Assembly: GCF_013694095.1 (NCBI RefSeq)
Contig: NZ_JACEFB010000008.1
Coordinates: 62,001-126,000, forward strand
Direction of reading: 5' to 3'
DNA length: 64,000 bases
Source of the DNA: Thermogemmata fonticola
GTDB taxonomy: Bacteria > Planctomycetota > Planctomycetia > Gemmatales > Gemmataceae
Part shown: positions 1 through 64,000 of the stretch, in pieces
Position numbering within the stretch: the stretch's first letter is position 1
How the letters are laid out: each line of letters begins with the position of its first letter
The notes under the pieces: generated by a model
What the model was told of the DNA's origin: nothing
The model's input: the letters and a program-made list of their open reading frames with translations, nothing else
Databases searched by the model: none
Made by a program: the position numbers and the translations under genes

Positions 1-87
1 TTGGTTTGGTTTTTTATTCTCAATTTTACCAAAGCGACGGTTCAAGGGAGCGACGCCATTTTGTCATCCTCCAGTCCGTGGGGAGGA

Positions 88-1131
88 TCAGCGTGGATTC
101 AGGTCGCGGAGGTGGCGGGCGACGGCGGCTTGGACCTGTTGCGGCGATTCGTAGGGCAGATAGACGATCCGCAGGACAAACTGATACCGCTTTTTGATCT
201 GGACATCGGGTATCAGAAACTGGAAATCCCAGGCAGGGTTTCCTTTGCCGCCGCCGGAGGGAGATTGGGAGAAGCGGACTTGATCCTCCTTGCGGAACAC
301 GAAGGCTAAGGCCATACCGTGGCTGACACCGAAGTACCACGGCTCGGCATAGCGGTAATCCGACAGGTTGAAGACCAACGTCAGCGGGAATGGCTCCTGA
401 CGGGGAAACTCGCGGCGGTCTTCCGCACTCAAGTGGGTGGCCCATTTCCCATGCGCGGGGCTGACGCTGTGGATCCATTGGGCGGGGGCTGCCGGAGGTT
501 TCCCTCCGTTTTGTGGGAGCAAGCGGCTGGGCCAACCGAGGAAGTGAATCCCGCCGTTTTCTGGCTGGTGGATGTAACTGGCCCAAAACAGCCCCAGGTA
601 GCCGAAGCGAAAGGCCTTTTTGTGAGGGATGACTTCGATGGTCAATTGCAAGGCACCGTCGTCGAGCAGCTCGAACCGCTGGCAGCTTTCCACACCATAG
701 GTGGGAGTGGGGGATTGGTACAGCTCCACAATATGGGGATGGATCTGGCGGAGTTCCATCGGCCAACGGCGGGGTTCAAACAGCCGATCCCGATCCTGAT
801 GGGCCGTGCCATCGATGATATGCTCGAAGTTCAGGCCCGCATAAGTCGGCACGAAGAGATTATCCTTACGCTGGGTATGGGTCAGCTTGGCCAGGCCGCT
901 GTAACCGGCCTGATGGCCTGGCAGTACGTCGTCATCGACGGCGCGGTGGTCGACGATCACCGCTTCGATCGGCCCCCGCCGCAGGACCACATAAGGCTTT
1001 TTGGGCACCACATAGCGAATTGTGGGGTCCGAAAGCGTCGTGGCTTTTGGCGGCTCTCCTGACTTCTCTCCAGCGCCGGCCCAGCCGGCCCAAGCGCACG
1101 AACATACCGCTATTGCGAAAGCCCTGATCAT
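88..1131 (-). CDS. Secreted protein of unknown function
   Basis: A 347-residue protein that I do not recognise. The first 20 residues (MIRAFAIAVC, then a short Ala/Trp/Gly-rich stretch) form a plausible Sec signal peptide, so it probably works in the periplasm or outside the cell. The rest looks beta-rich and aromatic, without transmembrane segments or catalytic signatures that I can name. A Gly-rich turn followed by NPAWDFQF lies near residue 280. The start was placed at 1131 because GGGGAGAAG lies about 6 bases upstream; an in-frame start at 1203 would add 24 residues ahead of the signal peptide. The gene stands alone, upstream of nothing on the same strand in this window. It is complete, as a TGA closes it at 88-90. 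Confidence 0.7.
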   Translation of the reverse strand: MIRAFAIAVCSCAWAGWAGAGEKSGEPPKATTLSDPTIRYVVPKKPYVVLRRGPIEAVIVDHRAVDDDVLPGHQAGYSGLAKLTHTQRKDNLFVPTYAGLNFEHIIDGTAHQDRDRLFEPRRWPMELRQIHPHIVELYQSPTPTYGVESCQRFELLDDGALQLTIEVIPHKKAFRFGYLGLFWASYIHQPENGGIHFLGWPSRLLPQNGGKPPAAPAQWIHSVSPAHGKWATHLSAEDRREFPRQEPFPLTLVFNLSDYRYAEPWYFGVSHGMALAFVFRKEDQVRFSQSPSGGGKGNPAWDFQFLIPDVQIKKRYQFVLRIVYLPYESPQQVQAAVARHLRDLNPR

Positions 1132-1370
1132 CGTCGGCTTCTCCCCGAGAGAAATGGCTGGGGGCAGCTCGTAACGGCTGAAGTTGTCGGTGGGCCAATC
1201 CACCCCCGCGCGATGCTTGAATTCCCATTGTGAGCAGGGAATGGGGAGTTTTCAAGACTCGACCGTGCCGAGGCCGATAGTCGAGGTCCTCGGTCTTCGG
1301 CGGCAGAAGACGGCGGAGCTAGAGGGGCAGTCGTAGTCCTGGAAGGTGAGCGGCATCAGACCTGCGGGGA

Positions 1371-1682
1371 TCAAACCTGCGGGGGGACGGAGGGTGTCGG
1401 GGGTTGGGCCGGGGCATCGTCGAAGGTCGGCTTGGATGCCGTGGGGGTGACCCGCTGCGGCGGCTTGACTGGTTCCGGTTCGATCGCCCCGCGCGGTTGC
1501 GGCGTCTCACTGATCTCTTCCTCCAGGCCGCGCATGCCTCGCTTGAACTCGACGGTCGCTTTGCCGAGGGAACGGGCCACTTCCGGCAGTTTGCGGCCGA
1601 ACAGCAGAATCCCCAGGATGATCAAGAGCAGGATTTCCGGTCCGCCCAGATTGAAAAAGGCCAAGAGCGTTGGTGTGGACAT
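1371..1682 (-). CDS. tatA: Twin-arginine translocase subunit TatA/TatE family
   Basis: This 103-residue protein has the TatA layout. It has a short periplasmic N-terminus and one transmembrane helix at about residues 14-28 (GPEILLLIILGILLFG). The FGRKLPE hinge and an amphipathic helix (VARSLGKATVEFKRGMRGL) follow, then a charged, Pro-rich tail. TatA oligomers form the pore that exports folded proteins with twin-arginine signals. The start at 1682 has CGAGGAGGAGCA directly upstream, a strong ribosome binding site; longer in-frame starts lack one. No tatB or tatC is adjacent. The Gfo/Idh/MocA proteins in this window carry twin-arginine leaders and are likely clients, which is inference. Confidence 0.93.
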   Translation of the reverse strand: MSTPTLLAFFNLGGPEILLLIILGILLFGRKLPEVARSLGKATVEFKRGMRGLEEEISETPQPRGAIEPEPVKPPQRVTPTASKPTFDDAPAQPPTPSVPPQV

Positions 1683-1963
1683 TGCTCCTCCTCGTGGAAG
1701 GAAAGGGTGGTGTGGTCTGCGGGAGGAGGTTGAAGGTAACCCCAACCACGTGGTGTGTCTGGCGTGCTCGCCTGAAGATAGGCACAATCGCCACGAGTAC
1801 CTTACATCGCCACAGGTACTATATAGGGCCGAAGGTCTCCCAGGCAAGGGGAATAGCAGCGGCGGCAGAAAAGCGGCTACACCCAGCAGGCGAGGGCAAC
1901 GCGGGCCAACCGTTACCGGCGAACCGAGGAGGCGGAGGCCAGGATAGAACCGACAGGTCGAAA

Positions 1964-3136
1964 TCAGGGCGGCGGTTGCACGCGGAGGGTGAGGAGGACA
2001 GGAAGGTGGTCGCTGTAGCCGCGGCCGAAGGGATCATCGCCGGGGGAGCCGAAGCGCCAGGGGCGGCGCCCGCGGCTGCCGGGGCGGATCAGGCCGTCCG
2101 CTGGCACTTGCAGCGTTTCCGGCAGGCAGGACCACGCCAGAGTGTCCAGCAGTCCCGTGGAGACGACGATCTGATCGTAGATCAGGGGGCCGGAGAAGTG
2201 CCGCCCATCCGCCAGGCGGCCGGTGAAAAAATGCGTGCCGAAGGCGTCTGGAGCTTTGCCCCGGAGCAACCCCACGAGGCGGGGAGTGTCCGCATCAGTC
2301 TGGGGAGGCGGATAGGGGAGGACGCCAAGCTGCTGTTCCAGAAGGGGATCATCGGGAGTGGTATTGAAGTCGCCGCAGAGGAGGAGATCGATCCGAGGCT
2401 GCTGCTGGAACCAGTGGCGGCAGCGCTGGGCGATGGTGGAGGCGTAAGCACCGCGGCCCCGCTGGGGATCATCCCCTTTGTCGGACAGTTGCGAGGTCCA
2501 ATGGGAATTGATGACCACCAGGTCGTGGCCGTTGGCGGTGGCGATGACTTCCAGGATGCGCTGGCGGCGGCCCAGAAGTTGCGCCTGGCGCAGGGGAAAG
2601 CGGGAAATCAGGCAGGGCGCGATGTGCCGGCCCGCATCCCGCAGCTCCAGCATGGCGATGTGTTCATACGGCGGGGCCTCGGGGGGGAGGCGGCGGTTGA
2701 GTTCGTCGCGGAGCAGCTCCGCTGCGCGCCGGCTTTCCACTTCATTGCCGGCGATGATGTCCGGCCCGCGACCCCCGCCGAAGCGGAGCAAGACCTCGGC
2801 GAGGCGCTGATACTTGAGCTGGCGGACGTCGGGCTGGCGGGCGAACCAGTTGTCGTATTCTTCATCGACGGGCCGGCGGGCGTCATCCTGATCATCGAAG
2901 AGGTTCTCGAAGTTCCACAGGCAGAGGAGAATGTCGCCGGTGGCCGTGCCGCCTTGGGATGCCGGGCCGGGGCCATCGGGAGAAGCGGAAGGCCGCGAAC
3001 CCAGCAGGTAGGCGATGAGCAGCCCTACGAGCAGCACCAGCAGCACCACCATCTGCGCCGTCGGCGGCAGACTCTGGAAGGAGCGCATCAGATACGTCCA
3101 GGATCGTTCATAGCGGCGGTCAAAGCGTTGTTTCAT
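1964..3136 (-). CDS. Membrane-anchored endonuclease/exonuclease/phosphatase (EEP) family protein
   Basis: A 390-residue protein with one N-terminal transmembrane helix at about residues 28-45, then a Pro/Gly linker and an EEP-fold domain facing outward. The metal-dependent phosphoesterase motifs are in order: NFENLF, GNEVE (metal-binding Glu), INSHW, GDFNTTPDD and the closing YSDHLPV with the catalytic His. Members cleave phosphodiester or phosphomonoester bonds in nucleic acids, lipids or inositol phosphates; the substrate cannot be read from the sequence. The start at 3136 has no clear ribosome binding site, and internal Met17 (3088) is an alternative that keeps the helix. It lies between tatA and a Gfo/Idh gene on the same strand, with gaps too long to claim an operon. 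Confidence 0.85.
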   Translation of the reverse strand: MKQRFDRRYERSWTYLMRSFQSLPPTAQMVVLLVLLVGLLIAYLLGSRPSASPDGPGPASQGGTATGDILLCLWNFENLFDDQDDARRPVDEEYDNWFARQPDVRQLKYQRLAEVLLRFGGGRGPDIIAGNEVESRRAAELLRDELNRRLPPEAPPYEHIAMLELRDAGRHIAPCLISRFPLRQAQLLGRRQRILEVIATANGHDLVVINSHWTSQLSDKGDDPQRGRGAYASTIAQRCRHWFQQQPRIDLLLCGDFNTTPDDPLLEQQLGVLPYPPPQTDADTPRLVGLLRGKAPDAFGTHFFTGRLADGRHFSGPLIYDQIVVSTGLLDTLAWSCLPETLQVPADGLIRPGSRGRRPWRFGSPGDDPFGRGYSDHLPVLLTLRVQPPP

Positions 3137-3252
3137 CGTCAGGGCTGCCGTGTCATGCGGCGGTTCGGGACCGCTGAGGGAGGAACCGCTTCATCGCGTC
3201 CGAAGGTGGGAAGTTTCCCCGCCGGTTTGCTAGCGCAGGCCTTCTAAGTCTT

Positions 3253-4476
3253 TCACCGGGCCTTTTTGGGGAACATGGGCAAGGCGCGGTTGGCTTTGTG
3301 GGCCGCCGCCGCCGCTCGCACGCCCGCTTCTGCGGGGCAGGCCGGGGACTTGCTCCGGTCCCGGATGCATTCGATCCACTGGGTCAGGTGGAGCAACTCG
3401 CCGTCGGGTTTGTCGTAGAAGTCGAGTCCTTTGGGTCCGGCGCCGAGGATCACCTGTCGGGGTTCGGGCCGATTTTTGCCGCGATCGGGGATGATTTCGT
3501 AGCGTCCGCGGTCCACGTACAAGGTGCCTTCCGTGCCGCGGAATTCGCACATGGAGCCGAGGCGGTTGCTGCTGAAGGTCCCCTCGAAGTGGACCTGGAG
3601 CTGCTTGTGGGGGTAGCGCAGGAGGGTTTGCACCGTATCGGGCGTTTCCCAGACCCCCTGAGCGGAGAAGTAGTCGCCGATGCTGACCGCTTCCGCCGGT
3701 TCGCCCACATCGAGGAACCAGTCCACGGTGTCGATCCAGTGGACCATGAGGTCGGTGAAGAGGCCGCCGCCGAAGTCCCAGAACCAGCGCCATTGGCGGA
3801 ACTTGTAAGGGTCGAAGGGCTGATCGGGGGCGTTGCCGAGGAACCGCTTCCAATCGACGGTGCGGGGATCGAGGGTGTCCTTGTAGCGTTGGGCACGGGG
3901 CGCGTTGCGGTTCCAAGTGCACTGGACTTTGTGGACGGTGCCAATGATCCCTTCGCGGAGCAGGCGGCGGGCTTCGATCAGGTGGGTCATGCTGCGGTGC
4001 TGGGTGCCGACTTGGACTTTGCGGCGATACTTGTTCTGAGCGGCGATGACCGCGGGGCCTTCCTCCGGCTTGTGGGTCAGCGGTTTTTCGACATAGACAT
4101 CCTTGCCGGCCTCGCAGGCGGCGATAGTCAGCGGGACGTGCCAGTGGTCCGGGGTGCAGATGAGCACGGCATCGACATCTTTGCGCGCGAGCAACTCCTC
4201 ATGGCGGCGGGTAGCCAGAGCCTTGGGATCGGCCAGCTTCCGGCCCGCGTCCAGGGCGGCATCCCAGACATCGCAGACGGCGGTGATCCGCACATTGGGC
4301 AATGCCGGGAACGAGCGGACGAGATGCCGGCAGCGGCCACCAACCCCGATCAGGCCGATCTGCAATTGATCATTGGCATAGAAGCCGCGCGAGGATTCCA
4401 CCGCCAGCAGCCGCGCCAGCGGTTCCCCTGCCACCACCGCCGCCGCCGTCGCCGAGAGTGCTTCCCGCCGATTCAT
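3253..4476 (-). CDS. Gfo/Idh/MocA family oxidoreductase with Tat-type leader
   Basis: A 407-residue NAD(P)-dependent oxidoreductase. The N-terminus (MNRREALSATAAAVVAG) is a twin-arginine-type leader, so export in folded form is likely. The Rossmann fold begins at IGLIGVGGRCR. CTPDHWHVP and EKPLTHKPEE are the family's core motifs, the second carrying the catalytic-type Lys. The C-terminal alpha/beta domain contains TVDWKRFLG and WRWFWDFGGGLFTDLMVH, which serve below as a reference for the broken paralogue at 25001-26515. Sugar or inositol derivatives are the usual substrates; the specific one is unknown. GGAGGAAAG sits just before the ATG. It is followed upstream, towards apbE, by an 18-bp tandem repeat. 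Confidence 0.92.
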   Translation of the reverse strand: MNRREALSATAAAVVAGEPLARLLAVESSRGFYANDQLQIGLIGVGGRCRHLVRSFPALPNVRITAVCDVWDAALDAGRKLADPKALATRRHEELLARKDVDAVLICTPDHWHVPLTIAACEAGKDVYVEKPLTHKPEEGPAVIAAQNKYRRKVQVGTQHRSMTHLIEARRLLREGIIGTVHKVQCTWNRNAPRAQRYKDTLDPRTVDWKRFLGNAPDQPFDPYKFRQWRWFWDFGGGLFTDLMVHWIDTVDWFLDVGEPAEAVSIGDYFSAQGVWETPDTVQTLLRYPHKQLQVHFEGTFSSNRLGSMCEFRGTEGTLYVDRGRYEIIPDRGKNRPEPRQVILGAGPKGLDFYDKPDGELLHLTQWIECIRDRSKSPACPAEAGVRAAAAAHKANRALPMFPKKAR

Positions 4477-4626
4477 GGGACTTTCCTCCGTATCGCACGA
4501 GGAAAAGGGAAGGAGACCATTCTGAACATAAGCATACCCGACGGCCCCACTCCCAGGCTAGCCGGTGTAGGTCGGATTCTCCCCACCTCAATATCTAATT
4601 GGGCCAGATTCCCCACCCCACCGTTA

Positions 4627-4717
4627 GGAACAAGGCGGCGACTGGGAACAAGGCTCCGGTTGGGAACAAGGGGCTGCTTTGGGAAGAAAGCGACGACCGG
4701 GAACAAGGGGCGCGAGC
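4627..4717. repeat. 18-bp imperfect tandem repeat, five units
   Basis: Units start at 4627, 4645, 4663, 4682 and 4700 and share the core GGAACAAGG (GGAAGAAAG in unit 4). One unit is 19 bases long, the others 18. The array fills the space between the apbE stop and the upstream end of the Gfo/Idh gene at 3253-4476. It is non-coding. Its core resembles those of the arrays at 19911-20030 (minus strand) and 20672-20720. Confidence 0.8.
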
Positions 4718-4751
4718 AGCTCGCCATCACGAACGGCTTGCGGTCTCGGCG

Positions 4752-5948
4752 TCACTTCTTATCCGGTTCTGCCAGAAATTGGGCGAAGCGCGGGGAGGCA
4801 ATCTCGCGGACTTCTCCCGTGGCTTCGTCGAGCAGGGCGATGTAGGCCGCCGCCCCCGGTGTCTCGGCGATCAAACGCAGGGCCTGTTCCACCGGCAGGA
4901 CGCTGACGGCTTTGGTCAGGCTGTCGGCATCGATGCCGCGCGGTGCGATCACGGTGACACTGCGCCGTCCGGTGAGTCCCATGCCGGTGCGCGGGTCCAG
5001 GACGTGGGAGTAGCGCACGCCGCCGATGACCACGAATTGTTCCAGGTCCCCGCTGGTGGAAACGGCCGCCTGACTCAGATTCAGGAAGCGAGGTTTGTGC
5101 GCAGCGGCGATGGGGGCGATCTGGACGCGCCAAGCCGTTTCCGTCGGCGGCGGGTCTCCGCAGGCGATGTCCCCCCAGGCCGCCACCAGAGCACGGGATA
5201 GTCCATATTCCTCCCGCAACAGTTGTAAGGCTTGATCCGCCGCGTATCCCTTGGCAATTCCCCCCAGGTCCAGGCGCATCCCTGGCACGGTCAGTTGCAC
5301 CGTCTGGCGCACCGGATCGAGCCGGACTTTGTCGTAGCCGACCTTGGCACGGGCCGCCGCCAGTTCCTGCGGCGCGGGCAACTCCTGCGTTCGACGGGCA
5401 TGGCGCCACAGCAGTGACAGCGGGCCGACTGTGACATCGAAGGCCCCCTCCGACCGGCGGGACAAGCGCTCCGCCGCCGTCAGAACGGTAAACAGATCGT
5501 CGCTGACGCGCACCGGCGGCCCCACCTCCGTGGCAAAGGCCTGGCACAGCCGCATCAGCTCGCTCGTGGATTTGTAATCGCTCATGATCTCGTCCAGAGC
5601 GGCAATGCGGTTGAAGGCGGCCTGAGCGGCCCGGCGCGCCACCTCCTCCTCCGTGGCATAGAGGATGATCCGGAACGTCGTCCCCATGTGCTGGGAGTCG
5701 AAACTGAAGCGCTGCCACAGCCGCGGTACTGGCGCCACGGCGAGCGGGATCTCTGCCGTTTCTTGGTCTAGGTCCGCCGTCGGCTCACCGCCGCTTCCTA
5801 CCACCGGCCCGCTTTCCTCTCCCGCCCCCGCCGGACCAACTCTGGCTTCTGCCGTCCAAACGGCTGACACTTCGATCCCCCAATTGCTACACTGAATACA
5901 GATCAGCACAGTCCACGGAACCAGAAACCCTAGAGTGGTCAACCGCAT
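4752..5948 (-). CDS. apbE: FAD:protein FMN transferase (ApbE)
   Basis: A 398-residue ApbE-family flavin transferase. The enzyme attaches FMN covalently to Thr/Ser of exported or membrane redox subunits such as NqrC or RnfG, using FAD and Mg2+. An N-terminal hydrophobic segment (about residues 5-20) predicts export or anchoring; the Cys at its end is not in a canonical lipobox. A linker of about 60 residues follows, then the domain. MGTTFRIILYA, the Gly-rich DLGGIAKGYAAD, HVLDPRTG and ADSLTKA (Mg-binding region) are all present, so it should be active. The start at 5948 is chosen for the GGAGGGGG upstream. It is divergent from the gene starting at 6012, with 63 bases between the starts that must hold both promoters. 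No flavoprotein acceptor is seen in the window. Confidence 0.93.
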   Translation of the reverse strand: MRLTTLGFLVPWTVLICIQCSNWGIEVSAVWTAEARVGPAGAGEESGPVVGSGGEPTADLDQETAEIPLAVAPVPRLWQRFSFDSQHMGTTFRIILYATEEEVARRAAQAAFNRIAALDEIMSDYKSTSELMRLCQAFATEVGPPVRVSDDLFTVLTAAERLSRRSEGAFDVTVGPLSLLWRHARRTQELPAPQELAAARAKVGYDKVRLDPVRQTVQLTVPGMRLDLGGIAKGYAADQALQLLREEYGLSRALVAAWGDIACGDPPPTETAWRVQIAPIAAAHKPRFLNLSQAAVSTSGDLEQFVVIGGVRYSHVLDPRTGMGLTGRRSVTVIAPRGIDADSLTKAVSVLPVEQALRLIAETPGAAAYIALLDEATGEVREIASPRFAQFLAEPDKK

Positions 5949-6011
5949 GGCGAATCCCCCTCCGCCGGCGGAACGGGTGGACAACCCCCACGGTTTAGAC
6001 AACGGGAGTTC

Positions 6012-7115
6012 ATGATGGTGATGCGTAGTATTGTAGGGATCGGAGCCGCCGCGCTGGGACTGCTCGCAGTCTTACTCAGTGCCAGCCGAGCGCGGGAAGC
6101 CCCGCCGCCCTACGACCACTCGATTTATAAGGTCAAGCTGGAACGCAAAAACTTTGTCGAACGTGTCCAGAGCTACCGGGTCATCGGCGGGCAGAAACAG
6201 CAGTTGCAAGCCGAATTCGAGATGGTCTTCGTCCCCGGCGGAGAGGTGACCATCGGCAGTCCCCCGGATGAACCCGGACGGCAGGACAATGAGGGACCGC
6301 AGTATCGGGCCAAAGTGGGCAACTTCTGGATGCAAAAATGCGAGGTGACCTGGGAACAGTGGGACGCCTTCTGGTACGACGAGGATTTCCTCAAAGCCGA
6401 TGATGAACGGGCGGCCCGACTGCCTGTGGGAGAGGTCACCCGGCCCACGAACACCTTCGTCGATGAAACCTACGGACATGGCCGCGAAGGGCATCCCGTC
6501 ATCTGCATGACGCATCACGCGGCGATGGTGTATTGCGAATGGCTCCGGCGCAAAACGGGCAAGCCCTACCGCCTGCCCACCGAGGCCGAGTGGGAATACG
6601 CCGCCCGCGCGGGCAAAGGCGATCTGCCCTGGTTCTTCGGCCGCGATGCCAGCCAACTGGGCGAGTACGCCTGGTATGCCGACAATTCCCCCGATCCCGA
6701 CTACCCGGACAAGCCCAAAGGGTGTACCCATAAAGTCGGCACCCGCAAACCCAACCCCTTCGGCTTGCATGACCTCTACGGCAATGTCTGGGAATGGACC
6801 CTGGACCAATACGACCCCCAGGCGTATGCCCGGCGTGCTAAGCTACCCTTGAACCTCTGCCCGGTGATACCCCCGACGGACAAAAAGTGGTCCCATGTGG
6901 TCCGCGGCGGTTCCTGGGCCGATAAAGCCGAACGGTGCCGCAGTGCGGCCCGCCGGGTCTCTGAGGAAAGCTGGCAGAAACACGACCCCCAGGAACCCCG
7001 GAGCATCTGGTGGCTGACGAAAATGGACGTCATCGGCTTCCGCGTCGTCTTACCCGAACAGGAACAACCGGAATTGCTCGACCTCAAACCCCGCGTGGTT
7101 AAACGGTCGGAATGA
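6012..7115 (+). CDS. SUMF1/FGE-sulfatase domain protein, exported, without the catalytic Cys pair
   Basis: A 367-residue protein with an N-terminal signal or anchor (MRSIVGIGAAALGLLAVLLS). The formylglycine-generating-enzyme fold runs from about residue 70 (MVFVPGGEVTIGS) to the end. Family hallmarks are clear: MQKCEVTWEQWDAF, RLPTEAEWEYAARAG, FGLHDLYGNVWEWT and VVRGGSWADKAERCRSAAR. Aerobic FGEs use two Cys in the segment after GGS. Here only one Cys remains, in ERCRSAARR, so formylglycine formation on sulfatases is unlikely; many bacterial SUMF1 domains are binding modules or other oxidases. GGGAG sits 3 bases before the first of two adjacent ATGs. It probably shares a transcript with the Gfo/Idh gene 76 bases downstream, although a hairpin lies between. 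Confidence 0.88.
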   Translation: MMVMRSIVGIGAAALGLLAVLLSASRAREAPPPYDHSIYKVKLERKNFVERVQSYRVIGGQKQQLQAEFEMVFVPGGEVTIGSPPDEPGRQDNEGPQYRAKVGNFWMQKCEVTWEQWDAFWYDEDFLKADDERAARLPVGEVTRPTNTFVDETYGHGREGHPVICMTHHAAMVYCEWLRRKTGKPYRLPTEAEWEYAARAGKGDLPWFFGRDASQLGEYAWYADNSPDPDYPDKPKGCTHKVGTRKPNPFGLHDLYGNVWEWTLDQYDPQAYARRAKLPLNLCPVIPPTDKKWSHVVRGGSWADKAERCRSAARRVSEESWQKHDPQEPRSIWWLTKMDVIGFRVVLPEQEQPELLDLKPRVVKRSE

Positions 7116-7128
7116 GCGTGGCCCCGGC

Positions 7129-7155
7129 CCCTCCCTCAGGCGGACTGAGGAAGGG
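7129..7155 (+). terminator. Intercistronic hairpin, 11-bp stem with one mismatch
   Basis: Arms 7129-7139 (CCCTCCCTCAG) and 7145-7155 (CTGAGGAAGGG) pair over 11 positions with one mismatch and a 5-base loop. It starts 14 bases after the stop of the FGE-like gene. No T-run follows, so it may attenuate transcription or stabilise the mRNA rather than fully terminate. Confidence 0.5.
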
Positions 7156-7191
7156 ATGATCCTTCGTCCTACTCCCACAGGAGCCTTTCCC

Positions 7192-8493
7192 ATGACAGAA
7201 CCGACTCGTCGCACCTTCCTGCAAAGCAGTGCTGTCGCCGGTCTGACCTTGGCCAGCACCACGGCGGGTCTCTACGCCGCCAATGGCCAGCCCCTGCGTG
7301 TCGGCTTGATCGGCTGCGGCGGTCGAGGCACAGGGGCGGTTCGCGACATCCTCGAAGCCTCGGCCCGACTCAAGAACAACCCGGCGGTCGAAATTGTCGC
7401 CGTCGGCGACGCCTTCAAGGAGCAAACCGACCGCATCCTCCGCGACTTCGCCAATAGCAAAAACTTCGCCCCTTACCGGGCGCAGATCAAGGTAACGCCA
7501 GACACCGCCTTCCACGGCTTGGACGCCTATCAGAAAGTGATCAACGCCGGCGTGGACATCGTGCTTCTGGCCACACCGCCCGGTTTCCGACCCCAGCACC
7601 TGGCCGCCGCCCTCGCCGCGGGCAAGCACGTCTTCACCGAAAAGCCCGTAGCCGTCGATGCCGCCGGCGCCCGCCTCTGCTACTCCCTCGTCGAAAAGGC
7701 GAACACCCAGAAGCTCTCCGTGGTCGCCGGCACGCAGCGCCGCCACCAGAAAGGTTACATCGAAACCATCCGCCGTTTGCATGACGGCGCCATCGGGGAC
7801 ATCGTCGCCGCCCGCTGCTCCTGGAACGGCACCGGCATCTGGTTCCGCAATCGCCGTCCCGGCCAGCCCGACGCCGCCTACCAGATTTACAACTGGTACC
7901 ACTTCCTCTGGACCTGTGGCGACCATATCGTCGAGCAGCATGTCCACAACCTCGACGTGATCAACTGGGTGCTCAACGATCATCCCATCCGGGCGGTAGG
8001 CATGGGCGGCCGCACGGTCCGTCCCGCTGGTGATCCCAAAGACGTCGGCAACATCTGGGATCACTTCGCCGTCGAGTACGAATACAAAAACGGCGTCCGC
8101 ATGTATTCCTTCTGCCGCCACACGCCGGGCGAATCCGACGTCTCCGAAACCGTCTTCGGGAGCAAGGGCCGTTGCCGGGTTGACCAATACCAGATCAACG
8201 GCAAGCGCGTGGCTGACGACGACATCAGCCCCTACGTGCAGGAGCACATCGACCTGCTCACCAGCATCGCCACGGGCAAACCGCTCAACGAACTCCAGGC
8301 GGTCACCGATGCCACCTTCACCGCCATCCTGGGCCGCAATGCTGCCTACGCCTGTCGCAATCTCCGCTGGGAGGACGCCTTGGCCGCCGATGAGGACTAC
8401 TTCCCCAAGAACCTGACGATGGACATGAGCCTGCCCGTCTCACCGGCTCCTGTCCCCGGCGGCTGGAAGCTCCCCCCCAAGGCACGAAGCTGA
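7192..8493 (+). CDS. Gfo/Idh/MocA family oxidoreductase with Tat leader
   Basis: A 433-residue oxidoreductase with a textbook twin-arginine leader (PTRRTFLQSSAVAGLTLAS). The Rossmann motif VGLIGCGGRGTGAV follows, then LLATPPGFRP and FTEKPVAVD, which holds the family Lys. The C-terminal domain includes NWYHFLWTCGDHIVEQHVHN, the substrate and His-containing region of this subfamily. It should be exported folded with NAD(P) bound and act on a sugar-like substrate; the reaction is unknown. The start at 7192 follows AGGAG by about 9 bases; an earlier in-frame start would put 12 residues before the Tat motif. It belongs to a different subfamily from the gene at 3253-4476, judging by the different C-terminal motif. 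A strong hairpin follows at 8579. Confidence 0.93.
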   Translation: MTEPTRRTFLQSSAVAGLTLASTTAGLYAANGQPLRVGLIGCGGRGTGAVRDILEASARLKNNPAVEIVAVGDAFKEQTDRILRDFANSKNFAPYRAQIKVTPDTAFHGLDAYQKVINAGVDIVLLATPPGFRPQHLAAALAAGKHVFTEKPVAVDAAGARLCYSLVEKANTQKLSVVAGTQRRHQKGYIETIRRLHDGAIGDIVAARCSWNGTGIWFRNRRPGQPDAAYQIYNWYHFLWTCGDHIVEQHVHNLDVINWVLNDHPIRAVGMGGRTVRPAGDPKDVGNIWDHFAVEYEYKNGVRMYSFCRHTPGESDVSETVFGSKGRCRVDQYQINGKRVADDDISPYVQEHIDLLTSIATGKPLNELQAVTDATFTAILGRNAAYACRNLRWEDALAADEDYFPKNLTMDMSLPVSPAPVPGGWKLPPKARS

Positions 8494-8578
8494 CGGCCCC
8501 TGACAACTCCGTGAGAACCAGGGGGCTTGCCTACAGACCGGCGGCCTCAGCCATCCCCAGCCAACCTCAAAACTCCAC

Positions 8579-8607
8579 GGCGGCTGTGACCCACCTCCAC
8601 AGCCGCC
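8579..8607 (+). terminator. Perfect 10-bp hairpin downstream of the Gfo/Idh gene
   Basis: GGCGGCTGTG at 8579-8588 pairs exactly with CACAGCCGCC at 8598-8607 across a 9-base loop. It lies 86 bases after the stop codon of the upstream gene. The run after the stem is only TTCATGTT, so it is a strong stem with a weak U-tract. Termination of the 6012-8493 unit is the simplest role. Confidence 0.65.
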
Positions 8608-8609
8608 TT

Positions 8610-9020
8610 CATGTTAATAGGGGATAAGTTTTCTGTGTGTTGCCTTATCTCTTCGGATAGGATTTCTTCACATCTACCATTTCATATCCATCACACAATC
8701 GACACACCATTCACTCTGCGGCATATCGATGCAATGAAACGATATGTTATTCACTCTGCGACATACCGGTGCAAATCGGCTTTGTCACATGCATAGAGTA
8801 TCCGTCTTCCCGCGAATTGCTTCCTCTGGGGTGATTGAGCGGTGAATTGAGTCCCACGAGTTGAGACCCAAAGATACCGCCCTTCCAACTCCCACAGCGC
8901 CATAACCTCCATCTTAAACCAGCTCCTATTTCTTCCCAATAGAGTCGTGTTTCATTAGGATTTCGATTATTATGATGCAATATGCTATACACGGATTGTC
9001 ATATATACGTCACAGTTGCA
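8610..9020. other. Low-GC non-coding island between a Gfo/Idh gene and mutS
   Basis: About 410 bases with visibly lower GC than the flanks, rich in AT tracts such as GATTATTATGATGCAATATG near 8965-8985. No ORF in it has a ribosome binding site or protein-like composition. It contains a 26-bp direct repeat (8709-8734 and 8749-8774). It is bounded by a terminator-like hairpin on the left and the mutS stop on the right. It could be an ncRNA locus or the remnant of an inserted element; nothing identifies it. Confidence 0.5.
8709..8774. repeat. 26-bp direct repeat with 40-bp period
   Basis: Copies at 8709-8734 and 8749-8774 both begin ATTCACTCTGCG and end in TGCAA, differing at three positions. 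Fourteen bases separate them. They lie inside the low-GC island. Confidence 0.7.
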
Positions 9021-9022
9021 AA

Positions 9023-11689
9023 TCAGGGGGACGGAGTGTCCGAAGCGAATGGTACAGGGGCGGAAGGCGGGGGGGATTCCCGCTCCGCGGACGGGTCGGC
9101 TTCTGGGAACAAGAGGGGGACGGTGGGGGCGAGAGGTTTGAGTTTGTGTTTGCGGCGCGGGGGTCCTTCCGGCGGGTCGATCGAGGCGGCGGGGCGGCGC
9201 TGAGGAGCGGGCAACTCATGGCGGGATTCCAGGGTGCGGAGCACCTCTGCGGCACGCTGGAGGACCGGTTCCGGCACTCCGGCCAAGCGGGCGACATGGA
9301 TGCCGTAGCTCTTGTCGGCGTGTCCTGGGGCGATGCGATGGAGGAAGATGACGTCGCGGTCGGTTTCCCGGACCAGGACGTTGTAATTGCGCAGTCGGGG
9401 CAGAGTGTGGGCCAGTTGCGCCAGTTCGTGGTAATGCGTGGCGAAGAGAGTGCGGCAGCCGATGGCGTCGTGGAGGTGCTCCGTAATGGCCCAGGCCAGG
9501 GAGATGCCGTCGTAGGTGCTGGTGCCGCGGCCAATCTCATCGAGGATGACCAGGCTGGCCGGCGTGGCGTTGTTGAGGATGTTGGCCGCTTCGGTCATTT
9601 CGACCATGAAGGTGGAGTAGCCCCGGCTCAGTTCATCGCTGGCTCCGACGCGGGTGAAAATGCGGTCGGTCAAGCCGATGCGGGCGGAGCGGGCCGGCAA
9701 AAAGCTGCCGATATGGGCGAGCAGGGTCAGCAAAGCGACCTGGCGGATGAAGGTGCTTTTGCCGCTCATATTCGGGCCGGTGATGAGCCAGAAGGTGCCG
9801 TGCTCGGCATCACAACGGACATCGTTGGGCACAAACGTTCCAGGGGGAAGGGTTTGTTCCAGGACGGGGTGCCGCCCGTCGCGGATATCCAAGATGGGTT
9901 CGGCGACGATGGCCGGCCGGACGTAATTGCGCTCGACCGCCAGTTCCGCCAGGGCCGCGAGGAAGTCCAACAGGGCCAGAGTTTCCGCGGTCTGTTGCAG
10001 GCGGGGAATGTACTGGGCCGCCTCTTCCCGCAAGGCGGAGAATAGTTGGGCTTCCAGAGCGCGGGCCTTCTCTTCCGCCGTCAGCACCTTTTCCTCGTAT
10101 TCCTTGAGGGCCGGGGTGATGTAGCGCTCGGCATTTTTCAGGGTGCCCTTGCGGATGTAGTCCGGCGGGACGCGGGAAGCGTTGGCGTGCGTGATCTCGA
10201 TGTAGTAACCGAAGACCTGATTGTACCCCACCTTGAGGCTGCTAATGCCGGTGCGGGCGATCTCCTGGGCCTGGTAGCGGGCGATCCAGTTTTTGCCTTC
10301 GCGGCTGAGCTGGCGTAGTTCGTCGAGTTCCGGGGAAAATCCGGGGCGGATCAGGCCGCCTTCCTTGGCGGAGAGGGGCGGTTCCTCCACCAGGGCGCTT
10401 TCGAGCCGCTGGCGCAGATCGGCGCACAGATCGAGCTGACGGCGGCAGCGCTGGAGCAGGTCCGAGCGGCGGTTTTCCAGCAAGGGTTGGATGTCGGGGA
10501 GCAGGCGGAGGGTGCGGGCGATGGCGGCCAAATCACGGGGTGTGGCGCGCAGGGTGGCGATGCGGCTGGTAAGACGTTGCAGGTCGGCACAGCGGGCGAG
10601 GGCTTCGCGGAGCTGCCGTCGGCCGGGAGAATCCTGCACCCATTCCTCGACGGCATCGAGGCGGTCTTCGATCGCCGGGGCGTCGGTCAGAGGGGCGAGA
10701 AGCTGATCGTGGAGATAGCGTGCCCCCATCGGAGTGAGGGTCCGGTCGATGGCGGCCAGGAGCGAGCCGTGGCGCTGATTGTCCCGCAAGGTACGGGTCA
10801 GTTCCAAGCTGCGGCGGGTGACTTCATCGAGGAGCAGACGTTCTTCGGGACGGTACGGCTGAAGCCGGCCCAACTGGCGGAGGTTGGCTTTGAGCGTGTC
10901 GCGCAGGTATAGGAGCAAAGCGCCGGCGGCGCGCAAGCAGGGCTGGTCGTCGGCAAAGCCAAAGCCGGCACAGGTCGCCACGCGGAAATGCTCCTTGAGC
11001 GCGGCCAAGGCAGTGGTCGGGGCGAACTGCCAATCCGGGCGGGCGGTGCGGCTCAGGGGTAGGACCGGAGCCGGCAGGGACAGCACGGCCTCAGCCAGCG
11101 ATTCGGGAAAGAGAATTTCCGCCGCAGCGATCCGGCCCAATTCGTCGGCCAGGCGACAAGGGGGCAGGTCCAACGCCGCGAAGGTACCCGTGGTCAGTTC
11201 GACCCAAGCCAGGCCGTAGAGCGGCGCCTGGGGCGTCCCGCCGCCAACCACCGCGGCCAGATGATTCGGCGTGCGCGGATCGAGCAAGCCTTCGTCGGTG
11301 ATGGTGCCGGGAGTAACCACCTGGGTCACCGCGCGGGGAATCAGCTTTTTCTTCGGGTCGGCCTCCTCCATCTGCTCGCACACCGCTACCCGGTAGCCCG
11401 CCTTGAGCAGTTGCCCCAGGTAGCGCTCCAGATGGTTGACAGGCACCCCGGCCATGGGAATCTCTTTATCGCGGCGGGTCAGGGTCAGACCCAGAACCTT
11501 GTGCCCCAGATAGGCGTCATCCTCGAACAATTCGTAAAAATCGCCATTGCGGAAAAACAGCACCGCGTCGGGATGGCGTGCCTTGGCCTCGTGATACTGC
11601 TGCATCATGGGCGTCAAGGGACGCGCCGGGGCAGACCGGCCCGCACCTTCCCCGCCAGCAGAACAGCTCTTGACCGTGGATGGTTCCAT
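9023..11689 (-). CDS. mutS: DNA mismatch repair protein MutS
   Basis: An 888-residue full-length MutS1. It binds base mismatches and small loops and, on ATP binding, recruits MutL. The mismatch-recognition N-domain carries the Phe-X-Glu element within GDFYELFEDDAYLGHKVL. The connector, lever and clamp domains follow. The ABC ATPase domain has Walker A GPNMSGKST, a Walker B region VILDEIGRGTSTYDG and the ATHYHEL switch. The C-terminal helix-turn-helix is followed by a Pro/Lys-rich tail of about 50 residues. The start at 11689 (MEPSTVKSC) lacks a clear ribosome binding site; Met28 or Met29 before QQYHEAKARHPD would give the usual MutS N-terminus. It is monocistronic in this window. Confidence 0.97.
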   Translation of the reverse strand: MEPSTVKSCSAGGEGAGRSAPARPLTPMMQQYHEAKARHPDAVLFFRNGDFYELFEDDAYLGHKVLGLTLTRRDKEIPMAGVPVNHLERYLGQLLKAGYRVAVCEQMEEADPKKKLIPRAVTQVVTPGTITDEGLLDPRTPNHLAAVVGGGTPQAPLYGLAWVELTTGTFAALDLPPCRLADELGRIAAAEILFPESLAEAVLSLPAPVLPLSRTARPDWQFAPTTALAALKEHFRVATCAGFGFADDQPCLRAAGALLLYLRDTLKANLRQLGRLQPYRPEERLLLDEVTRRSLELTRTLRDNQRHGSLLAAIDRTLTPMGARYLHDQLLAPLTDAPAIEDRLDAVEEWVQDSPGRRQLREALARCADLQRLTSRIATLRATPRDLAAIARTLRLLPDIQPLLENRRSDLLQRCRRQLDLCADLRQRLESALVEEPPLSAKEGGLIRPGFSPELDELRQLSREGKNWIARYQAQEIARTGISSLKVGYNQVFGYYIEITHANASRVPPDYIRKGTLKNAERYITPALKEYEEKVLTAEEKARALEAQLFSALREEAAQYIPRLQQTAETLALLDFLAALAELAVERNYVRPAIVAEPILDIRDGRHPVLEQTLPPGTFVPNDVRCDAEHGTFWLITGPNMSGKSTFIRQVALLTLLAHIGSFLPARSARIGLTDRIFTRVGASDELSRGYSTFMVEMTEAANILNNATPASLVILDEIGRGTSTYDGISLAWAITEHLHDAIGCRTLFATHYHELAQLAHTLPRLRNYNVLVRETDRDVIFLHRIAPGHADKSYGIHVARLAGVPEPVLQRAAEVLRTLESRHELPAPQRRPAASIDPPEGPPRRKHKLKPLAPTVPLLFPEADPSAERESPPPSAPVPFASDTPSP

Positions 11690-12216
11690 AGTTCAGCCAG
11701 TCGAATCCGCCCTCACTCTCCGTACAATCGGCCCCCTTATTTCCTGTTCCTACGTGGCTTCCATCGGCCATCGGCACATCTTGGCTATGCCTATTATCCC
11801 CATTCTCCACCCCCTTGGGAAAGGGACGTTGCGTATCCCAGCGATTATTCCGGCAGACGGCGTGCCCCTCCAGCGCAGAGGATTCGCAGCCGCTGTTCAT
11901 CCCTTACACCACGGCTCGCTTCGGGAGACTCAATTCCGAAGCATTCGCCCCCGATTGTCGTGCGCTTGCCCAAACGATTACTCTCCCCTCCGATCAGGTT
12001 CAGCGCTTCGGCAGTTCGGCGGCGGGCGGGAATTTGCTTGGCGAAGCGCTTCAACTTGCGGTAAAATGGAGCCAATGTGGCGGCGGCTCGATTGAGGGTT
12101 TCTGCATAGCCGAGTGCCAAGGCCATGACACAGAGCCGCACTTCGACGGAGCAGAAGATCGACTCCGCAGCGCAGCCATCGGCATTTCTTGTATCTGACA
12201 GACAGGAGTTTGGTCC
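11690..12216. other. Divergent intergenic region between mutS and a secreted-protein gene
   Basis: These 527 bases must hold the promoters of mutS (minus) and of the gene at 12217 (plus). I found no convincing -10/-35 pair, RNA gene or repeat. A minus-strand reading frame covers much of it but has no ribosome binding site and extends into the next gene's 5' end. Confidence 0.4.
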
Positions 12217-13887
12217 ATGTCCCGCATGATCTGGAAGTGCACCACGCTCGGCCAACGGCCATTTTTGGTGCTGAGTCTGCTTTTTGTGGGCGTTTTGGGG
12301 CTGTTCGCCAGTTTGGGAAGCGCGGGGAGCCAAGCGGTTCCTTCCGCGGAAGTCGCTCCGCCGCCGCGACCGGACCCCGTGGCCGAATGGATCGATCAGG
12401 AAGGCTCATTCGATTATGCCGCCGCGGTCAATGCTCTGTTGGGCCGGTCCGTGACGCCACAAACCAACGCCATCGTGCTCATCTGGCAAGCGCTGGGGCC
12501 GACTCCGGAAGGAGGAAGCTCCCTACCCGCGGAATACTTCGAGTATCTGGGCTGCCCCCGTCCCGCAGGAAGCAAGGAGGATTTCATCAAGTTGTACCGC
12601 TACGCCGGGGAAGTCCTCCGCCTGCCGGAAAGAGCAACGGAGCAACTTTACGACCAACTCTTTTTGCTGGCGGCGATCCCCTGGAAGGACAAGGAAGCGC
12701 CGGAACTGGCTGACTGGCTCCGGAGGAACGAGAAGGCCCTGGAACACCTCCGCCACGCCGCCGAACGACCGCATTACTTCAACCCCGCTTACAAATTGTG
12801 CGACGATGGCACGACCATCTCCTTGCGGGATAATCTGCTTCCCCATATCCAGGCGTTGCGGGAGGCGGCCCTGGCTTTCTCCTTGCGGGCGATGAACAAG
12901 CTCGGCAACGGCGATACAGCCGGGGCGTGGCAGGACATTCTGACCGCCTACCGGCTCAGCCGGCATCTCGCCCAGGGCATGTGGATCATCGAAGGGTTGG
13001 TAGGCGTAGCATTGGAAACCGGCATTCTCTTCAAGACCACCAAGGCGTTTCTGGAGCATGCCGCCCTGCCCCCCCGGCAACTCGCGGAATGCCTGCGGCA
13101 ACTCCGAGCACTCCCGGAGCCGGACTGGATCACCCATCGCGGCGTGATCGTCGAAATGGCCGCAGTGCTCGATCATCTCCAACACAAAGCCCCCAAAAAC
13201 TACGCCGAAGCGATCAAGGGGATGCAGGCATCGTTCAATCGGCCCTTTCCGCCTCTGCCCCGGCAACTCGAAGAGGTCCCGATTACGGTGGAGGGATGGG
13301 TGACCCTTCAACGGGAGCTCATCACGCGCTATCTGCGTTGGGGGGATTACCTGCGGCAGCACGGGAACAAGCCTTACGATCCCACGGCCCTGGAAGCGTT
13401 GAGGCCAGACCCCAAGGTCCTGGAAGAGCTAGGGCGCGAGATCGAGCGGGAAATCGCAGCCTGGAAGAAGGAGGAAGGCCAAGATGCAGCCCGCGCCTGG
13501 CGATTGCAGGAAATGACAGGACGCTACGCGGGAATGACCCTTTTCTTCATGTCCAGCGATTTTCTGCCCAAATTCCATAAGACCCATTTGCGGCGCAAGC
13601 AATGCGGGGAGTTGCTGCAAGCGGCAATCGCGTTGGAGCTGTATCGCTGCGAGCAGGGGCGCTATCCCCGGCAATTGCAGGAACTAGCAGGGAAGTACCT
13701 GCCGGAGGTGCCGCTGGACCGCTTCCGCAATCAGCCGCTGGTGTACCAGGTCAGTCCCGAAATGGTCCTGGTTTATAGCGTGGGACCGAATGGCCGGGAT
13801 GATGCCGCCCGTAGCTACCTCGATGACCCCAACGAGCGGGAGGCGGACGATCTGGTGGTCCGCTGGCGTCCCCGCCTGAAACCCTGA
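12217..13887 (+). CDS. Exported planctomycete protein with pseudopilin-like C-terminus
   Basis: A 556-residue protein with an N-terminal hydrophobic segment (PFLVLSLLFVGVLGLFASLG) acting as signal peptide or anchor. The body is mainly helical and Arg/Leu-rich without known catalytic motifs. The last 110 residues resemble the globular part of GspG-type pseudopilins as found in planctomycetes: QCGELLQAAIALELYRCEQG, then RYPRQLQEL, a DRFRNQPLVYQ turn and VYSVGPNGRDD. The specific role is unknown. AGGAG lies 8 bases before the ATG. The TGA stop overlaps the first base of a 24-bp tandem duplication. Another helical protein of this kind is not seen nearby. Confidence 0.75.
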   Translation: MSRMIWKCTTLGQRPFLVLSLLFVGVLGLFASLGSAGSQAVPSAEVAPPPRPDPVAEWIDQEGSFDYAAAVNALLGRSVTPQTNAIVLIWQALGPTPEGGSSLPAEYFEYLGCPRPAGSKEDFIKLYRYAGEVLRLPERATEQLYDQLFLLAAIPWKDKEAPELADWLRRNEKALEHLRHAAERPHYFNPAYKLCDDGTTISLRDNLLPHIQALREAALAFSLRAMNKLGNGDTAGAWQDILTAYRLSRHLAQGMWIIEGLVGVALETGILFKTTKAFLEHAALPPRQLAECLRQLRALPEPDWITHRGVIVEMAAVLDHLQHKAPKNYAEAIKGMQASFNRPFPPLPRQLEEVPITVEGWVTLQRELITRYLRWGDYLRQHGNKPYDPTALEALRPDPKVLEELGREIEREIAAWKKEEGQDAARAWRLQEMTGRYAGMTLFFMSSDFLPKFHKTHLRRKQCGELLQAAIALELYRCEQGRYPRQLQELAGKYLPEVPLDRFRNQPLVYQVSPEMVLVYSVGPNGRDDAARSYLDDPNEREADDLVVRWRPRLKP

Positions 13888-13934
13888 GCCGCAAAGCAGG
13901 GCGTGCCAAAAGCCGCAAAGCAGGGCGTGCCAGA
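13887..13934. repeat. 24-bp tandem duplication abutting a stop codon
   Basis: Two adjacent copies, 13887-13910 and 13911-13934, of AGCCGCAAAGCAGGGCGTGC plus four bases, differing at one position. The first copy starts with the last base of the upstream TGA stop. Confidence 0.85.
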
Positions 13935-13990
13935 AGCCTCCGATACCTCCAGGCTCGTCTTGCCGCTGAACTCGGCCCTGCGGTATCTTC

Positions 13991-14395
13991 ATGCCGATGA
14001 GACTACGGCCTTGGCTCTGCGCTGGGTTTGTTGCACTGCTCATTGTTTGGACGTGGAAGCTGGTGGAACCGAATCCCGTCCCGGCGGCGCTGGAACAGGA
14101 ACTGCCTGCGGACTGGCGATTCTGGCTTTCCAAGGCCGTGCACTTTGGCATGTATTTCATCCTCTTCCTACTCGGAACGGGGGGACTGAGGTCCCGCTGG
14201 CGCTGGGGCGTCGCTGGCTTGCTGCTGCTCCACGCCGGCCTGACCGAGCTGATCCAGACGTGGGTCCCCAACCGCCACGGTTCGCTCCGGGATGTGCTCA
14301 TCGACGGCGGCGGCGTGGCCGCCGGCCTATTCCTGAGTGAATGGTGCCGCCGAACACGCCAGGGATGTCGCGGGACCGCTCTCAGTGAGACCTGA
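13991..14395 (+). CDS. VanZ-like family membrane protein
   Basis: A 134-residue integral membrane protein with about four helices: residues 8-22, 45-63, 70-85 and 101-117. The family pattern is visible: a helix with KAVHFGMYFILFLLG (Lys and His near a helix start), then AGLTELIQTWVPNRHGSLRD, which matches the E-hhQ-hhP-R-hs-hhD element of VanZ-like proteins. Members include the teicoplanin-resistance factor VanZ, but most are of unknown function, and resistance should not be inferred. No ribosome binding site is obvious; two in-frame ATGs (13991, 13997) are possible. It lies just after the 24-bp duplication and 85 bases ahead of a protein kinase gene. Confidence 0.82.
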   Translation: MPMRLRPWLCAGFVALLIVWTWKLVEPNPVPAALEQELPADWRFWLSKAVHFGMYFILFLLGTGGLRSRWRWGVAGLLLLHAGLTELIQTWVPNRHGSLRDVLIDGGGVAAGLFLSEWCRRTRQGCRGTALSET

Positions 14396-14479
14396 CTATC
14401 TGACTTCTCAACTTCTAACTTCTCCGCTCCGACCAAAAGTGCTTTCCTTGGGTCAAGCGACGGATTATACTGGTGCATT

Positions 14480-15778
14480 ATGCAGTCTTCGGACAGCCGC
14501 AAGCCATCGCCATCCTCGCCGGAGCCGCCGGCTCATCCCGGAGCGGAGAAGGAAGAGAACCGTTCCCAGAGTGCCGAGCAGACGATGCTGGGAAAGGGAA
14601 GCGGCGCTGAGGCGGAAGCGCCCGAGGCCTCGCGGATCAGCCAGCAGGAGACGCTGCCGTTGCCGCAGGATCGCGAGGGAACGGTCAGCACGGTGGGGGT
14701 GGCGGCGAGGCCGGCGGGGGACTCCGCCGAACGGGGTTCCGGCGTGCGGTCTTCTTCGAGCCGTCCGTTGCCTTCGATTCCCGGCTATGAGCTGCTCGGC
14801 GAGTTGGGGCGCGGCGGCATGGCGATTGTGTACAAGGCCCGGCAGACGAAGCTGGACCGCCTGGTGGCTTTGAAGGTGCTGCGGGAGGGAGTCTACGCGA
14901 GCGAGTTGGACCTGGCACGGTTTCGCCACGAGGCCCTGGCCATCGCGCGCATTCAGCATCCGAATGTCATCCAGGTGTACGACATCGGGGAGCATGAGGG
15001 ACTGACCTATTTGGCGATGGAGTATGCGGGGGAAGGGACGTTGCAGCAATGGCTGGCAGGCCAGCGCCTGTCCGTGGTGGGAGCCATCCGGCTGGTGTAC
15101 ACCCTGGCCCGCGCCGTGGGAGCGGCCCACCAAGTCGGCATCACCCACCGCGACCTCAAGCCGGGGAATATCCTCATCGTCAATGGCGTGCCCAAAATTG
15201 CCGACTTCGGGCTGGCGAAGCAGTTGGAGCATTCGTTGCAGACAGCTAGCGGAGCCATCCTGGGCACCCCGCAATACATGGCGCCGGAGCAAGCGGCAGG
15301 GGACAATCGCCGGGTCGGTCCCCCCAGTGATGTCTATGCGCTCGGCGTGATCCTGTTTGAATTGCTCACGGGGCGCGTGCCGCTTCAGGGGGATACCCTC
15401 CTGGATACATTGGACCGGGTCCGTTTCATGCCCCCACCGCCGTTGCGTGAGTTGCGCGGCGATATCCCAGGGGAAGTGGAAAGCGTGGTGCAGCGCTGCC
15501 TGCGGAAATCGCCGGAGGAACGCTATCCCAACGCGACGATGCTCGCCGAGGAATTGCTGCGTATCTTTCCTGCGCTTCAAAGCGGCGGGCCCACAGCTTC
15601 TCGATCGAGCAGCCCGATTCCCTCCGCTTTCTGGTCCATTCTGGGCACCATCGCCGCTCTGATTCTGGCGGCGATTCTGGTCAGGCAAAGCGGCCTGCTT
15701 CCCTGGAACCGGCCAGCCCCCGCCCCTCCGACTCTCCCGGCGGGCAGCAGCCAGCCTTCCCCCTTGCCCACACCCTAG
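14480..15778 (+). CDS. Transmembrane Ser/Thr protein kinase (PknB-like)
   Basis: A 432-residue Hanks-type kinase. A disordered, Ser/Pro/Glu-rich N-terminal stretch of about 100 residues precedes the catalytic domain (about 103-365). The domain has the Gly-loop LGELGRGGMAIVYKA, the ATP-binding Lys132, HRDLKPGN at 223-230, DFG at 242-244 and APE at 268-270. All catalytic residues are present, so it should be active. One transmembrane helix follows at about 384-403, with a short Pro-rich tail outside, so there is no sensor domain of note. Targets are unknown. The long N-terminal extension, rather than a C-terminal sensor, is the unusual part. The start has no clear ribosome binding site. Confidence 0.93.
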   Translation: MQSSDSRKPSPSSPEPPAHPGAEKEENRSQSAEQTMLGKGSGAEAEAPEASRISQQETLPLPQDREGTVSTVGVAARPAGDSAERGSGVRSSSSRPLPSIPGYELLGELGRGGMAIVYKARQTKLDRLVALKVLREGVYASELDLARFRHEALAIARIQHPNVIQVYDIGEHEGLTYLAMEYAGEGTLQQWLAGQRLSVVGAIRLVYTLARAVGAAHQVGITHRDLKPGNILIVNGVPKIADFGLAKQLEHSLQTASGAILGTPQYMAPEQAAGDNRRVGPPSDVYALGVILFELLTGRVPLQGDTLLDTLDRVRFMPPPPLRELRGDIPGEVESVVQRCLRKSPEERYPNATMLAEELLRIFPALQSGGPTASRSSSPIPSAFWSILGTIAALILAAILVRQSGLLPWNRPAPAPPTLPAGSSQPSPLPTP

Positions 15779-15973
15779 GAAGGGCTGCACCTTTTGCTGC
15801 TGGCATCCTGGCCGCGACACCTGTCCCTGGAGAATCGCTCACAAGTCGCTCACACCAAAGCCCAGGCGGGGCGGCAGGCCCCACCCTAGACCGGCGTTCG
15901 TTCTCCAGCCAACAACGTAGTCGCAAATGCAAGGCAGAACCATGCTCCCTGTCCGTTTTGGGACTTTTCCGTC

Positions 15974-16333
15974 CTAGGACTTACTCACCCAGACGGGCGG
16001 CGGAGTGATGGCATCGGCGGGGCGAGGGCCGGGATGCGTCCGTCCGCTTCCCGCGAGACGGCTGATGCAGCGGACGGTCATGTCGTGATCACAGAGGATT
16101 TGACAACTCAGGCGGACGCCTTGCAAGCCGCGCTCGGCGAGCACCTTCTTTTCCGCCTCGGTCATCTGTTCCGGTTCCCCGGCGACGAACTCCACGCGGC
16201 AGGTGGTACAGCGCGCATTCCCCCCGCAGGCATGCAACTGGTCCACTCCCGCCTCATCGATCAGAGCCAAGACCAGACGTTTTCCCGCAGGAACATCAAA
16301 CGTGCCGACTCCTTCCACCGTCAAACGCGGCAT
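15974..16333 (-). CDS. 2Fe-2S ferredoxin
   Basis: A 119-residue ferredoxin with a plant/vertebrate-type 2Fe-2S fold. The cluster ligands are Cys36, Cys42 and Cys45 (HACGGNARCTTC) and Cys77 (RLSCQ). The loop is one residue longer between the first two Cys than in photosynthetic ferredoxins, as in many bacterial ones. A short Pro-rich tail of about 25 residues extends past the fold. It carries single electrons for an unidentified partner; no reductase or oxygenase is adjacent. AGGAGGAAT precedes the ATG. It is convergent with the protein kinase gene and divergent from ilvE. Confidence 0.92.
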   Translation of the reverse strand: MPRLTVEGVGTFDVPAGKRLVLALIDEAGVDQLHACGGNARCTTCRVEFVAGEPEQMTEAEKKVLAERGLQGVRLSCQILCDHDMTVRCISRLAGSGRTHPGPRPADAITPPPVWVSKS

Positions 16334-16392
16334 AGGATTCCTCCTTCCTTCGACCGATAGTTGGCGGAGCGCTGCTTCCTCCTCCTAAGGTT

Positions 16393-16443
16393 GTCCGCCG
16401 AATGAGCAAGGGCGTCCGCCGAATGAGAATGCCCGCCGATGAG
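16393..16443. repeat. 21-bp period short repeat
   Basis: GTCCGCCGAATGAG occurs at 16393-16406 and 16414-16427, with a degenerate third copy at 16431-16443. It lies in the divergent intergenic region between the ferredoxin gene and ilvE. Confidence 0.6.
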
Positions 16444-16685
16444 CGTCAGGCTATCACGTGCGCCGCCTGGCTTATGGTCCAGTCAGCCTCGCTTGGCATC
16501 TGAGATCATTGTAGGCCGCGTCCGCTCTGGATGGGACAGACACAGTCCTGGCACTATCCGGTCTGGGGCAGCGCCGCAGTCCGGCAGCCTTGCTTCCATT
16601 GTGCTAGCGGGGATCAATGGTAGTTTGACCCGCCGGATGCTACACTGTAGCCAAAGGGCCTTTGGGTTGGAATTGGGAGGGAAGT

Positions 16686-17549
16686 ATGGCAGCGCTCATG
16701 CCGATGGACGACCGGGATGGGGTGATCTGGTTCAACGGGCAGTTAGTGCCCTGGCGGGAAGCCAAGGTGCACGTACTGGTGCACAGTTTGCATTATGGGA
16801 ACGCGGTGTTCGAGGGGGCGCGCATTTACAACGGCAAGGTGTTCAAGCTGACGGAGCATTCGCAGCGTTTGCATCGGTCCGCCCGAATGTTGGCCTATGA
16901 GGTGCCGTATTCGGTCGAGGAGCTGGACGCGGCCACGCGGCGGGTGGTGGCGGAAAACCGGCTGCAAGCGGGGTATGTGCGTCCCCTGGCCTGGCGCGGG
17001 GCGGAAACGATCGGCGTATCCGCCGTGGGGACCAAGGTGCATACCATGATCGCCGCCTTCCCGTGGGGTGCGTATTACGAGCAGAAGGCAATCCGCCTGA
17101 TGACCGCCCGCTGGAAGCGTCCCAGTCCGGAGTCAGCCCCGGCAGGCAGCAAAGCGGCGGGATTGTACATCATCTGCACCCTGGCCAAGGACGAGGCCCT
17201 CGCCGCCGGTTTCCAGGACGCCCTCATGCTCGACTACAAAGGCCGGCTTTCGGAAGCGACGGGCGCCAACCTCTTCCTAGTCATCAACGGAGAATTGCAC
17301 ACTCCCACGCCGGAAACCATCCTCAACGGCATCACGCGTCAGACCGTGATGGACCTGGCCCGGCGGCGTGGCCTCAAGGTCGTCGAACGGGAAATGTGGC
17401 CTGAAGAGCTAGCCCGCGCGAGCGAAGTGTTCCTCACCGGTACCGCGGTTGAAGTCCAACCGGTCGCCGCTGTCGATCAGCACGAGTATCCCATCGGGCC
17501 GATCACCCAGATGCTTCAGGAGGATTACGCGGCTCTGGTCCGCGCTTGA
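16686..17549 (+). CDS. ilvE: Branched-chain amino acid aminotransferase
   Basis: A 287-residue fold-type IV PLP enzyme that transfers amino groups between branched-chain amino acids and 2-oxoglutarate, the last step of Leu/Ile/Val synthesis. HSLHYGNAVFEGARIYNG is the family N-terminal motif. The PLP Lys is Lys156 in AGSKAAGLY. LSEATGANLFLV and the TVMDLARRRG helix complete the cofactor site. RPLAWRG (residues 99-105) is the substrate loop seen in BCATs rather than D-amino acid transaminases. The start at 16686 is chosen for GGGAGGGAAGT just upstream; an in-frame ATG 8 codons earlier has none. No other ilv or leu genes are nearby. Confidence 0.93.
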   Translation: MAALMPMDDRDGVIWFNGQLVPWREAKVHVLVHSLHYGNAVFEGARIYNGKVFKLTEHSQRLHRSARMLAYEVPYSVEELDAATRRVVAENRLQAGYVRPLAWRGAETIGVSAVGTKVHTMIAAFPWGAYYEQKAIRLMTARWKRPSPESAPAGSKAAGLYIICTLAKDEALAAGFQDALMLDYKGRLSEATGANLFLVINGELHTPTPETILNGITRQTVMDLARRRGLKVVEREMWPEELARASEVFLTGTAVEVQPVAAVDQHEYPIGPITQMLQEDYAALVRA

Positions 17550-17782
17550 TCCCTGTGGATCACTCCCCCGCGGTCCCGCCGAACCAACCTCAGCGGCGGC
17601 TAGCAGCGGAGAAATGACTCGCTCCGGCGGCTTCGCTTCCGCTCCCGCTTCCTGGGAGGAGGAAGCCGGGAGGCCATAGAACCAGAACGTTGCGGGAACG
17701 CAAGTGCCGTCCCCACCGCCGGCGCGGCCCAGCCCTTGGCGGCCATCCCCCGGCCCACCCAGACCTTTCTGAGGGTGTTATC

Positions 17783-18610
17783 ATGCGGGCAGCGGTCACT
17801 GTGTCGTTGATTCCGGAGGTCCGCCAGGGACCGTTCGTTTTCACTGGCGATCTGGTCCAGGCCTGTCAACGTGCGGCAGCACTCGGCTTCCACGCCATCG
17901 AACTGTTCCCGGAAGACCCCGAGGCGGTGGAGGCCGAGGAACTCCGCCAGGTGCTCGACGACTGCCAATTGAGCCTGGCCGCGGTGGGCACAGGAGCCGG
18001 CTGGTTCCGCCATCAGTTGAGCTTCACCAGCAGTGAGGAAAGCATCCGCTCCCAGGCGGTAGATTACGCCCGGCGGATGATGGACTTGGCCGCCGCGTTT
18101 TCGGCGCCGATCATCATCGGGGCCATGCAGGGCAAAGCCAGCGGCGGGCTGAACCAAGCCACGGCGCTGCGCTATCTGGGGCACGCCCTATTCCAACTGG
18201 ACGAGCATGCCGAGGCCTTAGGCGTTACCCTGCTGTACGAACCCCTCAACCGTTACGAGTCGAATCTGATCCATACGCTTGCCGACGCGGCGACATTCAT
18301 CCAGGGAGCTGGTCTGCGCCAGGTGCGTCTGCTGGCCGATCTGTTTCACATGAACATCGAGGAAAGCGACCTGCCGGGGGCGTTGCGGCGGGCCGGACCG
18401 CTACTGGGCCATGTGCATTTCAGCGATTCTAACCGTCGGGCCGCCGGTTGGGGACACACGAACTTTCCCCCGATCATCCAGGCGCTGCGCGATATTGGCT
18501 ACGACGGCTATCTGTCGGCGGAGGTGCTCCCGCTGCCGGATGCTGAGTCAGCCGCTCGCCAGGCCATCACGGCCTTCCGCCAATGGGTCGGCTCACCCGC
18601 CGCTGGATAG
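17783..18610 (+). CDS. Xylose isomerase-like TIM-barrel protein (sugar isomerase/epimerase family)
   Basis: A 275-residue AP-endonuclease-2/xylose isomerase-like TIM barrel. Characteristic segments are FHAIELFPED, IIIGAMQG, LLYEPLNRYE (metal-binding Glu), VRLLADLFHMNIEE (Asp/His metal ligands), GHVHFSDSNR (His/Asp) and LSAEVLPLPD (Glu). The divalent-metal site therefore looks complete. The closest types are hydroxypyruvate isomerase and sugar-phosphate or inosose isomerases; the sequence does not separate them. The start at 17783 has a weak GAGGG upstream. It follows ilvE on the same strand after 233 bases, so co-transcription is possible but not shown. Confidence 0.85.
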   Translation: MRAAVTVSLIPEVRQGPFVFTGDLVQACQRAAALGFHAIELFPEDPEAVEAEELRQVLDDCQLSLAAVGTGAGWFRHQLSFTSSEESIRSQAVDYARRMMDLAAAFSAPIIIGAMQGKASGGLNQATALRYLGHALFQLDEHAEALGVTLLYEPLNRYESNLIHTLADAATFIQGAGLRQVRLLADLFHMNIEESDLPGALRRAGPLLGHVHFSDSNRRAAGWGHTNFPPIIQALRDIGYDGYLSAEVLPLPDAESAARQAITAFRQWVGSPAAG

Positions 18611-18847
18611 AAATAGGCCCTGCCAGGCGGGAGATTCCGCTCCCTATCCCTCGGCTTCCGCCAGAGCCGCTGCTGACAGGGAGGCGTCACGGAGGAAAGC
18701 ACGGAGAACGCCAACCCCTGTTTCGGCCACGTCCCAAGTCGAGACTTCTAGCCGCAGCGTTCCGACGCGTGATGATCGGCAACCACGTCCCTAACCAGTA
18801 ACTCCCTAGCCAGTGATGATTCCGTCACACTTCCGCCGCAGTGGGAG

Positions 18848-19891
18848 TCAGCCGGCGGCTTGCCCCAGAGCGTTGAGATAGATCGAAGCGATCCGGAAAA
18901 TTGCCAGGATGATCATCAGGGCAATCAGAGCGTAGATGGCCCAGGCGGTAGCGGTGGCCGCGGAGCGCAAGCGGCGGGCCGCTTCCTCAGCGTAGTTGGG
19001 GGACAGCCGTTCCATGACCTCCGGCAAATTGCCCGTCTGTTCCCCCAACTGGACGTATTCGTAGAACTCGTCGGGAAAGGGGGCGCCCGAAGCTCGCAGG
19101 GCTTCGGTTAGCGAGCCGCCCTTTTTGACCACAGCCACCGCCCGGCTTTGACCGCGGGTGAAAGCCGCATTGCTGGCCGCCTCCAGAGCATGCCGCACGA
19201 CCTTGGGCACGCTCAAGCCCGCTTGATACCCCATGCGCAAAGCCACGGCGCACCGCTGGAGCGCCAGGAGCAGGAAAGCCGGTCCCCACCCCGGCAGCCC
19301 CAATAGGAAGGCCTCAAGCTGACTTTGCCAGCGGACCTTGTTCGCCAGGAGTTTGAGCCCTACCAGCAAAGCCACCGGCAGACCCAAGGCCACGGCCACA
19401 AACATCATCGCGCCGGAGATTCCCGACAGCCCCAATCCCAACGGGTCCGTGGTGACGGCCTGCCCTTGCCCGCCCAGGTATCCCAGGATCAAAATCAGCA
19501 GGGTGATGACCCCCACCGCCGCCAGATACATCAGCACCGGATACGTCATGGCGGAGCGGAACTGCCGCTGGATGGACTGGACCTGATCGTAGTACTCCTC
19601 CAGCACCTGGAAGGTTTCTTCCAGGTGTCCCGTCCTTTCCCCGACGCGGATCAATTCCACAAACAGAGGGGGGAAGCAATCCAGATAATCGGCCAGGGCA
19701 TCGCCCAGGCTCTCCCCTTGTTCCAGGCGCTGGGCGAGGGCGGCAGCCACGGGCCGCAACACGGCCGGTCCCGATCGGCTTTGCTGGCGGAAGAGCTTCA
19801 CGGGATCCAGCCCCGCGGCCAAACCGTGCCGCAAAACCCGGCACCACATCACCAGCGCCCCTACCGGACACCGCGCACTGGAAAAGATCAT
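18848..19891 (-). CDS. Type II secretion system F (GspF/PilC-like) inner-membrane protein
   Basis: A 347-residue T2SSF protein. Two related cytoplasmic helical domains alternate with three membrane segments, at about 150-175, 180-203 and 318-340 (ATATAWAIYALIALMIILAI). Family signatures are GESLGDALADYLDCFPPLFVELIRVGERTGHLEE and FPDEFYEYVQLGEQTGNLPEVM, written here as positions of the two repeats (about 66-98 and 283-305). GspF/PilC anchors the assembly ATPase of type II secretion or type IV pili. No ATPase or major pseudopilin operon is adjacent, though DUF1559 pseudopilin-like genes occur in this window. The start at 19891 has GGGGGAGG upstream. The reading frame continues further 5' through a 20-bp tandem repeat, which is not a multiple of three and is unlikely to be coding. 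Confidence 0.88.
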   Translation of the reverse strand: MIFSSARCPVGALVMWCRVLRHGLAAGLDPVKLFRQQSRSGPAVLRPVAAALAQRLEQGESLGDALADYLDCFPPLFVELIRVGERTGHLEETFQVLEEYYDQVQSIQRQFRSAMTYPVLMYLAAVGVITLLILILGYLGGQGQAVTTDPLGLGLSGISGAMMFVAVALGLPVALLVGLKLLANKVRWQSQLEAFLLGLPGWGPAFLLLALQRCAVALRMGYQAGLSVPKVVRHALEAASNAAFTRGQSRAVAVVKKGGSLTEALRASGAPFPDEFYEYVQLGEQTGNLPEVMERLSPNYAEEAARRLRSAATATAWAIYALIALMIILAIFRIASIYLNALGQAAG

Positions 19892-19910
19892 CGCCTCCCC
19901 CTTACCCCCG

Positions 19911-20030
19911 CTCTCCTGGTTCCCACCTGCCGATCCTGGCTCCCACCCGGCAACCCCGGCTCCTATCCGACGACCGTGGCTCCCTCTCGAAGCCCCTAAC
20001 TCCCCTCCAGCGACTCTGGCTCCCTCTCCC
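19911..20030. repeat. 20-bp imperfect tandem repeat, six units
   Basis: Six consecutive 20-base units start at 19911, 19931, 19951, 19971, 19991 and 20011, sharing CTGGCTCCC with a variable flank. A seventh relaxed copy follows after an extra 10 bases (TCTGGCTACG near 20045). The array sits in the divergent region between the GspF-like gene and the DUF309 gene. The period is not a multiple of three. Confidence 0.85.
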
Positions 20031-20187
20031 CGCATTCCGCCGCCTCTGGCTACGATCATATCACAACGGACACTTCTCCGGGAGTTCCCGCTGCCCTCCC
20101 TCGGCGGGGAAACAGACCCCTGCCAGCCCTCCGCCACTTGGGATGAACCGCTCCTCTTATTGGGGGGCCGCCTTAGGATGAGAGCAG

Positions 20188-20613
20188 ATGGTGTTTTTGC
20201 CGCCGTTCGCATTCGATTCCGGGGACCGTCCGGTGGAACCGAGGGACTTATTCCGCCGCGGCGTCGAGCTGTTCCAGGCCGGGGAGTATTTCGAGGCTCA
20301 CGAAGTGTGGGAGGAATTGTGGCGTGAGGCGTCCGGCGAGGCCCGAGCCTTTTACAAGGGGTTGATCCAGTTAGCCGTGGCGCTTCTCCATGCCGAGCGG
20401 GGAAATCGTAGCGGCTCGGAGCGGCTGTATCACTCCGCCCGGCGCTTGCTCGAACCGTACCGCCCGGCCTACGGCGGCTACGATTTGGAGACCCTGCTGC
20501 GGGAGTCAGAGCCGTGGTTGCAGAGCTGTTGGGCCGCTGGCGGCCAGCCGGCGGGCGGAATTGGCGGAGGCCGGCCTCGGTTTCCCCCTGTCACAGATGC
20601 CGAGGGGCGATAG
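20188..20613 (+). CDS. DUF309 domain-containing protein
   Basis: A 141-residue small helical protein of the DUF309 family. The diagnostic stretches are LFQAGEYFEAHEVWEELWRE and FYKGLIQLAVALLHAERGN, which form the conserved helix pair. The biochemical role of the family is not established; the conserved His and Glu residues suggest a binding site. The C-terminal 25 residues are Gly/Pro-rich and not part of the domain. Cytosolic, with no signal peptide. No strong ribosome binding site is seen at 20188. It is divergent from the GspF-like gene and followed by minisatellites and tpx. Confidence 0.85.
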   Translation: MVFLPPFAFDSGDRPVEPRDLFRRGVELFQAGEYFEAHEVWEELWREASGEARAFYKGLIQLAVALLHAERGNRSGSERLYHSARRLLEPYRPAYGGYDLETLLRESEPWLQSCWAAGGQPAGGIGGGRPRFPPVTDAEGR

Positions 20614-20630
20614 GCTATCCCTAACTCTCT

Positions 20631-20720
20631 TCCCCAACGGTGCAACCCGTCCCCAACGGTGCAACCCGGCGGGGAGCGAGGCTGTGGGAAGCGAGGCTGG
20701 TCCACAGGAAGCGAGACTGT
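20631..20720. repeat. Two adjacent minisatellites upstream of tpx
   Basis: An exact 19-bp tandem pair (TCCCCAACGGTGCAACCCG) occupies 20631-20649 and 20650-20668. It is followed by three copies of a GGGA(A)GCGAGGCTG unit at 20672, 20686 and 20706. The array ends about 20 bases before the tpx ribosome binding site, so it lies in or next to the tpx leader. Confidence 0.85.
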
Positions 20721-20754
20721 TCCTTGTATTCCTTGCGAGAAAGGAGAACAAACC

Positions 20755-21270
20755 ATGGCTCGGAGCGTCACCTTCAAGGGGAACCCTGTCACACTGGAAG
20801 GACCGGAACTCAAAGCGGGGGACAAGGCCCCGGACTTCACTTGTCTGAAGGGACTGGAGGTGGTGACCCTGGCCAACACTCCGGCGAAGGCCCGCCTTTT
20901 CAGTGTGGTGCCGTCCCTGGACACCGCCGTTTGCAGTGCCCAAACGAAGAAGTTTGAGGAGGCCATTCGGGACCTGGGGGATGCGGTGGCGTGCTACACC
21001 GTCAGCCTCGACCTGCCATTTGCCCAAGGCCGCTTCTGCTCCGCGGAAAAGATCACGACAATGCAAACCCTCTCCGACGTGCACAATCACTCCTTCGGCA
21101 AAAACTGGGGCGTGCTCATCAGCAGTGGGCTGCCGCTGCCGTTGCTGGCGCGGGCCGTATTCGTCGTCGATCGCAATGGTACCATCACCTACGCCGAGTA
21201 TGTCTCCGAGATCACCAATCATCCGAATTACGACGCCGCCTTGGAAGCCCTGAAAAAGGCTGCCGCCTGA
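20755..21270 (+). CDS. tpx: Thiol peroxidase (Tpx)
   Basis: A 171-residue 2-Cys atypical peroxiredoxin that reduces hydrogen peroxide and alkyl hydroperoxides with thioredoxin as reductant. The peroxidatic Cys60 is in PSLDTAVCSAQTKKF and the resolving Cys95 in DLPFAQGRFC, the same spacing as in E. coli Tpx. Arg and Thr of the active site are present (TAVC, LLARAVFV). It is cytosolic or periplasmic; no signal peptide is seen. AAGGAG is 10 bases before the ATG at 20755. Its leader is filled with tandem repeats, and its last codons (Ala-Ala-stop) are part of a 35-bp repeat that continues downstream. Confidence 0.96.
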   Translation: MARSVTFKGNPVTLEGPELKAGDKAPDFTCLKGLEVVTLANTPAKARLFSVVPSLDTAVCSAQTKKFEEAIRDLGDAVACYTVSLDLPFAQGRFCSAEKITTMQTLSDVHNHSFGKNWGVLISSGLPLPLLARAVFVVDRNGTITYAEYVSEITNHPNYDAALEALKKAAA

Positions 21271-21397
21271 GAAAGAAACCACGGTCGCAAAAGGCCACCG
21301 CGGTCCCAAAAGACTGCCGCCTGAGAGAGCCACCGCAGTCTTAGAAGGCTGCCGCCTGAGAGAGCCACCGCAGTCTTAGAAGGCTGTCGCCCGAGAG
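21260..21397. repeat. 35-bp tandem repeat that includes the tpx stop codon
   Basis: Two identical 35-bp units lie at 21314-21348 and 21349-21383, each starting CTGCCGCCTGAGAGAG. A diverged third starts at 21384, and a degenerate first copy starts at 21260, where CTGCCGCCTGAG covers the final Ala codons and stop of tpx. The gene's 3' end thus seems to have been duplicated outward. Confidence 0.85.
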
Positions 21398-21782
21398 GTT
21401 TCTCGCCCTGGCCGCTGGCCAACCGTTTCCGCTTCCGCTCGTTCCCACCCGTCCATACTGGTGGGGGATCAGGCGGATCTTTCGACTGGGTCTTCCGGAC
21501 GCCACGGCTCAATCAGGAAGACTCAGACCATCGCGGGACAAAGACGGCGGAGGCGGAACGCCGAGCGGATTCGCTCCGCGGCAGGCCGTCTTCCACCGCC
21601 GGCAATAGGCCGAAAGATAGCGAAAGGGCGCCGAATGCAGCGAATATACGGCCTGTAACGCGCAGGGACAGTTGGGGCGGTTATGCGGCAGCCAAAAAAA
21701 CTTTCACCTGCCACGAGTACGGATTAGTCTAAAGAAGTGAGGTGATCTCAGCAGGTTTCCTCCATGGTGAAGGGTGATAGCC
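21398..21782. other. Intergenic region upstream of the Tyr-rich protein gene
   Basis: After the 35-bp repeat I see no gene, RNA or clear hairpin. A short AT-richer stretch near 21680-21735 (AAAAAAACTTTCACC and following) could hold the promoter of the gene at 21783, but no good -35/-10 pair stands out. Confidence 0.35.
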
Positions 21783-22772
21783 ATGAGCCGACCAGTGGTG
21801 CCTCTTTTCGTCCTGAGCGCGGCCGTGATGGCCGGTACTGCGGACCTGGCGCGCGCCGGTTGGGACAACGTGTTCCAGGTGTGTTGTTTCGGCTGTGATC
21901 GACCACGGGTCAGCTTTGCTCCCCCCTGTCCACCTCCGCCGTGCCCCCAGCCGGAGGTCCGCGTCAGTTACATCCAGCGCACCTACTATCAACCGGTGAC
22001 GGAATATGTCCGGACCACCTATTACGAGCCGGTCACCCGGAATGTGACCTCCTACTACTACGAACCGGTTACGGAGTACCGTTACACGACCTATTACGAT
22101 CCTTGCACCGGTTGTCCGATCCGGGTGTGCCAGCCGACCACTTCATACCGCTTGCGGAGCCAATGCAACACGGTGACCAGCTACGTGGAGCGCACAGCCC
22201 TGGTGCCGGTCACCAGTTATCGCCCGGTCACGGTGCAGCAGCCGGTGGTGAGCTACTACTATCCTCCCACCAGCGTGTCGTATGGGGCGCCGCTGGTCCC
22301 GGCTCCTCCGGCTGCGATTCCTCCCGCCGCCCCCAGCGTCCAGGAAATTCGGGACCAGGTACCCAGTGTCATGCCGCCGGGCGGCAGCGGCACGGATAAA
22401 ATCCCGCCCCCCAATGTTCCCACCCAGCCGGGTATGTCCTACCCGCGGCCCGGCACGTCCGGCCAAGTCCGCCCCGAACGCACCGCCAGCCTGCCGCGAA
22501 ACTCCAGCCCCACCGTCACCGTGCGCGGAGAAGTCGTCCTCAAGGATCAGATCACGCCGCGCAGCGGGGCGCGACTGGTCTTCGTCAACGCGGACAACCT
22601 CCAGCAGCGCCACTACGTCACCGCTAACGCCTATGGCGAGTTCGATACTTCTCTGCCCGTCGGCCGGTGGTACCTCTACCTCGGCGGCGAAGATGGACGC
22701 GCAGTCTATCACAAGCAGATCACTCTGGCTGGCGACCGCGACCTCGTCGAATACAAAGTCGTCAGCCGTTGA
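21783..22772 (+). CDS. Exported Tyr-rich repeat protein of planctomycete type
   Basis: A 329-residue protein with a signal peptide (residues 1-26, cut near ARAG). After a Cys/Pro-rich segment, residues 60-165 hold short repeats on the theme YYxPVTEYxxTTYYEPVT. A Pro-rich linker of about 90 residues follows, then a beta-sandwich-like C-terminal domain (VTVRGEVVLKD to the end) resembling carboxypeptidase-regulatory or CNA-B folds. Such repeats are found in surface proteins of planctomycetes; the function is unknown. The ATG at 21783 has GAAGGGTGA upstream; a GTG three codons earlier is less likely. A terminator follows 100 bases after the stop. Confidence 0.8.
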   Translation: MSRPVVPLFVLSAAVMAGTADLARAGWDNVFQVCCFGCDRPRVSFAPPCPPPPCPQPEVRVSYIQRTYYQPVTEYVRTTYYEPVTRNVTSYYYEPVTEYRYTTYYDPCTGCPIRVCQPTTSYRLRSQCNTVTSYVERTALVPVTSYRPVTVQQPVVSYYYPPTSVSYGAPLVPAPPAAIPPAAPSVQEIRDQVPSVMPPGGSGTDKIPPPNVPTQPGMSYPRPGTSGQVRPERTASLPRNSSPTVTVRGEVVLKDQITPRSGARLVFVNADNLQQRHYVTANAYGEFDTSLPVGRWYLYLGGEDGRAVYHKQITLAGDRDLVEYKVVSR

Positions 22773-22871
22773 ATCCTCCCGGCGGTAGAACCTCCCTGCA
22801 TCATCTTACCCCCATTCACGCTGGGCTACCGCCCAAGCCGATCGCACCACTTGCCGACCCAATGCCCGGAA

Positions 22872-22900
22872 CCACCCGCAGAAGGTGGCTTCTTTTTTTT
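22872..22900 (+). terminator. Rho-independent terminator
   Basis: A CCACC/GGTGG stem (22872-22876 and 22884-22888) with a 7-base loop is followed by CTTC and eight T residues. It serves the gene ending at 22772 and lies in a convergent region. Confidence 0.7.
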
Positions 22901-23020
22901 GCCAGACTCGAAGTATAACCTCAATCGCCAGGTGAGTGGTGTCAATTCAAATCCCCAATCGCCGCCGCAATATGTGCGATGTGATTCGGTTCCGAAGGGT
23001 TGTTTCAGGTTCCCGCATGG

Positions 23021-24982
23021 TCATGGTGCAGAGGCAAGCCTGCGGCCAATGCCTCCGGGGGAAATGATGGCCGAGGTGCGGCAATGGCGGCACGAGCGGG
23101 CGGCAGCGGCGAGCAAACGGCGAGGTCCCTCGGATGCTTCGGGAGAAACAGCGGGGAGGCGGCGGAGAAAGTCATCGAGAACTCCCAGCCAATCGCGGAG
23201 CCGTTGGGGCAGATCGGCAGGTAAAGGCCGGGAGGTGTATACCACTTGATCGTCAAACACCAGGCCGTTGCCCTGGGCAATCAAGCGGATGTCGGCCTCA
23301 GGATTGAGACTGAAGTAGCCCGCCAGGCTGACGCCGCGCGCGGTGATCAGGATCGGCCCCAAGACGGCTTCATGAGCCGGGTCCCACCGTTCGACCCAGA
23401 GCAGATCCGGGAAGGCAGCCAGCCAGCGCCCTGTCAAATGGGGCCAGCGCTGGGCACACTCAAAAACATTCACGATGCCGGAAGACCAGGCCGGAATGAA
23501 TTTCATCTGAAACAGACCGTACAGGTACTGCCATTGCTGGGGTCCAGAGGGTGTGAGCACCTGGTTCAAAGCCGGCAGGGCCAGGCAGAGGAGCTGCAAG
23601 TCCGCCGGTGTCCAGCCAGAGGAGAACGCCTCTTGACACAACAGCACTTGCACACGGAGCAGGCTTCCATATTCCACGGGCTGGGCCAGATACGCCGCCG
23701 CCACCGCCTCGGCATACGTCCAGGGTACTTCCCCCCGAAATGCTGGGGACAGCAAACTCACGAGGAGCATACTCCGATCGATTCCCGCCGGGAGAGCATC
23801 GCACCACTCCAGCCACTGTGCTACGCCCCGCAAGTGCCACCATTCGCTCTCCCCCTCCACGGATTGATCCTGGAGATGATGGAGGATGTGCTGGAGCACG
23901 GCGCGCCGTTTCGCGGGATCGCCTTTGCCCAGGCTCGTCTGGCATAATCGGATCAAAAAGCGGAGATGATCCGGCTGCTGCCAGGCGAGTTCCGGCACCA
24001 GATATTGCCAGGCCGCATCAATGAGCCGATCTTCCGGCGGAACAGGGGAGCGGAGCAAGTAGCGGACCAGGCCATAGATAAGGCCGCAGACCACCGGCAG
24101 GACAGCCATCCCAGCGGAAGAAGGCAGGACACTGAGCAGCAATCCCGCGGCACCCAGAGCAGCCAGACACGCCCCAAGGCGGGAGGAGGGCCGGAAGCGG
24201 ACCAGGCTTCGCCGTTGCGGCGTCTGAATCGTCACGATTTCCCACCAGGGTCCCGGATGGTAGTCCACCGACCAGCCGAAGGTGGATAACCGCCGGGGAG
24301 TCAGAGTCAACGGCGGCCACGGGGACGGAGCCGAGGCGGGCACAGGGGACAAGCACACTGGGCACAGGCCGCAGTGCTCCTGGGCAGCCTGCTGGAGTAG
24401 GGGCCGCAAATCCTCAAGACTGGCAGAGGTGCGCCGGAGCCACTCGCGCAGGGCGGCTTCGCCTCCCCAGAACCACGCTTGGTCCAGCCACTGCGGGTTC
24501 CGGGTTTGCCGCCAGCGCTTCCACAGATCGAGGAGCAGATGGCGCGGGGAGCAGACGCGGCGGTGAGCGGCGTCAATGATCAGGCCGTGGTCGGACCAGA
24601 GATGTCGGGCGAAATCGGCCAAGGGAAGGCGTAGGGGGCAGCGGGGGCAGCGCCAGCGGCGTCGGCGCTCCCAGCGGGCCACGCAGCGGTCCAGGGCTTC
24701 GCAGCGGGGCACCTCCTCTTGCAGCCAGCGCAGGCATTCCCAGACCTGGCGCCGCGGCAGACCCCGCGTCAGCGCTCGCACCAGGGGACGGACATAGCGC
24801 CGGCGGTCCGGAACCAGCCGGAGCAACCGGGCGGCTGCCTGCCGGCGGACATTCCAGGCGATCCGTTCATCAGCCAGCAGGCGGACTGCGACATCCAGCG
24901 AGCGGGACCGGGCCGCAGCGGGCCACGCTGCCCATTGCACCAGCAGTTCCATCAACTCCCTGTGTGGATTCGAGGCTGCCAT
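23021..24982 (-). CDS. Large membrane protein of unknown function with zinc-finger-like motifs
   Basis: A 653-residue protein I do not recognise. Residues 1-100 look like Arg-rich helical repeats. A C2H2-like motif follows: Cys112, Cys115, His127 and His132 (CPRCPLRLPLADFARHLWSDH). A second cluster, Cys204, Cys207 and Cys210 (CGLCPVC), is near 205. Two hydrophobic helices lie at 269-286 and 291-310, so the N-terminal part is probably cytosolic with the rest membrane-tethered. The remainder is helical, without known motifs, and ends near a CRHC. The ATG at 24982 has GCAGGTGG upstream and begins 18 bases after the stop of the broken Gfo/Idh gene, so the two form an operon. Confidence 0.7.
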   Translation of the reverse strand: MAASNPHRELMELLVQWAAWPAAARSRSLDVAVRLLADERIAWNVRRQAAARLLRLVPDRRRYVRPLVRALTRGLPRRQVWECLRWLQEEVPRCEALDRCVARWERRRRWRCPRCPLRLPLADFARHLWSDHGLIIDAAHRRVCSPRHLLLDLWKRWRQTRNPQWLDQAWFWGGEAALREWLRRTSASLEDLRPLLQQAAQEHCGLCPVCLSPVPASAPSPWPPLTLTPRRLSTFGWSVDYHPGPWWEIVTIQTPQRRSLVRFRPSSRLGACLAALGAAGLLLSVLPSSAGMAVLPVVCGLIYGLVRYLLRSPVPPEDRLIDAAWQYLVPELAWQQPDHLRFLIRLCQTSLGKGDPAKRRAVLQHILHHLQDQSVEGESEWWHLRGVAQWLEWCDALPAGIDRSMLLVSLLSPAFRGEVPWTYAEAVAAAYLAQPVEYGSLLRVQVLLCQEAFSSGWTPADLQLLCLALPALNQVLTPSGPQQWQYLYGLFQMKFIPAWSSGIVNVFECAQRWPHLTGRWLAAFPDLLWVERWDPAHEAVLGPILITARGVSLAGYFSLNPEADIRLIAQGNGLVFDDQVVYTSRPLPADLPQRLRDWLGVLDDFLRRLPAVSPEASEGPRRLLAAAARSCRHCRTSAIISPGGIGRRLASAP

Positions 24983-25000
24983 TGGCGAGCCACCTGCGAA

Positions 25001-26515
25001 TCACCCGGAGGGTGGAGCGGCCAGACGTTGATAATCCGGCGGTTGCAGAGTGCAGCCCTGGTCGCCGCCCTGCCAGCCGAGAATGTGGGAAGGTTGGCCC
25101 CGTTGGAGGCTGCGCTGCCGCCAGCGGGCCAGCCACTGCACATCGACGGGCACGGCTTGCATCTGCGAAACGTCCCAGCCCAGAGCCGTACCTTGCTGAA
25201 GACTTTGTTCCGCCAGAGCCACCAGCACCGCGGCTGCCGCCCCCAGGTCCGGCGAGCACCAGGTATTCTGCCGACGCGCCCGCACGCAGCTCAAAAAGTG
25301 CCGCCACAAGGCTTCCGTTTCGTTCGGCGGCGGCGTGATGCTGAGCTGCTCCTGGGGGGTCAGGGGCGATTCCAGCCGGGCGGGATAGCGGGTGCCCCGG
25401 CAAGGATCGTCCCGGAAGATGTGCAGCGCGCCGCGGAGGAACTTCAGGGTCCCCAAGCGGCAGCGGACCACCTCTTCCAGCGGGTAGTTGCTCAAGGTAG
25501 TGGCGGTAGCCAAGAGCTGGCACCCTTCCTCAAAGTCTGCTACAAGAGTGGCGACATCCGGCACGGTCCGGCCGTCGTATTCCAGGTAGATCCCACCAGA
25601 CGCCTGCACGCGTGCGGGAAAGCGCACGCCCATCGCCGCCAGCATCCGCGCCACCGGGGCATAAAGCAACTCGCTGAGCGGACCGCCGCTCAATTCATGC
25701 CGGCAGCGCCACTGGGCAAATGTGGCCCGATCGAACGGCAACTGGCGGGGGGATGGTCCGAGCGGCTGACCGGCCACCTCAAAACGATGCCCCAGAAACA
25801 TGTTTCAGTCGATGGTGCGGGTATTCATCGACTCCACGAGACGGTAGAACCGCCATTGCCCGCGGATGTCGTTGCGGAAAGCCCCGGTCTGGCCTTGCAC
25901 CACGTGGCCCAACTGCCCGCTCCGGAGATAGTCCCAGGCTTGTCCCCAGATGGGATCGGCCAGGTTCTGCACGCCGACCACGACCACACGCTGAGATTGC
26001 CGCCAGGCCGTCCACACCGCCGCTGCCTCCGCAGCAGTGCGCGTCATGGGGCGCTCCACGAACACATCCTTGCCCGCGGCCAAGGCGTCCAAGGTCATGC
26101 GGGCATGCCAGTGATCCGGCGTGGCGATGCACACCACATCCACTTCCCGCAATTCCAGCACGCGCCGGTAATCCTTGGTGACGTGCCGACGGTCGGCCGG
26201 GTCCAAACCGCACTTACGAGCCGCCGGATACAAACCCTGGGCATACCGCCGCTGGCTCAACTTCCCCCCGAACGTGGTGGTATATTCTTCCTCATGCCCA
26301 TCCCACACATCGCAGACGGCCACGGCGGACACCGCTTCCCCGGACGCACCCAAACGCTGGATCACATCCATATGCGCCTGAGCACGCCCGCCGCAGCCCA
26401 CAAACGCCACCCCCAACCGCTCGTTGGCCCCTAGCGTCCGATTGTAACCGGCTGCCGACAGCGATAAGACCGCCGCCGATCCCAAAAATGCCCGCCGATC
26501 TACTGCGCCATTCAT
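25001..26515 (-). pseudogene. Gfo/Idh/MocA family oxidoreductase interrupted by an in-frame TGA
   Basis: The reading frame runs 505 codons from 26515 to 25001 without a frameshift, but codon 237 (25805-25807) is TGA. The upstream 236 residues have a Tat-type leader (DRRAFLGSAAVLSLSAAG), VAFVGCGGRAQAH, the CIATPDHWHA motif and VERPMTR. The downstream part contains ASGGIYLEYDGRTVPDVAT, as in planctomycete paralogues. At the TGA, the intact paralogue in this window reads TVDWKRFLG where this one reads TID-stop-NMFLG, so the stop replaces a conserved Trp (TGG). The conserved FTDLMVH region is also changed to SELLYAP. Read as two ORFs, neither half would be a working enzyme. A sequencing error or readthrough cannot be excluded. 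Confidence 0.8.
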
Positions 26516-26878
26516 GTCACCTGGCCCCCTCACGCATCTCCCAGTTCCGTTTCTCCTGGCACTTCCCCCAATCCCATCTCTCAGCCGCGCCGGCCAAACG
26601 CTCGGCCTTCCCCCGCAATCCCCTTGCCCTTCCGCGCCGCACCGGCCACCTCCACTTCCCTCCGGATTCCGAATCTTTCATCCTGCACCTCTCCTCCATC
26701 TTACGATTTTTGGAACCTTTGCAACATCGCCTGGACCGATTCGCTCCCCGCCAGAGTTTTTTTCCCTACCATAGAGCGTGGGAAATATCCGACGGCGAAC
26801 GGAAGCGGTAGCGAACGGAACCGTGCAGGAGCGGATCGCGTAACAGTTCGAGGCCCTGATTCACGAGTTGATCGATCC
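26516..26878. other. Divergent intergenic region between a broken oxidoreductase gene and carA
   Basis: These 363 bases are C-rich on the plus strand up to 26700, then mixed, with a short T-run at 26754-26763. I see no gene or clear promoter pair. It must contain the carA promoter. Confidence 0.35.
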
Positions 26879-27985
26879 ATGCAGGCGAAACTGGCGCTAG
26901 AAGATGGGACCATCTACACCGGCGAAGCCTTCGGCGCTCCCGGCGAAGCCGGTGGCGAAGTCGTCTTCAACACCTCGATGATGGGATACCAGGAGATTCT
27001 GACCGATCCCTCTTACGCAGGTCAGATCGTCACCATGACGTATCCCCACATCGGCAATTACGGGGTCAATGCGGAGGACCGGGAGTCGGCCCGCGTGCAG
27101 GTGGCCGGTTTCGTCGTGCGGGACCTGACAGCCACTCCGAGCAATTACCGCAGCCAGAGCGATCTGGATACCTACCTCAAGACAGCGGGGGTGGTGGGAA
27201 TCGCCGGCATCGACACCCGCGCCTTGGTCCGGCGGCTGCGGCTGCGGGGAGCCATGAACGGCGTGATTTCGTGCCAAGACCTCGATGACCAATCCCTGGT
27301 GGCCAAAGCCCGCGCCTTACCCCCGATGGCAGGCCAGGACCTGGTCCGAGCCGTGACACCGCGGGAACCCTACACCTGGCAGGAACGCCCCGGTTTGCTC
27401 GCCCGCCACATTCTGCCCCCTCGGCCTCCAGAAAAACATGTCGTCGCTATCGACTACGGCATGAAGTGGAACATCCTCCGCTTGCTCACCCAAGTCGGCT
27501 GCCGGGTGACAGTTGTTCCCGCCACCTTTTCCGCCGAAGAGATCCTCCGCCTCCATCCCGACGGTATCTTCCTGTCCAACGGTCCCGGCGATCCCGCCGC
27601 CGTCACTTACGCCATCGACACCATCCGCCAGCTCGTGGGCAAGCGCCCGATGTTCGGCATCTGCCTGGGGCATCAACTCCTCTGCCTGGCGCTGGGAGCC
27701 AAAACCTTCAAGCTCAAGTTCGGCCACCGCGGAGCGAACCACCCCGTCCGCAACGAACGCACCGGCCATGTCGAGATCACGACGCAAAATCATGGCTTCG
27801 CCGTCGATCCCCGTACCCTGCCCAGCGATGTCGACATCACCCACGTCAATCTGAACGACCGCACCCTCGAAGGCATCCGCCACAAGCGCCTGCCGCTGTT
27901 GAGTGTGCAATATCACCCCGAAGCCTCCGCGGGACCCCACGACTCCAGCTACCTGTTCGAGGAGTTCCGCCGCCTCATGGGATAA
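26879..27985 (+). CDS. carA: Carbamoyl phosphate synthase small subunit
   Basis: A 368-residue glutaminase subunit that releases ammonia from glutamine for the large subunit CarB, feeding pyrimidine and arginine synthesis. The N-terminal domain has the typical GEVVFNTSMMGYQEILTDPS, TYPHIGNYG and IAGIDTRALVRRLR. The class I glutamine amidotransferase domain carries the nucleophile Cys262 in FGICLGHQ and the triad His346 and Glu348 in YHPEASAGP, so it should be active. The start at 26879 gives the standard N-terminus; no strong ribosome binding site precedes it. carB is not adjacent, as in many planctomycetes. Confidence 0.96.
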   Translation: MQAKLALEDGTIYTGEAFGAPGEAGGEVVFNTSMMGYQEILTDPSYAGQIVTMTYPHIGNYGVNAEDRESARVQVAGFVVRDLTATPSNYRSQSDLDTYLKTAGVVGIAGIDTRALVRRLRLRGAMNGVISCQDLDDQSLVAKARALPPMAGQDLVRAVTPREPYTWQERPGLLARHILPPRPPEKHVVAIDYGMKWNILRLLTQVGCRVTVVPATFSAEEILRLHPDGIFLSNGPGDPAAVTYAIDTIRQLVGKRPMFGICLGHQLLCLALGAKTFKLKFGHRGANHPVRNERTGHVEITTQNHGFAVDPRTLPSDVDITHVNLNDRTLEGIRHKRLPLLSVQYHPEASAGPHDSSYLFEEFRRLMG

Positions 27986-28198
27986 CCTCGGTTTCCTTGA
28001 CTCCCAAAAACCTACTTCGACCTCAGTTTGACCCCTCGATCTGGCATCCAATTACTCCTCAATCCGAAATTCTCGAAGGATGCATCACGCCCATTCTCGA
28101 GCTTAGCACCCAGCCGAGGCCAAGTGGCCGAGACTGACATCGTCCCCTACAATCCCACGGAGTAAAATGGGCGCTTTTGAGGATGAGCGAGTTCGGTA

Positions 28199-28987
28199 AT
28201 GCGAATTGGCTCCTGGCACATTCCTCATCTTTGCCTACGCCATGTCATCGTGACGCTGACCTTAGTCAGCCACCTGATGGCTACCTTCGGGTTTCCCCTG
28301 CCGGCTTCAGGCTTGAGAAAGCCGACCGACGGCGTCCCCTATCCCTGCCAATCGCGCCCTTGCGGCTGCCTCAGTTCCGAGCAATGCTGGAGCGGCGACT
28401 GCTGTTGCTTCACTCTCGAAGAAAAGCTGGCTTGGGCGGAAGCGAACGGTATCGAGCCGCCGGAACATGTCTACCAGTTGGTCAAGGCCCCCAAATCACC
28501 CGCAGCTACGCTCACGGCCAAACCTTGTTGCTCCGAGATCGAATCTGCTTCGGCCCCATCTCAGAAAGCACTGAGGGAATGCTGCGAAGTCAGCGAAGCG
28601 GCGATGTCGTGCTGTGGCGAGAAATGGACCCCTCATGATGAGACACGAGCAGGCAATTCCCAATCGGCCTCTGACTGTCCCCACTGCCGGAGTCAAACTC
28701 CAACGAAATGCTGCGAACAGAAGGAAGCCCAAGGGGTTGGCAACACGCCTCGCATGCGCTGGGTCTTGGGAATCTTTGCTCAGAAGTGTAGCGGTAAACT
28801 CCTGGGGGGCCTTTTTCAGCTCGACCCCGCCCTCGTATCTCATCTGACGGCAATTGCACCGCCAGAAGTCAAACCCGACGGCTCTATCGTTCCGCATTCG
28901 GATCAAACCATCTCTCTGACCTCTCAGCCGCCCACTCCTCCGCCGCGATTCTGGCTTCCTTTGTCATTGCCGCGGATCGTCTTGTAG
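28199..28987 (+). CDS. Cys-rich exported protein of planctomycete type
   Basis: A 262-residue protein. Residues 12-30 (LRHVIVTLTLVSHLMATFG) form a hydrophobic leader. Residues 48-68 hold a dense Cys block, PCQSRPCGC-x4-QCWSGDCCCF, followed by TLEEKLAWAEANGIEPPEHV, a pairing I recognise from planctomycete hypothetical proteins. Further CC pairs occur along the chain (PCCSE, ECCE, SCCGE, KCCEQ) and a CPHC motif near residue 150. This suggests metal binding or many disulfides, but no function is established. The C-terminus is Pro-rich and ends in a short hydrophobic stretch. No strong ribosome binding site is visible. It lies between carA and a DUF1559 gene. Confidence 0.72.
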   Translation: MRIGSWHIPHLCLRHVIVTLTLVSHLMATFGFPLPASGLRKPTDGVPYPCQSRPCGCLSSEQCWSGDCCCFTLEEKLAWAEANGIEPPEHVYQLVKAPKSPAATLTAKPCCSEIESASAPSQKALRECCEVSEAAMSCCGEKWTPHDETRAGNSQSASDCPHCRSQTPTKCCEQKEAQGVGNTPRMRWVLGIFAQKCSGKLLGGLFQLDPALVSHLTAIAPPEVKPDGSIVPHSDQTISLTSQPPTPPPRFWLPLSLPRIVL

Positions 28988-29317
28988 GTCCAGATTTGAT
29001 CCCTCGTGTCCACCTCACGGGGCGGTGGTAGTAGGGGGAGAGCAAGACCGGGACTCGACGGTATTCCTTTGTGTCGATTCCGTCCGGTCTGACTCTGCTC
29101 AGCCACCTTGGCCACCAGGGCGTGCCGCGGATATTCCCGCATTCTCCCATGAGTTGAATTGCTACTCTCAGCGGGTTGAGCCGAGGAAATGTTCTTGGCT
29201 TCCCAAAGCTGTAGTGGCACAAAGTTGATCATAGTTTAGCTAGAAATGTTTTGTATAATTATTGAATGTTTATGATAGTATATCACTATGTTGATCTATT
29301 TATATGGAGATAGACCT
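28988..29317 (+). promoter_or_regulatory. AT-rich leader of DUF1559 gene no. 1
   Basis: The last 95 bases before the gene are strongly AT-rich. They contain TATAAT at 29254-29259 and TTATGATAGTATATCAC ending near 29287. The latter resembles TTATCATAGTATCACC upstream of DUF1559 gene no. 2 (minus strand, 44275-44297). No -35 at the right spacing is clear. GGAGAT is the ribosome binding site. The preceding 230 bases hold nothing I recognise. Confidence 0.45.
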
Positions 29318-30391
29318 ATGAAAACGACCAAAGGTTTTACTCTTATTGAATTGCTGGTAGTGATTGCCGTCATTGCTATCTTGATTGGACTGTTGCTCCC
29401 CGCTGTGCAGAAAGTCCGCGAGGCAGCAGCTCGTCTGAAGTGTCAGAACAACCTCAAGCAACTCGGTCTAGCGCTTCATAACTATGAGAGTGCGCACCAG
29501 GTGTTGCCTGCCTTCAACAGTTTGGAAGGGAGTAATGCAGGGAACTTCTCGATTCAGGCCCGTCTGCTTCCGTATGTAGAGCAGGAGAATCTGCGAAACA
29601 TGCTTTCCTTCGATGTTTCTTTGACGATCGGCTGCTGTCCCGGAGACTTGCGTCCGCAGTTTATCGAACCGGCGCAGACTGTATTGCCGCTGTTCCGCTG
29701 CCCCAGTGACGGCAGTCCGGACACCTTTACCGTCCGCTCAGGAACGCGGGGTGGGGCGACGGGAAGAGACTTCACATATGCCGGGACCAACTACCACGTG
29801 AATATCGGGACGGCCTTGGGCACCCTTTACGACTCTCGCTTACCGACGGATGGCATCGCCTGGGTCAACTCCCGCGTCCGCCTCACGGACCTCCGGGATG
29901 GGACGAGCAACACCGCCGCTTTTGGCGAGTCCCTTCTGGGGGTTCAGGCCCAGCAGGCTCCCGCCCCCACCAATGACAATGAACGGAAGCGGACGATGTT
30001 CAACATCACTTGCTTGTGGATCGACCCGTCCGTGCCTCCACGAATTCCCGGCCTCACGGCTGGCTACGTCGTTCCCTATGATCCGAACGCTTACTACTCG
30101 ATGTCACTGTCGAGTCCTCTCAATCGCGGCTGGAGCGGCCAACGGGGTGCGGGCTGGATCAGCGGACGTGAATATTACACCGCCTACCAGCACTACCTGC
30201 CGCCCAACAGTAACATCCCCGATGCTCAGATCTGCGGTTACGGTATTTTTGGAGCGCGGAGCAACCATCCCGGCGGCGTAAACATCTGCTTCTGCGATGG
30301 CAGCGTGCGCTTCATCCGCGACTCGATTAGCCTGGACGCCTGGCGGGCTTATGCCACCCGCAACGGCGGCGAAGTCATTCCTGACAACTGA
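29318..30391 (+). CDS. DUF1559 prepilin-like protein
   Basis: A 357-residue protein with a type IV prepilin N-terminus: a short charged leader (MKTTKG), the processing site [10 protein letters not shown], and a hydrophobic helix ending at [19 protein letters not shown] conserved NNLKQLGLALHNYE follows. The C-terminal signature is HPGGVNICFCDGSVRFI (the H-x9-DG motif of planctomycete DUF1559 proteins). These proteins are exported and assembled or anchored through a prepilin peptidase; the outer domain is of unknown function and highly expanded in this phylum. The start at 29318 follows GGAGAT by 8 bases. The 5' part has more A/T than neighbours. Confidence 0.93.
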   Translation: MKTTKGFTLIELLVVIAVIAILIGLLLPAVQKVREAAARLKCQNNLKQLGLALHNYESAHQVLPAFNSLEGSNAGNFSIQARLLPYVEQENLRNMLSFDVSLTIGCCPGDLRPQFIEPAQTVLPLFRCPSDGSPDTFTVRSGTRGGATGRDFTYAGTNYHVNIGTALGTLYDSRLPTDGIAWVNSRVRLTDLRDGTSNTAAFGESLLGVQAQQAPAPTNDNERKRTMFNITCLWIDPSVPPRIPGLTAGYVVPYDPNAYYSMSLSSPLNRGWSGQRGAGWISGREYYTAYQHYLPPNSNIPDAQICGYGIFGARSNHPGGVNICFCDGSVRFIRDSISLDAWRAYATRNGGEVIPDN

Positions 30392-30481
30392 ATGGCCTGT
30401 GGTAAAACCAACGGAATTCGGACCCAACCCTCCATCTGGCCGTAAGGGGGTTGCCCAAGCGGCCGGCCATGTTCCGGGCAA

Positions 30482-33400
30482 TCAGGTGGGAGTCGACTGC
30501 TGCTGTTGCATGGCGGCATCGATTTGGGTCTGTAGCTCCGGGGAAACCTTGGCCTTGCCCTTGCACTTGGGATACTTGGAACAGCCGAGGTAATACCCGG
30601 GGCCGAAGCGGGACTTCATGAGCTTCATCGGCGCGCCGCACTCCGGGCAGGTCTCGGAGATGGGGACATTGGGCACGGAGGCCGCGGCGGCTTTCTTCTC
30701 CCGTGGCGGCGGGAGAAGGTGCTGGAGTTTTTCCCGCAATTCGGCGGTAAGGGACCTGGCATTGCGGCATTTGGGATAGGCGCTGCAAGCGAGGAAGGGG
30801 CCGCGCCAGGCCACTTTGACCACCATCGGGCTGCCGCACTTGTCGCAGGTGATGCCGGTTTCCGGCGGGCGGACGGGCTGGCCGTGTTCGTCAGCATCGG
30901 CACGGAAGCGGCACTTGCTATCGGGGCACTGGAGATATTTTTTGCCGGTTTTGCTCGCCTTGAGGAGCAGTTTCTGCTGGCCGCAGCGCGGGCAGGGTGT
31001 GGACGAAGGCAGGGTGGTGACGACCGGCTGTCCATCCGGTCCCAGGTTCATGGTGGTCGGGCATTGGGGCGCCGCCGAGCAGGTGAAGAAGACGCCGAAA
31101 CGGCCGGACTTGCGCACCATCGGCTGGCCGCACGCCGGACACGGAATGTCCGTCGTGGTGGGGCCTTCCTGCTCCTGGCCATCGCTGCCGCGCTTGTACT
31201 GGCACGGATTGTCTTTGTCCTTCCAGCCGCTGCAACCGAGGAAGTAGCTGCCGGTTTTCGGGGAATAGCGTTTTTCCAGCGGGCGGCCGCACTTGGGACA
31301 GGGTTCATCGGTCAGGGTGCGCGCCGGCTCCATCTCCTGGTCGGCCTTTTTCAACTCCTCCGAGAACGGCCCCCAGAACTCGTCCAAGACCTGCTGGTAC
31401 TGGCATTTGCCCGTTTCGATGTCGTCGAGTTCTTCCTCGAAGTGGCTGGTGAATTTGACATCCATGATGCGGGGAAAGTGATGGACGAGTTTATCGGTCA
31501 CGAGTTTGCCGATTTCGGTAGCGTAGAAGCGTCCCCGCTGCTGGGTGACGTAGCCGCGCTTCTGAATGGTCGAGATGATGGTGGCATAGGTGCTGGGCCG
31601 GCCGATCCCTTCTTTTTCCAGGGCCTTGACCAGCGAGGCTTCGGTGTAGCGCGGCGGAGGCTGGGTGAAGTGCTGCGTGGCGTACAGCTCCAGGCGTTGC
31701 AAAGTTTGGCCGTCCTGGAGGGGAGGCAAGTCCGCATCTTCCTGTTTGCCGACGGGAGGCAGAACCCGGCGATAACCGTCGAAGCGGATGACCCGCCCCG
31801 AGGCGCGGAATAAACCGGCGCCTGCCGCGACATCGACGGTGGTGACCGCCACCACAGCCGGCTTGCACTGGCTGGCCACAAAGCGGCGCCAAATCAAGTC
31901 GTACAGTTTGAACAAATCCCCGCTGAGGCCCAGTTGCTGGGCTTTCTGCGGCGTGAGGGTAACATCGATGGGACGGATGGCCTCGTGGGCTTCCTGGGCG
32001 GCCTTGGCCGAGGCGAAGAGATTGGGAGATTCCGGCAGGTATTGCGGTCCAAGCTGGGACTCCTGGGCGATGTACTGGCGGACGGCCTGAAGGGCCTCCT
32101 GAGACACGCGGGTGCTGTCGGTCCGCATGTAGGTAATGAGGGCGGTGGGGCCTAAGCCGCGCAGTTCCACCCCCTCGTAGAGGCGCTGGGCGGCTTGCAT
32201 TGTGCGGCTGGTGGAAAACCCCAGGCGGATATTCGCCTGCTGCTGCAAGGTACTGGTGATGAACGGGGGAGGCGGCCGGTCGAGACGCTCCTTCTGTTCG
32301 ACTTTGACGACGGTGAAGGCAGCCGGCTGCAAGGCAGCCAGGAGCTGATCGGCGTCGGCCTCGCTCCGCAGACGCACCTCGGCCTCATTCCAGCGGACCA
32401 ACTCGGCGAAGAAAGCCCCCGGCGGCGGTGCGGGCAAACCCGTGCGCTTGGAAGCGGCCGTGCCGTTGTCCGCTTTGTCCTCCGCTTCCGTGTCCACCAC
32501 CGCGTTGTCGTCGCTCTCTGCGGCGCTGTCGGCATCCCCCTTTTTTCGGGCGTAGATTTTGCTGCCCTGGGAGCTGCCCGACCAGGAGATGGCACTTCCT
32601 TGCGGCGCGAGCAGGGCGGTGATTTTCCAGTACTCCTCGCTGCGGAAGGCCTCGATTTCCCGTTCCCGTTCGACGATGAGGCGGACAGCCACGGACTGAA
32701 CCCGCCCGGCACTCAAGCGCGCGGCCACTTTTTTGCCGAGCAGATTGGACAGGGGAAAGCCGACGACGCGATCCAAGGCGCGGCGGGCTTCCTGAGCGGC
32801 CACGAGGTTGCTGTTGATGCGTTCCGGATGGCTCAGGGCTTGCTGCACCGCGGCTTTGCTGATCTCGTTGAAGCGGATGCGGAAGGTGCGCTCCGGGGGC
32901 AGTTGCAATTCATCGGCGATGTGCCAGGCGATCGATTCGCCTTCGCGATCGGGGTCGCTGGCGAGGAAGATGCGGCGCGCCCCGCTGGCGGCATTGCGAA
33001 TCTCTTCCAGAATCTCCTGGGCGGATTTCCGCCGGCCGCGACGGTCTTCGTCATCCCCTTTGGCATCGACGACGTAGCGTAACTTCCAGCCGTCGGCAAT
33101 GCGGATACCGGCCACCTCTTCGCCTTTGCGCTTGCGGGTGTCCAAGTCCCGTACATGGCCGTAACTGGCTACCACGCGGTAACCCGGTCCCAGGTATTTG
33201 GCCAGGGTGCGGGCCTTGGCCGGCGATTCGACTACGACCAGATCGTACCCGCCAGCCCCACTCCCGTTGCCTTGGGATTGCTCCGCAGGGTCCGCGTTGC
33301 GGCGGCTTCGCCGGCGGGTGGTCACCGCCGCCGATTCCGGGGATGGGGTTGCATCCGCCACATTCTCCTCCGCGGTACGCTTCGTGCGTGCTCGAGCCAC
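30482..33400 (-). CDS. topA: DNA topoisomerase I
   Basis: A 972-residue type IA topoisomerase that relaxes negative supercoils. A charged N-terminal extension of about 50 residues precedes the TOPRIM domain (LVVVESPAKARTLAKYLG, FLASDPDREGE). The catalytic Tyr424 is in TYMRTDSTRVS. FITSTLQQQANIRLGFS and GIGRPSTYATIISTIQKRGYV complete the core. After residue 690 there are five C4 zinc ribbons with CPxCG or CDKCG starts, more than in E. coli TopA, which has three. The start is GTG at 33400 with GAGGAGAT upstream. It is convergent with DUF1559 gene no. 1 (90 bases apart) and divergent from the PpiD-like gene. Confidence 0.96.
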   Translation of the reverse strand: MARARTKRTAEENVADATPSPESAAVTTRRRSRRNADPAEQSQGNGSGAGGYDLVVVESPAKARTLAKYLGPGYRVVASYGHVRDLDTRKRKGEEVAGIRIADGWKLRYVVDAKGDDEDRRGRRKSAQEILEEIRNAASGARRIFLASDPDREGESIAWHIADELQLPPERTFRIRFNEISKAAVQQALSHPERINSNLVAAQEARRALDRVVGFPLSNLLGKKVAARLSAGRVQSVAVRLIVEREREIEAFRSEEYWKITALLAPQGSAISWSGSSQGSKIYARKKGDADSAAESDDNAVVDTEAEDKADNGTAASKRTGLPAPPPGAFFAELVRWNEAEVRLRSEADADQLLAALQPAAFTVVKVEQKERLDRPPPPFITSTLQQQANIRLGFSTSRTMQAAQRLYEGVELRGLGPTALITYMRTDSTRVSQEALQAVRQYIAQESQLGPQYLPESPNLFASAKAAQEAHEAIRPIDVTLTPQKAQQLGLSGDLFKLYDLIWRRFVASQCKPAVVAVTTVDVAAGAGLFRASGRVIRFDGYRRVLPPVGKQEDADLPPLQDGQTLQRLELYATQHFTQPPPRYTEASLVKALEKEGIGRPSTYATIISTIQKRGYVTQQRGRFYATEIGKLVTDKLVHHFPRIMDVKFTSHFEEELDDIETGKCQYQQVLDEFWGPFSEELKKADQEMEPARTLTDEPCPKCGRPLEKRYSPKTGSYFLGCSGWKDKDNPCQYKRGSDGQEQEGPTTTDIPCPACGQPMVRKSGRFGVFFTCSAAPQCPTTMNLGPDGQPVVTTLPSSTPCPRCGQQKLLLKASKTGKKYLQCPDSKCRFRADADEHGQPVRPPETGITCDKCGSPMVVKVAWRGPFLACSAYPKCRNARSLTAELREKLQHLLPPPREKKAAAASVPNVPISETCPECGAPMKLMKSRFGPGYYLGCSKYPKCKGKAKVSPELQTQIDAAMQQQQSTPT

Positions 33401-33828
33401 GGTGTCTTATCTCCTCGGAAGAAACGGTCCTTCGGTGTCCAAAAGCGCTACCTCGATGTCTCAAACGGTAGCCGGTTCCCCAATTGTATCAACCGATCGA
33501 GACAATCTCGGCTTGCCTCTCGCCGGTCGAGGCTGGGTATGCTTCGCTCCTTTTGGTCCCCTCATCCGCTTTGGGTTTGTCCATCCCTGCCGGCGTTGTC
33601 CCTTCTGGCTTGCGGGACCTCCGCCTCTGCCCCGCGGCATGTCCCCAGAGTAACGCCCACCTGGACAGAGTTTGCGGTTGTTGGCGCCGGCAAATTCCGT
33701 ACAATCGAACCGGCAGGGCAATCGATGCCCAATTTCCCTAATAGGACGATATAACACCTGTCAACCCCCCTCGCGGGAAAAGCGACGGGTTTGGCAGGGT
33801 GCGGCCATATACAACTTGGGGAATCGCA
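33401..33828. other. Divergent intergenic region between topA and a PpiD-like gene
   Basis: These 428 bases contain no ORF with a ribosome binding site and no recognisable RNA. They should hold promoters for both flanking genes; none can be assigned with confidence. Confidence 0.35.
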
Positions 33829-36648
33829 ATGGCTTACAATCCCTTCAATTTTTTCCGGCGGAACCAGAAGACGCTCTTCGCCATTTTGACCGTCTTCATC
33901 ATGATCATGTTCACACTCTCCAGCGGCCTGGGAGGGGGGGCGGACTTCTTCGACTGGTTGCCGCAGTGGCTGGGACGGCAGGCGGGCAAGAAAGGGGAGC
34001 ACCTCTGCACCATTGACGGCCGCAAGGTGTACGACGGCCAACTGCGGGAGCTGAACCGGCAACGGGTGATGGCCAACCGCTTCATGAGTCTGGCCGCCCA
34101 GCAGACCATGCTCACCCTCAACGGCGTGGTCAGCGAATTGAGCGGCAAACTCAGTCCGGAAGCCCGCAACATTCTCCAGCAGGTGGCCCAGGAGGAAGGA
34201 TTCCTCCGGTTTTTTGCGAGCAATCCGGAGCTGGCGGTTCAAGTGCCGCAACTGCTGGAGCGGATGAAGGCGAACACAGCGCGGATTCTGTCTCTGCCGG
34301 AGGCCCGCGCGGAGGACAAGGAAGCGGCCCGCGCCAAGATCGCCGCCCTGTCCTTGATGCTCAGCGGCAGCGGAGATCATTACTTCACGAACGTTCCCAA
34401 CCGCAACAGCCGGGACCTGATCGAATTCCTGCTCTGGCAGAAGAAAGCGGATCAATTGGGCATCCGCCTGACGCGCGCCGATGTGGCCCGCTTGATCCAG
34501 GATGAGTTTTACGGCTATTTCCGCTCGGATGTACAAGTGCGCAAGCTGCTCCAGCAGCAGATGGAAGGCTTCCAGATGGAGCGCTGCCTGGATGCCATCG
34601 GGGAGGAGTTTCGGGTGCGTCTGGCCCAAACGGCGCTGTTGGGTTCGCTCAGCCCCCAGATGTCCCAGGAACTGGGCACCGGCTTCCCGGCTTTCCCCAT
34701 TGCCTACGAATTGTTCACGCATTACCGCGATCAGTGCAGCGCCACTACGATGGCGGCAATTCCCGTTCCCGTGGCGAATTTTCTCGACCAGGTGACCCAA
34801 TCGCCCACGGAGGATGAGCTGCGCCGGCTCTTCGAGCAGTACAAGAACAACGATTACAATCCGACGCGCGAGACACCGGGGTTCAAGGAACCTCGGCGCA
34901 TCCGCCTGGCGTACTTCGGGGTCAGCGGCGAGGAGCCGTACTACCGGCAGGCAGCGGAACAATTGCTGCGGCAAGCGGAGGAACAGGCAAAAGTTGGTTC
35001 GGCTTTGACGGTACCTTTGCCGGGTATCTCTCCGGCATGGGTGGCCGGGGCGATAGGGCCGTCGCTGGGAGGTGAATTGCTTCTCCAGCAAGCCTACGCC
35101 CGCTACGAACGGGAGCAGCGAGATACCACGTTGTTCCGCTATCAATCGCCCGGTTTGAGTGTCGAGCGGCTGTCCGAGTCAATGGTGGCACGTCCTGCCA
35201 CGGCCGCTGCGGTCCTGGCCGCGGTCGCGGGACAATCCACCGCCTGGGGCCATCCCGGCGTCAGCGTCACCCTGAGCATAGGCCCGCCGGTCGCTTACGA
35301 GCTGCGGCATCGCATCCGGGGCAGTGTGCCGGTGGTGCTGAGCATGCTCCCCACTCCCTCCCTTTTACCCCAACTTGCAGCAGCCGATGCCGCGTTCCAG
35401 CAAGCGATCCCCCGCCCCCTGCCCCTCGAAGCCGTCCGGCAGCAATTGTCCCAGCAGTTGATCCGCGAGACAGCCCGCCGCTTGGCCTTCGGCGATTCCC
35501 CCACTGCTGTCCCCGGTGCGCCGACCATTCTCGTCGGTGATGTCCAGAAGTTCATCGATGAAGTCCGCAAGCTCTCGAATGACGGGCGGCTCCGACCGTC
35601 GCAAAAAGACAAAATCGCTGAGGTGGAAAAGTACATCCAGGAGTTTGTGACCCGCCGGGGGCTGACCCTGCGCGGCAATCGCGAACCACGCCATGAATGG
35701 AACCTGGAAGACGATCCGGAACTGGCCCCGCTGGTGGTCGCTCAACGGGAAGCGGTGCGTCAAGCGGCCCGCAGCCACGGCGGGACCACCTACATCCCCT
35801 TTGGCCGCTCCTTCTTCTGGCGCGACACTGCCCGGCGCGAAGCCCTCAATACCCTTTATCTGCCGACATACTATCCCGAAGAGCGCTTGGACCCCTTCCG
35901 GCGCCAGACCAGTCCCGAAGGCACAGTGCAATGGATCGTCTGGCGCGTGGAAGAATGGCCCAGCCGCACGCTCACCTACACGGAAGCCCGGCCGATGGTC
36001 CTGGCCGAATGGAAGCGGCAACAAGCCCGCCGGCTCGCGCAGCAGCAAGCGGAAGCGCTCGCCCAGGCCATCCGCAACAACCCCCAAAGCCAGCCCGCGA
36101 CGCTCAAATACGTCGTCGATGATGCACGCCTCGAGTTTGCTGCCCGCTTTGCCGACCCGCAAGCCCGCGACCGCATCCGGCCTTTCCTCATCGAAGGCGT
36201 CGCTCCTCTTTCGACCGTCACCAACCCCACCGCCCAGCCCCTCTTCCCCCTCATTCCGACTGTGCCGCAACCCTTGCATCCCTTCCGCATCGTCCCCAGC
36301 GAAAACGTCAAATATCCTGCCCGCGAGATGGCCCAGGCGCTCCTCGATAAGCGGACCGAACCGCCCAAGACGGTCTTCCTCCTCCACGACGAACCCCGCG
36401 ACCACTTCTACGTTGTGACCATCCTCCAGCGGGATGTCAAAACCCGTCTCGAGTTTGAAAATGCTATCCTCCGCGCCCCGTTCAACGACCCCAACCGCAA
36501 CATGGTCCTCAATAGTTTCCAGCTCCAGATGCGAGAGCGAACCGTGGAATCCGTCCTCGCTCTGCTCAAGCGCGAGTTCCGTTATGAGGAGACGGAAGAG
36601 CAGAAGAAGAAGCTTGACGAGTCCGAGCGCCGCCGGGAGGATACTTGA
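33829..36648 (+). CDS. SurA/PpiD-like membrane-anchored periplasmic protein
   Basis: A 939-residue protein with an N-terminal anchor typical of PpiD-type chaperones: MAYNPFNFFRRNQK then LFAILTVFIMIMFTLSSGLG at about 15-34. The outer part has a SurA-N-like helical region, with a VYDGQLRELNRQRVM element and long amphipathic helices. Segments near 650-720 and 840-900 resemble parvulin-domain borders, but no clear parvulin active site (the two His and a Cys/Asp) can be seen. It is about 50% longer than E. coli PpiD. A Lys/Glu-rich tail ends the protein. GGGGAA lies just before the ATG at 33829. Periplasmic folding assistance is a reasonable but unproven role. Confidence 0.68.
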   Translation: MAYNPFNFFRRNQKTLFAILTVFIMIMFTLSSGLGGGADFFDWLPQWLGRQAGKKGEHLCTIDGRKVYDGQLRELNRQRVMANRFMSLAAQQTMLTLNGVVSELSGKLSPEARNILQQVAQEEGFLRFFASNPELAVQVPQLLERMKANTARILSLPEARAEDKEAARAKIAALSLMLSGSGDHYFTNVPNRNSRDLIEFLLWQKKADQLGIRLTRADVARLIQDEFYGYFRSDVQVRKLLQQQMEGFQMERCLDAIGEEFRVRLAQTALLGSLSPQMSQELGTGFPAFPIAYELFTHYRDQCSATTMAAIPVPVANFLDQVTQSPTEDELRRLFEQYKNNDYNPTRETPGFKEPRRIRLAYFGVSGEEPYYRQAAEQLLRQAEEQAKVGSALTVPLPGISPAWVAGAIGPSLGGELLLQQAYARYEREQRDTTLFRYQSPGLSVERLSESMVARPATAAAVLAAVAGQSTAWGHPGVSVTLSIGPPVAYELRHRIRGSVPVVLSMLPTPSLLPQLAAADAAFQQAIPRPLPLEAVRQQLSQQLIRETARRLAFGDSPTAVPGAPTILVGDVQKFIDEVRKLSNDGRLRPSQKDKIAEVEKYIQEFVTRRGLTLRGNREPRHEWNLEDDPELAPLVVAQREAVRQAARSHGGTTYIPFGRSFFWRDTARREALNTLYLPTYYPEERLDPFRRQTSPEGTVQWIVWRVEEWPSRTLTYTEARPMVLAEWKRQQARRLAQQQAEALAQAIRNNPQSQPATLKYVVDDARLEFAARFADPQARDRIRPFLIEGVAPLSTVTNPTAQPLFPLIPTVPQPLHPFRIVPSENVKYPAREMAQALLDKRTEPPKTVFLLHDEPRDHFYVVTILQRDVKTRLEFENAILRAPFNDPNRNMVLNSFQLQMRERTVESVLALLKREFRYEETEEQKKKLDESERRREDT

Positions 36649-37040
36649 CCTTCCTTTCTCTCCCCGCCAAGCCGCTACGGATACCTGGGGGCGCCCCGCA
36701 ACCTCAACCCACGGTCCACCCAGATGCCGGCCGGCAAGGTCAGCCCGCATCCCGACCGTGTGGCTTCCTTTTCTTTTTCCCGGAAACACAACCTCAAGAG
36801 TTGTCCACCCCAGCGAACCCAGGAACAAAGCGGCCGACTCAGGGTGGCCAACTTTTGCCTGAGGTGAGCAGGGGGAGTGGTACCCACTCAGGGACCGGCG
36901 AGGCGAGTTATGGCCGAGGGAGAACGGCTGTTTTTTTGCTGCAACGGTTGGCCGCCGTCCTCAGCCTTGTTACAAAAACACCAAATGATCCCCCCTGAAA
37001 AGTTCCCATTCATCCTCGGAAGTGGCGGAGAACCATTTCT
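36649..37040. other. Intergenic region upstream of the giant haem protein gene
   Basis: In these 392 bases I find no gene. Short T-runs occur near 36770 and 36930 (TTTTTTT). No hairpin of note and no clear promoter pair. Confidence 0.35.
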
Positions 37041-40000
37041 ATGGCACGCAACACGATGGCGAGCCAGCGCACATGGTGGCGACGGGGAAGCTGGCTGGCT
37101 GCGGTGATGGTCATCCTGGCAGCGGGGTTCCGCTTGGGCGGGTCTGTGTCCAAAGCGGGGTCCCAAACCCCGGCTGTTCCCCCAACCGGCTCCCAAACCC
37201 TAGCTGCTGCTCAACCCCAACCTCCAGCCGCCCTGCTCCCCTTCCGCCTGGAAAAAGGGGACCACATCTGCATCATCGGCAACACCCTCGCGGACCGCTT
37301 GCAACATGACGGCTGGCTGGAAACCTTCCTCTACGCCCGCCATCCGCAGCATAATCTCATCATCCGCAACCTGGGCTTTTCCGGCGATGAGATCACCCTC
37401 CGCCTGCGCTCGCAAGACTTCGGCACCCCGGATCAATGGCTTTACGGTTCGGCTCCGATTCCGAATCCCAAGGCGATTGCGGACCCCAAGGTGGTTCGGG
37501 CCAACCGCTTCGAGTTGACGCAGACGCGGGCCGATGTGATTTTCGCCTTTTTCGGCGCGAACGAGTCCTGGGCCGGCGAAAAAGGATTGAACAAGTTCCA
37601 AAACGATCTGGAGCAATGGCTGCGGCACACGCTGGCCCAAAAGTACAATGGCCGAAGCGCTCCCCGCGTGGTCCTGTTTTCCCCGATCGCGGTGGAGGAC
37701 CACCGCTCCCCGCATCTGCCCACTGGTGAAGCCGTCGTGCGGCGCAACCGCCAGCTCCAGCAGTACACCCAAGCCATGCAGGAAGTGGCCGCCCGCCACA
37801 AGGTCCCGTGCATCGATCTGTTCACTCCGACACTGGCTCTGTATGCTCAAGTCAAACGCCCGCTGACCATCAACGGCATCCATCTGACTGAAGAAGGCCA
37901 TCGCAAACTGGCGGAGATCATCGACGCCGCCCTCTTCACACCGCCGAATCAACCCTACACGCCACCGGAGGAAGCCCTGCTGGCCCGCATCCGGCCCGCT
38001 GTCCAGGACAAAGCCTTCCACTGGTTCCAGCGCTACCGCGTCACGGACGGTTATTCCACCTATGGCGGACGGGCTTTCCTCAAATTCGTCAACGGGCAGA
38101 CCAATTACGAAGTGATTCAGCGCGAGCTGGAAATCCTCGACATCATGACCCACAACCGGGACAAAGTCATCTGGGAGGCGGCCCAAGGGCGCACGGCCCA
38201 ACCCGATGACAGCAACCTGCCGCCATTTGTTCCCGTCATTACGAATAAGCCCGGCCCCCTTCCCGGCGGCAAACATGTTTTCCTTTCGGGCGAAGAAGCC
38301 ATCGGCAAGATGACCATCGGCAAAGGATTGAAAGTCCAACTCTTCGCTGATGAAAAAATGTTCCCGGAGTTGGTCAATCCCGTGCAGATGGCCTTTGATC
38401 CGCAAGGCCGGCTCTGGGTCGCCGTCTGGCCGCTCTACCCCCACTGGAAGCCGGGCGAACCATACAACGATAAGTTGCTGATCCTGGAAGACACCAACGG
38501 GGACGGCAAGGCGGATCGATGCACCGTCTTTGCCGATCGCTTGCAGAATCCTACCGGCTTCGAGTTCTACAACGGCGGCGTCATCGTGGCCCAAGCCCCG
38601 GACCTGATGTTCCTCAAGGATACCGACGGAGACGGCAAGGCGGATGTCTATGAACGCATCCTCCACGGTCTGGATACGGCAGATACCCACCACACAGCCA
38701 ACAGCTTCGTCTACGATCCCGGCGGAGCCTTGTATTTCCAGGAAGGCACATTCCATCACACGCAGGTGGAAGACCCCTACGGACCTCCGAAGCGTTCGGC
38801 CAATGCCGCCGTGTTCCGATACGAACCCCGCACCCACAAGTTTGAAGTCTATATTTCCTTCGCCTTTGCTAATCCCCACGGGCATGTTTTTGATCGCTGG
38901 GGACAGGACATTGTCATCGACGGAACGGGGGCGCAGCCGTATCACGCCACCCTCTTCAGCGGTTATCTCCCCTTCCCGCACAAGCACGCCCGCCCGCCCC
39001 AGGTGTACCAGCAGCGGACTCGCCCCTCCGGCGGGATGGAGCTGCTCTCCAGCCAGCATTTCCCCCCGGAATTCGAGGGGAATCTGATCGTCACCAACTG
39101 CATCGGTTTCCAGGGGCTGCTCCGCTATCGCCTCAGCGACGACGGCGCCAGCTTCAAGGGACAGGAACTGGAACCGATCCTCTCCAGCAGCGATCCGAAC
39201 TTCCGGCCGGTCGATGCCAAAGTCGGCCCGGATGGCGCCCTGTACTTCCTCGACTGGCACAATCCGATCATCGGCCACATGCAACACAATCTGCGGGACC
39301 CCAGCCGGGATCGGAGCCACGGGCGGGTCTATCGGGTCACCTACCACGGCCGGCCTTTGTCCAACTCCCCCCGCATAGCCGGCGAGCCGATCGACCATCT
39401 CGTGGCCTTGCTCCAGCACCCGGAGGACCGCGTTCGCTATCGGGTGCGGATTGAGCTGGGCAGCCGGGAGACGGCGGCTGTACTGGCGGCACTCCAGAAA
39501 TGGCTCGCCCGTTTGGACAAGAAGGACCCCAATTACGAACATGCCCGCCTGGAGGCGCTCTGGGTCCATCAGTGGCATAATGTGGTCAATCCGGAGTTAT
39601 TACAAGAGGTGCTGCATTCGCCGGAGTTCCGGGCACGTGCCGCTGCGGTGCGGGTCCTGACTGCCTGGCGGGATCGCCTGCCGCAAGCTCTGGATTGGCT
39701 CCGCGCCGCCATCAACGATCCGCATCCCCGCGTCCGCCTGGAAGCCGTGCGCTCCCTGAGCTTCTTCCCCGGTGCGGAAGCCCTGCCCATTCTCGCGGAT
39801 GTGCTAGCCCATCCCGACGACCCATACATCCGCTTCGTCTTCCGGGAAACCCTCCGCGCCTTGGAACTCGACCTGGGGGTGAGCGGAGGCGGCGGAGGGA
39901 TCGCCACGGTCCTGGCCAAGATGTTAGCAACTGGCAAAGTACCTCCGGAACGCCGAGCGGCTTATGTGGAAACCGTCTGCCGCCAGGGAACCGCCGCCGA

Positions 40001-41573
40001 TTTGCAGGTCATCTGGAATACCATTGTGGCGGACGCCCAGCAACCGCCGGCCTTGCGCCGCCTGGCTTTGGAGGGGTTGTACGATGCGGCCATGACCCGC
40101 GGCGTCCAGCCTCAAACCCCCGGGGATTTGTCCCCCTTGCTCCGTGCCACGGACCTGGAACTGCGTGCCGCCGCGGTACGGCTGGCCGGAGCCTGGAAGA
40201 TTGCCATCGTGGCGATCCGTACCCTGGCGGAGGAATCAACCCAACCCTTGCCCGTACGCTTGGCGGCGGTGGAAGCCCTAGGCCGTGCGGGGGATGCCGA
40301 CTCGCTAACGGTGTTGCGCCGCTTGGGGCAGAATGCCCAGCCCTTGCGCTTGCGCTGCACAGCGTTGGCTGCCCTGGTCCGCCACGATCTGGACGGTGCG
40401 GCGAACCTCGCGGCGGCAGCCCTGCAACACGTCGCCGATACGGACGATGCTGCCCCCCTTCTCGATGCGTTCCTCACCCGCAAGGGCGGGCCGGAAAAAC
40501 TGGCCGCGGCCCTCCAGCGCACGCCCCCTGTCACCGATGCCGCCAAACTGCTGCTGCGCTATCTCTACACCGCTGGCCGCTCGGACCGCGAGCTGACCGA
40601 CGTGCTGAGCAAAGCGGCAGGACTCAGCGGCGAATTCAAGCCTCCCACCCCGGCGCAAATCAAAGAACTGGCCGCTGAAGTGCTGGCGAAAGGCGACCCG
40701 GCCCGCGGAGAGCGACTCTTCCGCCGAGCGGACCTCGGTTGCTTCAAATGCCACGCTTTGCAAAGGGCCGGCGGCAATGTCGGACCGGAACTGACCGCCC
40801 TGGGAGGTTCCTCACCCGTGGACTACGTCGTGGCCTCCGTTCTCGATCCCAATGCGGCTATCAAGGAACAATACACCACCCGCATCATCACCACCGTGGA
40901 GGAAACGGTCATCACCGGCATTGTCGTAAGTCGGGATGACCAGCGGGTCCTGCTCCGCGATGCGACCGGCAAGCTCCTGACCATTCCGGTCAAGGACATC
41001 GAATCGGAACGCGAGGGCCGCTCTCTGATGCCCGAAGGCCTCACCCGCTTCCTGACGCATCAGGAACTGCTCGATCTGTGCCGCTTCCTGGCGGAGTTGG
41101 GCCGGCCTGGCCCTTACGCTGTCTCTACCACGCCGACCGTGCAACGCTGGCGCATTCTCCGGCCGCGCGACCCCGCCCTGCTCCGCGATGTCCCCAGCGA
41201 TGCCGTCTTCCAGCGACTTGTGCTCGCCGCCGATCCCGCGGCGTGGGAAGCGGCGTATGCCACCGTTTCCGGCCATCTGCCCCTAGAAGAACTCCGCCGT
41301 CCGGGCAGTCCCAACATCGTCTATGCCCAAGGAGAAGTGGAATTGGCCAACAATGGCCCGCTTCTCTTCCGCATCGAAGGACCGGTGCAACGGGCGTGGA
41401 TCGATGGCCGGACCCTGAACATGCAGGGGAATACTCCGGTTCGCCTGACAGCGGGCCGACACCGACTCACTTTGCGACTAGACCTTTCGCGCGAACCGCC
41501 CGGCGCCATCCGCGTCACGGTCACAAAACCGGAGGGAGCCGCCGTCCATTACGAAGTCGTCGGCGGACCTTAA
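37041..41573 (+). CDS. Multi-domain PVC-type CxxCH haem protein (SGNH, beta-propeller dehydrogenase, HEAT, cytochrome c)
   Basis: A 1510-residue exported protein. A signal peptide (residues about 14-32) is followed by a Pro-rich linker and an SGNH/GDSL-like domain at about 70-300 (HICIIGNTLADR, NLGFSGDE, FGANESWAG, IHLTEEGH). In it GNTL replaces the GDSL Ser and Asn-Gly-Ile-His replaces the Asp-x-x-His. Residues about 400-770 form a PQQ-type or 'membrane-bound dehydrogenase' propeller (FDPQGRLWVAVWP, DTNGDGKADRC, VGPDGALYFLDWHNP). HEAT-like repeats follow at 790-1180. A single haem site, Cys1234, Cys1237 and His1238 (CFKCH), lies at the start of the cytochrome c domain, and a beta domain ends the protein. 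Such fusions are common in planctomycetes; substrates are unknown. GGAG lies 10 bases upstream. Confidence 0.88.
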   Translation: MARNTMASQRTWWRRGSWLAAVMVILAAGFRLGGSVSKAGSQTPAVPPTGSQTLAAAQPQPPAALLPFRLEKGDHICIIGNTLADRLQHDGWLETFLYARHPQHNLIIRNLGFSGDEITLRLRSQDFGTPDQWLYGSAPIPNPKAIADPKVVRANRFELTQTRADVIFAFFGANESWAGEKGLNKFQNDLEQWLRHTLAQKYNGRSAPRVVLFSPIAVEDHRSPHLPTGEAVVRRNRQLQQYTQAMQEVAARHKVPCIDLFTPTLALYAQVKRPLTINGIHLTEEGHRKLAEIIDAALFTPPNQPYTPPEEALLARIRPAVQDKAFHWFQRYRVTDGYSTYGGRAFLKFVNGQTNYEVIQRELEILDIMTHNRDKVIWEAAQGRTAQPDDSNLPPFVPVITNKPGPLPGGKHVFLSGEEAIGKMTIGKGLKVQLFADEKMFPELVNPVQMAFDPQGRLWVAVWPLYPHWKPGEPYNDKLLILEDTNGDGKADRCTVFADRLQNPTGFEFYNGGVIVAQAPDLMFLKDTDGDGKADVYERILHGLDTADTHHTANSFVYDPGGALYFQEGTFHHTQVEDPYGPPKRSANAAVFRYEPRTHKFEVYISFAFANPHGHVFDRWGQDIVIDGTGAQPYHATLFSGYLPFPHKHARPPQVYQQRTRPSGGMELLSSQHFPPEFEGNLIVTNCIGFQGLLRYRLSDDGASFKGQELEPILSSSDPNFRPVDAKVGPDGALYFLDWHNPIIGHMQHNLRDPSRDRSHGRVYRVTYHGRPLSNSPRIAGEPIDHLVALLQHPEDRVRYRVRIELGSRETAAVLAALQKWLARLDKKDPNYEHARLEALWVHQWHNVVNPELLQEVLHSPEFRARAAAVRVLTAWRDRLPQALDWLRAAINDPHPRVRLEAVRSLSFFPGAEALPILADVLAHPDDPYIRFVFRETLRALELDLGVSGGGGGIATVLAKMLATGKVPPERRAAYVETVCRQGTAADLQVIWNTIVADAQQPPALRRLALEGLYDAAMTRGVQPQTPGDLSPLLRATDLELRAAAVRLAGAWKIAIVAIRTLAEESTQPLPVRLAAVEALGRAGDADSLTVLRRLGQNAQPLRLRCTALAALVRHDLDGAANLAAAALQHVADTDDAAPLLDAFLTRKGGPEKLAAALQRTPPVTDAAKLLLRYLYTAGRSDRELTDVLSKAAGLSGEFKPPTPAQIKELAAEVLAKGDPARGERLFRRADLGCFKCHALQRAGGNVGPELTALGGSSPVDYVVASVLDPNAAIKEQYTTRIITTVEETVITGIVVSRDDQRVLLRDATGKLLTIPVKDIESEREGRSLMPEGLTRFLTHQELLDLCRFLAELGRPGPYAVSTTPTVQRWRILRPRDPALLRDVPSDAVFQRLVLAADPAAWEAAYATVSGHLPLEELRRPGSPNIVYAQGEVELANNGPLLFRIEGPVQRAWIDGRTLNMQGNTPVRLTAGRHRLTLRLDLSREPPGAIRVTVTKPEGAAVHYEVVGGP

Positions 41574-41602
41574 GCCCCGGTTGTCCATCCCCAACACCCA
41601 GG

Positions 41603-41620
41603 GGGGAACCTTTATTCCCC
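41603..41620. terminator. Short hairpin in convergent intergenic region
   Basis: GGGGAA (41603-41608) pairs with TTCCCC (41615-41620) across a 6-base loop. A related sequence, GGGGAACGTTTAGCCC, recurs at 41642-41657. It lies between the haem protein gene and the convergent sulfatase gene and has no T-run. Confidence 0.35.
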
Positions 41621-41713
41621 TGCCTATCCCTAACAGTTAGCGGGGAACGTTTAGCCCTTCACGAAACTGCTAGCGGAGCCGGAGAAGGGTTGGACTTCTT
41701 CCGAAGCAGGGCT

Positions 41714-43093
41714 TCACTTCTTTTTGAGAGGCGGGAGGCCGCCATTGGGGCTGAGGCGCTTCCACCAGTCCGGCCCTTCCGCCTCGACCTGGGCATTGAT
41801 CCGGGCAAGTTCTTCGCGCAATTCCTGGAAGATTTTCGGCTCCTTGTCTCGCAGATTTGTGGTTTCCCCGGGGTCGTTTTTGAGGTTGTACAGCTCAAAT
41901 TTCTGGAAGTCGCGCGAGGCGAGCAGTTTCCAGTCGCCGCGGCGCAGGGCCAAATGCAGATCGTAGGGAGCCATGTCCAGCCGCCAATAGAGCGGGATCG
42001 GCCGCTCCACCGCCGTGGCTTTTCCGGTCAGCACAGGCAGGATATCCACGCCGTCGAGCACCCGGTCCTTGGGAGGTTGCACGCCCGCTAGCCGCAGGAC
42101 AGTCGGGAACAAATCGGAGCCGATCACGGGGACATCGCAGGTGGTGTTGGGTGGAATATGTCCCGGCCAGCGTGCTATGCCTGGAACGCGGATGCCCCCT
42201 TCATACAGAGCACGCTTTCGCCCGCGCAAGCCTCCGACGGAACCACGGGGCAGGCCCTTGATCCCGGTCCCTTCCGGCCCATTATCCGAGGTGAAGAATA
42301 CAAACGTGTTATCCGCTAACTTGAGTTGCTCCAGAGCTTGCATCAGCATCCCGAAGGCATGATCCATTTGGGTAACATTGCCGTGATGTTGGCGAATTTC
42401 TGGATCGGAAAAACGTTCGTAAGGCTTCTGGAACTGCGGGTCCGTCGCGATGGGAAGATGCGGCTCATGGGTCCATACCGCCAGGAAGAACGGTTTGGAT
42501 CGGTCGCGGTGTTCTCGCAGCCAGCGGATCGCCTCCTCCACAACCAGGATCGCCGAGTAGCCTTCCCACGGCCCCACCGGCTTGCCATTGCGCACGAAAT
42601 TGTTGGGGTTGTGATGGCTCGGTGCCGCATTGTTCTGAGTCGCCAGCCACCAGTTGTACCCATGATCGTTCGGCTGGGGATGGGCCGGATTGTTGAACTT
42701 ACCATTGAGATGCCACTTCCCCACATGGCAAGTGTCGTAGCCGTGCTCACGCAACAGTTTCGGCAGGGCTAGCTCACTGCTGCGCAAGTGCACTTCCGAG
42801 CCTTGCTGAATCCAGGTGAAAACGCCATTGCGGTACGGCGTCCGCCCCGTCAGAATCGCGGAACGCGACGGGGAGCAGACGGCGCTAGCGGCGTAACACT
42901 GGGTCAAACGCACCCCTTGCTTGGCAAAAGCATCGAGATGAGGCGTATGCATGGCGGGATGGCCGTAACACCCCAGGTCCCCCCATCCCAAATCATCTGC
43001 CAGGAAAATGACCACGTTGGGCCGGGTCTCCGCTGCCACTCCGCTTGTCCCCCAGGCCAGGCTCCCCGCCAGGATCATCCACCAGCGCAGCAT
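41714..43093 (-). CDS. Type I sulfatase (arylsulfatase family)
   Basis: A 459-residue exported sulfatase that hydrolyses sulfate esters. A signal peptide (residues 1-21, ending SGVAAE) precedes the alkaline-phosphatase-like fold. Metal ligands Asp33 and Asp34 are in FLADDLGWGD. The C-x-P-x-R sulfatase signature is CSPSRSAILTGR, in which Cys73 is converted to formylglycine. HVGKWHLNG and TSDNGPEGTG contain further catalytic and metal residues. All look intact. The substrate (for example sulfated polysaccharides) is not predictable. GGGAGGAAG lies just before the ATG at 43093. The SUMF1-domain protein in this window is unlikely to be its activating enzyme because it lacks the Cys pair. Confidence 0.94.
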   Translation of the reverse strand: MLRWWMILAGSLAWGTSGVAAETRPNVVIFLADDLGWGDLGCYGHPAMHTPHLDAFAKQGVRLTQCYAASAVCSPSRSAILTGRTPYRNGVFTWIQQGSEVHLRSSELALPKLLREHGYDTCHVGKWHLNGKFNNPAHPQPNDHGYNWWLATQNNAAPSHHNPNNFVRNGKPVGPWEGYSAILVVEEAIRWLREHRDRSKPFFLAVWTHEPHLPIATDPQFQKPYERFSDPEIRQHHGNVTQMDHAFGMLMQALEQLKLADNTFVFFTSDNGPEGTGIKGLPRGSVGGLRGRKRALYEGGIRVPGIARWPGHIPPNTTCDVPVIGSDLFPTVLRLAGVQPPKDRVLDGVDILPVLTGKATAVERPIPLYWRLDMAPYDLHLALRRGDWKLLASRDFQKFELYNLKNDPGETTNLRDKEPKIFQELREELARINAQVEAEGPDWWKRLSPNGGLPPLKKK

Positions 43094-43372
43094 CGCTTCC
43101 TCCCTCTGGTCTCCACAGGCTGAAGAAAGGCGGCCACTTGACCAACGTCCACCATTATGCCTGAACCAACAGTGACAGGGAAAGGAAATTTTGGCTCGGC
43201 TTCTCGCTTGAGGAATAACCGATTCCGCGGGAGGAAAGCGGTTCACAAATGCGGTGGCAAGTCGAGAACCCGACGGAGCCGGAGGAGGGGGAATCGCGGG
43301 TCTGAGGGACCAATCGTATCCAATCGGTCGTGTCCGGGGTAGCTTGTGCCCTCCGTCGGCGCTGGAATCTGC

Positions 43373-44269
43373 TCACCAATCAGGAGTAAAGACTTCTCCG
43401 CCGTTGCGCGTCTGGATGGCGTACCACACCGGCAGGCTGATGGAATTGTTGATGCTGTGCACGGAACCGTCGGCAAACAGGCAGTTCAGACCCATCGGAT
43501 GGCGGCTGTAAAAGTCCTCGATGTGAGCGGAGGGGCTGTTCGGTTCATGATCCCCCCGGCCGAGCACCAGCACCGGATGGTGTTCATGCTGGCTGGGGTC
43601 CCGGCGGTAAGGAACCTCCACTCCCGGCGGCGCCCCGACCCACGTGGACAAAGCAATGTCGCTGCTGCGCTCCCCGACGATATACGTATTGCTCAGGCCA
43701 TCGGTCATATCCCCGAAGCGCACCCGGCTGTTGCGGTAAAATGTGCCGTTGCCCCGCCCGACCTCATCCTCTAGCTCGTTGGTGCCGAACACGCCGATGT
43801 AATTCCCGTGGGCCAGATTCATGACTGCGCCTGACGTAGTGAAGACCCCGATTGAACTGTCCGAAGGACAGAGGAACACCTTCAAACTTTGCGTGCGAAC
43901 CGCATCATGCATCGGGGCTGCTATCGGGGCATTGAAATTGATCTGCCGGCGGAGATTCTCCTGCTCCAGGTCCGCCAGCAAAAACGCCGCCCATCCCCAT
44001 CCCGGACCCGCTTCATCCTCCGCCGAGGCCAGTACGGAGGGAACTGCACTCTGATACCCCGGCGGCAGCATCCCGAAACGGTCGTGATAATTGTGCAGCG
44101 CCAAACCAATCTGTTTGAGATTGTTCTTGCATTGCAGCCGGGAAGCCGCCTCCCGCACCTTTTGGACCGCGGGCAGCAACAAGCCAATCAGAATCGCGAT
44201 GATCGCTATCACCACCAGCAATTCAATGAGAGTGAAACCGCGTCGCATAAGAGCAACCATGTCCCACAT
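43373..44269 (-). CDS. DUF1559 prepilin-like protein
   Basis: A 298-residue prepilin-like protein. The leader ([11 protein letters not shown]) precedes the processing site [19 protein letters not shown] and the helix continuing to [27 protein letters not shown] and the C-terminal [18 protein letters not shown] are family signatures. The outer domain is shorter than in the paralogue at 29318. Three in-frame starts are possible (44269, 44260, 44248) and none has a clear ribosome binding site; the last gives the most typical N-terminus (MRRGFTL). A sigma70-type promoter lies 33-61 bases upstream of the first start. Confidence 0.92.
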
Positions 44270-44301
44270 CCGTCGATGAAGGTGATACTATGATAACCCT
44301 A

Positions 44302-44330
44302 ATTGTAAACCAAGTAAAACCAGATGTCCA
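44302..44330 (-). promoter_or_regulatory. Sigma70-type promoter of DUF1559 gene no. 2
   Basis: On the minus strand, TGGACA (44330-44325) and TACAAT (44307-44302) are separated by exactly 17 bases, each matching the consensus in 5 of 6 positions. Transcription would start near 44295, about 26-47 bases before the possible start codons. Confidence 0.65.
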
Positions 44331-44433
44331 CTCTTTTTTTCCAGGGCAGGGGAAAGGGGCAGGAGCGGGTTTGGCGGAGCGGTGTCGATATGGGCCGATG
44401 GGTTCTTGCAGTGTCGATGGGTTCGAGGGGTTC

Positions 44434-45954
44434 TTACGGTTTGCGTCCCGTGGCGAGGATGCGGACCGTTTCGCGGTCGTAGTACCGGCCAGCGACGAAA
44501 ACCCCCTCGATTTTGCGAATGTTGCGGATGTCGGTGAGGGGATTGGCTGACAGCAGGACGAGGTCGGCGTATTTGCCACGTGCGATCGAGCCGAAGTCGG
44601 CGAGGCGATCCAGGAACTCGGCGGGTCGGATCGTCGCCATTGCCAGGGCTTCCCGTGGGGATAGACCCGCTTGGACGAGCAACTCCAATTCATCGAGCAA
44701 GCCGGAGCCGGGAAAGCAATACGGCACAGGGGAATCCGTCCCCGCCATCATCTTGACACCCGCCTCATGCATCGCGCGGACCAAGCGTAAATGGCCGGCG
44801 TAGAGCCGCTTCATGTTCTCGATGTCCTGGGGAGACAGCTCGATGTTGCCGAAGAGGGGGAAGCGAACTCGCCCGGCCTTGACCGTGTGGAACCACGTCG
44901 TGCGCACCGTCAGCGGGAGGTAGGCCTTACGGGGATCGTTGAGGAAGTTTTCGTCGTGCAAGCTCGCCCAGTTTCGCCGGCAGACCAGCGTGGGTACGAC
45001 CCAGGTGCCGTTGGCGACGAATTTGCGGAACAGAGCTGCCGCTTTCTTCGCATCGTAGCTGTCGAGGGCTTTGACCTCGAAGCGCCAGCCGCTGGTGGCA
45101 TTGAGGGTGTCATCGGCCAGAGCGCCGGCCCGGATCAGGCCAGCGATTTCCTTGCGCAGTTTCGCCTCGTCCTGAGAGCAGGCCAGGAAGATACCGTGGG
45201 CATGTTCCAGGGATTTCTGTCCTTTGTCCGAGGCAGCAGCGGCACCGACCAGGTGCGGAACATGCCCCACGACCGGCAAGGGCTGCGGACCGCGCTGGGC
45301 CTCGTCCAGAATGGCGTCATACACCTCTGGCAGGAGGAAGGGATAGACTTTGACGAAGGCATCACCGTTGGCCCGGACCTGCCGCACCGCCGCCCGGCCT
45401 TGTTCCGGCGTGGCCGCTACGATGGTGCTGTGGGCCACCGTGGCTTTATCGCCATTGAGGCCGTCGATCACTTTGGTCGTGGCGATGATTCGCGGTCCGA
45501 TGCGTTGGCCGGCGGCAGCCTCCTGGCCCCAGCGCGCCACCGGCGGGAGCAATGGCGAGCCGCTGTACATGTGCCGCACCCCGGTCACCCCGTAGCCGAC
45601 ATAAAGCAGGAGGAAGCCTTCCGCCTCAACGTGGGCGTGCATATCCCACAAACCGGGGATCAGATACTTGCCCCGGCCATCGATGACCTGCGTCCGCGGC
45701 GGTATCTTCGCTTCCGCAGCCGGCTCGACTGCCACAATGCGATCGCCGCGGATTAGCACGGTGTGGTCGGGTCGAGGCAGGGCCGCTACAGCATCCAGCA
45801 CCGTCACGCCAACGATGGCCGTGTATTCTGCTTTCTCTTGGGAGGGAGACGCGCCTTTCTGGCCTCCCTTGAGGAGGGTGAGAGACCCTCCGAGGCTAGC
45901 CAGGACGACTAATATCACCTGGGCGAGACGCGGTACCTGCCGAAATGTAAGCAT
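44434..45954 (-). CDS. Exported amidohydrolase (imidazolonepropionase-like)
   Basis: A 506-residue metal-dependent hydrolase of the amidohydrolase superfamily. A hydrophobic N-terminus (VPRLAQVILVVLASLGGSLTLL) points to export. The beta-sandwich starts at YTAIVGVTVLDAV. The barrel has the H-x-H motif in LWDMHAHVEAEG, further His residues in VVGHVPH and SLEHAHGIF, and the metal/proton-transfer Asp in MAGTDSPVP, so the metal centre is complete. Family members remove amide bonds from cyclic or peptide substrates; the specific one is unknown. The start at 45954 follows AGGAGG directly. It is divergent from the aminotransferase gene at 46100 with 145 bases between the starts. Confidence 0.9.
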   Translation of the reverse strand: MLTFRQVPRLAQVILVVLASLGGSLTLLKGGQKGASPSQEKAEYTAIVGVTVLDAVAALPRPDHTVLIRGDRIVAVEPAAEAKIPPRTQVIDGRGKYLIPGLWDMHAHVEAEGFLLLYVGYGVTGVRHMYSGSPLLPPVARWGQEAAAGQRIGPRIIATTKVIDGLNGDKATVAHSTIVAATPEQGRAAVRQVRANGDAFVKVYPFLLPEVYDAILDEAQRGPQPLPVVGHVPHLVGAAAASDKGQKSLEHAHGIFLACSQDEAKLRKEIAGLIRAGALADDTLNATSGWRFEVKALDSYDAKKAAALFRKFVANGTWVVPTLVCRRNWASLHDENFLNDPRKAYLPLTVRTTWFHTVKAGRVRFPLFGNIELSPQDIENMKRLYAGHLRLVRAMHEAGVKMMAGTDSPVPYCFPGSGLLDELELLVQAGLSPREALAMATIRPAEFLDRLADFGSIARGKYADLVLLSANPLTDIRNIRKIEGVFVAGRYYDRETVRILATGRKP

Positions 45955-46099
45955 GATCGCCTCCTGCTGGAAGTCATCTCCTGCCGTGTCCGCTGGGAAG
46001 CGGAACCTGGGGGGATCCCCCGGCCCAGCAGTCCTCCCACTGGCTACACTATTCTTCGCCAGCGTTGTCCACCATCCAAGCGCGACCGGAGCCAGTCCC

Positions 46100-47488
46100 A
46101 TGATGCCAGCGACGCTTTCGGAACGTTTTGCTGCGGCCTTTCCTCGTTCGCGCGCCCTTTTCGCCCAAGCGGCCCGGCTCTTTCCCAATGGAGTCACCCA
46201 CGAAACCCGCCGCCTGGACCCCTTCCCCATTTATGTCTCGCATGCGCGCGGGCCTTACAAGTGGGCCGTTGATGGCCAGCGCCTCATCGACTATTTCGTC
46301 GGCCACGGCGCCCATCTGCTGGGGCATTGTCCAGAGCCGATCGTCCGGGCCGTGCAGGAACAGATGGCGCGTGGGACGCATCCCGGCGCCTGCCACGAGC
46401 TGGAAATTGCCTGGGCCCAGTGGGTGCAAAAGCTCATCCCGTCTGCCGAACGCCTGCGCTTCACCAGCAGCGGCACCGAAGCCACTCTGCTGGCCCTACG
46501 CCTGGCCCGACTCCATACCGGCAAAGCCAAATTCCTACGCTTCCAAGGGCATTTCCACGGGTGGCATGACCTGGTCACGCCCGGAGCGGATCCGCCTTAT
46601 GAGGACCTCTCCGTACCGGGAGTGCCGGAGGCGATCGCGCAGCTCGCCGTGGTTGTTCCTCCCCATGATCTCAATCGTGTCGAGGACACGCTGAGGCGCG
46701 ATGAGGACATCGGGGCGGTCATTCTCGAGCCGACCGGCGGGCATTGGGGTACTGTCCCGATCCGCGGCGAATTCCTCCGGGGCTTGCGGGAGATCTGCAC
46801 CCGTTGGCAGCGCGTGCTGATTTTCGATGAGGTCATCACGGGCTTCCGGGTCTCGCCCGGCGGAGCGCAGGGGTACTACCAGGTCCAGCCCGACTTGACG
46901 ACCTTGGCGAAAATCCTGGCGGGCGGTTTGCCTGGAGGCTGTGTTGCGGGCCGGGCCGACATCCTCGCCTGGCTGGAACACCGTCCAGGCAAAAAGCGCA
47001 TCCGCCATCCCGGCACCTACAACGCCAATCCGCTCTCTGCCGCCGCCGGGATCACGGCTCTGCAACTGATCGCCGACGGCACGCCTTGCCAGCGCGCCAA
47101 TGCCGCAGCCCGGCGATTGCGCAACCGCCTCAATCAACTCTTCGCGGCCCGTCAGATTCCCTGGATCGCCTACGGCGATTTCTCGATGGTCAAGATTCTG
47201 CCCCACTACCACGGCCCCCGACCCCCAGAACACCACGGCGATTGCGACGCCTTCATCCCCTGCCAAGGCGATGTTCAGGCTTTGGACGGCCCTAAGGACC
47301 CCCGCCTCATCTCCGCCCTGCGCCAGGCCATGCTCCTCCACGGCGTGGACTGGTGGGGACTGGGAGGCATGACCTCCTGCCAACATTCGGACGAAGTGAT
47401 CGATGCCACGGTGGAAGCCTTCAACCGAGCGCTGGACGAACTCCCCCCTGCCCTCCTAACCGCTCCCCCTGCCTCATCTCACTCTTAA
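46100..47488 (+). CDS. Class III aminotransferase, glutamate-1-semialdehyde aminomutase-like
   Basis: A 462-residue fold-type I PLP enzyme. SSGTEATLLALRLARLHTGK, RFQGHFHGWHD, ILEPTGGHWG and LIFDEVITGFR match the GSAM (HemL) branch of class III aminotransferases. The PLP Lys is Lys271 in LAKILAGGLPGG. RIRHPGTYNANPLSAAAG is near 302-320. It may be a GSAM or a broader aminotransferase, as planctomycetes have several; I therefore give no gene symbol. GGAG lies 9 bases before the first of two ATGs (46100, 46103). It begins divergently from the amidohydrolase gene. Confidence 0.88.
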   Translation: MMPATLSERFAAAFPRSRALFAQAARLFPNGVTHETRRLDPFPIYVSHARGPYKWAVDGQRLIDYFVGHGAHLLGHCPEPIVRAVQEQMARGTHPGACHELEIAWAQWVQKLIPSAERLRFTSSGTEATLLALRLARLHTGKAKFLRFQGHFHGWHDLVTPGADPPYEDLSVPGVPEAIAQLAVVVPPHDLNRVEDTLRRDEDIGAVILEPTGGHWGTVPIRGEFLRGLREICTRWQRVLIFDEVITGFRVSPGGAQGYYQVQPDLTTLAKILAGGLPGGCVAGRADILAWLEHRPGKKRIRHPGTYNANPLSAAAGITALQLIADGTPCQRANAAARRLRNRLNQLFAARQIPWIAYGDFSMVKILPHYHGPRPPEHHGDCDAFIPCQGDVQALDGPKDPRLISALRQAMLLHGVDWWGLGGMTSCQHSDEVIDATVEAFNRALDELPPALLTAPPASSHS

Positions 47489-47514
47489 TTTGTCAAATAC
47501 GTTGTTTTCGCATC

Positions 47515-47532
47515 GTGACATAATTTTGTCAC
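47515..47532. terminator. Palindrome GTGACA-N6-TGTCAC between convergent genes
   Basis: A perfect 6-bp inverted repeat with a 6-base AT spacer, 27 bases after the aminotransferase stop and just beyond the end of the convergent zincin gene. It may act as a two-way terminator or a binding site. Confidence 0.4.
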
Positions 47533-47536
47533 AATG

Positions 47537-47962
47537 CTATTCCTCCGGATTTTGACCTTTTTCCTTGAAAGGGTCTGGATTGTTGTCAAATCGCTCCAAA
47601 TCGCGGTCCGTCCAGCCGAAATGATGGGCGATCTCGTGGATGACGGTCTTGCGGATTTCGATACGGAGCTGATCGGGATCGGGAAAATCCTCCTCCAGCG
47701 GCCGCTTGAAGATGATGATCCGGCTGGGATGTTCGAGCATATCGGCCGCCGCTACTCCTTCCAGGGGTTGAAAGTAGCCGTAGAGCGTCTCACCCGCGGC
47801 GATCTCCTCCTCAGTGAAACCTGCCTCCCGGAGAAACTCTTCGCTGGGTTCCTCTTCCACATCGATGACAATGTTCCGCAAATGCTGCCGGATCTCCGCG
47901 GGCAAGCTCCGCACTGTCTCCCGGACAATCGCACAAAACTTCTTCATCGACATTCGCCTCAT
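47537..47962 (-). CDS. Small zincin-like metallopeptidase family protein
   Basis: A 141-residue protein of the minimal-zincin family. The HExxH zinc motif is His109-Glu110-x-x-His113 in VIHEIAHHFGWTD, and the Asp in the WTDRDLE that follows may be the third ligand. The N-terminal part is helical and acidic. A conserved SRIIIFKRPLEEDF strand precedes the active site. No signal peptide is seen, so it is cytosolic. The substrate is unknown. The start at 47962 has GAAGGGAACC upstream; in-frame Met codons at 47953 and 47947 would also work. It is convergent with the aminotransferase gene. Confidence 0.85.
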   Translation of the reverse strand: MRRMSMKKFCAIVRETVRSLPAEIRQHLRNIVIDVEEEPSEEFLREAGFTEEEIAAGETLYGYFQPLEGVAAADMLEHPSRIIIFKRPLEEDFPDPDQLRIEIRKTVIHEIAHHFGWTDRDLERFDNNPDPFKEKGQNPEE

Positions 47963-48149
47963 GGTTCCCTTCCCGCCCTTTTCCGACTCCAGCCGGCCCG
48001 CTTCTGCCAGATCCAACCTCCATCATCACTGATCCCCATCATCACTGATCCAATCCATCACCTCCTAACCATCGTATCCCCTCGCACCGGTGGGATCGGC
48101 CCCCCACTTTTTATTCGCCCGCCCGATTCAACCTCGGTCTCATCCGATC

Positions 48150-49181
48150 TCAAAGGATCAGCATAGCGTCGCCGTAGCTATAGAAGCGGTATTCGCGAGC
48201 GATGGCTTGCTCGTAGGCCTGTTTCAGCAGTTCATCGTTATTGACAAAGGCGCTCACCAAGAGGAGCAAAGTCGTCCGCGGCAGGTGGAAATTGGTGATG
48301 AGGGCGTCCACAATCCGAAACTCGAAGGGCGGGTAGATGTACAAGTCGGTCTCCCCGGTGAAGGGGGCCAGGAGCTGGGTTTGACCCTGGCGGGCTGCTG
48401 TCTCCAGAGTCCGGACTGTCGTGGTCCCGACCGCCACCACTCGCCCGCCGCGTTGCCGTGCAGCCTGGATTGCCGCGACTGTTTCCGCTGTCACCTGGCA
48501 CCATTCGCGGTGGATGGTATGCTGCCGCGGGTCTTGACTCTTGATGGGAGCGAAGGTTCCCAGGCCCACGTGCAAGGTGACGCGGGCGAGGTTGACTCCG
48601 GCAGCAGTCAGTGTCTGGAGCAATTCCTCCGTGAAATGCAGCCCGGCGGTGGGAGCCGCCACCGATCCTGCTTGTGTGGCAAAGACCGTCTGGTAGCGTT
48701 CCCGGTCCGCCGGTTCATCCCGGCCTTGGCGGATGTAGGGCGGCAGAGGCACATGGCCGTGCCGTTCGAGCAATTCCCAGGGACTGCCTGCTTCCTGGGG
48801 TTCCATGAGCCAGTGGTGGTCCGGCGTGCGACCTTGCAAGATCAGGGTCAAGCCGCTGTCGGTGATGAAGCGTGTACCCCGGCCGGGATGGCCGCCAGTC
48901 TTGGCCAGCATTTCCCAGAGATGCCCCTGGGTTTGCAGAAACAGCGCTTCCCATCGCCCGCCTGTATCCGCTCGCCGGCCGATCAACCGGGCCGGGATCA
49001 CCTTCGTATCATTGAGTACCAGCAGATCGCCAGCTTGGAGCAATTCGGGCAGCTCGCGGAAAATCCGATGCTCGATGCTCTCGCTCCGCCGGCGCAGAAC
49101 AAGAAGCCGGGAGTCATCGCGCCGCTGGGCGGGATACTGCGCTATCAAATGCTCCGGTAGCTCATAGTCGAAAAAGGGCAT
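48150..49181 (-). CDS. queA: S-adenosylmethionine:tRNA ribosyltransferase-isomerase QueA
   Basis: A 343-residue QueA that transfers and isomerises the ribosyl part of SAM onto preQ1 in tRNA, giving epoxyqueuosine. MPFFDYELPEHLIAQYPA is the standard N-terminus. VLNDTKVIPARLIGRR, SVAAPTAGLHFTEEL, VTLHVGLGTFAPI, HREWC and NFHLPRTTLLLLVSAF are all present. The start at 49181 was chosen for this homologous N-terminus; an ATG at 49250 overlaps the previous gene by 22 bases and is also possible. It likely shares a transcript with the gene at 49229-49798. Other queuosine genes are not seen here. Confidence 0.96.
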   Translation of the reverse strand: MPFFDYELPEHLIAQYPAQRRDDSRLLVLRRRSESIEHRIFRELPELLQAGDLLVLNDTKVIPARLIGRRADTGGRWEALFLQTQGHLWEMLAKTGGHPGRGTRFITDSGLTLILQGRTPDHHWLMEPQEAGSPWELLERHGHVPLPPYIRQGRDEPADRERYQTVFATQAGSVAAPTAGLHFTEELLQTLTAAGVNLARVTLHVGLGTFAPIKSQDPRQHTIHREWCQVTAETVAAIQAARQRGGRVVAVGTTTVRTLETAARQGQTQLLAPFTGETDLYIYPPFEFRIVDALITNFHLPRTTLLLLVSAFVNNDELLKQAYEQAIAREYRFYSYGDAMLIL

Positions 49182-49228
49182 AGCCGCTCTGAAGACGTCG
49201 ATAAGCTCCCGGCTCTGGGGGATGTCGC

Positions 49229-49798
49229 CTATTTGAAGCTTTTCACCCATTCCACGAAGGCCTTTTTGTGTTTTTCCACCGTTTTGGCCGGTCCCAGGAG
49301 CGTCATGGAGTACACGATGGTGCTGCCGTTTTCCTGAACCTCAAAGATGACGTACAACTGTCGGTAATCCGGGACGCGGGTGATCTTGGCATCCGGGGCG
49401 AAAGGCGGAAACTTCTTGAGGTAAATCCCGCGGATGTCCTGCAAGTAGGCGTCGTATTTGCCGCCAAAGGAGAATTTTTCCACCTGGATGGCCTCCTCGC
49501 GCTTGACCCCCGGCGGAATCTCGAACTTGGCCTCCTGACGCTTCAGGTTCGCCTCCACCGCCCCGCCGCCGCGCAAAACGAACAGCGCCAGTTCGGCATC
49601 TTCAGGGTCACCTTCGGCTTTAGCCAACTTGAACTGCATCATCCGCAGGGACTTTGGAGGCAGAGGTTCTTCCCGCCAATCCGCCGGTGTCACTGCTTTA
49701 CACCCGGCCAACTCGACCGTCACCCCCTTGCGCTCTTGGCCTGAGAGCGCCGTCCCGATCACCAATACCCCGGCTACCACTCCGACGAACCGCATCAT
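49229..49798 (-). CDS. Exported protein of unknown function
   Basis: A 189-residue protein with a signal peptide (MMRFVGVVAGVLVIGTALSG). The mature part is charged, with KSLRMMQFKLAKAEGDPEDAEL and a C-terminal TVEKHKKAFVEWVKSFK. I do not recognise a named family, but the pattern of an exported protein that checks and parses a value fits planctomycete hypothetical proteins. The start at 49798 is preceded by AGGAGGAGAA. Its stop lies 47 bases before the preferred queA start and overlaps the longer alternative, so they are probably in one operon. Confidence 0.75.
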   Translation of the reverse strand: MMRFVGVVAGVLVIGTALSGQERKGVTVELAGCKAVTPADWREEPLPPKSLRMMQFKLAKAEGDPEDAELALFVLRGGGAVEANLKRQEAKFEIPPGVKREEAIQVEKFSFGGKYDAYLQDIRGIYLKKFPPFAPDAKITRVPDYRQLYVIFEVQENGSTIVYSMTLLGPAKTVEKHKKAFVEWVKSFK

Positions 49799-50045
49799 GA
49801 GATTCTCCTCCTGCGTTTTCGTCCCGTGAATCCACCAGCGACAGGCAGCACTCCCAGCACTGCCCTTCGCGGCGCCCATGAGCCATTCCCCTTGTAACCA
49901 AGCTCATTCTATCAGTCAGTGACAGGAAAGCCGAGGAAAGGGCCATTCGACACGATCAGGACGTTGGCTCCCCCTAGAGAATGACGAAGACCCGCAAGAA
50001 CTGGGAAGAGCAAGCTATCACCGCCATCACAGGGGCCGCTGGTCA

Positions 50046-50435
50046 TCAGTCCTGGGCAAGGGGAATGCGCGGAGGAGCGGCGGCTCCCTCCCCAAAATTC
50101 ACGGGCGGAAAGGACGATCCCTCCGTTTCGAAGGGTACAAAAGCGGAGGATGAACTCGTCGCTCGACCCTCGTCCTCGATCAAGGCATCCAAAGGGACGA
50201 GTGTGACCACGTCCTGTTCCTGTCCCTGGCCGACGGCAGCGGCCTGCGACGGGAGTTGCACCGCGGCACTTCCGGAGTTCCCGGACGCCTGCGGAGACGG
50301 CACGGCGGTCGGCATTTTCTGTCCAGCCTCCGGCCTCAAGAGGACCCAAAGATACCCGCCGCCAACTGCCGCCAGAATAGCTCCCACCCCGGCTGCTTTC
50401 CACATCGTAGATGACCACCCTCTCCATGCCTCCAT
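50046..50435 (-). CDS. Small single-pass membrane protein of unknown function
   Basis: A 129-residue protein with one transmembrane helix at about residues 12-32 (KAAGVGAILAAVGGGYLWVLL). The rest is low-complexity Ser/Ala/Pro/Gln-rich and acidic, probably outside the membrane. The start at 50435 follows GGGGGAGG closely, which is the main support for the call. A longer frame on the same strand in another phase overlaps it but has no such signal. The function is unknown. Confidence 0.6.
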   Translation of the reverse strand: MEAWRGWSSTMWKAAGVGAILAAVGGGYLWVLLRPEAGQKMPTAVPSPQASGNSGSAAVQLPSQAAAVGQGQEQDVVTLVPLDALIEDEGRATSSSSAFVPFETEGSSFPPVNFGEGAAAPPRIPLAQD

Positions 50436-50747
50436 AGTCCGCCTCCCCCAGCTTCGCCTGATTCTCCTCAACCCTGCCGGATAAAGACAGCGGAAACTGC
50501 TGCTTCAGGGGACAGTTCATACCACCCCGCGCCTCTCCTTGCCAAGAGGAATCTCGATTTCCAGCGGTATCAATCGGACAAAACCTCAACCCGTCTCAGT
50601 CTGAACCGGATATCCACGGAAAACCAACCTGATTTCTGAAAGAGGAATGAGAAGTCGAAACACGGTGGTGTCCAGGTGTGAAGCCTGGGGTTAAACCTGT
50701 GAGTGATCGCAGGAGCGAGTCTCCGCGACACGGCGATAAAAGCAGCG

Positions 50748-50766
50748 GGTCAACACGGTGTTGACC
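50748..50766. promoter_or_regulatory. 19-base palindrome upstream of a small secreted protein gene
   Basis: GGTCAACAC at 50748-50756 and GTGTTGACC at 50758-50766 form a perfect inverted repeat around one G. It lies 41 bases before the start at 50807. It looks like an operator for a dimeric regulator. The rest of the 371-base gap (50436-50806) holds nothing else I recognise. Confidence 0.55.
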
Positions 50767-50806
50767 GCCCCCCTGCTATCCCACAATCAGAGGAGGGTAT
50801 CGAGTC

Positions 50807-51172
50807 ATGCGTAAGCTGTTTCTCGCAACGGCAAGCGTGTTTCTGATGGCGGGTCTGGCGTATGCGGTGGACGTGATCGTCATCCGCTACAACGCCGAAA
50901 CCAAGGAAGTGACTGTCAAGGAAGGGGACAAGGAGGCGACCTACAAGATCGCCGAGAATGTCAAGGTGATCCTCAAGGACAAGGAGGGCAACACCAAGGA
51001 GGGCACCTTTGCGGATTGGGAGCGGCGGCTGAAGTTCGCCGGTGGCAAATTCGGTGGCAAAGGGGGCGGTAAAGGCGGCGGCCGCTTCGGAGGCGGCAAA
51101 GCCGACATCACCGTCAAGGACGGTGTGATCACGGAAGTCACCATCACTGCGTTTGGCCGCAAGAAGAACTGA
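50807..51172 (+). CDS. Small exported Gly/Lys-rich protein
   Basis: A 121-residue protein with a clear signal peptide (MRKLFLATASVFLMAGLAYA). The mature part is rich in Lys, Glu and Val (KEVTVKEGDKEATYKIAENV) and has a Gly-Lys-rich loop at about 77-99 (GGKFGGKGGGKGGGRFGGG) before ADITVKDGVITEVTITAFG. The beta-strand-like termini flanking a flexible Gly-rich insert suggest a small sandwich with a disordered loop. No function is known. GAGGAGGG lies just upstream, and the palindrome at 50748 may regulate it. Confidence 0.78.
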   Translation: MRKLFLATASVFLMAGLAYAVDVIVIRYNAETKEVTVKEGDKEATYKIAENVKVILKDKEGNTKEGTFADWERRLKFAGGKFGGKGGGKGGGRFGGGKADITVKDGVITEVTITAFGRKKN

Positions 51173-51384
51173 AACTCCCGCGCTGGATCGGGGCTGTGCG
51201 GTACTTGGCCGCGGAAGCCTCAACACTCTCGGCTTGGGGTCCGGCTTCTGGCGCCGGGCCTTGTTTTTGGCGCTTTTCTGCGACGGTTGGGAAAAATGTT
51301 CTCCCCAGAAGTAGTTGGTGTGAATTCTGAGTCGTCTGTCCAGCCGGCGTTAGCATCCTTTCCCGCCCGCCTGCCCGCCGAACC

Positions 51385-53265
51385 TCACGGCCCCTTCCAC
51401 TGGACGAAGGCTTCGAGGGCGAAGTATTCGGGAAGTCCCAGGGCGTCGTAGATGCGGGCGGTGTTGCGATTGCGTTCTTCGGCCCGCTGCCAGAACTCCC
51501 GGCGGTCGGACCCACCGGGGAACATCGCCCGATCCTTCTGGGATTGGTGGCGGAAGATGGCCTGCTTCTTCCGTTCCAAGATATCGGGGCTAAGAGGCAC
51601 GGCCATTTCGATTTCGTGGGGTTCCCATTCTTCCCACGCCCCTTTATAGAGCCAGACCTGGCAGGGGAGCTGCCCCTGCTGCTCCTGAAGCCGACGGAGA
51701 GCGGCGAAGATGGCCTCGGCACAGAGGCGGTGGGTTCCGTGCGGGTCGGAAAGCTCCCCGGCCATATAAATCTGCTTCGGCTGGAGGCGCTGCACCAGAG
51801 CGACCAGATCATCGATGTCCTGGGGATGGATGGGGTCCTTGGTGATCCGCCCCGTTCGGTAGAACCGCAGGTTGAGAAAGCTGAGGTTTTCCGGCGGAAT
51901 GCCGCAGGCCAAGGCAGCAGCGCGGGCCTCCGTGGCGCGAATGAGAGCCTTGATGGTCAGCACGTCGTCATTGTCGGGCTGTCCCGGCTTCTTTGCATCG
52001 AGAAAGTGGTACACCCGCTGCTTGACATCCGCGGCACGGGCCTGTTCTGCCGCACTGCCGAAATGCGTGAGGAATTCGTGGACAAAATCGACGAAACGGC
52101 GCGCATCGTGATCATACACGGCGATATTGCCGCTGGTCATGTAAGCGACGTGCACCTGATGTCCTTGCTCCACCAGCCGAATGAGCGTCCCGCCCATGGA
52201 GATGACATCATCATCGGGGTGGGGTGAAAACACGAGAATGGTCTGCGGGGCGGACCGGCCAGCCGGATAGGGCGTAATGGTGGACATGCGATCATGGAAA
52301 ACGGCCTCGCCGATCTTCTCCGCCGGTCCTTGTTCGCGCAGCAATTCGTAGAGATGGTGTTCGCGGAAGTCCTCATCATCCAATTGCAGCAGTCCCTTTT
52401 TGACGGTCAGCGCCAGGTGGACCACTGCTTTGCGGACCAATTCCGGCGTCCAGTGGCAGGGGCCGACCTCCCAGGGGCGTTTGATGGCGGTCAACTCGGC
52501 TGCCGCCGCCGGGTCCAGCACCACGGTGGCATCCGGATGCTCCTGGAGAAAGCTCGCGGAGATCGCCTCGGTAGGCGGTTGTTCCACCGCTTTGTACACG
52601 ATCGAGGCTTTGTGTTCCCCAAAGGCCATGAGGAAAATACGCCGGGCTTCGAGAATCGTCGCCACGCCCATAGTGATGGCGTGGTGCGGCACGTTTTCCT
52701 CACCGAAGAAACCCGGAGCGGCATCGCGGCGGGTAATGCTATCCAGGGTGACCAAGCGAGTTCGGCTATTCCGCGGGCTGCCCGGTTCATTGAAACCGAT
52801 GTGCCCCGTGCGGCCAATCCCCAGGATTTGAATATCAATCCCGCCGGCGGCCTTGATCTTCCGTTCGTATTCTGCGCAGAAAGCGTCGATCTCCTCCTTG
52901 GCCAGCGTTCCATCCGGAATGTGGATGTTTTCCCACGGAATGTTGACGTGATGAAAAAATGTCTCATGCATCCAGCGGAAGTAGGAGTGCGGGTCCTCCT
53001 TGGGCATCGGATAGTATTCGTCCAGATTGAAGGTGATGACTCGCGAGAAGTCCAGCCCTTCCTCCTGATGCAGGCGGATCAATTCGCGGTAAAGTCCCAC
53101 GGGTGTGCTGCCTGTAGCCAGTCCTAAGACTGTGGATTTCCCGGCGGCATTGCGGGCGCGGATCAGCTTGTCAATTTCCCGCGCCACATACCGGGCGGCT
53201 GCCGCTGCCGTTGGAAACAACACTGTCGGGACCCGCGTGTGGGCTAGCGAATGCAAACCAGTCAT
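51385..53265 (-). CDS. nagB: Glucosamine-6-phosphate deaminase-like / PIG-L deacetylase fusion
   Basis: A 626-residue protein with two domains. Residues 1-290 are NagB-like, with GLATGSTPVGLYREL, ITFNLDEYYP (Asp82/Glu83), ILGIGRTGHIGFNEPGS and His155/Glu160. NagB enzymes usually have Asp-Gly-His at the TGH site; here Thr153 replaces the Asp. Residues 340-570 are a PIG-L/LmbE deacetylase, with the metal motif HPDDD at 349-353 and DPHGTHRLC further on. The combination fits removal of the acetyl and amino groups of GlcNAc-6-phosphate in amino-sugar catabolism; the Asp change leaves the deaminase step open. Such long NagB proteins occur in Bacteroidota and planctomycetes. Cytosolic. No N-acetylglucosamine uptake genes are nearby. 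Confidence 0.9.
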   Translation of the reverse strand: MTGLHSLAHTRVPTVLFPTAAAAARYVAREIDKLIRARNAAGKSTVLGLATGSTPVGLYRELIRLHQEEGLDFSRVITFNLDEYYPMPKEDPHSYFRWMHETFFHHVNIPWENIHIPDGTLAKEEIDAFCAEYERKIKAAGGIDIQILGIGRTGHIGFNEPGSPRNSRTRLVTLDSITRRDAAPGFFGEENVPHHAITMGVATILEARRIFLMAFGEHKASIVYKAVEQPPTEAISASFLQEHPDATVVLDPAAAAELTAIKRPWEVGPCHWTPELVRKAVVHLALTVKKGLLQLDDEDFREHHLYELLREQGPAEKIGEAVFHDRMSTITPYPAGRSAPQTILVFSPHPDDDVISMGGTLIRLVEQGHQVHVAYMTSGNIAVYDHDARRFVDFVHEFLTHFGSAAEQARAADVKQRVYHFLDAKKPGQPDNDDVLTIKALIRATEARAAALACGIPPENLSFLNLRFYRTGRITKDPIHPQDIDDLVALVQRLQPKQIYMAGELSDPHGTHRLCAEAIFAALRRLQEQQGQLPCQVWLYKGAWEEWEPHEIEMAVPLSPDILERKKQAIFRHQSQKDRAMFPGGSDRREFWQRAEERNRNTARIYDALGLPEYFALEAFVQWKGP

Positions 53266-53693
53266 ACCATGCCATTCCTGAGTCGAGGACAGACGAGAAT
53301 CCGCGGCTCTGCCTGCCTTCGGGTCGATGGAATAGGTGTTCTAGCATTTGGAACGGTGGAAGGGGAGAGAGTAAGCTCCGTGGGAACTGCCGAAGGGGAG
53401 AGGGTGTAACTAGATTCTCTGGGGGTGGGGGCTGAACCCGCGAGGTGTTTCCCCAGACTAGCAGAGCTGCCCGGCAGGGAACTCCCAGAAAATCTGGTTG
53501 CACTCGGGGAGAGAGCGAGGCCGGCTCGCTCTTGGCGCCTCCCACGGCAGGTGATATGGCTGTTGGTTCTGCGGACCGTCTCTTCACGGAGTGGGAAGGC
53601 GGCAGCGTAACGGAAAGCCAAACGGGAAGGACCAACTGGCACACAGGACAGACTGAAAAACAAAACGGAAAGCCAAACTGGGAGCGTTTCGCC
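53266..53693. other. Divergent intergenic region with short repeats
   Basis: These 428 bases contain a near-repeat of 20 bases (GGAACGGTGGAAGGGGAGAG at 53350 and GGAACTGCCGAAGGGGAGAG at 53383) and a 15-base repeat (AACGGAAAGCCAAAC at 53609 and 53664). No gene is convincing; the longer open frames here have no ribosome binding site. Confidence 0.5.
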
Positions 53694-54584
53694 ATGCCCC
53701 GACGAGAATGGAAAGTACCCGAACGAGGTCGAAGAGCAATAGCGGGCGTGCGGCGGGGGATCGCCGTTTGGGCGGTGGGAGTGGCGCTCTGTTCCGCGGC
53801 GGCAGGAACCGCTCCAGAAGGGGTGCCCCGCTTCCGCTGGACAACGGGTCTGGTCCTGACTTATCAACTCCGGCAGCGCACCACCGTCCAGGAGACGTTT
53901 GTGGACGAACGGCAGCAGAAACAGACCCGCCAGACAACGAGTGACTTGCAACTGACACGCGAGTGGACAGTGCAAGCGGTCGATGCGATGGGCATAGCCA
54001 CCTTGCAGATGCGCATCCTGTCCCTGCGTTCGGAACTCCGTCGAGGCGAGGAAGAGCCGTTGATCCGAGACTCGGCCCAGCCGGAACATGCCAAGGAGAT
54101 GGCCGCCTTTCTGAACAAAGGGCTGGTGACTGTGCGGCTGGATGGTCGAGGCCGCCTGCTCGCAGTGACCGAGGTCCGCAGCGGCTCAGCTCAGCGCCTG
54201 GAGGTCGAGTTGCCTTTCCGCCTCATTCTGCCGGAGGAGGGATGGGAAGCCGGCCGGAGCTGGCAGCGGCAAGCCCGCGTGAAAATCGATCCGCCCCTGG
54301 GAGTGGGGGACAGCTACACTCTGGAGCAGAAATACACCCTGCTCCGCCGACAGGGGAACCTCTGGACGGTGGGTCTGTCCACCCGCTGGACCGAGGAACC
54401 GCCGCTCGCGGAACAAGCTGCGGTGTTTCCCTTCATGTGGGAAGGGGAGGTAGACTTTGACGTTGCCGCCGGGCAGTACCAGGGCGCCCGCTTGCGCATT
54501 GAACGAGAGCTTCGGGACCACCTCGGCCCCGGCAGCCGTTATCTCTATCGCAGCAGTTACGAGGAGCAGCGGTTGCCGCGCTGA
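53694..54584 (+). CDS. Exported beta-rich protein of unknown function (DUF6263-like)
   Basis: A 296-residue protein with an Arg-rich start (MPRREWKVPERGRR) and a signal peptide (AVWAVGVALCSAAAG). The mature part has the alternating hydrophobic pattern of long beta strands, as in the planctomycete DUF6263-type proteins: LVLTYQLRQRTTVQETF, LTREWTVQAVDAMGIA, VRLDGRGRLLAV and LPFRLILPEEGWEAGRSW. No enzymatic motif is visible. A lipid- or ligand-binding beta-barrel is possible but unproven. GGGAG lies 10 bases before the ATG at 53694. It is convergent with the FAH-family gene, 50 bases away. Confidence 0.75.
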   Translation: MPRREWKVPERGRRAIAGVRRGIAVWAVGVALCSAAAGTAPEGVPRFRWTTGLVLTYQLRQRTTVQETFVDERQQKQTRQTTSDLQLTREWTVQAVDAMGIATLQMRILSLRSELRRGEEEPLIRDSAQPEHAKEMAAFLNKGLVTVRLDGRGRLLAVTEVRSGSAQRLEVELPFRLILPEEGWEAGRSWQRQARVKIDPPLGVGDSYTLEQKYTLLRRQGNLWTVGLSTRWTEEPPLAEQAAVFPFMWEGEVDFDVAAGQYQGARLRIERELRDHLGPGSRYLYRSSYEEQRLPR

Positions 54585-54634
54585 GAGCTGGGGCGCGAAC
54601 CCTGCCAACGGGGCAGGCACGCCGGGGCTGCCGG

Positions 54635-55510
54635 TCAACTCTCCGCCACGCAGGGATTCCGCAGGATGCCGATCTTTTCGATCTCCACTTCCACAATGTC
54701 GCCCGGCTGGAGCAAAATCGGCGGCTGGCGTGCGATGCCCACTCCGGGAGGCGTTCCGGTGAAGATCAAATCGCCCGGCTCCAGGGTCATCACCTGGGAC
54801 AAGTAAGACAGCAGATGCGGCACGCCGAAGATAAACTCGCGAGTGTTGGAATCCTGCAAAGTGACGCCATTGCGGCGGAGGCGGATTTGCAGATGGTGCG
54901 GATCCGGAATCTCATCGCTGGTCACCAGCACCGGACCAACAGGAGCGAAGGTGTCGAAGGTCTTGCCGATGATCCACTGCTTCTCTTCGCCTCGAAATTG
55001 CCAATCTCGCGCACTGACATCATGGCCGCAGGTGTAGCCGCCGACATAGTCGTACGCCCGCGCATCGTTGGGAATGTGTTTGCCCGTCTTGCCAATGACA
55101 ATCACCAGTTCCGCCTCGTAGTCCACTTTTCGGGCCACTTTCGGCAGGCGAATCGGGTCGCCGTGCGCGATCAGAGTGTTGCGGAACTTTCCGAAGAGGA
55201 CCGGTTCCTCCGGGATCGCCTTGCCTCCCTCGCGGGCATGATCCCGATAGTTCAGGCCAATGCAGAGGATTTTCCCCGGATCAGGAATCGGCGGCAGCAG
55301 CCGGACGCTCTGCGGCGGGTAAGCGACGGCCGACGGCGCGGCGGCCACTTCCGCAGCCAGTCGGCGAATGGCCGTCGAAGCCGCTAGCAGAGCTTTCACA
55401 TTATCCGGCAAGCCCGGCTCGCTCGCATGCAGGTCCACATAGTATCCATCGCTGCGCTCGACCGCGGCGCGCGGACCCTGCGGGGTCTGGATCGTCGCCA
55501 GTCTCATCAC
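54635..55510 (-). CDS. Fumarylacetoacetate hydrolase (FAH) family protein
   Basis: A 291-residue cytosolic FAH-fold protein. The catalytic/metal segment includes LCIGLNYRDHARE, PVLFGKF, KVDYEAELVIVIGK (Asp and Glu metal ligands), GYTCGHDVSARDWQ and IFTGTPPGVGI. This places it near 2-hydroxyhepta-2,4-diene-1,7-dioate isomerase and acylpyruvate hydrolase types, which cleave or decarboxylate carbon-carbon bonds in aromatic degradation. The specific reaction is not clear. GGGAGAAAG lies upstream of the ATG. It lies 228 bases downstream of the S41-like gene on the same strand. Confidence 0.9.
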   Translation of the reverse strand: MMRLATIQTPQGPRAAVERSDGYYVDLHASEPGLPDNVKALLAASTAIRRLAAEVAAAPSAVAYPPQSVRLLPPIPDPGKILCIGLNYRDHAREGGKAIPEEPVLFGKFRNTLIAHGDPIRLPKVARKVDYEAELVIVIGKTGKHIPNDARAYDYVGGYTCGHDVSARDWQFRGEEKQWIIGKTFDTFAPVGPVLVTSDEIPDPHHLQIRLRRNGVTLQDSNTREFIFGVPHLLSYLSQVMTLEPGDLIFTGTPPGVGIARQPPILLQPGDIVEVEIEKIGILRNPCVAES

Positions 55511-55738
55511 TTTCTCCCATCAGACCATCGGAAAACTACGGCTTGAGCATCACGGGGTGTATTCAATGGATGGCTCGCAAAACGGCGAGGCGGAACGAGG
55601 GAAAATCTCCCGCAGGCCGAGGGGTGATATATCCGGAGGTAGCGGCACATCCGCAGGGTTTCGCATCCCATCCTGATGAGGAGGAATCCGCCCGGTCAGC
55701 GGGGGATGCCAGTCCGGACAGCCGCTCGGATGGCCGCT

Positions 55739-57508
55739 TCACGGGCCGCGAGAAGAGGGGGCGGGAGAAGAGAGTTTCTCCAGGTGCTTGCGGAGCAATT
55801 GCAGGGTGGTGTAGCGAACGGAATCGCTGCGGGGATCATCGAGCGGCGAAGCCTCCCGGCTGGAGGGAAGGCGGAGGGTGAAGCTCTCAAGCTGGCGGAA
55901 AAGTTCCAGGCGGGCGGCGGCCTCCAGCGGGATTTCCCAACCGGGGTCCGGACGCAGTCCCCAGGCGTCAGCGGGCTGACTGTCGGGATAGCGGTGGCGG
56001 GGTTGGCCGTTGGGCCGGAACATGAGGCCGGTGCTGACACGCAGTTGCAATTCTGCTACGTCCAAGCCGATGAGCGTTTGCAAAGCGGCCCGGCCCGCGC
56101 TGCGCTGTCCTGCGAGCCAGCAGCGGTTGTGATCTCGCAAGGCGGCGGCGATCATCTCTCCGCCCCCCAAAGTTTCCGGCCCTATCAACACCACCAGAGG
56201 CAGTTGCGGGCAAAGGGGCGGGTGAGGAAGTGTGCGCAATTCCCGCAGCTCGGCAGATGCCGGCGGGCCGACGCGGACTTGGGGATATTCCATCCGAGCC
56301 AGCAATGTGTTCGCCGGTAGGAACAAGCTGGCGACCTCGATGGCGCTTTGCACATATCCTCCCGGACACCAGCGGAGGTCCAGGATCAGACCCCGGCAAC
56401 GCTGCTGCTGCAATTCCTCGAGCGCGGCCCGCAGTTGCAAGGGAGCGTGCAATTCCAGCGGCCCCAAACGAACGTAACCGATCCGTTCCGGGCGATCGAG
56501 CCACCAATCCCAACTCCCGTCCCCATCACGCCGGACCCCATAGACACATTCCGCCTGATACTGCTCCTGAGCCGCGATCCGTAGTTCGATCCGCTGGCGG
56601 CCCCGCTGAATCGTCAGATGACACGCGGGTGACAATGGCCGGCCTGTGACTGGATCGAAGGTCATTGGAGCATAAGCCCATTCCTGGAAGAGGCGGGAGA
56701 CATTCTCCGGCGTCAATGCTATGCCGCGATAATGCGTAATCACATCTCCCTTCTGAATACCTGCGAAGTGCGCCGGACTGCCAGGGATCACACGCCGAAC
56801 CCGCCAGGGATAATGGATCGGAGCGGAAAGTTGTTCCGGAGCGGGCACGTCACCGATGTAACCGACAGGGGGATAGCGCCGCAGGGCCAAGGCCCGCTCC
56901 CACTGGTACGCTGTCCAGCGCGAACCTGTCCAACCCTCCAGTTCCAGTCCCACGCCGAAATCCAGCTCTACGGAAAAGGCTTGCATCACTCCGGAACGCC
57001 GCCACGTGACGCTACAGTGCCCTTCCGTCGCTTGGGTGAATCCCTGCAACCCCACCAGCAAGGATTGCGTCCCCCGCAGCCGGGGATGATCCCGAAGCTG
57101 GCGGCGAATCTCCATAAGCAGGTGCACGCGATCGCGGGGAGTATTGGGCAGGCGGTCCAGTTGCTGAACGATTCTCTCCGGCAACGGCGCATCGATCGCC
57201 TGGTACCACTGGCGAATGGCCCCGGCGATCAGCACTTTCTCTTCGACACGCTGGTACAAATTGGCCCGGACCATCATGGCGGCCCGATCCAGGGCTTCGG
57301 CCAGCATGCGGACCTGCTGGTCATCCACCGGCTTCGCCGCGGAGGCAGTTTGGCCAGCTCCGGCCTTTGGGGGATCTCCAGCCCCTGCGGGCGGCAAGGC
57401 CGACGCTAGGGGGACGACACCCATCGTCCCTGCCAGCAGCACCCCAATAATCCCCAACCCTAGGAGCCGGTGCGTCTCTCCCCGCCCGAACATGCCGCTT
57501 GGCGACAC
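55739..57508 (-). CDS. Exported S41-peptidase-like protein with PDZ domain, catalytic dyad absent
   Basis: A 589-residue exported protein. A signal peptide (about 12-38) leads to a helical region, a PDZ domain at about 238-310 (VIPGSPAHFAGIQKGDVITHY) and an S41/CtpA-fold domain at 343-500. The core strands GYVRLGPL and GLILDLRWCPGG are present. The nucleophile Ser of SASASE is Gly448 in TLGGGEM, and the catalytic Lys of SFGKGSVQ is Arg473 in SAGRAALQ, 25 residues later as in active enzymes. It is therefore probably a non-enzymatic scaffold or regulator. The start at 57508 is GTG with AGAGGG upstream; ATG at 57493 is also possible. Confidence 0.85.
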   Translation of the reverse strand: MSPSGMFGRGETHRLLGLGIIGVLLAGTMGVVPLASALPPAGAGDPPKAGAGQTASAAKPVDDQQVRMLAEALDRAAMMVRANLYQRVEEKVLIAGAIRQWYQAIDAPLPERIVQQLDRLPNTPRDRVHLLMEIRRQLRDHPRLRGTQSLLVGLQGFTQATEGHCSVTWRRSGVMQAFSVELDFGVGLELEGWTGSRWTAYQWERALALRRYPPVGYIGDVPAPEQLSAPIHYPWRVRRVIPGSPAHFAGIQKGDVITHYRGIALTPENVSRLFQEWAYAPMTFDPVTGRPLSPACHLTIQRGRQRIELRIAAQEQYQAECVYGVRRDGDGSWDWWLDRPERIGYVRLGPLELHAPLQLRAALEELQQQRCRGLILDLRWCPGGYVQSAIEVASLFLPANTLLARMEYPQVRVGPPASAELRELRTLPHPPLCPQLPLVVLIGPETLGGGEMIAAALRDHNRCWLAGQRSAGRAALQTLIGLDVAELQLRVSTGLMFRPNGQPRHRYPDSQPADAWGLRPDPGWEIPLEAAARLELFRQLESFTLRLPSSREASPLDDPRSDSVRYTTLQLLRKHLEKLSSPAPSSRGP

Positions 57509-57927
57509 CTTCTACCCTCTCGCTGGAAGCGCCCCTCGAACATCTCCACCTCTACTTTGGCGCATGGGTATGACTTCCGCAAGGCATCCACGAGAATAAT
57601 TCGACTCTGGCAAATAGCCCCTAGGAAAATCACCCCAGGCGACCGAGTGGGTAACTTGGTACCACCAACACTTTGGCGGCGGGCAAAAAAGGAGCTTCCG
57701 CAAATACGATCCCCCCCGTTCTTCCCAAAGACCGTAAAATTGCCCCGGATCATCTTGACAGAAAGGGCGATAGGTACAAAGATGCATTTTGATGCGGGCA
57801 TAATGCCGCTCCAACGAGGGGGAAAAGGAACCGGTAAGGAAAACGGGGGTGAAACCCTGGCAGGTGTGACATCGACGGGTATCCGCCGGGGATGCCTAAG
57901 GCTCTAGTGCGACTGAGGTGCATCGTT
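57509..57927. other. Divergent intergenic region upstream of the STAS gene
   Basis: A TTGACA at 57755-57760 is the best -35-like match, but no good -10 lies at 16-18 bases (TACAAA is 14 bases away). No gene or RNA is seen in the 419 bases. Confidence 0.35.
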
Positions 57928-58293
57928 ATGGCTACGGAATCTACCCGCCGGCGCCGGCTGGAAGTCGAAGACATCGGAGATATCGCCGTTGTCAACTTCG
58001 TGGATAAAAAGATATTGGATGAGCAAAATATTCAGATGATCGGCGACGACTTGTTCCGCCTGGTGGATGAGTTGGGCCGGCGCAAATTGCTGCTCAATTT
58101 CGGAAATGTGGAGTTCATGTCCAGTGCAGCTTTGGGGAAACTGATCACGCTGCACCGGAAGTTGCAGGCCGTGCAAGGAAAGCTGGTCCTGTGCAACATT
58201 GCCAAAGACATCCTGGAGGTCTTCAAGATTACCAAACTGGATCGTATCCTGACCATTGTGCCGGATGAACAGGCAGGACTACAGTCATTCTGA
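57928..58293 (+). CDS. Anti-sigma factor antagonist, STAS domain (RsbV/SpoIIAA-like)
   Basis: A 121-residue STAS-domain protein. The RRRRLEVEDIGDIAVVNF opening and NFGNVEFMSSAALGKLITLH are typical; one of the Ser residues in FMSSAALG is the expected phosphorylation site. When unphosphorylated it binds an RsbW-type kinase so that a sigma factor or other partner is released. The gene 83 bases downstream encodes just such a kinase, so the pair forms a partner-switching module. GAGGTG lies 8 bases before the ATG. No matching sigma-B-type gene is adjacent; the nearest sigma factor is ECF at 63 kb. Confidence 0.9.
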   Translation: MATESTRRRRLEVEDIGDIAVVNFVDKKILDEQNIQMIGDDLFRLVDELGRRKLLLNFGNVEFMSSAALGKLITLHRKLQAVQGKLVLCNIAKDILEVFKITKLDRILTIVPDEQAGLQSF

Positions 58294-58376
58294 AAAAAAT
58301 ATGCTAATCTAAGGGTGATGGATCCGATACCGAAGATCATGAGTCAAGGGCACGATGTCCTTCACAGGCGCATTCT

Positions 58377-58817
58377 ATGAGCGGCCAATTGCTTATGAGC
58401 GCTCAGCATGAATTGATCATACCGAGTGATCTCTCTGAAGCTCGACGGATCCAATCGCTGGTCGAGCAAGTCCTGCAAAAGTGGGGCTATTCGGAGCACG
58501 ACATTTTTGCCATCAAGTTGGCGTTAGAGGAAGCGCTGGTCAATGCGATCAAACACGGCAATCAGATGGACCCAGACAAGAAAGTCCATGTCCGCTTCGC
58601 CGTCAATGACCGCCAATTCGAGATTCACATCGCTGACGAAGGCCCCGGTTTCAATCCCGACGATGTTCCCGACCCAACGGACCCAGAAAACCTCGAGCGT
58701 CCCTGCGGCCGAGGCCTGCTTCTGATGCGCGGCTTCATGACTCACGTCGAGTATGCTCCTCCAGGCAACCGAGTCCGCATGATCAAGGTACGGGCCGACA
58801 GCCAACCTTCCTCCTGA
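58377..58817 (+). CDS. RsbW-like serine kinase/anti-sigma factor (HATPase domain)
   Basis: A 146-residue protein with the GHKL ATPase fold. The N box is LALEEALVNAIKHGNQ, G1 is ADEGPGFNP, and the G2-like stretch is GRGLLLMRGFM. RsbW-type kinases phosphorylate the STAS partner on Ser and bind sigma factors or other targets. All ATP-binding elements are present. It follows the STAS gene on the same strand after 83 bases, so they are probably co-transcribed. No clear ribosome binding site is visible; an ATG six codons in is an alternative. Confidence 0.9.
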   Translation: MSGQLLMSAQHELIIPSDLSEARRIQSLVEQVLQKWGYSEHDIFAIKLALEEALVNAIKHGNQMDPDKKVHVRFAVNDRQFEIHIADEGPGFNPDDVPDPTDPENLERPCGRGLLLMRGFMTHVEYAPPGNRVRMIKVRADSQPSS

Positions 58818-58957
58818 CAGCATCCCCCTCATCACGACCTATCCCCGCCAGGGGAAGAGAATAACCTAACCGGTAGAAGAGAAGAACACAACGAGTCCAC
58901 GTAAAGACCCCGCTTTCGGAAGGCACCCTGAACCGCAGCGAAGCATCGGGGCAAGGC

Positions 58958-59857
58958 ATGACTTTTCCCCCCACTTCATCCCCTTCGAGCTTTCATCCTC
59001 CGGAGCGACTGGAGCAGCTCCGCCAGGCGTTACGTCGCGGGAAATACCAAGCGGCGCTCTTCGACTTCGATGGCACCCTTTCCCGCTTGCGGGCCGGTTG
59101 GCCTCAGGTCATGGTGCAAGTGCTCGAAGAGTACTGGCAAGCGGCGGGATTACCGAAAGACGAACCGGAGCAGACACGCCAGCAATTGCTCCACCTGGTG
59201 CTCTCGACCAACGGCATGCCCCCGTTACGCCAGATGCACGTTTTCGTCCAAATGGTTCAGGAGCGCGGCGGAAGCGAATTGGACCCTTCGGAATGCGCGG
59301 CCACCTACCAGTACCGCCTGAGACAACTGGTCCAGCGCCGCTATGATTCCCTCCGGCGAGGCGAGACAGCGCCCCCGCAGTGGATCGTACCGGGGGCGCG
59401 TGAAATGCTTGCTGCTCTGCAACGGCGCGGCTTGAGGCTGTTCTTAGCCAGCGGCACGGAATACGATCAGGTTCGTGCGGAGGCGGACCTGCTCGGCCTG
59501 CGGCCATTTTTTCCCCACGGCATCTTTGCTCCCCAAGGAGAGGATTTGTCCTTTGCCAAAGGGCAGATTATTGACCACCTTCTCCGCAACCATGATTTGC
59601 GCGGGGAAGAGTTGATCGGCTTCGGCGATGGGGTTGTGGAAACACGGGAAGTCAAGCGTGTGGGTGGTACAGCGATCGGGCTAGCCACCTCCGAGGTCTC
59701 GGAAATCGCAACTCCCACACTACCGTCGAGCACCCCAGCCACCATGACTGCCTTGGCCGCTTCGGATGATCCCACCGTGTCCGACAAATGCCAGCGCTTG
59801 CTGGCGGCGGGTGCGGACCTCATCCTGTCCGATTATCTGGCCTTATCCCTGGACTGA
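58958..59857 (+). CDS. HAD-superfamily hydrolase
   Basis: A 299-residue HAD-fold phosphatase. Motif I is FDFDGTLS with the nucleophile Asp; motif II is LASGT; motif III Lys lies in SFAKGQII; and motif IV is FGDGVVETREV. A helical cap domain of about 100 residues sits after motif I. The substrate, typically a phosphorylated metabolite, is not predictable. The 30 residues before motif I are Pro/Ser-rich. It follows the RsbW-like gene on the same strand with a gap of 140 bases. A linker near 250-275 is Thr/Ser/Ala-rich. Confidence 0.9.
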   Translation: MTFPPTSSPSSFHPPERLEQLRQALRRGKYQAALFDFDGTLSRLRAGWPQVMVQVLEEYWQAAGLPKDEPEQTRQQLLHLVLSTNGMPPLRQMHVFVQMVQERGGSELDPSECAATYQYRLRQLVQRRYDSLRRGETAPPQWIVPGAREMLAALQRRGLRLFLASGTEYDQVRAEADLLGLRPFFPHGIFAPQGEDLSFAKGQIIDHLLRNHDLRGEELIGFGDGVVETREVKRVGGTAIGLATSEVSEIATPTLPSSTPATMTALAASDDPTVSDKCQRLLAAGADLILSDYLALSLD

Positions 59858-60000
59858 CAGAGCGGCGGGAGCGTCAGCCGACGGTCGAGCACGAACAGTG
59901 TTTGCCACAAGCGGGCCTATTCGGAATAGGGGGAAGCGAGCCGGTTGCAATCCTTTTCTGCTCCGAAGTGGACAGGTGTGATGCAGCCTCGCCGGGGACA

Positions 60001-61593
60001 CTAGTAGCGCGGGTCGGCGAGGATCTCTTCGCTGACGATCGGTTCGTTGAGGGTAACAATGCCGGCTTGGTCATCCCATTCCATATTCGGCATCATTTCC
60101 TGCATGACTTTGTGGATGACGTCGCGGATGTCCAAGAAGGCGGCGACGCAATCGGGGTCGAATTGGCGGCCGGCCTGGCGTTCCAGTTCACAGAAGGCCC
60201 AGGCGGACGAGCGGCACTGGTGATAGGTGTGATAGGGTCGGGGCGAGGTAATGGCATCGAAGGCATCCGCCACAGCGACGATCCGGGCCAGATAGGGAAT
60301 ATCTGTGCCGGCGAGGCGGTCCGGATAGCCAGTACCATCCCAGCGTTCGTGATGGTTGCGAACGATCGGGATGATGGGCGCCATTTCTGGGATGTTGCTG
60401 AGGATTTCCGCCCCTTTGGTGGTGTGCTCCTTCATCAGAGCGTATTCTTCGGGGGTGAGTTTGCCGGGCTTGCGCAGGATGGCGTCGTCGATCCCAATTT
60501 TGCCGATGTCATGCAAGGGGCTGCCGAGGCGGATGATGTCGGTCTGCTCGCGATCCAGCCCCAGGCGTTCGGCCAGGAGCAAGGCGTAGCGGGTCACGCG
60601 CTGGGTATGCCCGCCGGTGTAATCATCGCGGAGTTCGACGGCCTGAGCCAAGGTGGTGATGGTTTTGAGGAAAAGTTCGCGCTGCTGGTGCAATAGCAGA
60701 GCGCTTTCGAGGGTCGCCGAGACGTGGGCTGCCAGGGCGTCGGCCAGGTGAAGGTCATCTTCCGTAAACGGGTGCTGTTCCAGCCCGCGGTCGAGATGCA
60801 AGACACCCAGGCGGCGGCGCGGCGTGCGGAGCAGCACGCACATGACACTGCCCATCGCCCCTTCCGCGATGCTTTGACCCAAGCGCGTATCGCTGTCTAA
60901 AGAGGTAAAGGTGCTGTACAGCAAAGAGACACCCGCGGCGTAACACCGCTGCGCCAGTTTCTTGGAGTAGAAGTGATGATGACTAGCGGTGTTGTTGCCG
61001 TGAGCGACCGCCGCGGTTCGCCAGCGTGGCTCGGCCGTATCCCCTTCCGCGAGAATGATCGCACCCCGTTGGGCGGCCAGGACGCTGACCGCATCGTTGA
61101 GGATCGCCTGATACAATTCATCCGGATCATGGGCATGCACGAAGTGATGGCCGGCCCGTAATAGAGCGATCAATTGTTCGCCGGGACGGGGCATCTGATT
61201 GCGGTCAAAGGCCAGGCGGCGGATACCTTCTTCATAAGTGGAGGGCGTCGTGGCCAGTATGTGCTGATTGGAGGAGGGAATTTCCGGAACGTCATCGCTC
61301 TGTTCCACCAGTACAGCGACTTTGCCGAACTGGAGAATATCCCGGCAGCGCAAGGGATGCTCCAGGGCGCCGATACGCGCACCGTTGACGTAGGTCCCAT
61401 TCGTGCTTTCCAGGTCCCGGATATACCACCCTTCTGGGCCATGACGAATCTCCGCATGGCGGCGGCTGACGGAACTGTCCTCCAAAACCACTTCCAGAGA
61501 GGCCAAACGCCCCACGCGCAGGAGGGAGTCTGACTCCCACACCTTGCCTTTGAATGCGCCACTGATGCCGCGCAGGCGGATCATCCGCTTCAC
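60001..61593 (-). CDS. FHA-GAF-HD-GYP phosphodiesterase
   Basis: A 530-residue signalling protein. An FHA domain (about 10-95) has the phosphothreonine-binding Arg, Ser and Asn in VGRL, SVSRRHAEI and ESTNGTYVNG. A GAF domain follows at about 140-300. The HD-GYP domain (about 315-510) carries His361-Asp362 (HDIGKIG), HHERWDGTGYPD and VADAFDA, the metal and cyclic-di-GMP site, so it is probably active. It likely responds to Ser/Thr kinases, for example through FHA binding, by lowering cyclic-di-GMP. The start is GTG at 61593 with GAGGAGCGG upstream; ATG at 61584 is an alternative. No kinase gene is adjacent; the nearest is at 14.5 kb. Confidence 0.93.
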   Translation of the reverse strand: MKRMIRLRGISGAFKGKVWESDSLLRVGRLASLEVVLEDSSVSRRHAEIRHGPEGWYIRDLESTNGTYVNGARIGALEHPLRCRDILQFGKVAVLVEQSDDVPEIPSSNQHILATTPSTYEEGIRRLAFDRNQMPRPGEQLIALLRAGHHFVHAHDPDELYQAILNDAVSVLAAQRGAIILAEGDTAEPRWRTAAVAHGNNTASHHHFYSKKLAQRCYAAGVSLLYSTFTSLDSDTRLGQSIAEGAMGSVMCVLLRTPRRRLGVLHLDRGLEQHPFTEDDLHLADALAAHVSATLESALLLHQQRELFLKTITTLAQAVELRDDYTGGHTQRVTRYALLLAERLGLDREQTDIIRLGSPLHDIGKIGIDDAILRKPGKLTPEEYALMKEHTTKGAEILSNIPEMAPIIPIVRNHHERWDGTGYPDRLAGTDIPYLARIVAVADAFDAITSPRPYHTYHQCRSSAWAFCELERQAGRQFDPDCVAAFLDIRDVIHKVMQEMMPNMEWDDQAGIVTLNEPIVSEEILADPRY

Positions 61594-61997
61594 GGGACGC
61601 CGCTCCTCAACCTCCCTCCCAGCTCGCGCCGCGGATAGGCTCCATCTGCCGGCTCATCCACCGCCGCTGGGAGTTTACATTCCTAAGCATAACATAGTCT
61701 TGTGCTCTTTCTGACCACAATTGTAAAGTATGAAAAGGGAGAGGGGGATACTCGTGCAACTATTTTGCGAATTTCTCCAGCCAATTCTTCCCTCTCCACA
61801 ATTTCTTCGTCCCAGCGAAGCCTAGGCGCGCCGTTGGAATGCGTCCGAGGAGGGCGGCACCCTTCATCAGAGAATCGCCCGGCATGCTGGGTTTCCGTTC
61901 AAGGGTGTCTCAGTCCCTGGCCGAAGGTCTGTGTTCTGCTTCCGCAAGGACAATGAAGAGCGAGATGCCTAGGGTCGAAGTGACCGACACCAGGATG
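61594..61997. other. Intergenic region upstream of the HD-GYP gene
   Basis: An AT-rich stretch at 61675-61800 probably holds the promoter of the HD-GYP gene (minus strand). The best pair is TTGTGG and TATGTT 18 bases apart (61720 down to 61691), which is weak. No gene is supported in the 404 bases. Confidence 0.4.
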
Positions 61998-62912
61998 TCA
62001 GTCAGCGGAATGAAAGGAGACGGTTTTGGAGGGGGCGAGGCCGGTCACACTTTTTCCGATCAGCCAGCAAGGGAAGTTTGAGGATTGGACATGGCCGTCG
62101 GCGTAAAGAATGTTGCAACCGTAGGGATGGCCGATGTAGGGAGAGGACCCACTTCTCGGATTCGAGACCCCGGCAGGACATGGGCGGGGAGCATACCAAT
62201 CTTCAAGGGGCTGGCCGTAAAGGGGAGAGAGCCGGCGGACAGCGTCCCTCTGGTCAGGGCGTCCGGCCATGGTCCAGTATGATACGTAAATCGAGGAAAT
62301 GTCCGCGGAGTGAATAACGACCGGCTGAAGCGGGAAGGAAGTATTTTCCGGACTGGCGGTCAGAGAACAAAAAACCACAGGCAGGCAGGAGGAGACGGCC
62401 TCCGCAGAGGGCCAGGAGGCGTAAGGAAGCGAGGGTTCCGCCAGCGGGCTAAAGGCCGCCAGAGAGGGAACGCTCGACCCATGGGCATTCTGCTGGACGT
62501 AGGAGAGGCGAAGCGTGTTCTGGCAGGCGAGCCAGTCATGGCGGGCGCGCAACTTGCCCACAGCAGACAGGAACAGACCGCTAGCCAGGATCAGAATGCA
62601 GCCGGCCACGAGGATATCGGGCCGGAAGCGCCCGCCTGTGATGCGCCAATCGGGCAAGGTCCGCGGTGCTCGTGGCAAAGTGCGGGAGGGGTGCGGCCAG
62701 AGGTCCTGAAGGCGTGCCAAGGTCCGCTCTGCCAGTCCCTGGCGCGGAAGGACAAGGCGCTGGCGCTCTCGTTCCAGAGGCTGGAGCTTGCGCCGCAGAC
62801 GTTCCAGGCGTGCAGCCAAGGCGCCATCCGCCTGCAAACGAGCTTCCAACTGCCGAGCCTCCGCCTCGGAGAGTTGGTGCAACAGGTAATCCAGCAGAAC
62901 TTCGTCACGCAT
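61998..62912 (-). CDS. Putative transmembrane anti-sigma factor with DUF1559-like outer domain
   Basis: A 304-residue protein. The N-terminus MRDEVLLDYLLHQLSEAEAR is the helical start typical of planctomycete anti-sigma factors, followed by a Leu/Arg-rich helix. One transmembrane helix lies at 98-118 (PDILVAGCILILASGLFLSA). The outer part begins LACQNTLRLSYVQQNA, close to the C-x-NNLK-x-LGLALHNY element of DUF1559 proteins, and ends with GHPYGCNILYADGHVQ at 261-276, matching the H-x9-DG motif of the two DUF1559 proteins in this window. It lies 105 bases downstream of the ECF sigma gene on the same strand, as expected for its regulator. Confidence 0.78.
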   Translation of the reverse strand: MRDEVLLDYLLHQLSEAEARQLEARLQADGALAARLERLRRKLQPLERERQRLVLPRQGLAERTLARLQDLWPHPSRTLPRAPRTLPDWRITGGRFRPDILVAGCILILASGLFLSAVGKLRARHDWLACQNTLRLSYVQQNAHGSSVPSLAAFSPLAEPSLPYASWPSAEAVSSCLPVVFCSLTASPENTSFPLQPVVIHSADISSIYVSYWTMAGRPDQRDAVRRLSPLYGQPLEDWYAPRPCPAGVSNPRSGSSPYIGHPYGCNILYADGHVQSSNFPCWLIGKSVTGLAPSKTVSFHSAD

Positions 62913-63017
62913 AAATGTATCGCAGTTTCCACGGGCGATGCTTGCAGTTACCCTACAATGGCGTGGCGGCGAGGCCTTGTTCTTTGTGCCCTCCGAGCCG
63001 CACAAGGGGAAAGCCTT

Positions 63018-63725
63018 TCACAAGGGGGAAGAGGCGGCAGCAGCGGAGCGGGGGCGCGGCCAGGGCACCCTCAGCGGGTCCGCCGGCTGCTGGGCCGAGT
63101 GCCGGGGCGCATCAAAAGCCGAGCAGGCCTCGAGGAGTTTCTTCAAGGCCGCATGCAAGCGGGATTTCACCGTGCCGATGGGAATGCCGAGCACCTCGGC
63201 AGCTTCGTGGTACTTCAAGCCTTGGAAATACACCAGCAACACGACACTCCGCAGGAGGGGGGGCAGGTTTGCCACCGCTTGGCGGACTAAAGTCCGCTGC
63301 TCCGCGCGCTCCAAAAGGTCCAACGGTCCGTCCGTCTCGTCGGCGGCGACCAGGTCCCAGCCGCAGACCGCCGCTTCGTCGTCTCCCATTCGTTCCTCCC
63401 ACAGCCCGGCGCGATCTCGCCGCCGCTGCAACCGCCGCAAGGCATCGATCGCCTGGTGGGTGGCGATGGCGTAAAGCCAGGGGCGCGCCGCCCGGCCCGG
63501 CTCATACTGGTCGATCTTCAGAAACACTTGCAAGAAGGTGTTCTGAAACACATCCTCCGCCAGCTCATCGTCGTTGAGATAGCGGCAGAGATACCCGAAC
63601 AATTCCCGCTCATAACGGCGCACCAGCAAGTCCAGCGCGGCCGGCTCGCCGCGTTGCAGGCGCAACAACAATTCTTCATCCGACGGTGCCGATTGCACAA
63701 TCGCCCCCACTCCCACTCTCCACAC
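63018..63725 (-). CDS. RNA polymerase ECF sigma factor
   Basis: A 235-residue sigma-70-family factor of the ECF type. Region 2 includes LFGYLCRYLNDDELAEDVFQNTFLQVFLK and PWLYAIATHQAIDALRR (about 43-97), and region 4 is LPPLLRSVVLLVYFQGLKYHEAAEVLGI followed by GTVKSRLHAALKKLLE. It directs RNA polymerase to a small regulon and is expected to be held by the downstream putative anti-sigma factor. The start is uncertain: GTG at 63725, or GTG at 63698 with GGGAGTGGGGG upstream. The C-terminal tail of about 35 residues is Pro/Arg-rich. Confidence 0.94.
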   Translation of the reverse strand: MWRVGVGAIVQSAPSDEELLLRLQRGEPAALDLLVRRYERELFGYLCRYLNDDELAEDVFQNTFLQVFLKIDQYEPGRAARPWLYAIATHQAIDALRRLQRRRDRAGLWEERMGDDEAAVCGWDLVAADETDGPLDLLERAEQRTLVRQAVANLPPLLRSVVLLVYFQGLKYHEAAEVLGIPIGTVKSRLHAALKKLLEACSAFDAPRHSAQQPADPLRVPWPRPRSAAAASSPL

Positions 63726-64000
63726 ATGGCTACGCTCAGGGAGCCGCCAGGGTTCGCTCAGTCCAATCCGTTTTCCTCAACTCTGGCGGACTGTTCTTCC
63801 TTCCAGCCCGATCTTTGTTAGGCCATCTTTCCCGTCTCTTCCATGTCAGGAATCAAACCCATAGCTTCTCTCGCTCAAGTCCGCCTTTATCTGCGCTCAA
63901 GCTCGTCTTCTATCCAGCCGCGGTTCCCTGAGCCAATCGGAAAACTCTTGTCGATCGTTCCTTCAGAACTCACCCTCAGACTCATTCTAAAGAGGAAAAG
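63726..64000. other. Region upstream of the ECF sigma gene
   Basis: No gene is supported in the last 275 bases. They should carry the promoter of the sigma/anti-sigma pair, but no clear -35/-10 is seen. Confidence 0.35.

Follow-up and report, generated by a model that had tools for sequence, protein, structure and literature searches.

The window analysed here, a stretch of 64,000 nucleotides from Thermogemmata fonticola, encodes a member of the S41A (carboxyl-terminal processing protease, CTP) family in which both the catalytic serine and the catalytic lysine are replaced. We consider it probable that this protein is a maintained pseudoprotease of the Gemmatales, one that works in the cell envelope by binding peptides or the C-termini of proteins and does not cleave them. 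An earlier note, made from the DNA alone, had described an S41 homologue devoid of both catalytic residues and had read it as a pseudoprotease. The open reading frame, strand and limits that it gave are exact (Table 1), and its reading is supported by the loss of the dyad, the S41A fold, the presence of a PDZ domain and an oxyanion loop, the clade-wide loss of the serine and the purifying selection that acts on these genes.

Table 1. Position of the pseudoprotease gene and of its domains and active-site residues in the window.
Feature	Position	Strand	Basis
S41A pseudoprotease gene	55739..57508	-	ORF, 589 aa + stop, GTG start; orthologues in relatives
Hydrophobic N-terminal stretch, probable export signal, about residues 15-40	57389..57466	-	hydropathy; low pLDDT 1-54
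N-terminal helical region, residues 63-160	57029..57322	-	AlphaFold2 helices; VIA-align ranges
PDZ domain, residues 237-275 (Pfam PDZ_6)	56684..56800	-	profile match
Peptidase_S41 domain, residues 342-505	55994..56485	-	Pfam profile and PDB matches
Cys381 (TGT), at the position of CtpA Asn244, directly before the Pro-Gly-Gly oxyanion loop	56366..56368	-	alignment, codon
Gly383-Gly384, retained oxyanion-loop glycines	56357..56362	-	alignments
Gly448 (GGG), replacing the catalytic serine	56165..56167	-	CtpA alignment, codon, orthologues
Ala471, replacing a conserved aromatic (CtpA Phe325), two residues before the Lys position	56096..56098	-	alignments
Arg473 (CGG), replacing the catalytic lysine	56090..56092	-	CtpA alignment, codon, orthologues
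Gln477, retained third residue of the proposed CTP triad (Lys+4, CtpA Q331)	56078..56080	-	alignments
Gly494 (Ala in most intact S41)	56027..56029	-	comparison of clade and intact rows

In a phmmer comparison with the PDB, Pseudomonas CtpA pairs with residues 344-503, and no gap falls between the catalytic positions. By the printed alignment, with the CtpA numbering given in PMC11021448, Gly448 stands at the place of Ser302 and Arg473 at that of Lys327, 25 residues apart as in CtpA, while Gln477 corresponds to Gln331, Cys381 to Asn244, Gly383 and Gly384 to Gly246 and Gly247, and Ala471 to Phe325. Substitution of either catalytic residue in the Pseudomonas enzyme (S302A or K327A) is reported to abolish its activity in vivo (PMC11021448), and Gln331, which would complete the proposed triad, is not essential; the functions of the CtpA residues are taken from PMC11021448 and PMC8764530. 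The lysines of the T. fonticola protein are found only at positions 48, 59, 91, 253, 574 and 578. Because residues 254-573 hold none, no Ser/Lys dyad is possible within the S41 domain, and the alternative raised in the earlier note, an intact pair elsewhere in the domain, is thereby ruled out.

The Pfam Peptidase_S41 profile is matched at 87.7 bits (cut-off 24), which places the protein in the S41 family, and the NCBIfam model of the prc subfamily (TIGR00225) at 76.8 bits, below its cut-off of 218.6. PDZ_6 is matched at 28.2 bits (cut-off 27) between the N-terminal region and the protease core. In an alignment of 24 clade members (A1), Peptidase_S41 is recognised in all 24 and PDZ_6 in 23; a hydrophobic N-terminal stretch occurs in all 23 members having an N-terminus, the remaining one (L016) being a fragment. 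This stretch, with a hydropathy maximum of 2.29 at residues 18-32 in the window protein, suggests that the protein is probably exported.

Using the same 24 members, AlphaFold2 yields a model with a mean pLDDT of 85.8 and a pTM of 0.83, residues 1-54 having low pLDDT. Foldseek and VIA-align searches return CtpA as the best match of this predicted structure (7rpq, Z 24.2, rmsd 3.7, 249 aligned residues, 26% identity), followed in the PDB by 7rqh (VIA-align Z 24.2); CtpB is also matched closely by VIA-align (4c2c, Z 23.9, rmsd 5.0, 340 aligned, 18% identity). Prc and D1 protease are among the other matches, with VIA-align ranges that start at model residues 51-66, and CPAF and tricorn are more distant. 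The high rmsd over the whole chain probably reflects the placement of the PDZ domain and the cap in the model. The sequence ranking by phmmer is similar in content: Pseudomonas CtpA (E 6.4e-18), D1 protease, H. pylori CtpA, an Acinetobacter S41 protein, CtpB and Prc. The conservation of fold, PDZ domain and residue spacing claimed in the earlier note is thus borne out by the profile matches, the CtpA alignment and the structural comparison.

To place the substitutions among relatives, the window protein was searched against 59 related genomes, 58 of which gave S41 matches (none in G035); the best match was left out of the reading for G003, G026 and G051. Among the 30 aligned rows from this search (L006-L035), position 448 is Gly in 24 and Ser in 6. 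The reading also covered 80 of the weaker matches listed, most of them S41 paralogues in these genomes, and 79 carry Ser and Lys. The exception (L127, G018:C526), one of the paralogues of the L001 kind, retains the Lys and Asn381 but reads TRGGAE at the nucleophile; it is an independent Ser-to-Gly loss outside the clade. Furthermore, a scan of named-species genomes with two patterns, one of which requires Cys or Ser at 381, gave 54 loci, 34 of them (L036-L069) clade members by their motifs. The latter bear mostly planctomycete titles, the exceptions being L064 ('uncultured bacterium') and L048 (Bacteroidales). The motif region of L048 is identical to that of L010, from a genome of the window's family (G020), and we take its title to be that of a mislabelled bin.

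After removal of 18 rows with an identical domain, 150 of the 168 aligned rows remained, namely 41 clade members, 98 rows with Ser and Lys and 11 others. Membership was counted as Gly448 together with Cys or Ser at 381, which leaves out three Gly448 rows without Cys/Ser381 (L087, L088 and L127) and one row with Ala448 and Cys381 (L078). By this count all 41 members have Gly448, whereas position 473 is Lys in 25 and Arg in 16; the two substitutions are therefore neither chance nor sequencing error, and a single-genome oddity is likewise ruled out. Gln477 is kept in 38 members, Gly383 in 39, and Gly384, Glu451 and Asp459 in all 41. Judged by the rows read, 18 of the 37 genomes searched in the window's family carry a clade member, as do 6 of the 7 in the sister family of the order, but none of the 15 other genomes of the class covered by the search of 59 relatives. 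This patchy distribution counts against the reading that we favour.

In a quick maximum-likelihood tree of 86 of the 150 rows (41 clade rows, 3 other Gly rows and 42 with Ser and Lys, of which 36 were picked randomly), built with the trait columns removed, the 41 members form one clade (SH-aLRT 98), inside which a few changes between Lys and Arg at 473 are needed. Since the clade has Gly throughout but a mixture of Lys and Arg, the serine was most simply lost once at its base and the lysine later, as far as these sequences tell. The loss of both residues noticed in the window thus extends to the whole clade for the serine, but not for the lysine, whose loss is secondary. Two further cysteines of the window protein, Cys371 (56396-56398, minus strand) and Cys463 (56120-56122, minus strand), occur together with Arg473 in 14 of the 41 members, while 23 have Lys473 and neither cysteine; they are possibly a linked pair of the Arg subclade.

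Comparison of the 41 clade members with the 98 Ser+Lys rows indicates that the changes go beyond the dyad. The three sharpest differences are Ser448Gly, Ala494Gly and Asn381Cys/Ser, followed by changes at 452-453 and Gly at 449-450. Position 494 is Gly in every member versus Ala in 85 of the 98 intact rows, and position 381, whose Cys (37) or Ser (4) is part of the definition of the clade, is Asn in 93 of the 98. The aromatic residue at 471 is found in 93 of the intact rows and in only 5 members. Phe325 of CtpA is reported to be required for substrate degradation in vivo, F325A being almost as harmful as S302A (PMC11021448). The loss in 36 of the 41 members of an aromatic that lies on the substrate path of CtpA therefore indicates that the groove is not simply preserved. 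Together with the other pocket changes, it argues from the alignments that the active-site region is remodelled and not a fossil, with a peptide-contacting main-chain glycine loop retained. The suggestion in the earlier note that the substrate-binding parts are kept thus holds for the PDZ domain and the oxyanion loop, but not for the aromatic at 471 or for Ala494. Overall, the window protein resembles Pseudomonas CtpA and Bacillus CtpB in its PDZ domain and S41 fold, its probable export signal, its oxyanion glycines and the Gln after the Lys position, and differs from them by the absence of the Ser nucleophile, the Lys base and the 471 aromatic and by the changes of Asn381 and Ala494.

The mechanism that we propose starts from a carboxyl-terminal processing protease of the S41A type in the Gemmatales, which would have been the ancestor of the clade. 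The protein would be exported to the cell envelope with a CtpA/CtpB-like predicted fold. It would retain the elements with which CTPs hold the C-terminus of a substrate and the peptide, namely the PDZ domain and the main-chain groove; CTP PDZ domains are indeed reported to bind substrate tails (PMC6686036, PMC12749690). As the protein has no nucleophile and, in the window's genus, no general base, peptide-bond cleavage by the S41 mechanism would not be expected. Its targets in the envelope may instead be unfolded peptides or the C-termini of proteins, which it would bind as a holder, a decoy or a regulator of envelope proteolysis. The genome has four other S41 proteins, of which three retain Ser and Lys, so candidates for active CTPs remain in the cell; the fourth (L004), which gave no blastp match to the window protein, was left out.

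These paralogues also bear on a different role, unlikely in our view, in which the protein would join an active CTP of its cell as a non-catalytic subunit and modulate it, by analogy with ClpR. ClpP and the S41 proteases belong to the same broad ClpP/crotonase fold class. ClpR, a catalytically dead protease copy in mixed Clp rings, offers a precedent (PMC6508832); its place in a mixed complex is established, whereas a partnership of the window protein would be hypothetical. CTPs are described as oligomeric, with loops of one subunit acting on the active site of its neighbour (PMC11021448, PMC12749690), and the clade conserves its C-terminal segment strongly, with Asp557 and Asp562 invariant in 24 of 24 members. 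However, Asp557 and other C-terminal positions are unlike those of the intact paralogues, so the interface may not match, and none of the neighbour clusters that recur in the 34 loci compared was recognised as an S41 paralogue.

The genes that do recur around these 34 loci give no function, and a functional operon was rejected on this basis. A fumarylacetoacetate-hydrolase-family gene (window:54635-55510, minus strand) adjoins the S41 gene and is found near it in 8 of the 34 clade loci; a histidine-kinase-like gene, judged by its sequence start only, is near it in 8, the two sets partly overlapping. Divergent from the S41 gene, the window encodes a STAS protein followed by a HATPase_c_2 protein (window:57892-58817, plus strand), an anti-sigma-factor-like pair that had no match in two or more of the 34 loci. 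Further away, a 626-aa protein fuses glucosamine-6-phosphate isomerase and PIG-L type deacetylase domains (window:51385-53265, minus strand). Rfam gave no match in window 50000-64000.

It is distinctly unlikely that the former active site has been widened to bind a small molecule or a lipid instead of a peptide, in the manner of RBP3/IRBP. Concerted changes toward small residues (Ser448Gly, Ala449Gly, Ser450Gly/Ala and Ala494Gly) would fit such a pocket, and the model does match IRBP modules, which have an S41-like fold with the dyad lost (7jti, Z 18.1, rmsd 5.8, 272 aligned; 4lur, also Z 18.1). RBP3 is described as a vertebrate carrier of retinoids and fatty acids that lost its protease residues (PMC11750400). 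CtpA and CtpB, however, match better, with Z of about 24, and the window protein, unlike RBP3, keeps a PDZ domain, which is found in 23 of the 24 members of alignment A1 and which a small-molecule carrier would not need.

The Cys or Ser at position 381 is the least expected feature of the clade. It could compensate for altered packing or point to a nucleophile that has moved, and it leaves a small opening for a different chemistry. We hold it to be very improbable that the nucleophile is now Cys381 (or Ser381), next to the oxyanion loop, in place of Ser448, with Lys473 or another group as the base. This reading is favoured by the coupling of the two positions, since all 41 Gly448 members that define the clade have Cys or Ser where intact S41 proteins mostly have Asn. 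To select independently of 381, we ran a DNA pattern that covers only the Gly motif over 102 genomes of the order; 35 genomes matched, and 30 of the 41 matched places were read, giving 8 unrelated chance matches and 22 S41 genes, many of them from genomes already sampled, with Cys381 in 21 and Ser381 in 1. In CtpA, Pro245, the neighbour of the residue equivalent to 381, and Lys327 are reported to flank the peptide path beyond the nucleophile, the peptide density stopping between them (PMC11021448). On the other hand, the coupling traces to one ancestor and therefore counts as a single event, and Cys381 persists in 15 of the 16 Arg473 members and is thus not dependent on the base. Furthermore, Ser381 also occurs in three S41 rows with an intact dyad, and outside the clade three of the four Gly448/Ala448 rows (L087, L088 and L127) have neither Cys nor Ser at 381. 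If true, this reading would make the protein a Cys-type enzyme within a Ser-protease family, re-invented and not dead.

The idea that Cys381 marks broken S41 dyads in general is not supported. Some alphaproteobacterial rows of the named-species scan do combine the cysteine with a retained Ser and no Lys, but one of the two patterns of that scan requires Cys or Ser at 381, and these rows may come from an S41 subfamily in which this Lys plays no part. S41 proteins of alphaproteobacteria and other proteobacteria (L076, L080 and L082-L085) have a DCPGG loop and the Ser, with no Lys at the usual place. A search of 392 planctomycete genomes with the Cys motif returned four matches, which are the window gene, an S41-like protein with the Ser retained and the Lys absent (L170), and two frames without the S41 nucleophile motif (L171 and L173). 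In the S41 protein of Caulobacter sp. 602-2 (L078), which has Cys381, the catalytic Ser is replaced by Ala and the Lys by Asn; it is likely, from these residues, another pseudoprotease.

The genes of the clade are under purifying selection and are maintained. Indeed, NG86 dN/dS ratios are 0.101, 0.116, 0.107, 0.204, 0.214, 0.203, 0.143 and 0.211 for eight orthologue pairs (0.10-0.21 in 8/8), the last two being rough because their dS values of 2.38 and 1.86 approach saturation of synonymous change. That the gene is decaying or non-functional, as its patchy presence within the family might suggest, is scarcely conceivable given these ratios and the 23 columns that are invariant among the 24 members of alignment A1.

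Taken as a peptide-binding pseudoprotease, the window protein would resemble iRhoms and CspC/CspA, which are binding or regulatory proteins derived from proteases, although their folds and systems are unrelated to it. Pseudoproteases are a known kind of protein, as are members of the S41 fold that are not peptidases, RBP3 among them. The open literature searched yielded no report of such an S41 protein from Gemmata or the Gemmatales; most subscription papers fall outside that search, so one may be published. S41 proteins are readily annotated as proteases from their profile alone, and the clade would then be misannotated. Carboxyl-terminal processing proteases control envelope turnover, and a naturally dead CTP would let one ask what the PDZ domain and the groove do without cleavage. 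Finally, the order of loss, Ser and then Lys, together with the coupled change at 381, would make the evolution of a pseudoprotease readable in this family.
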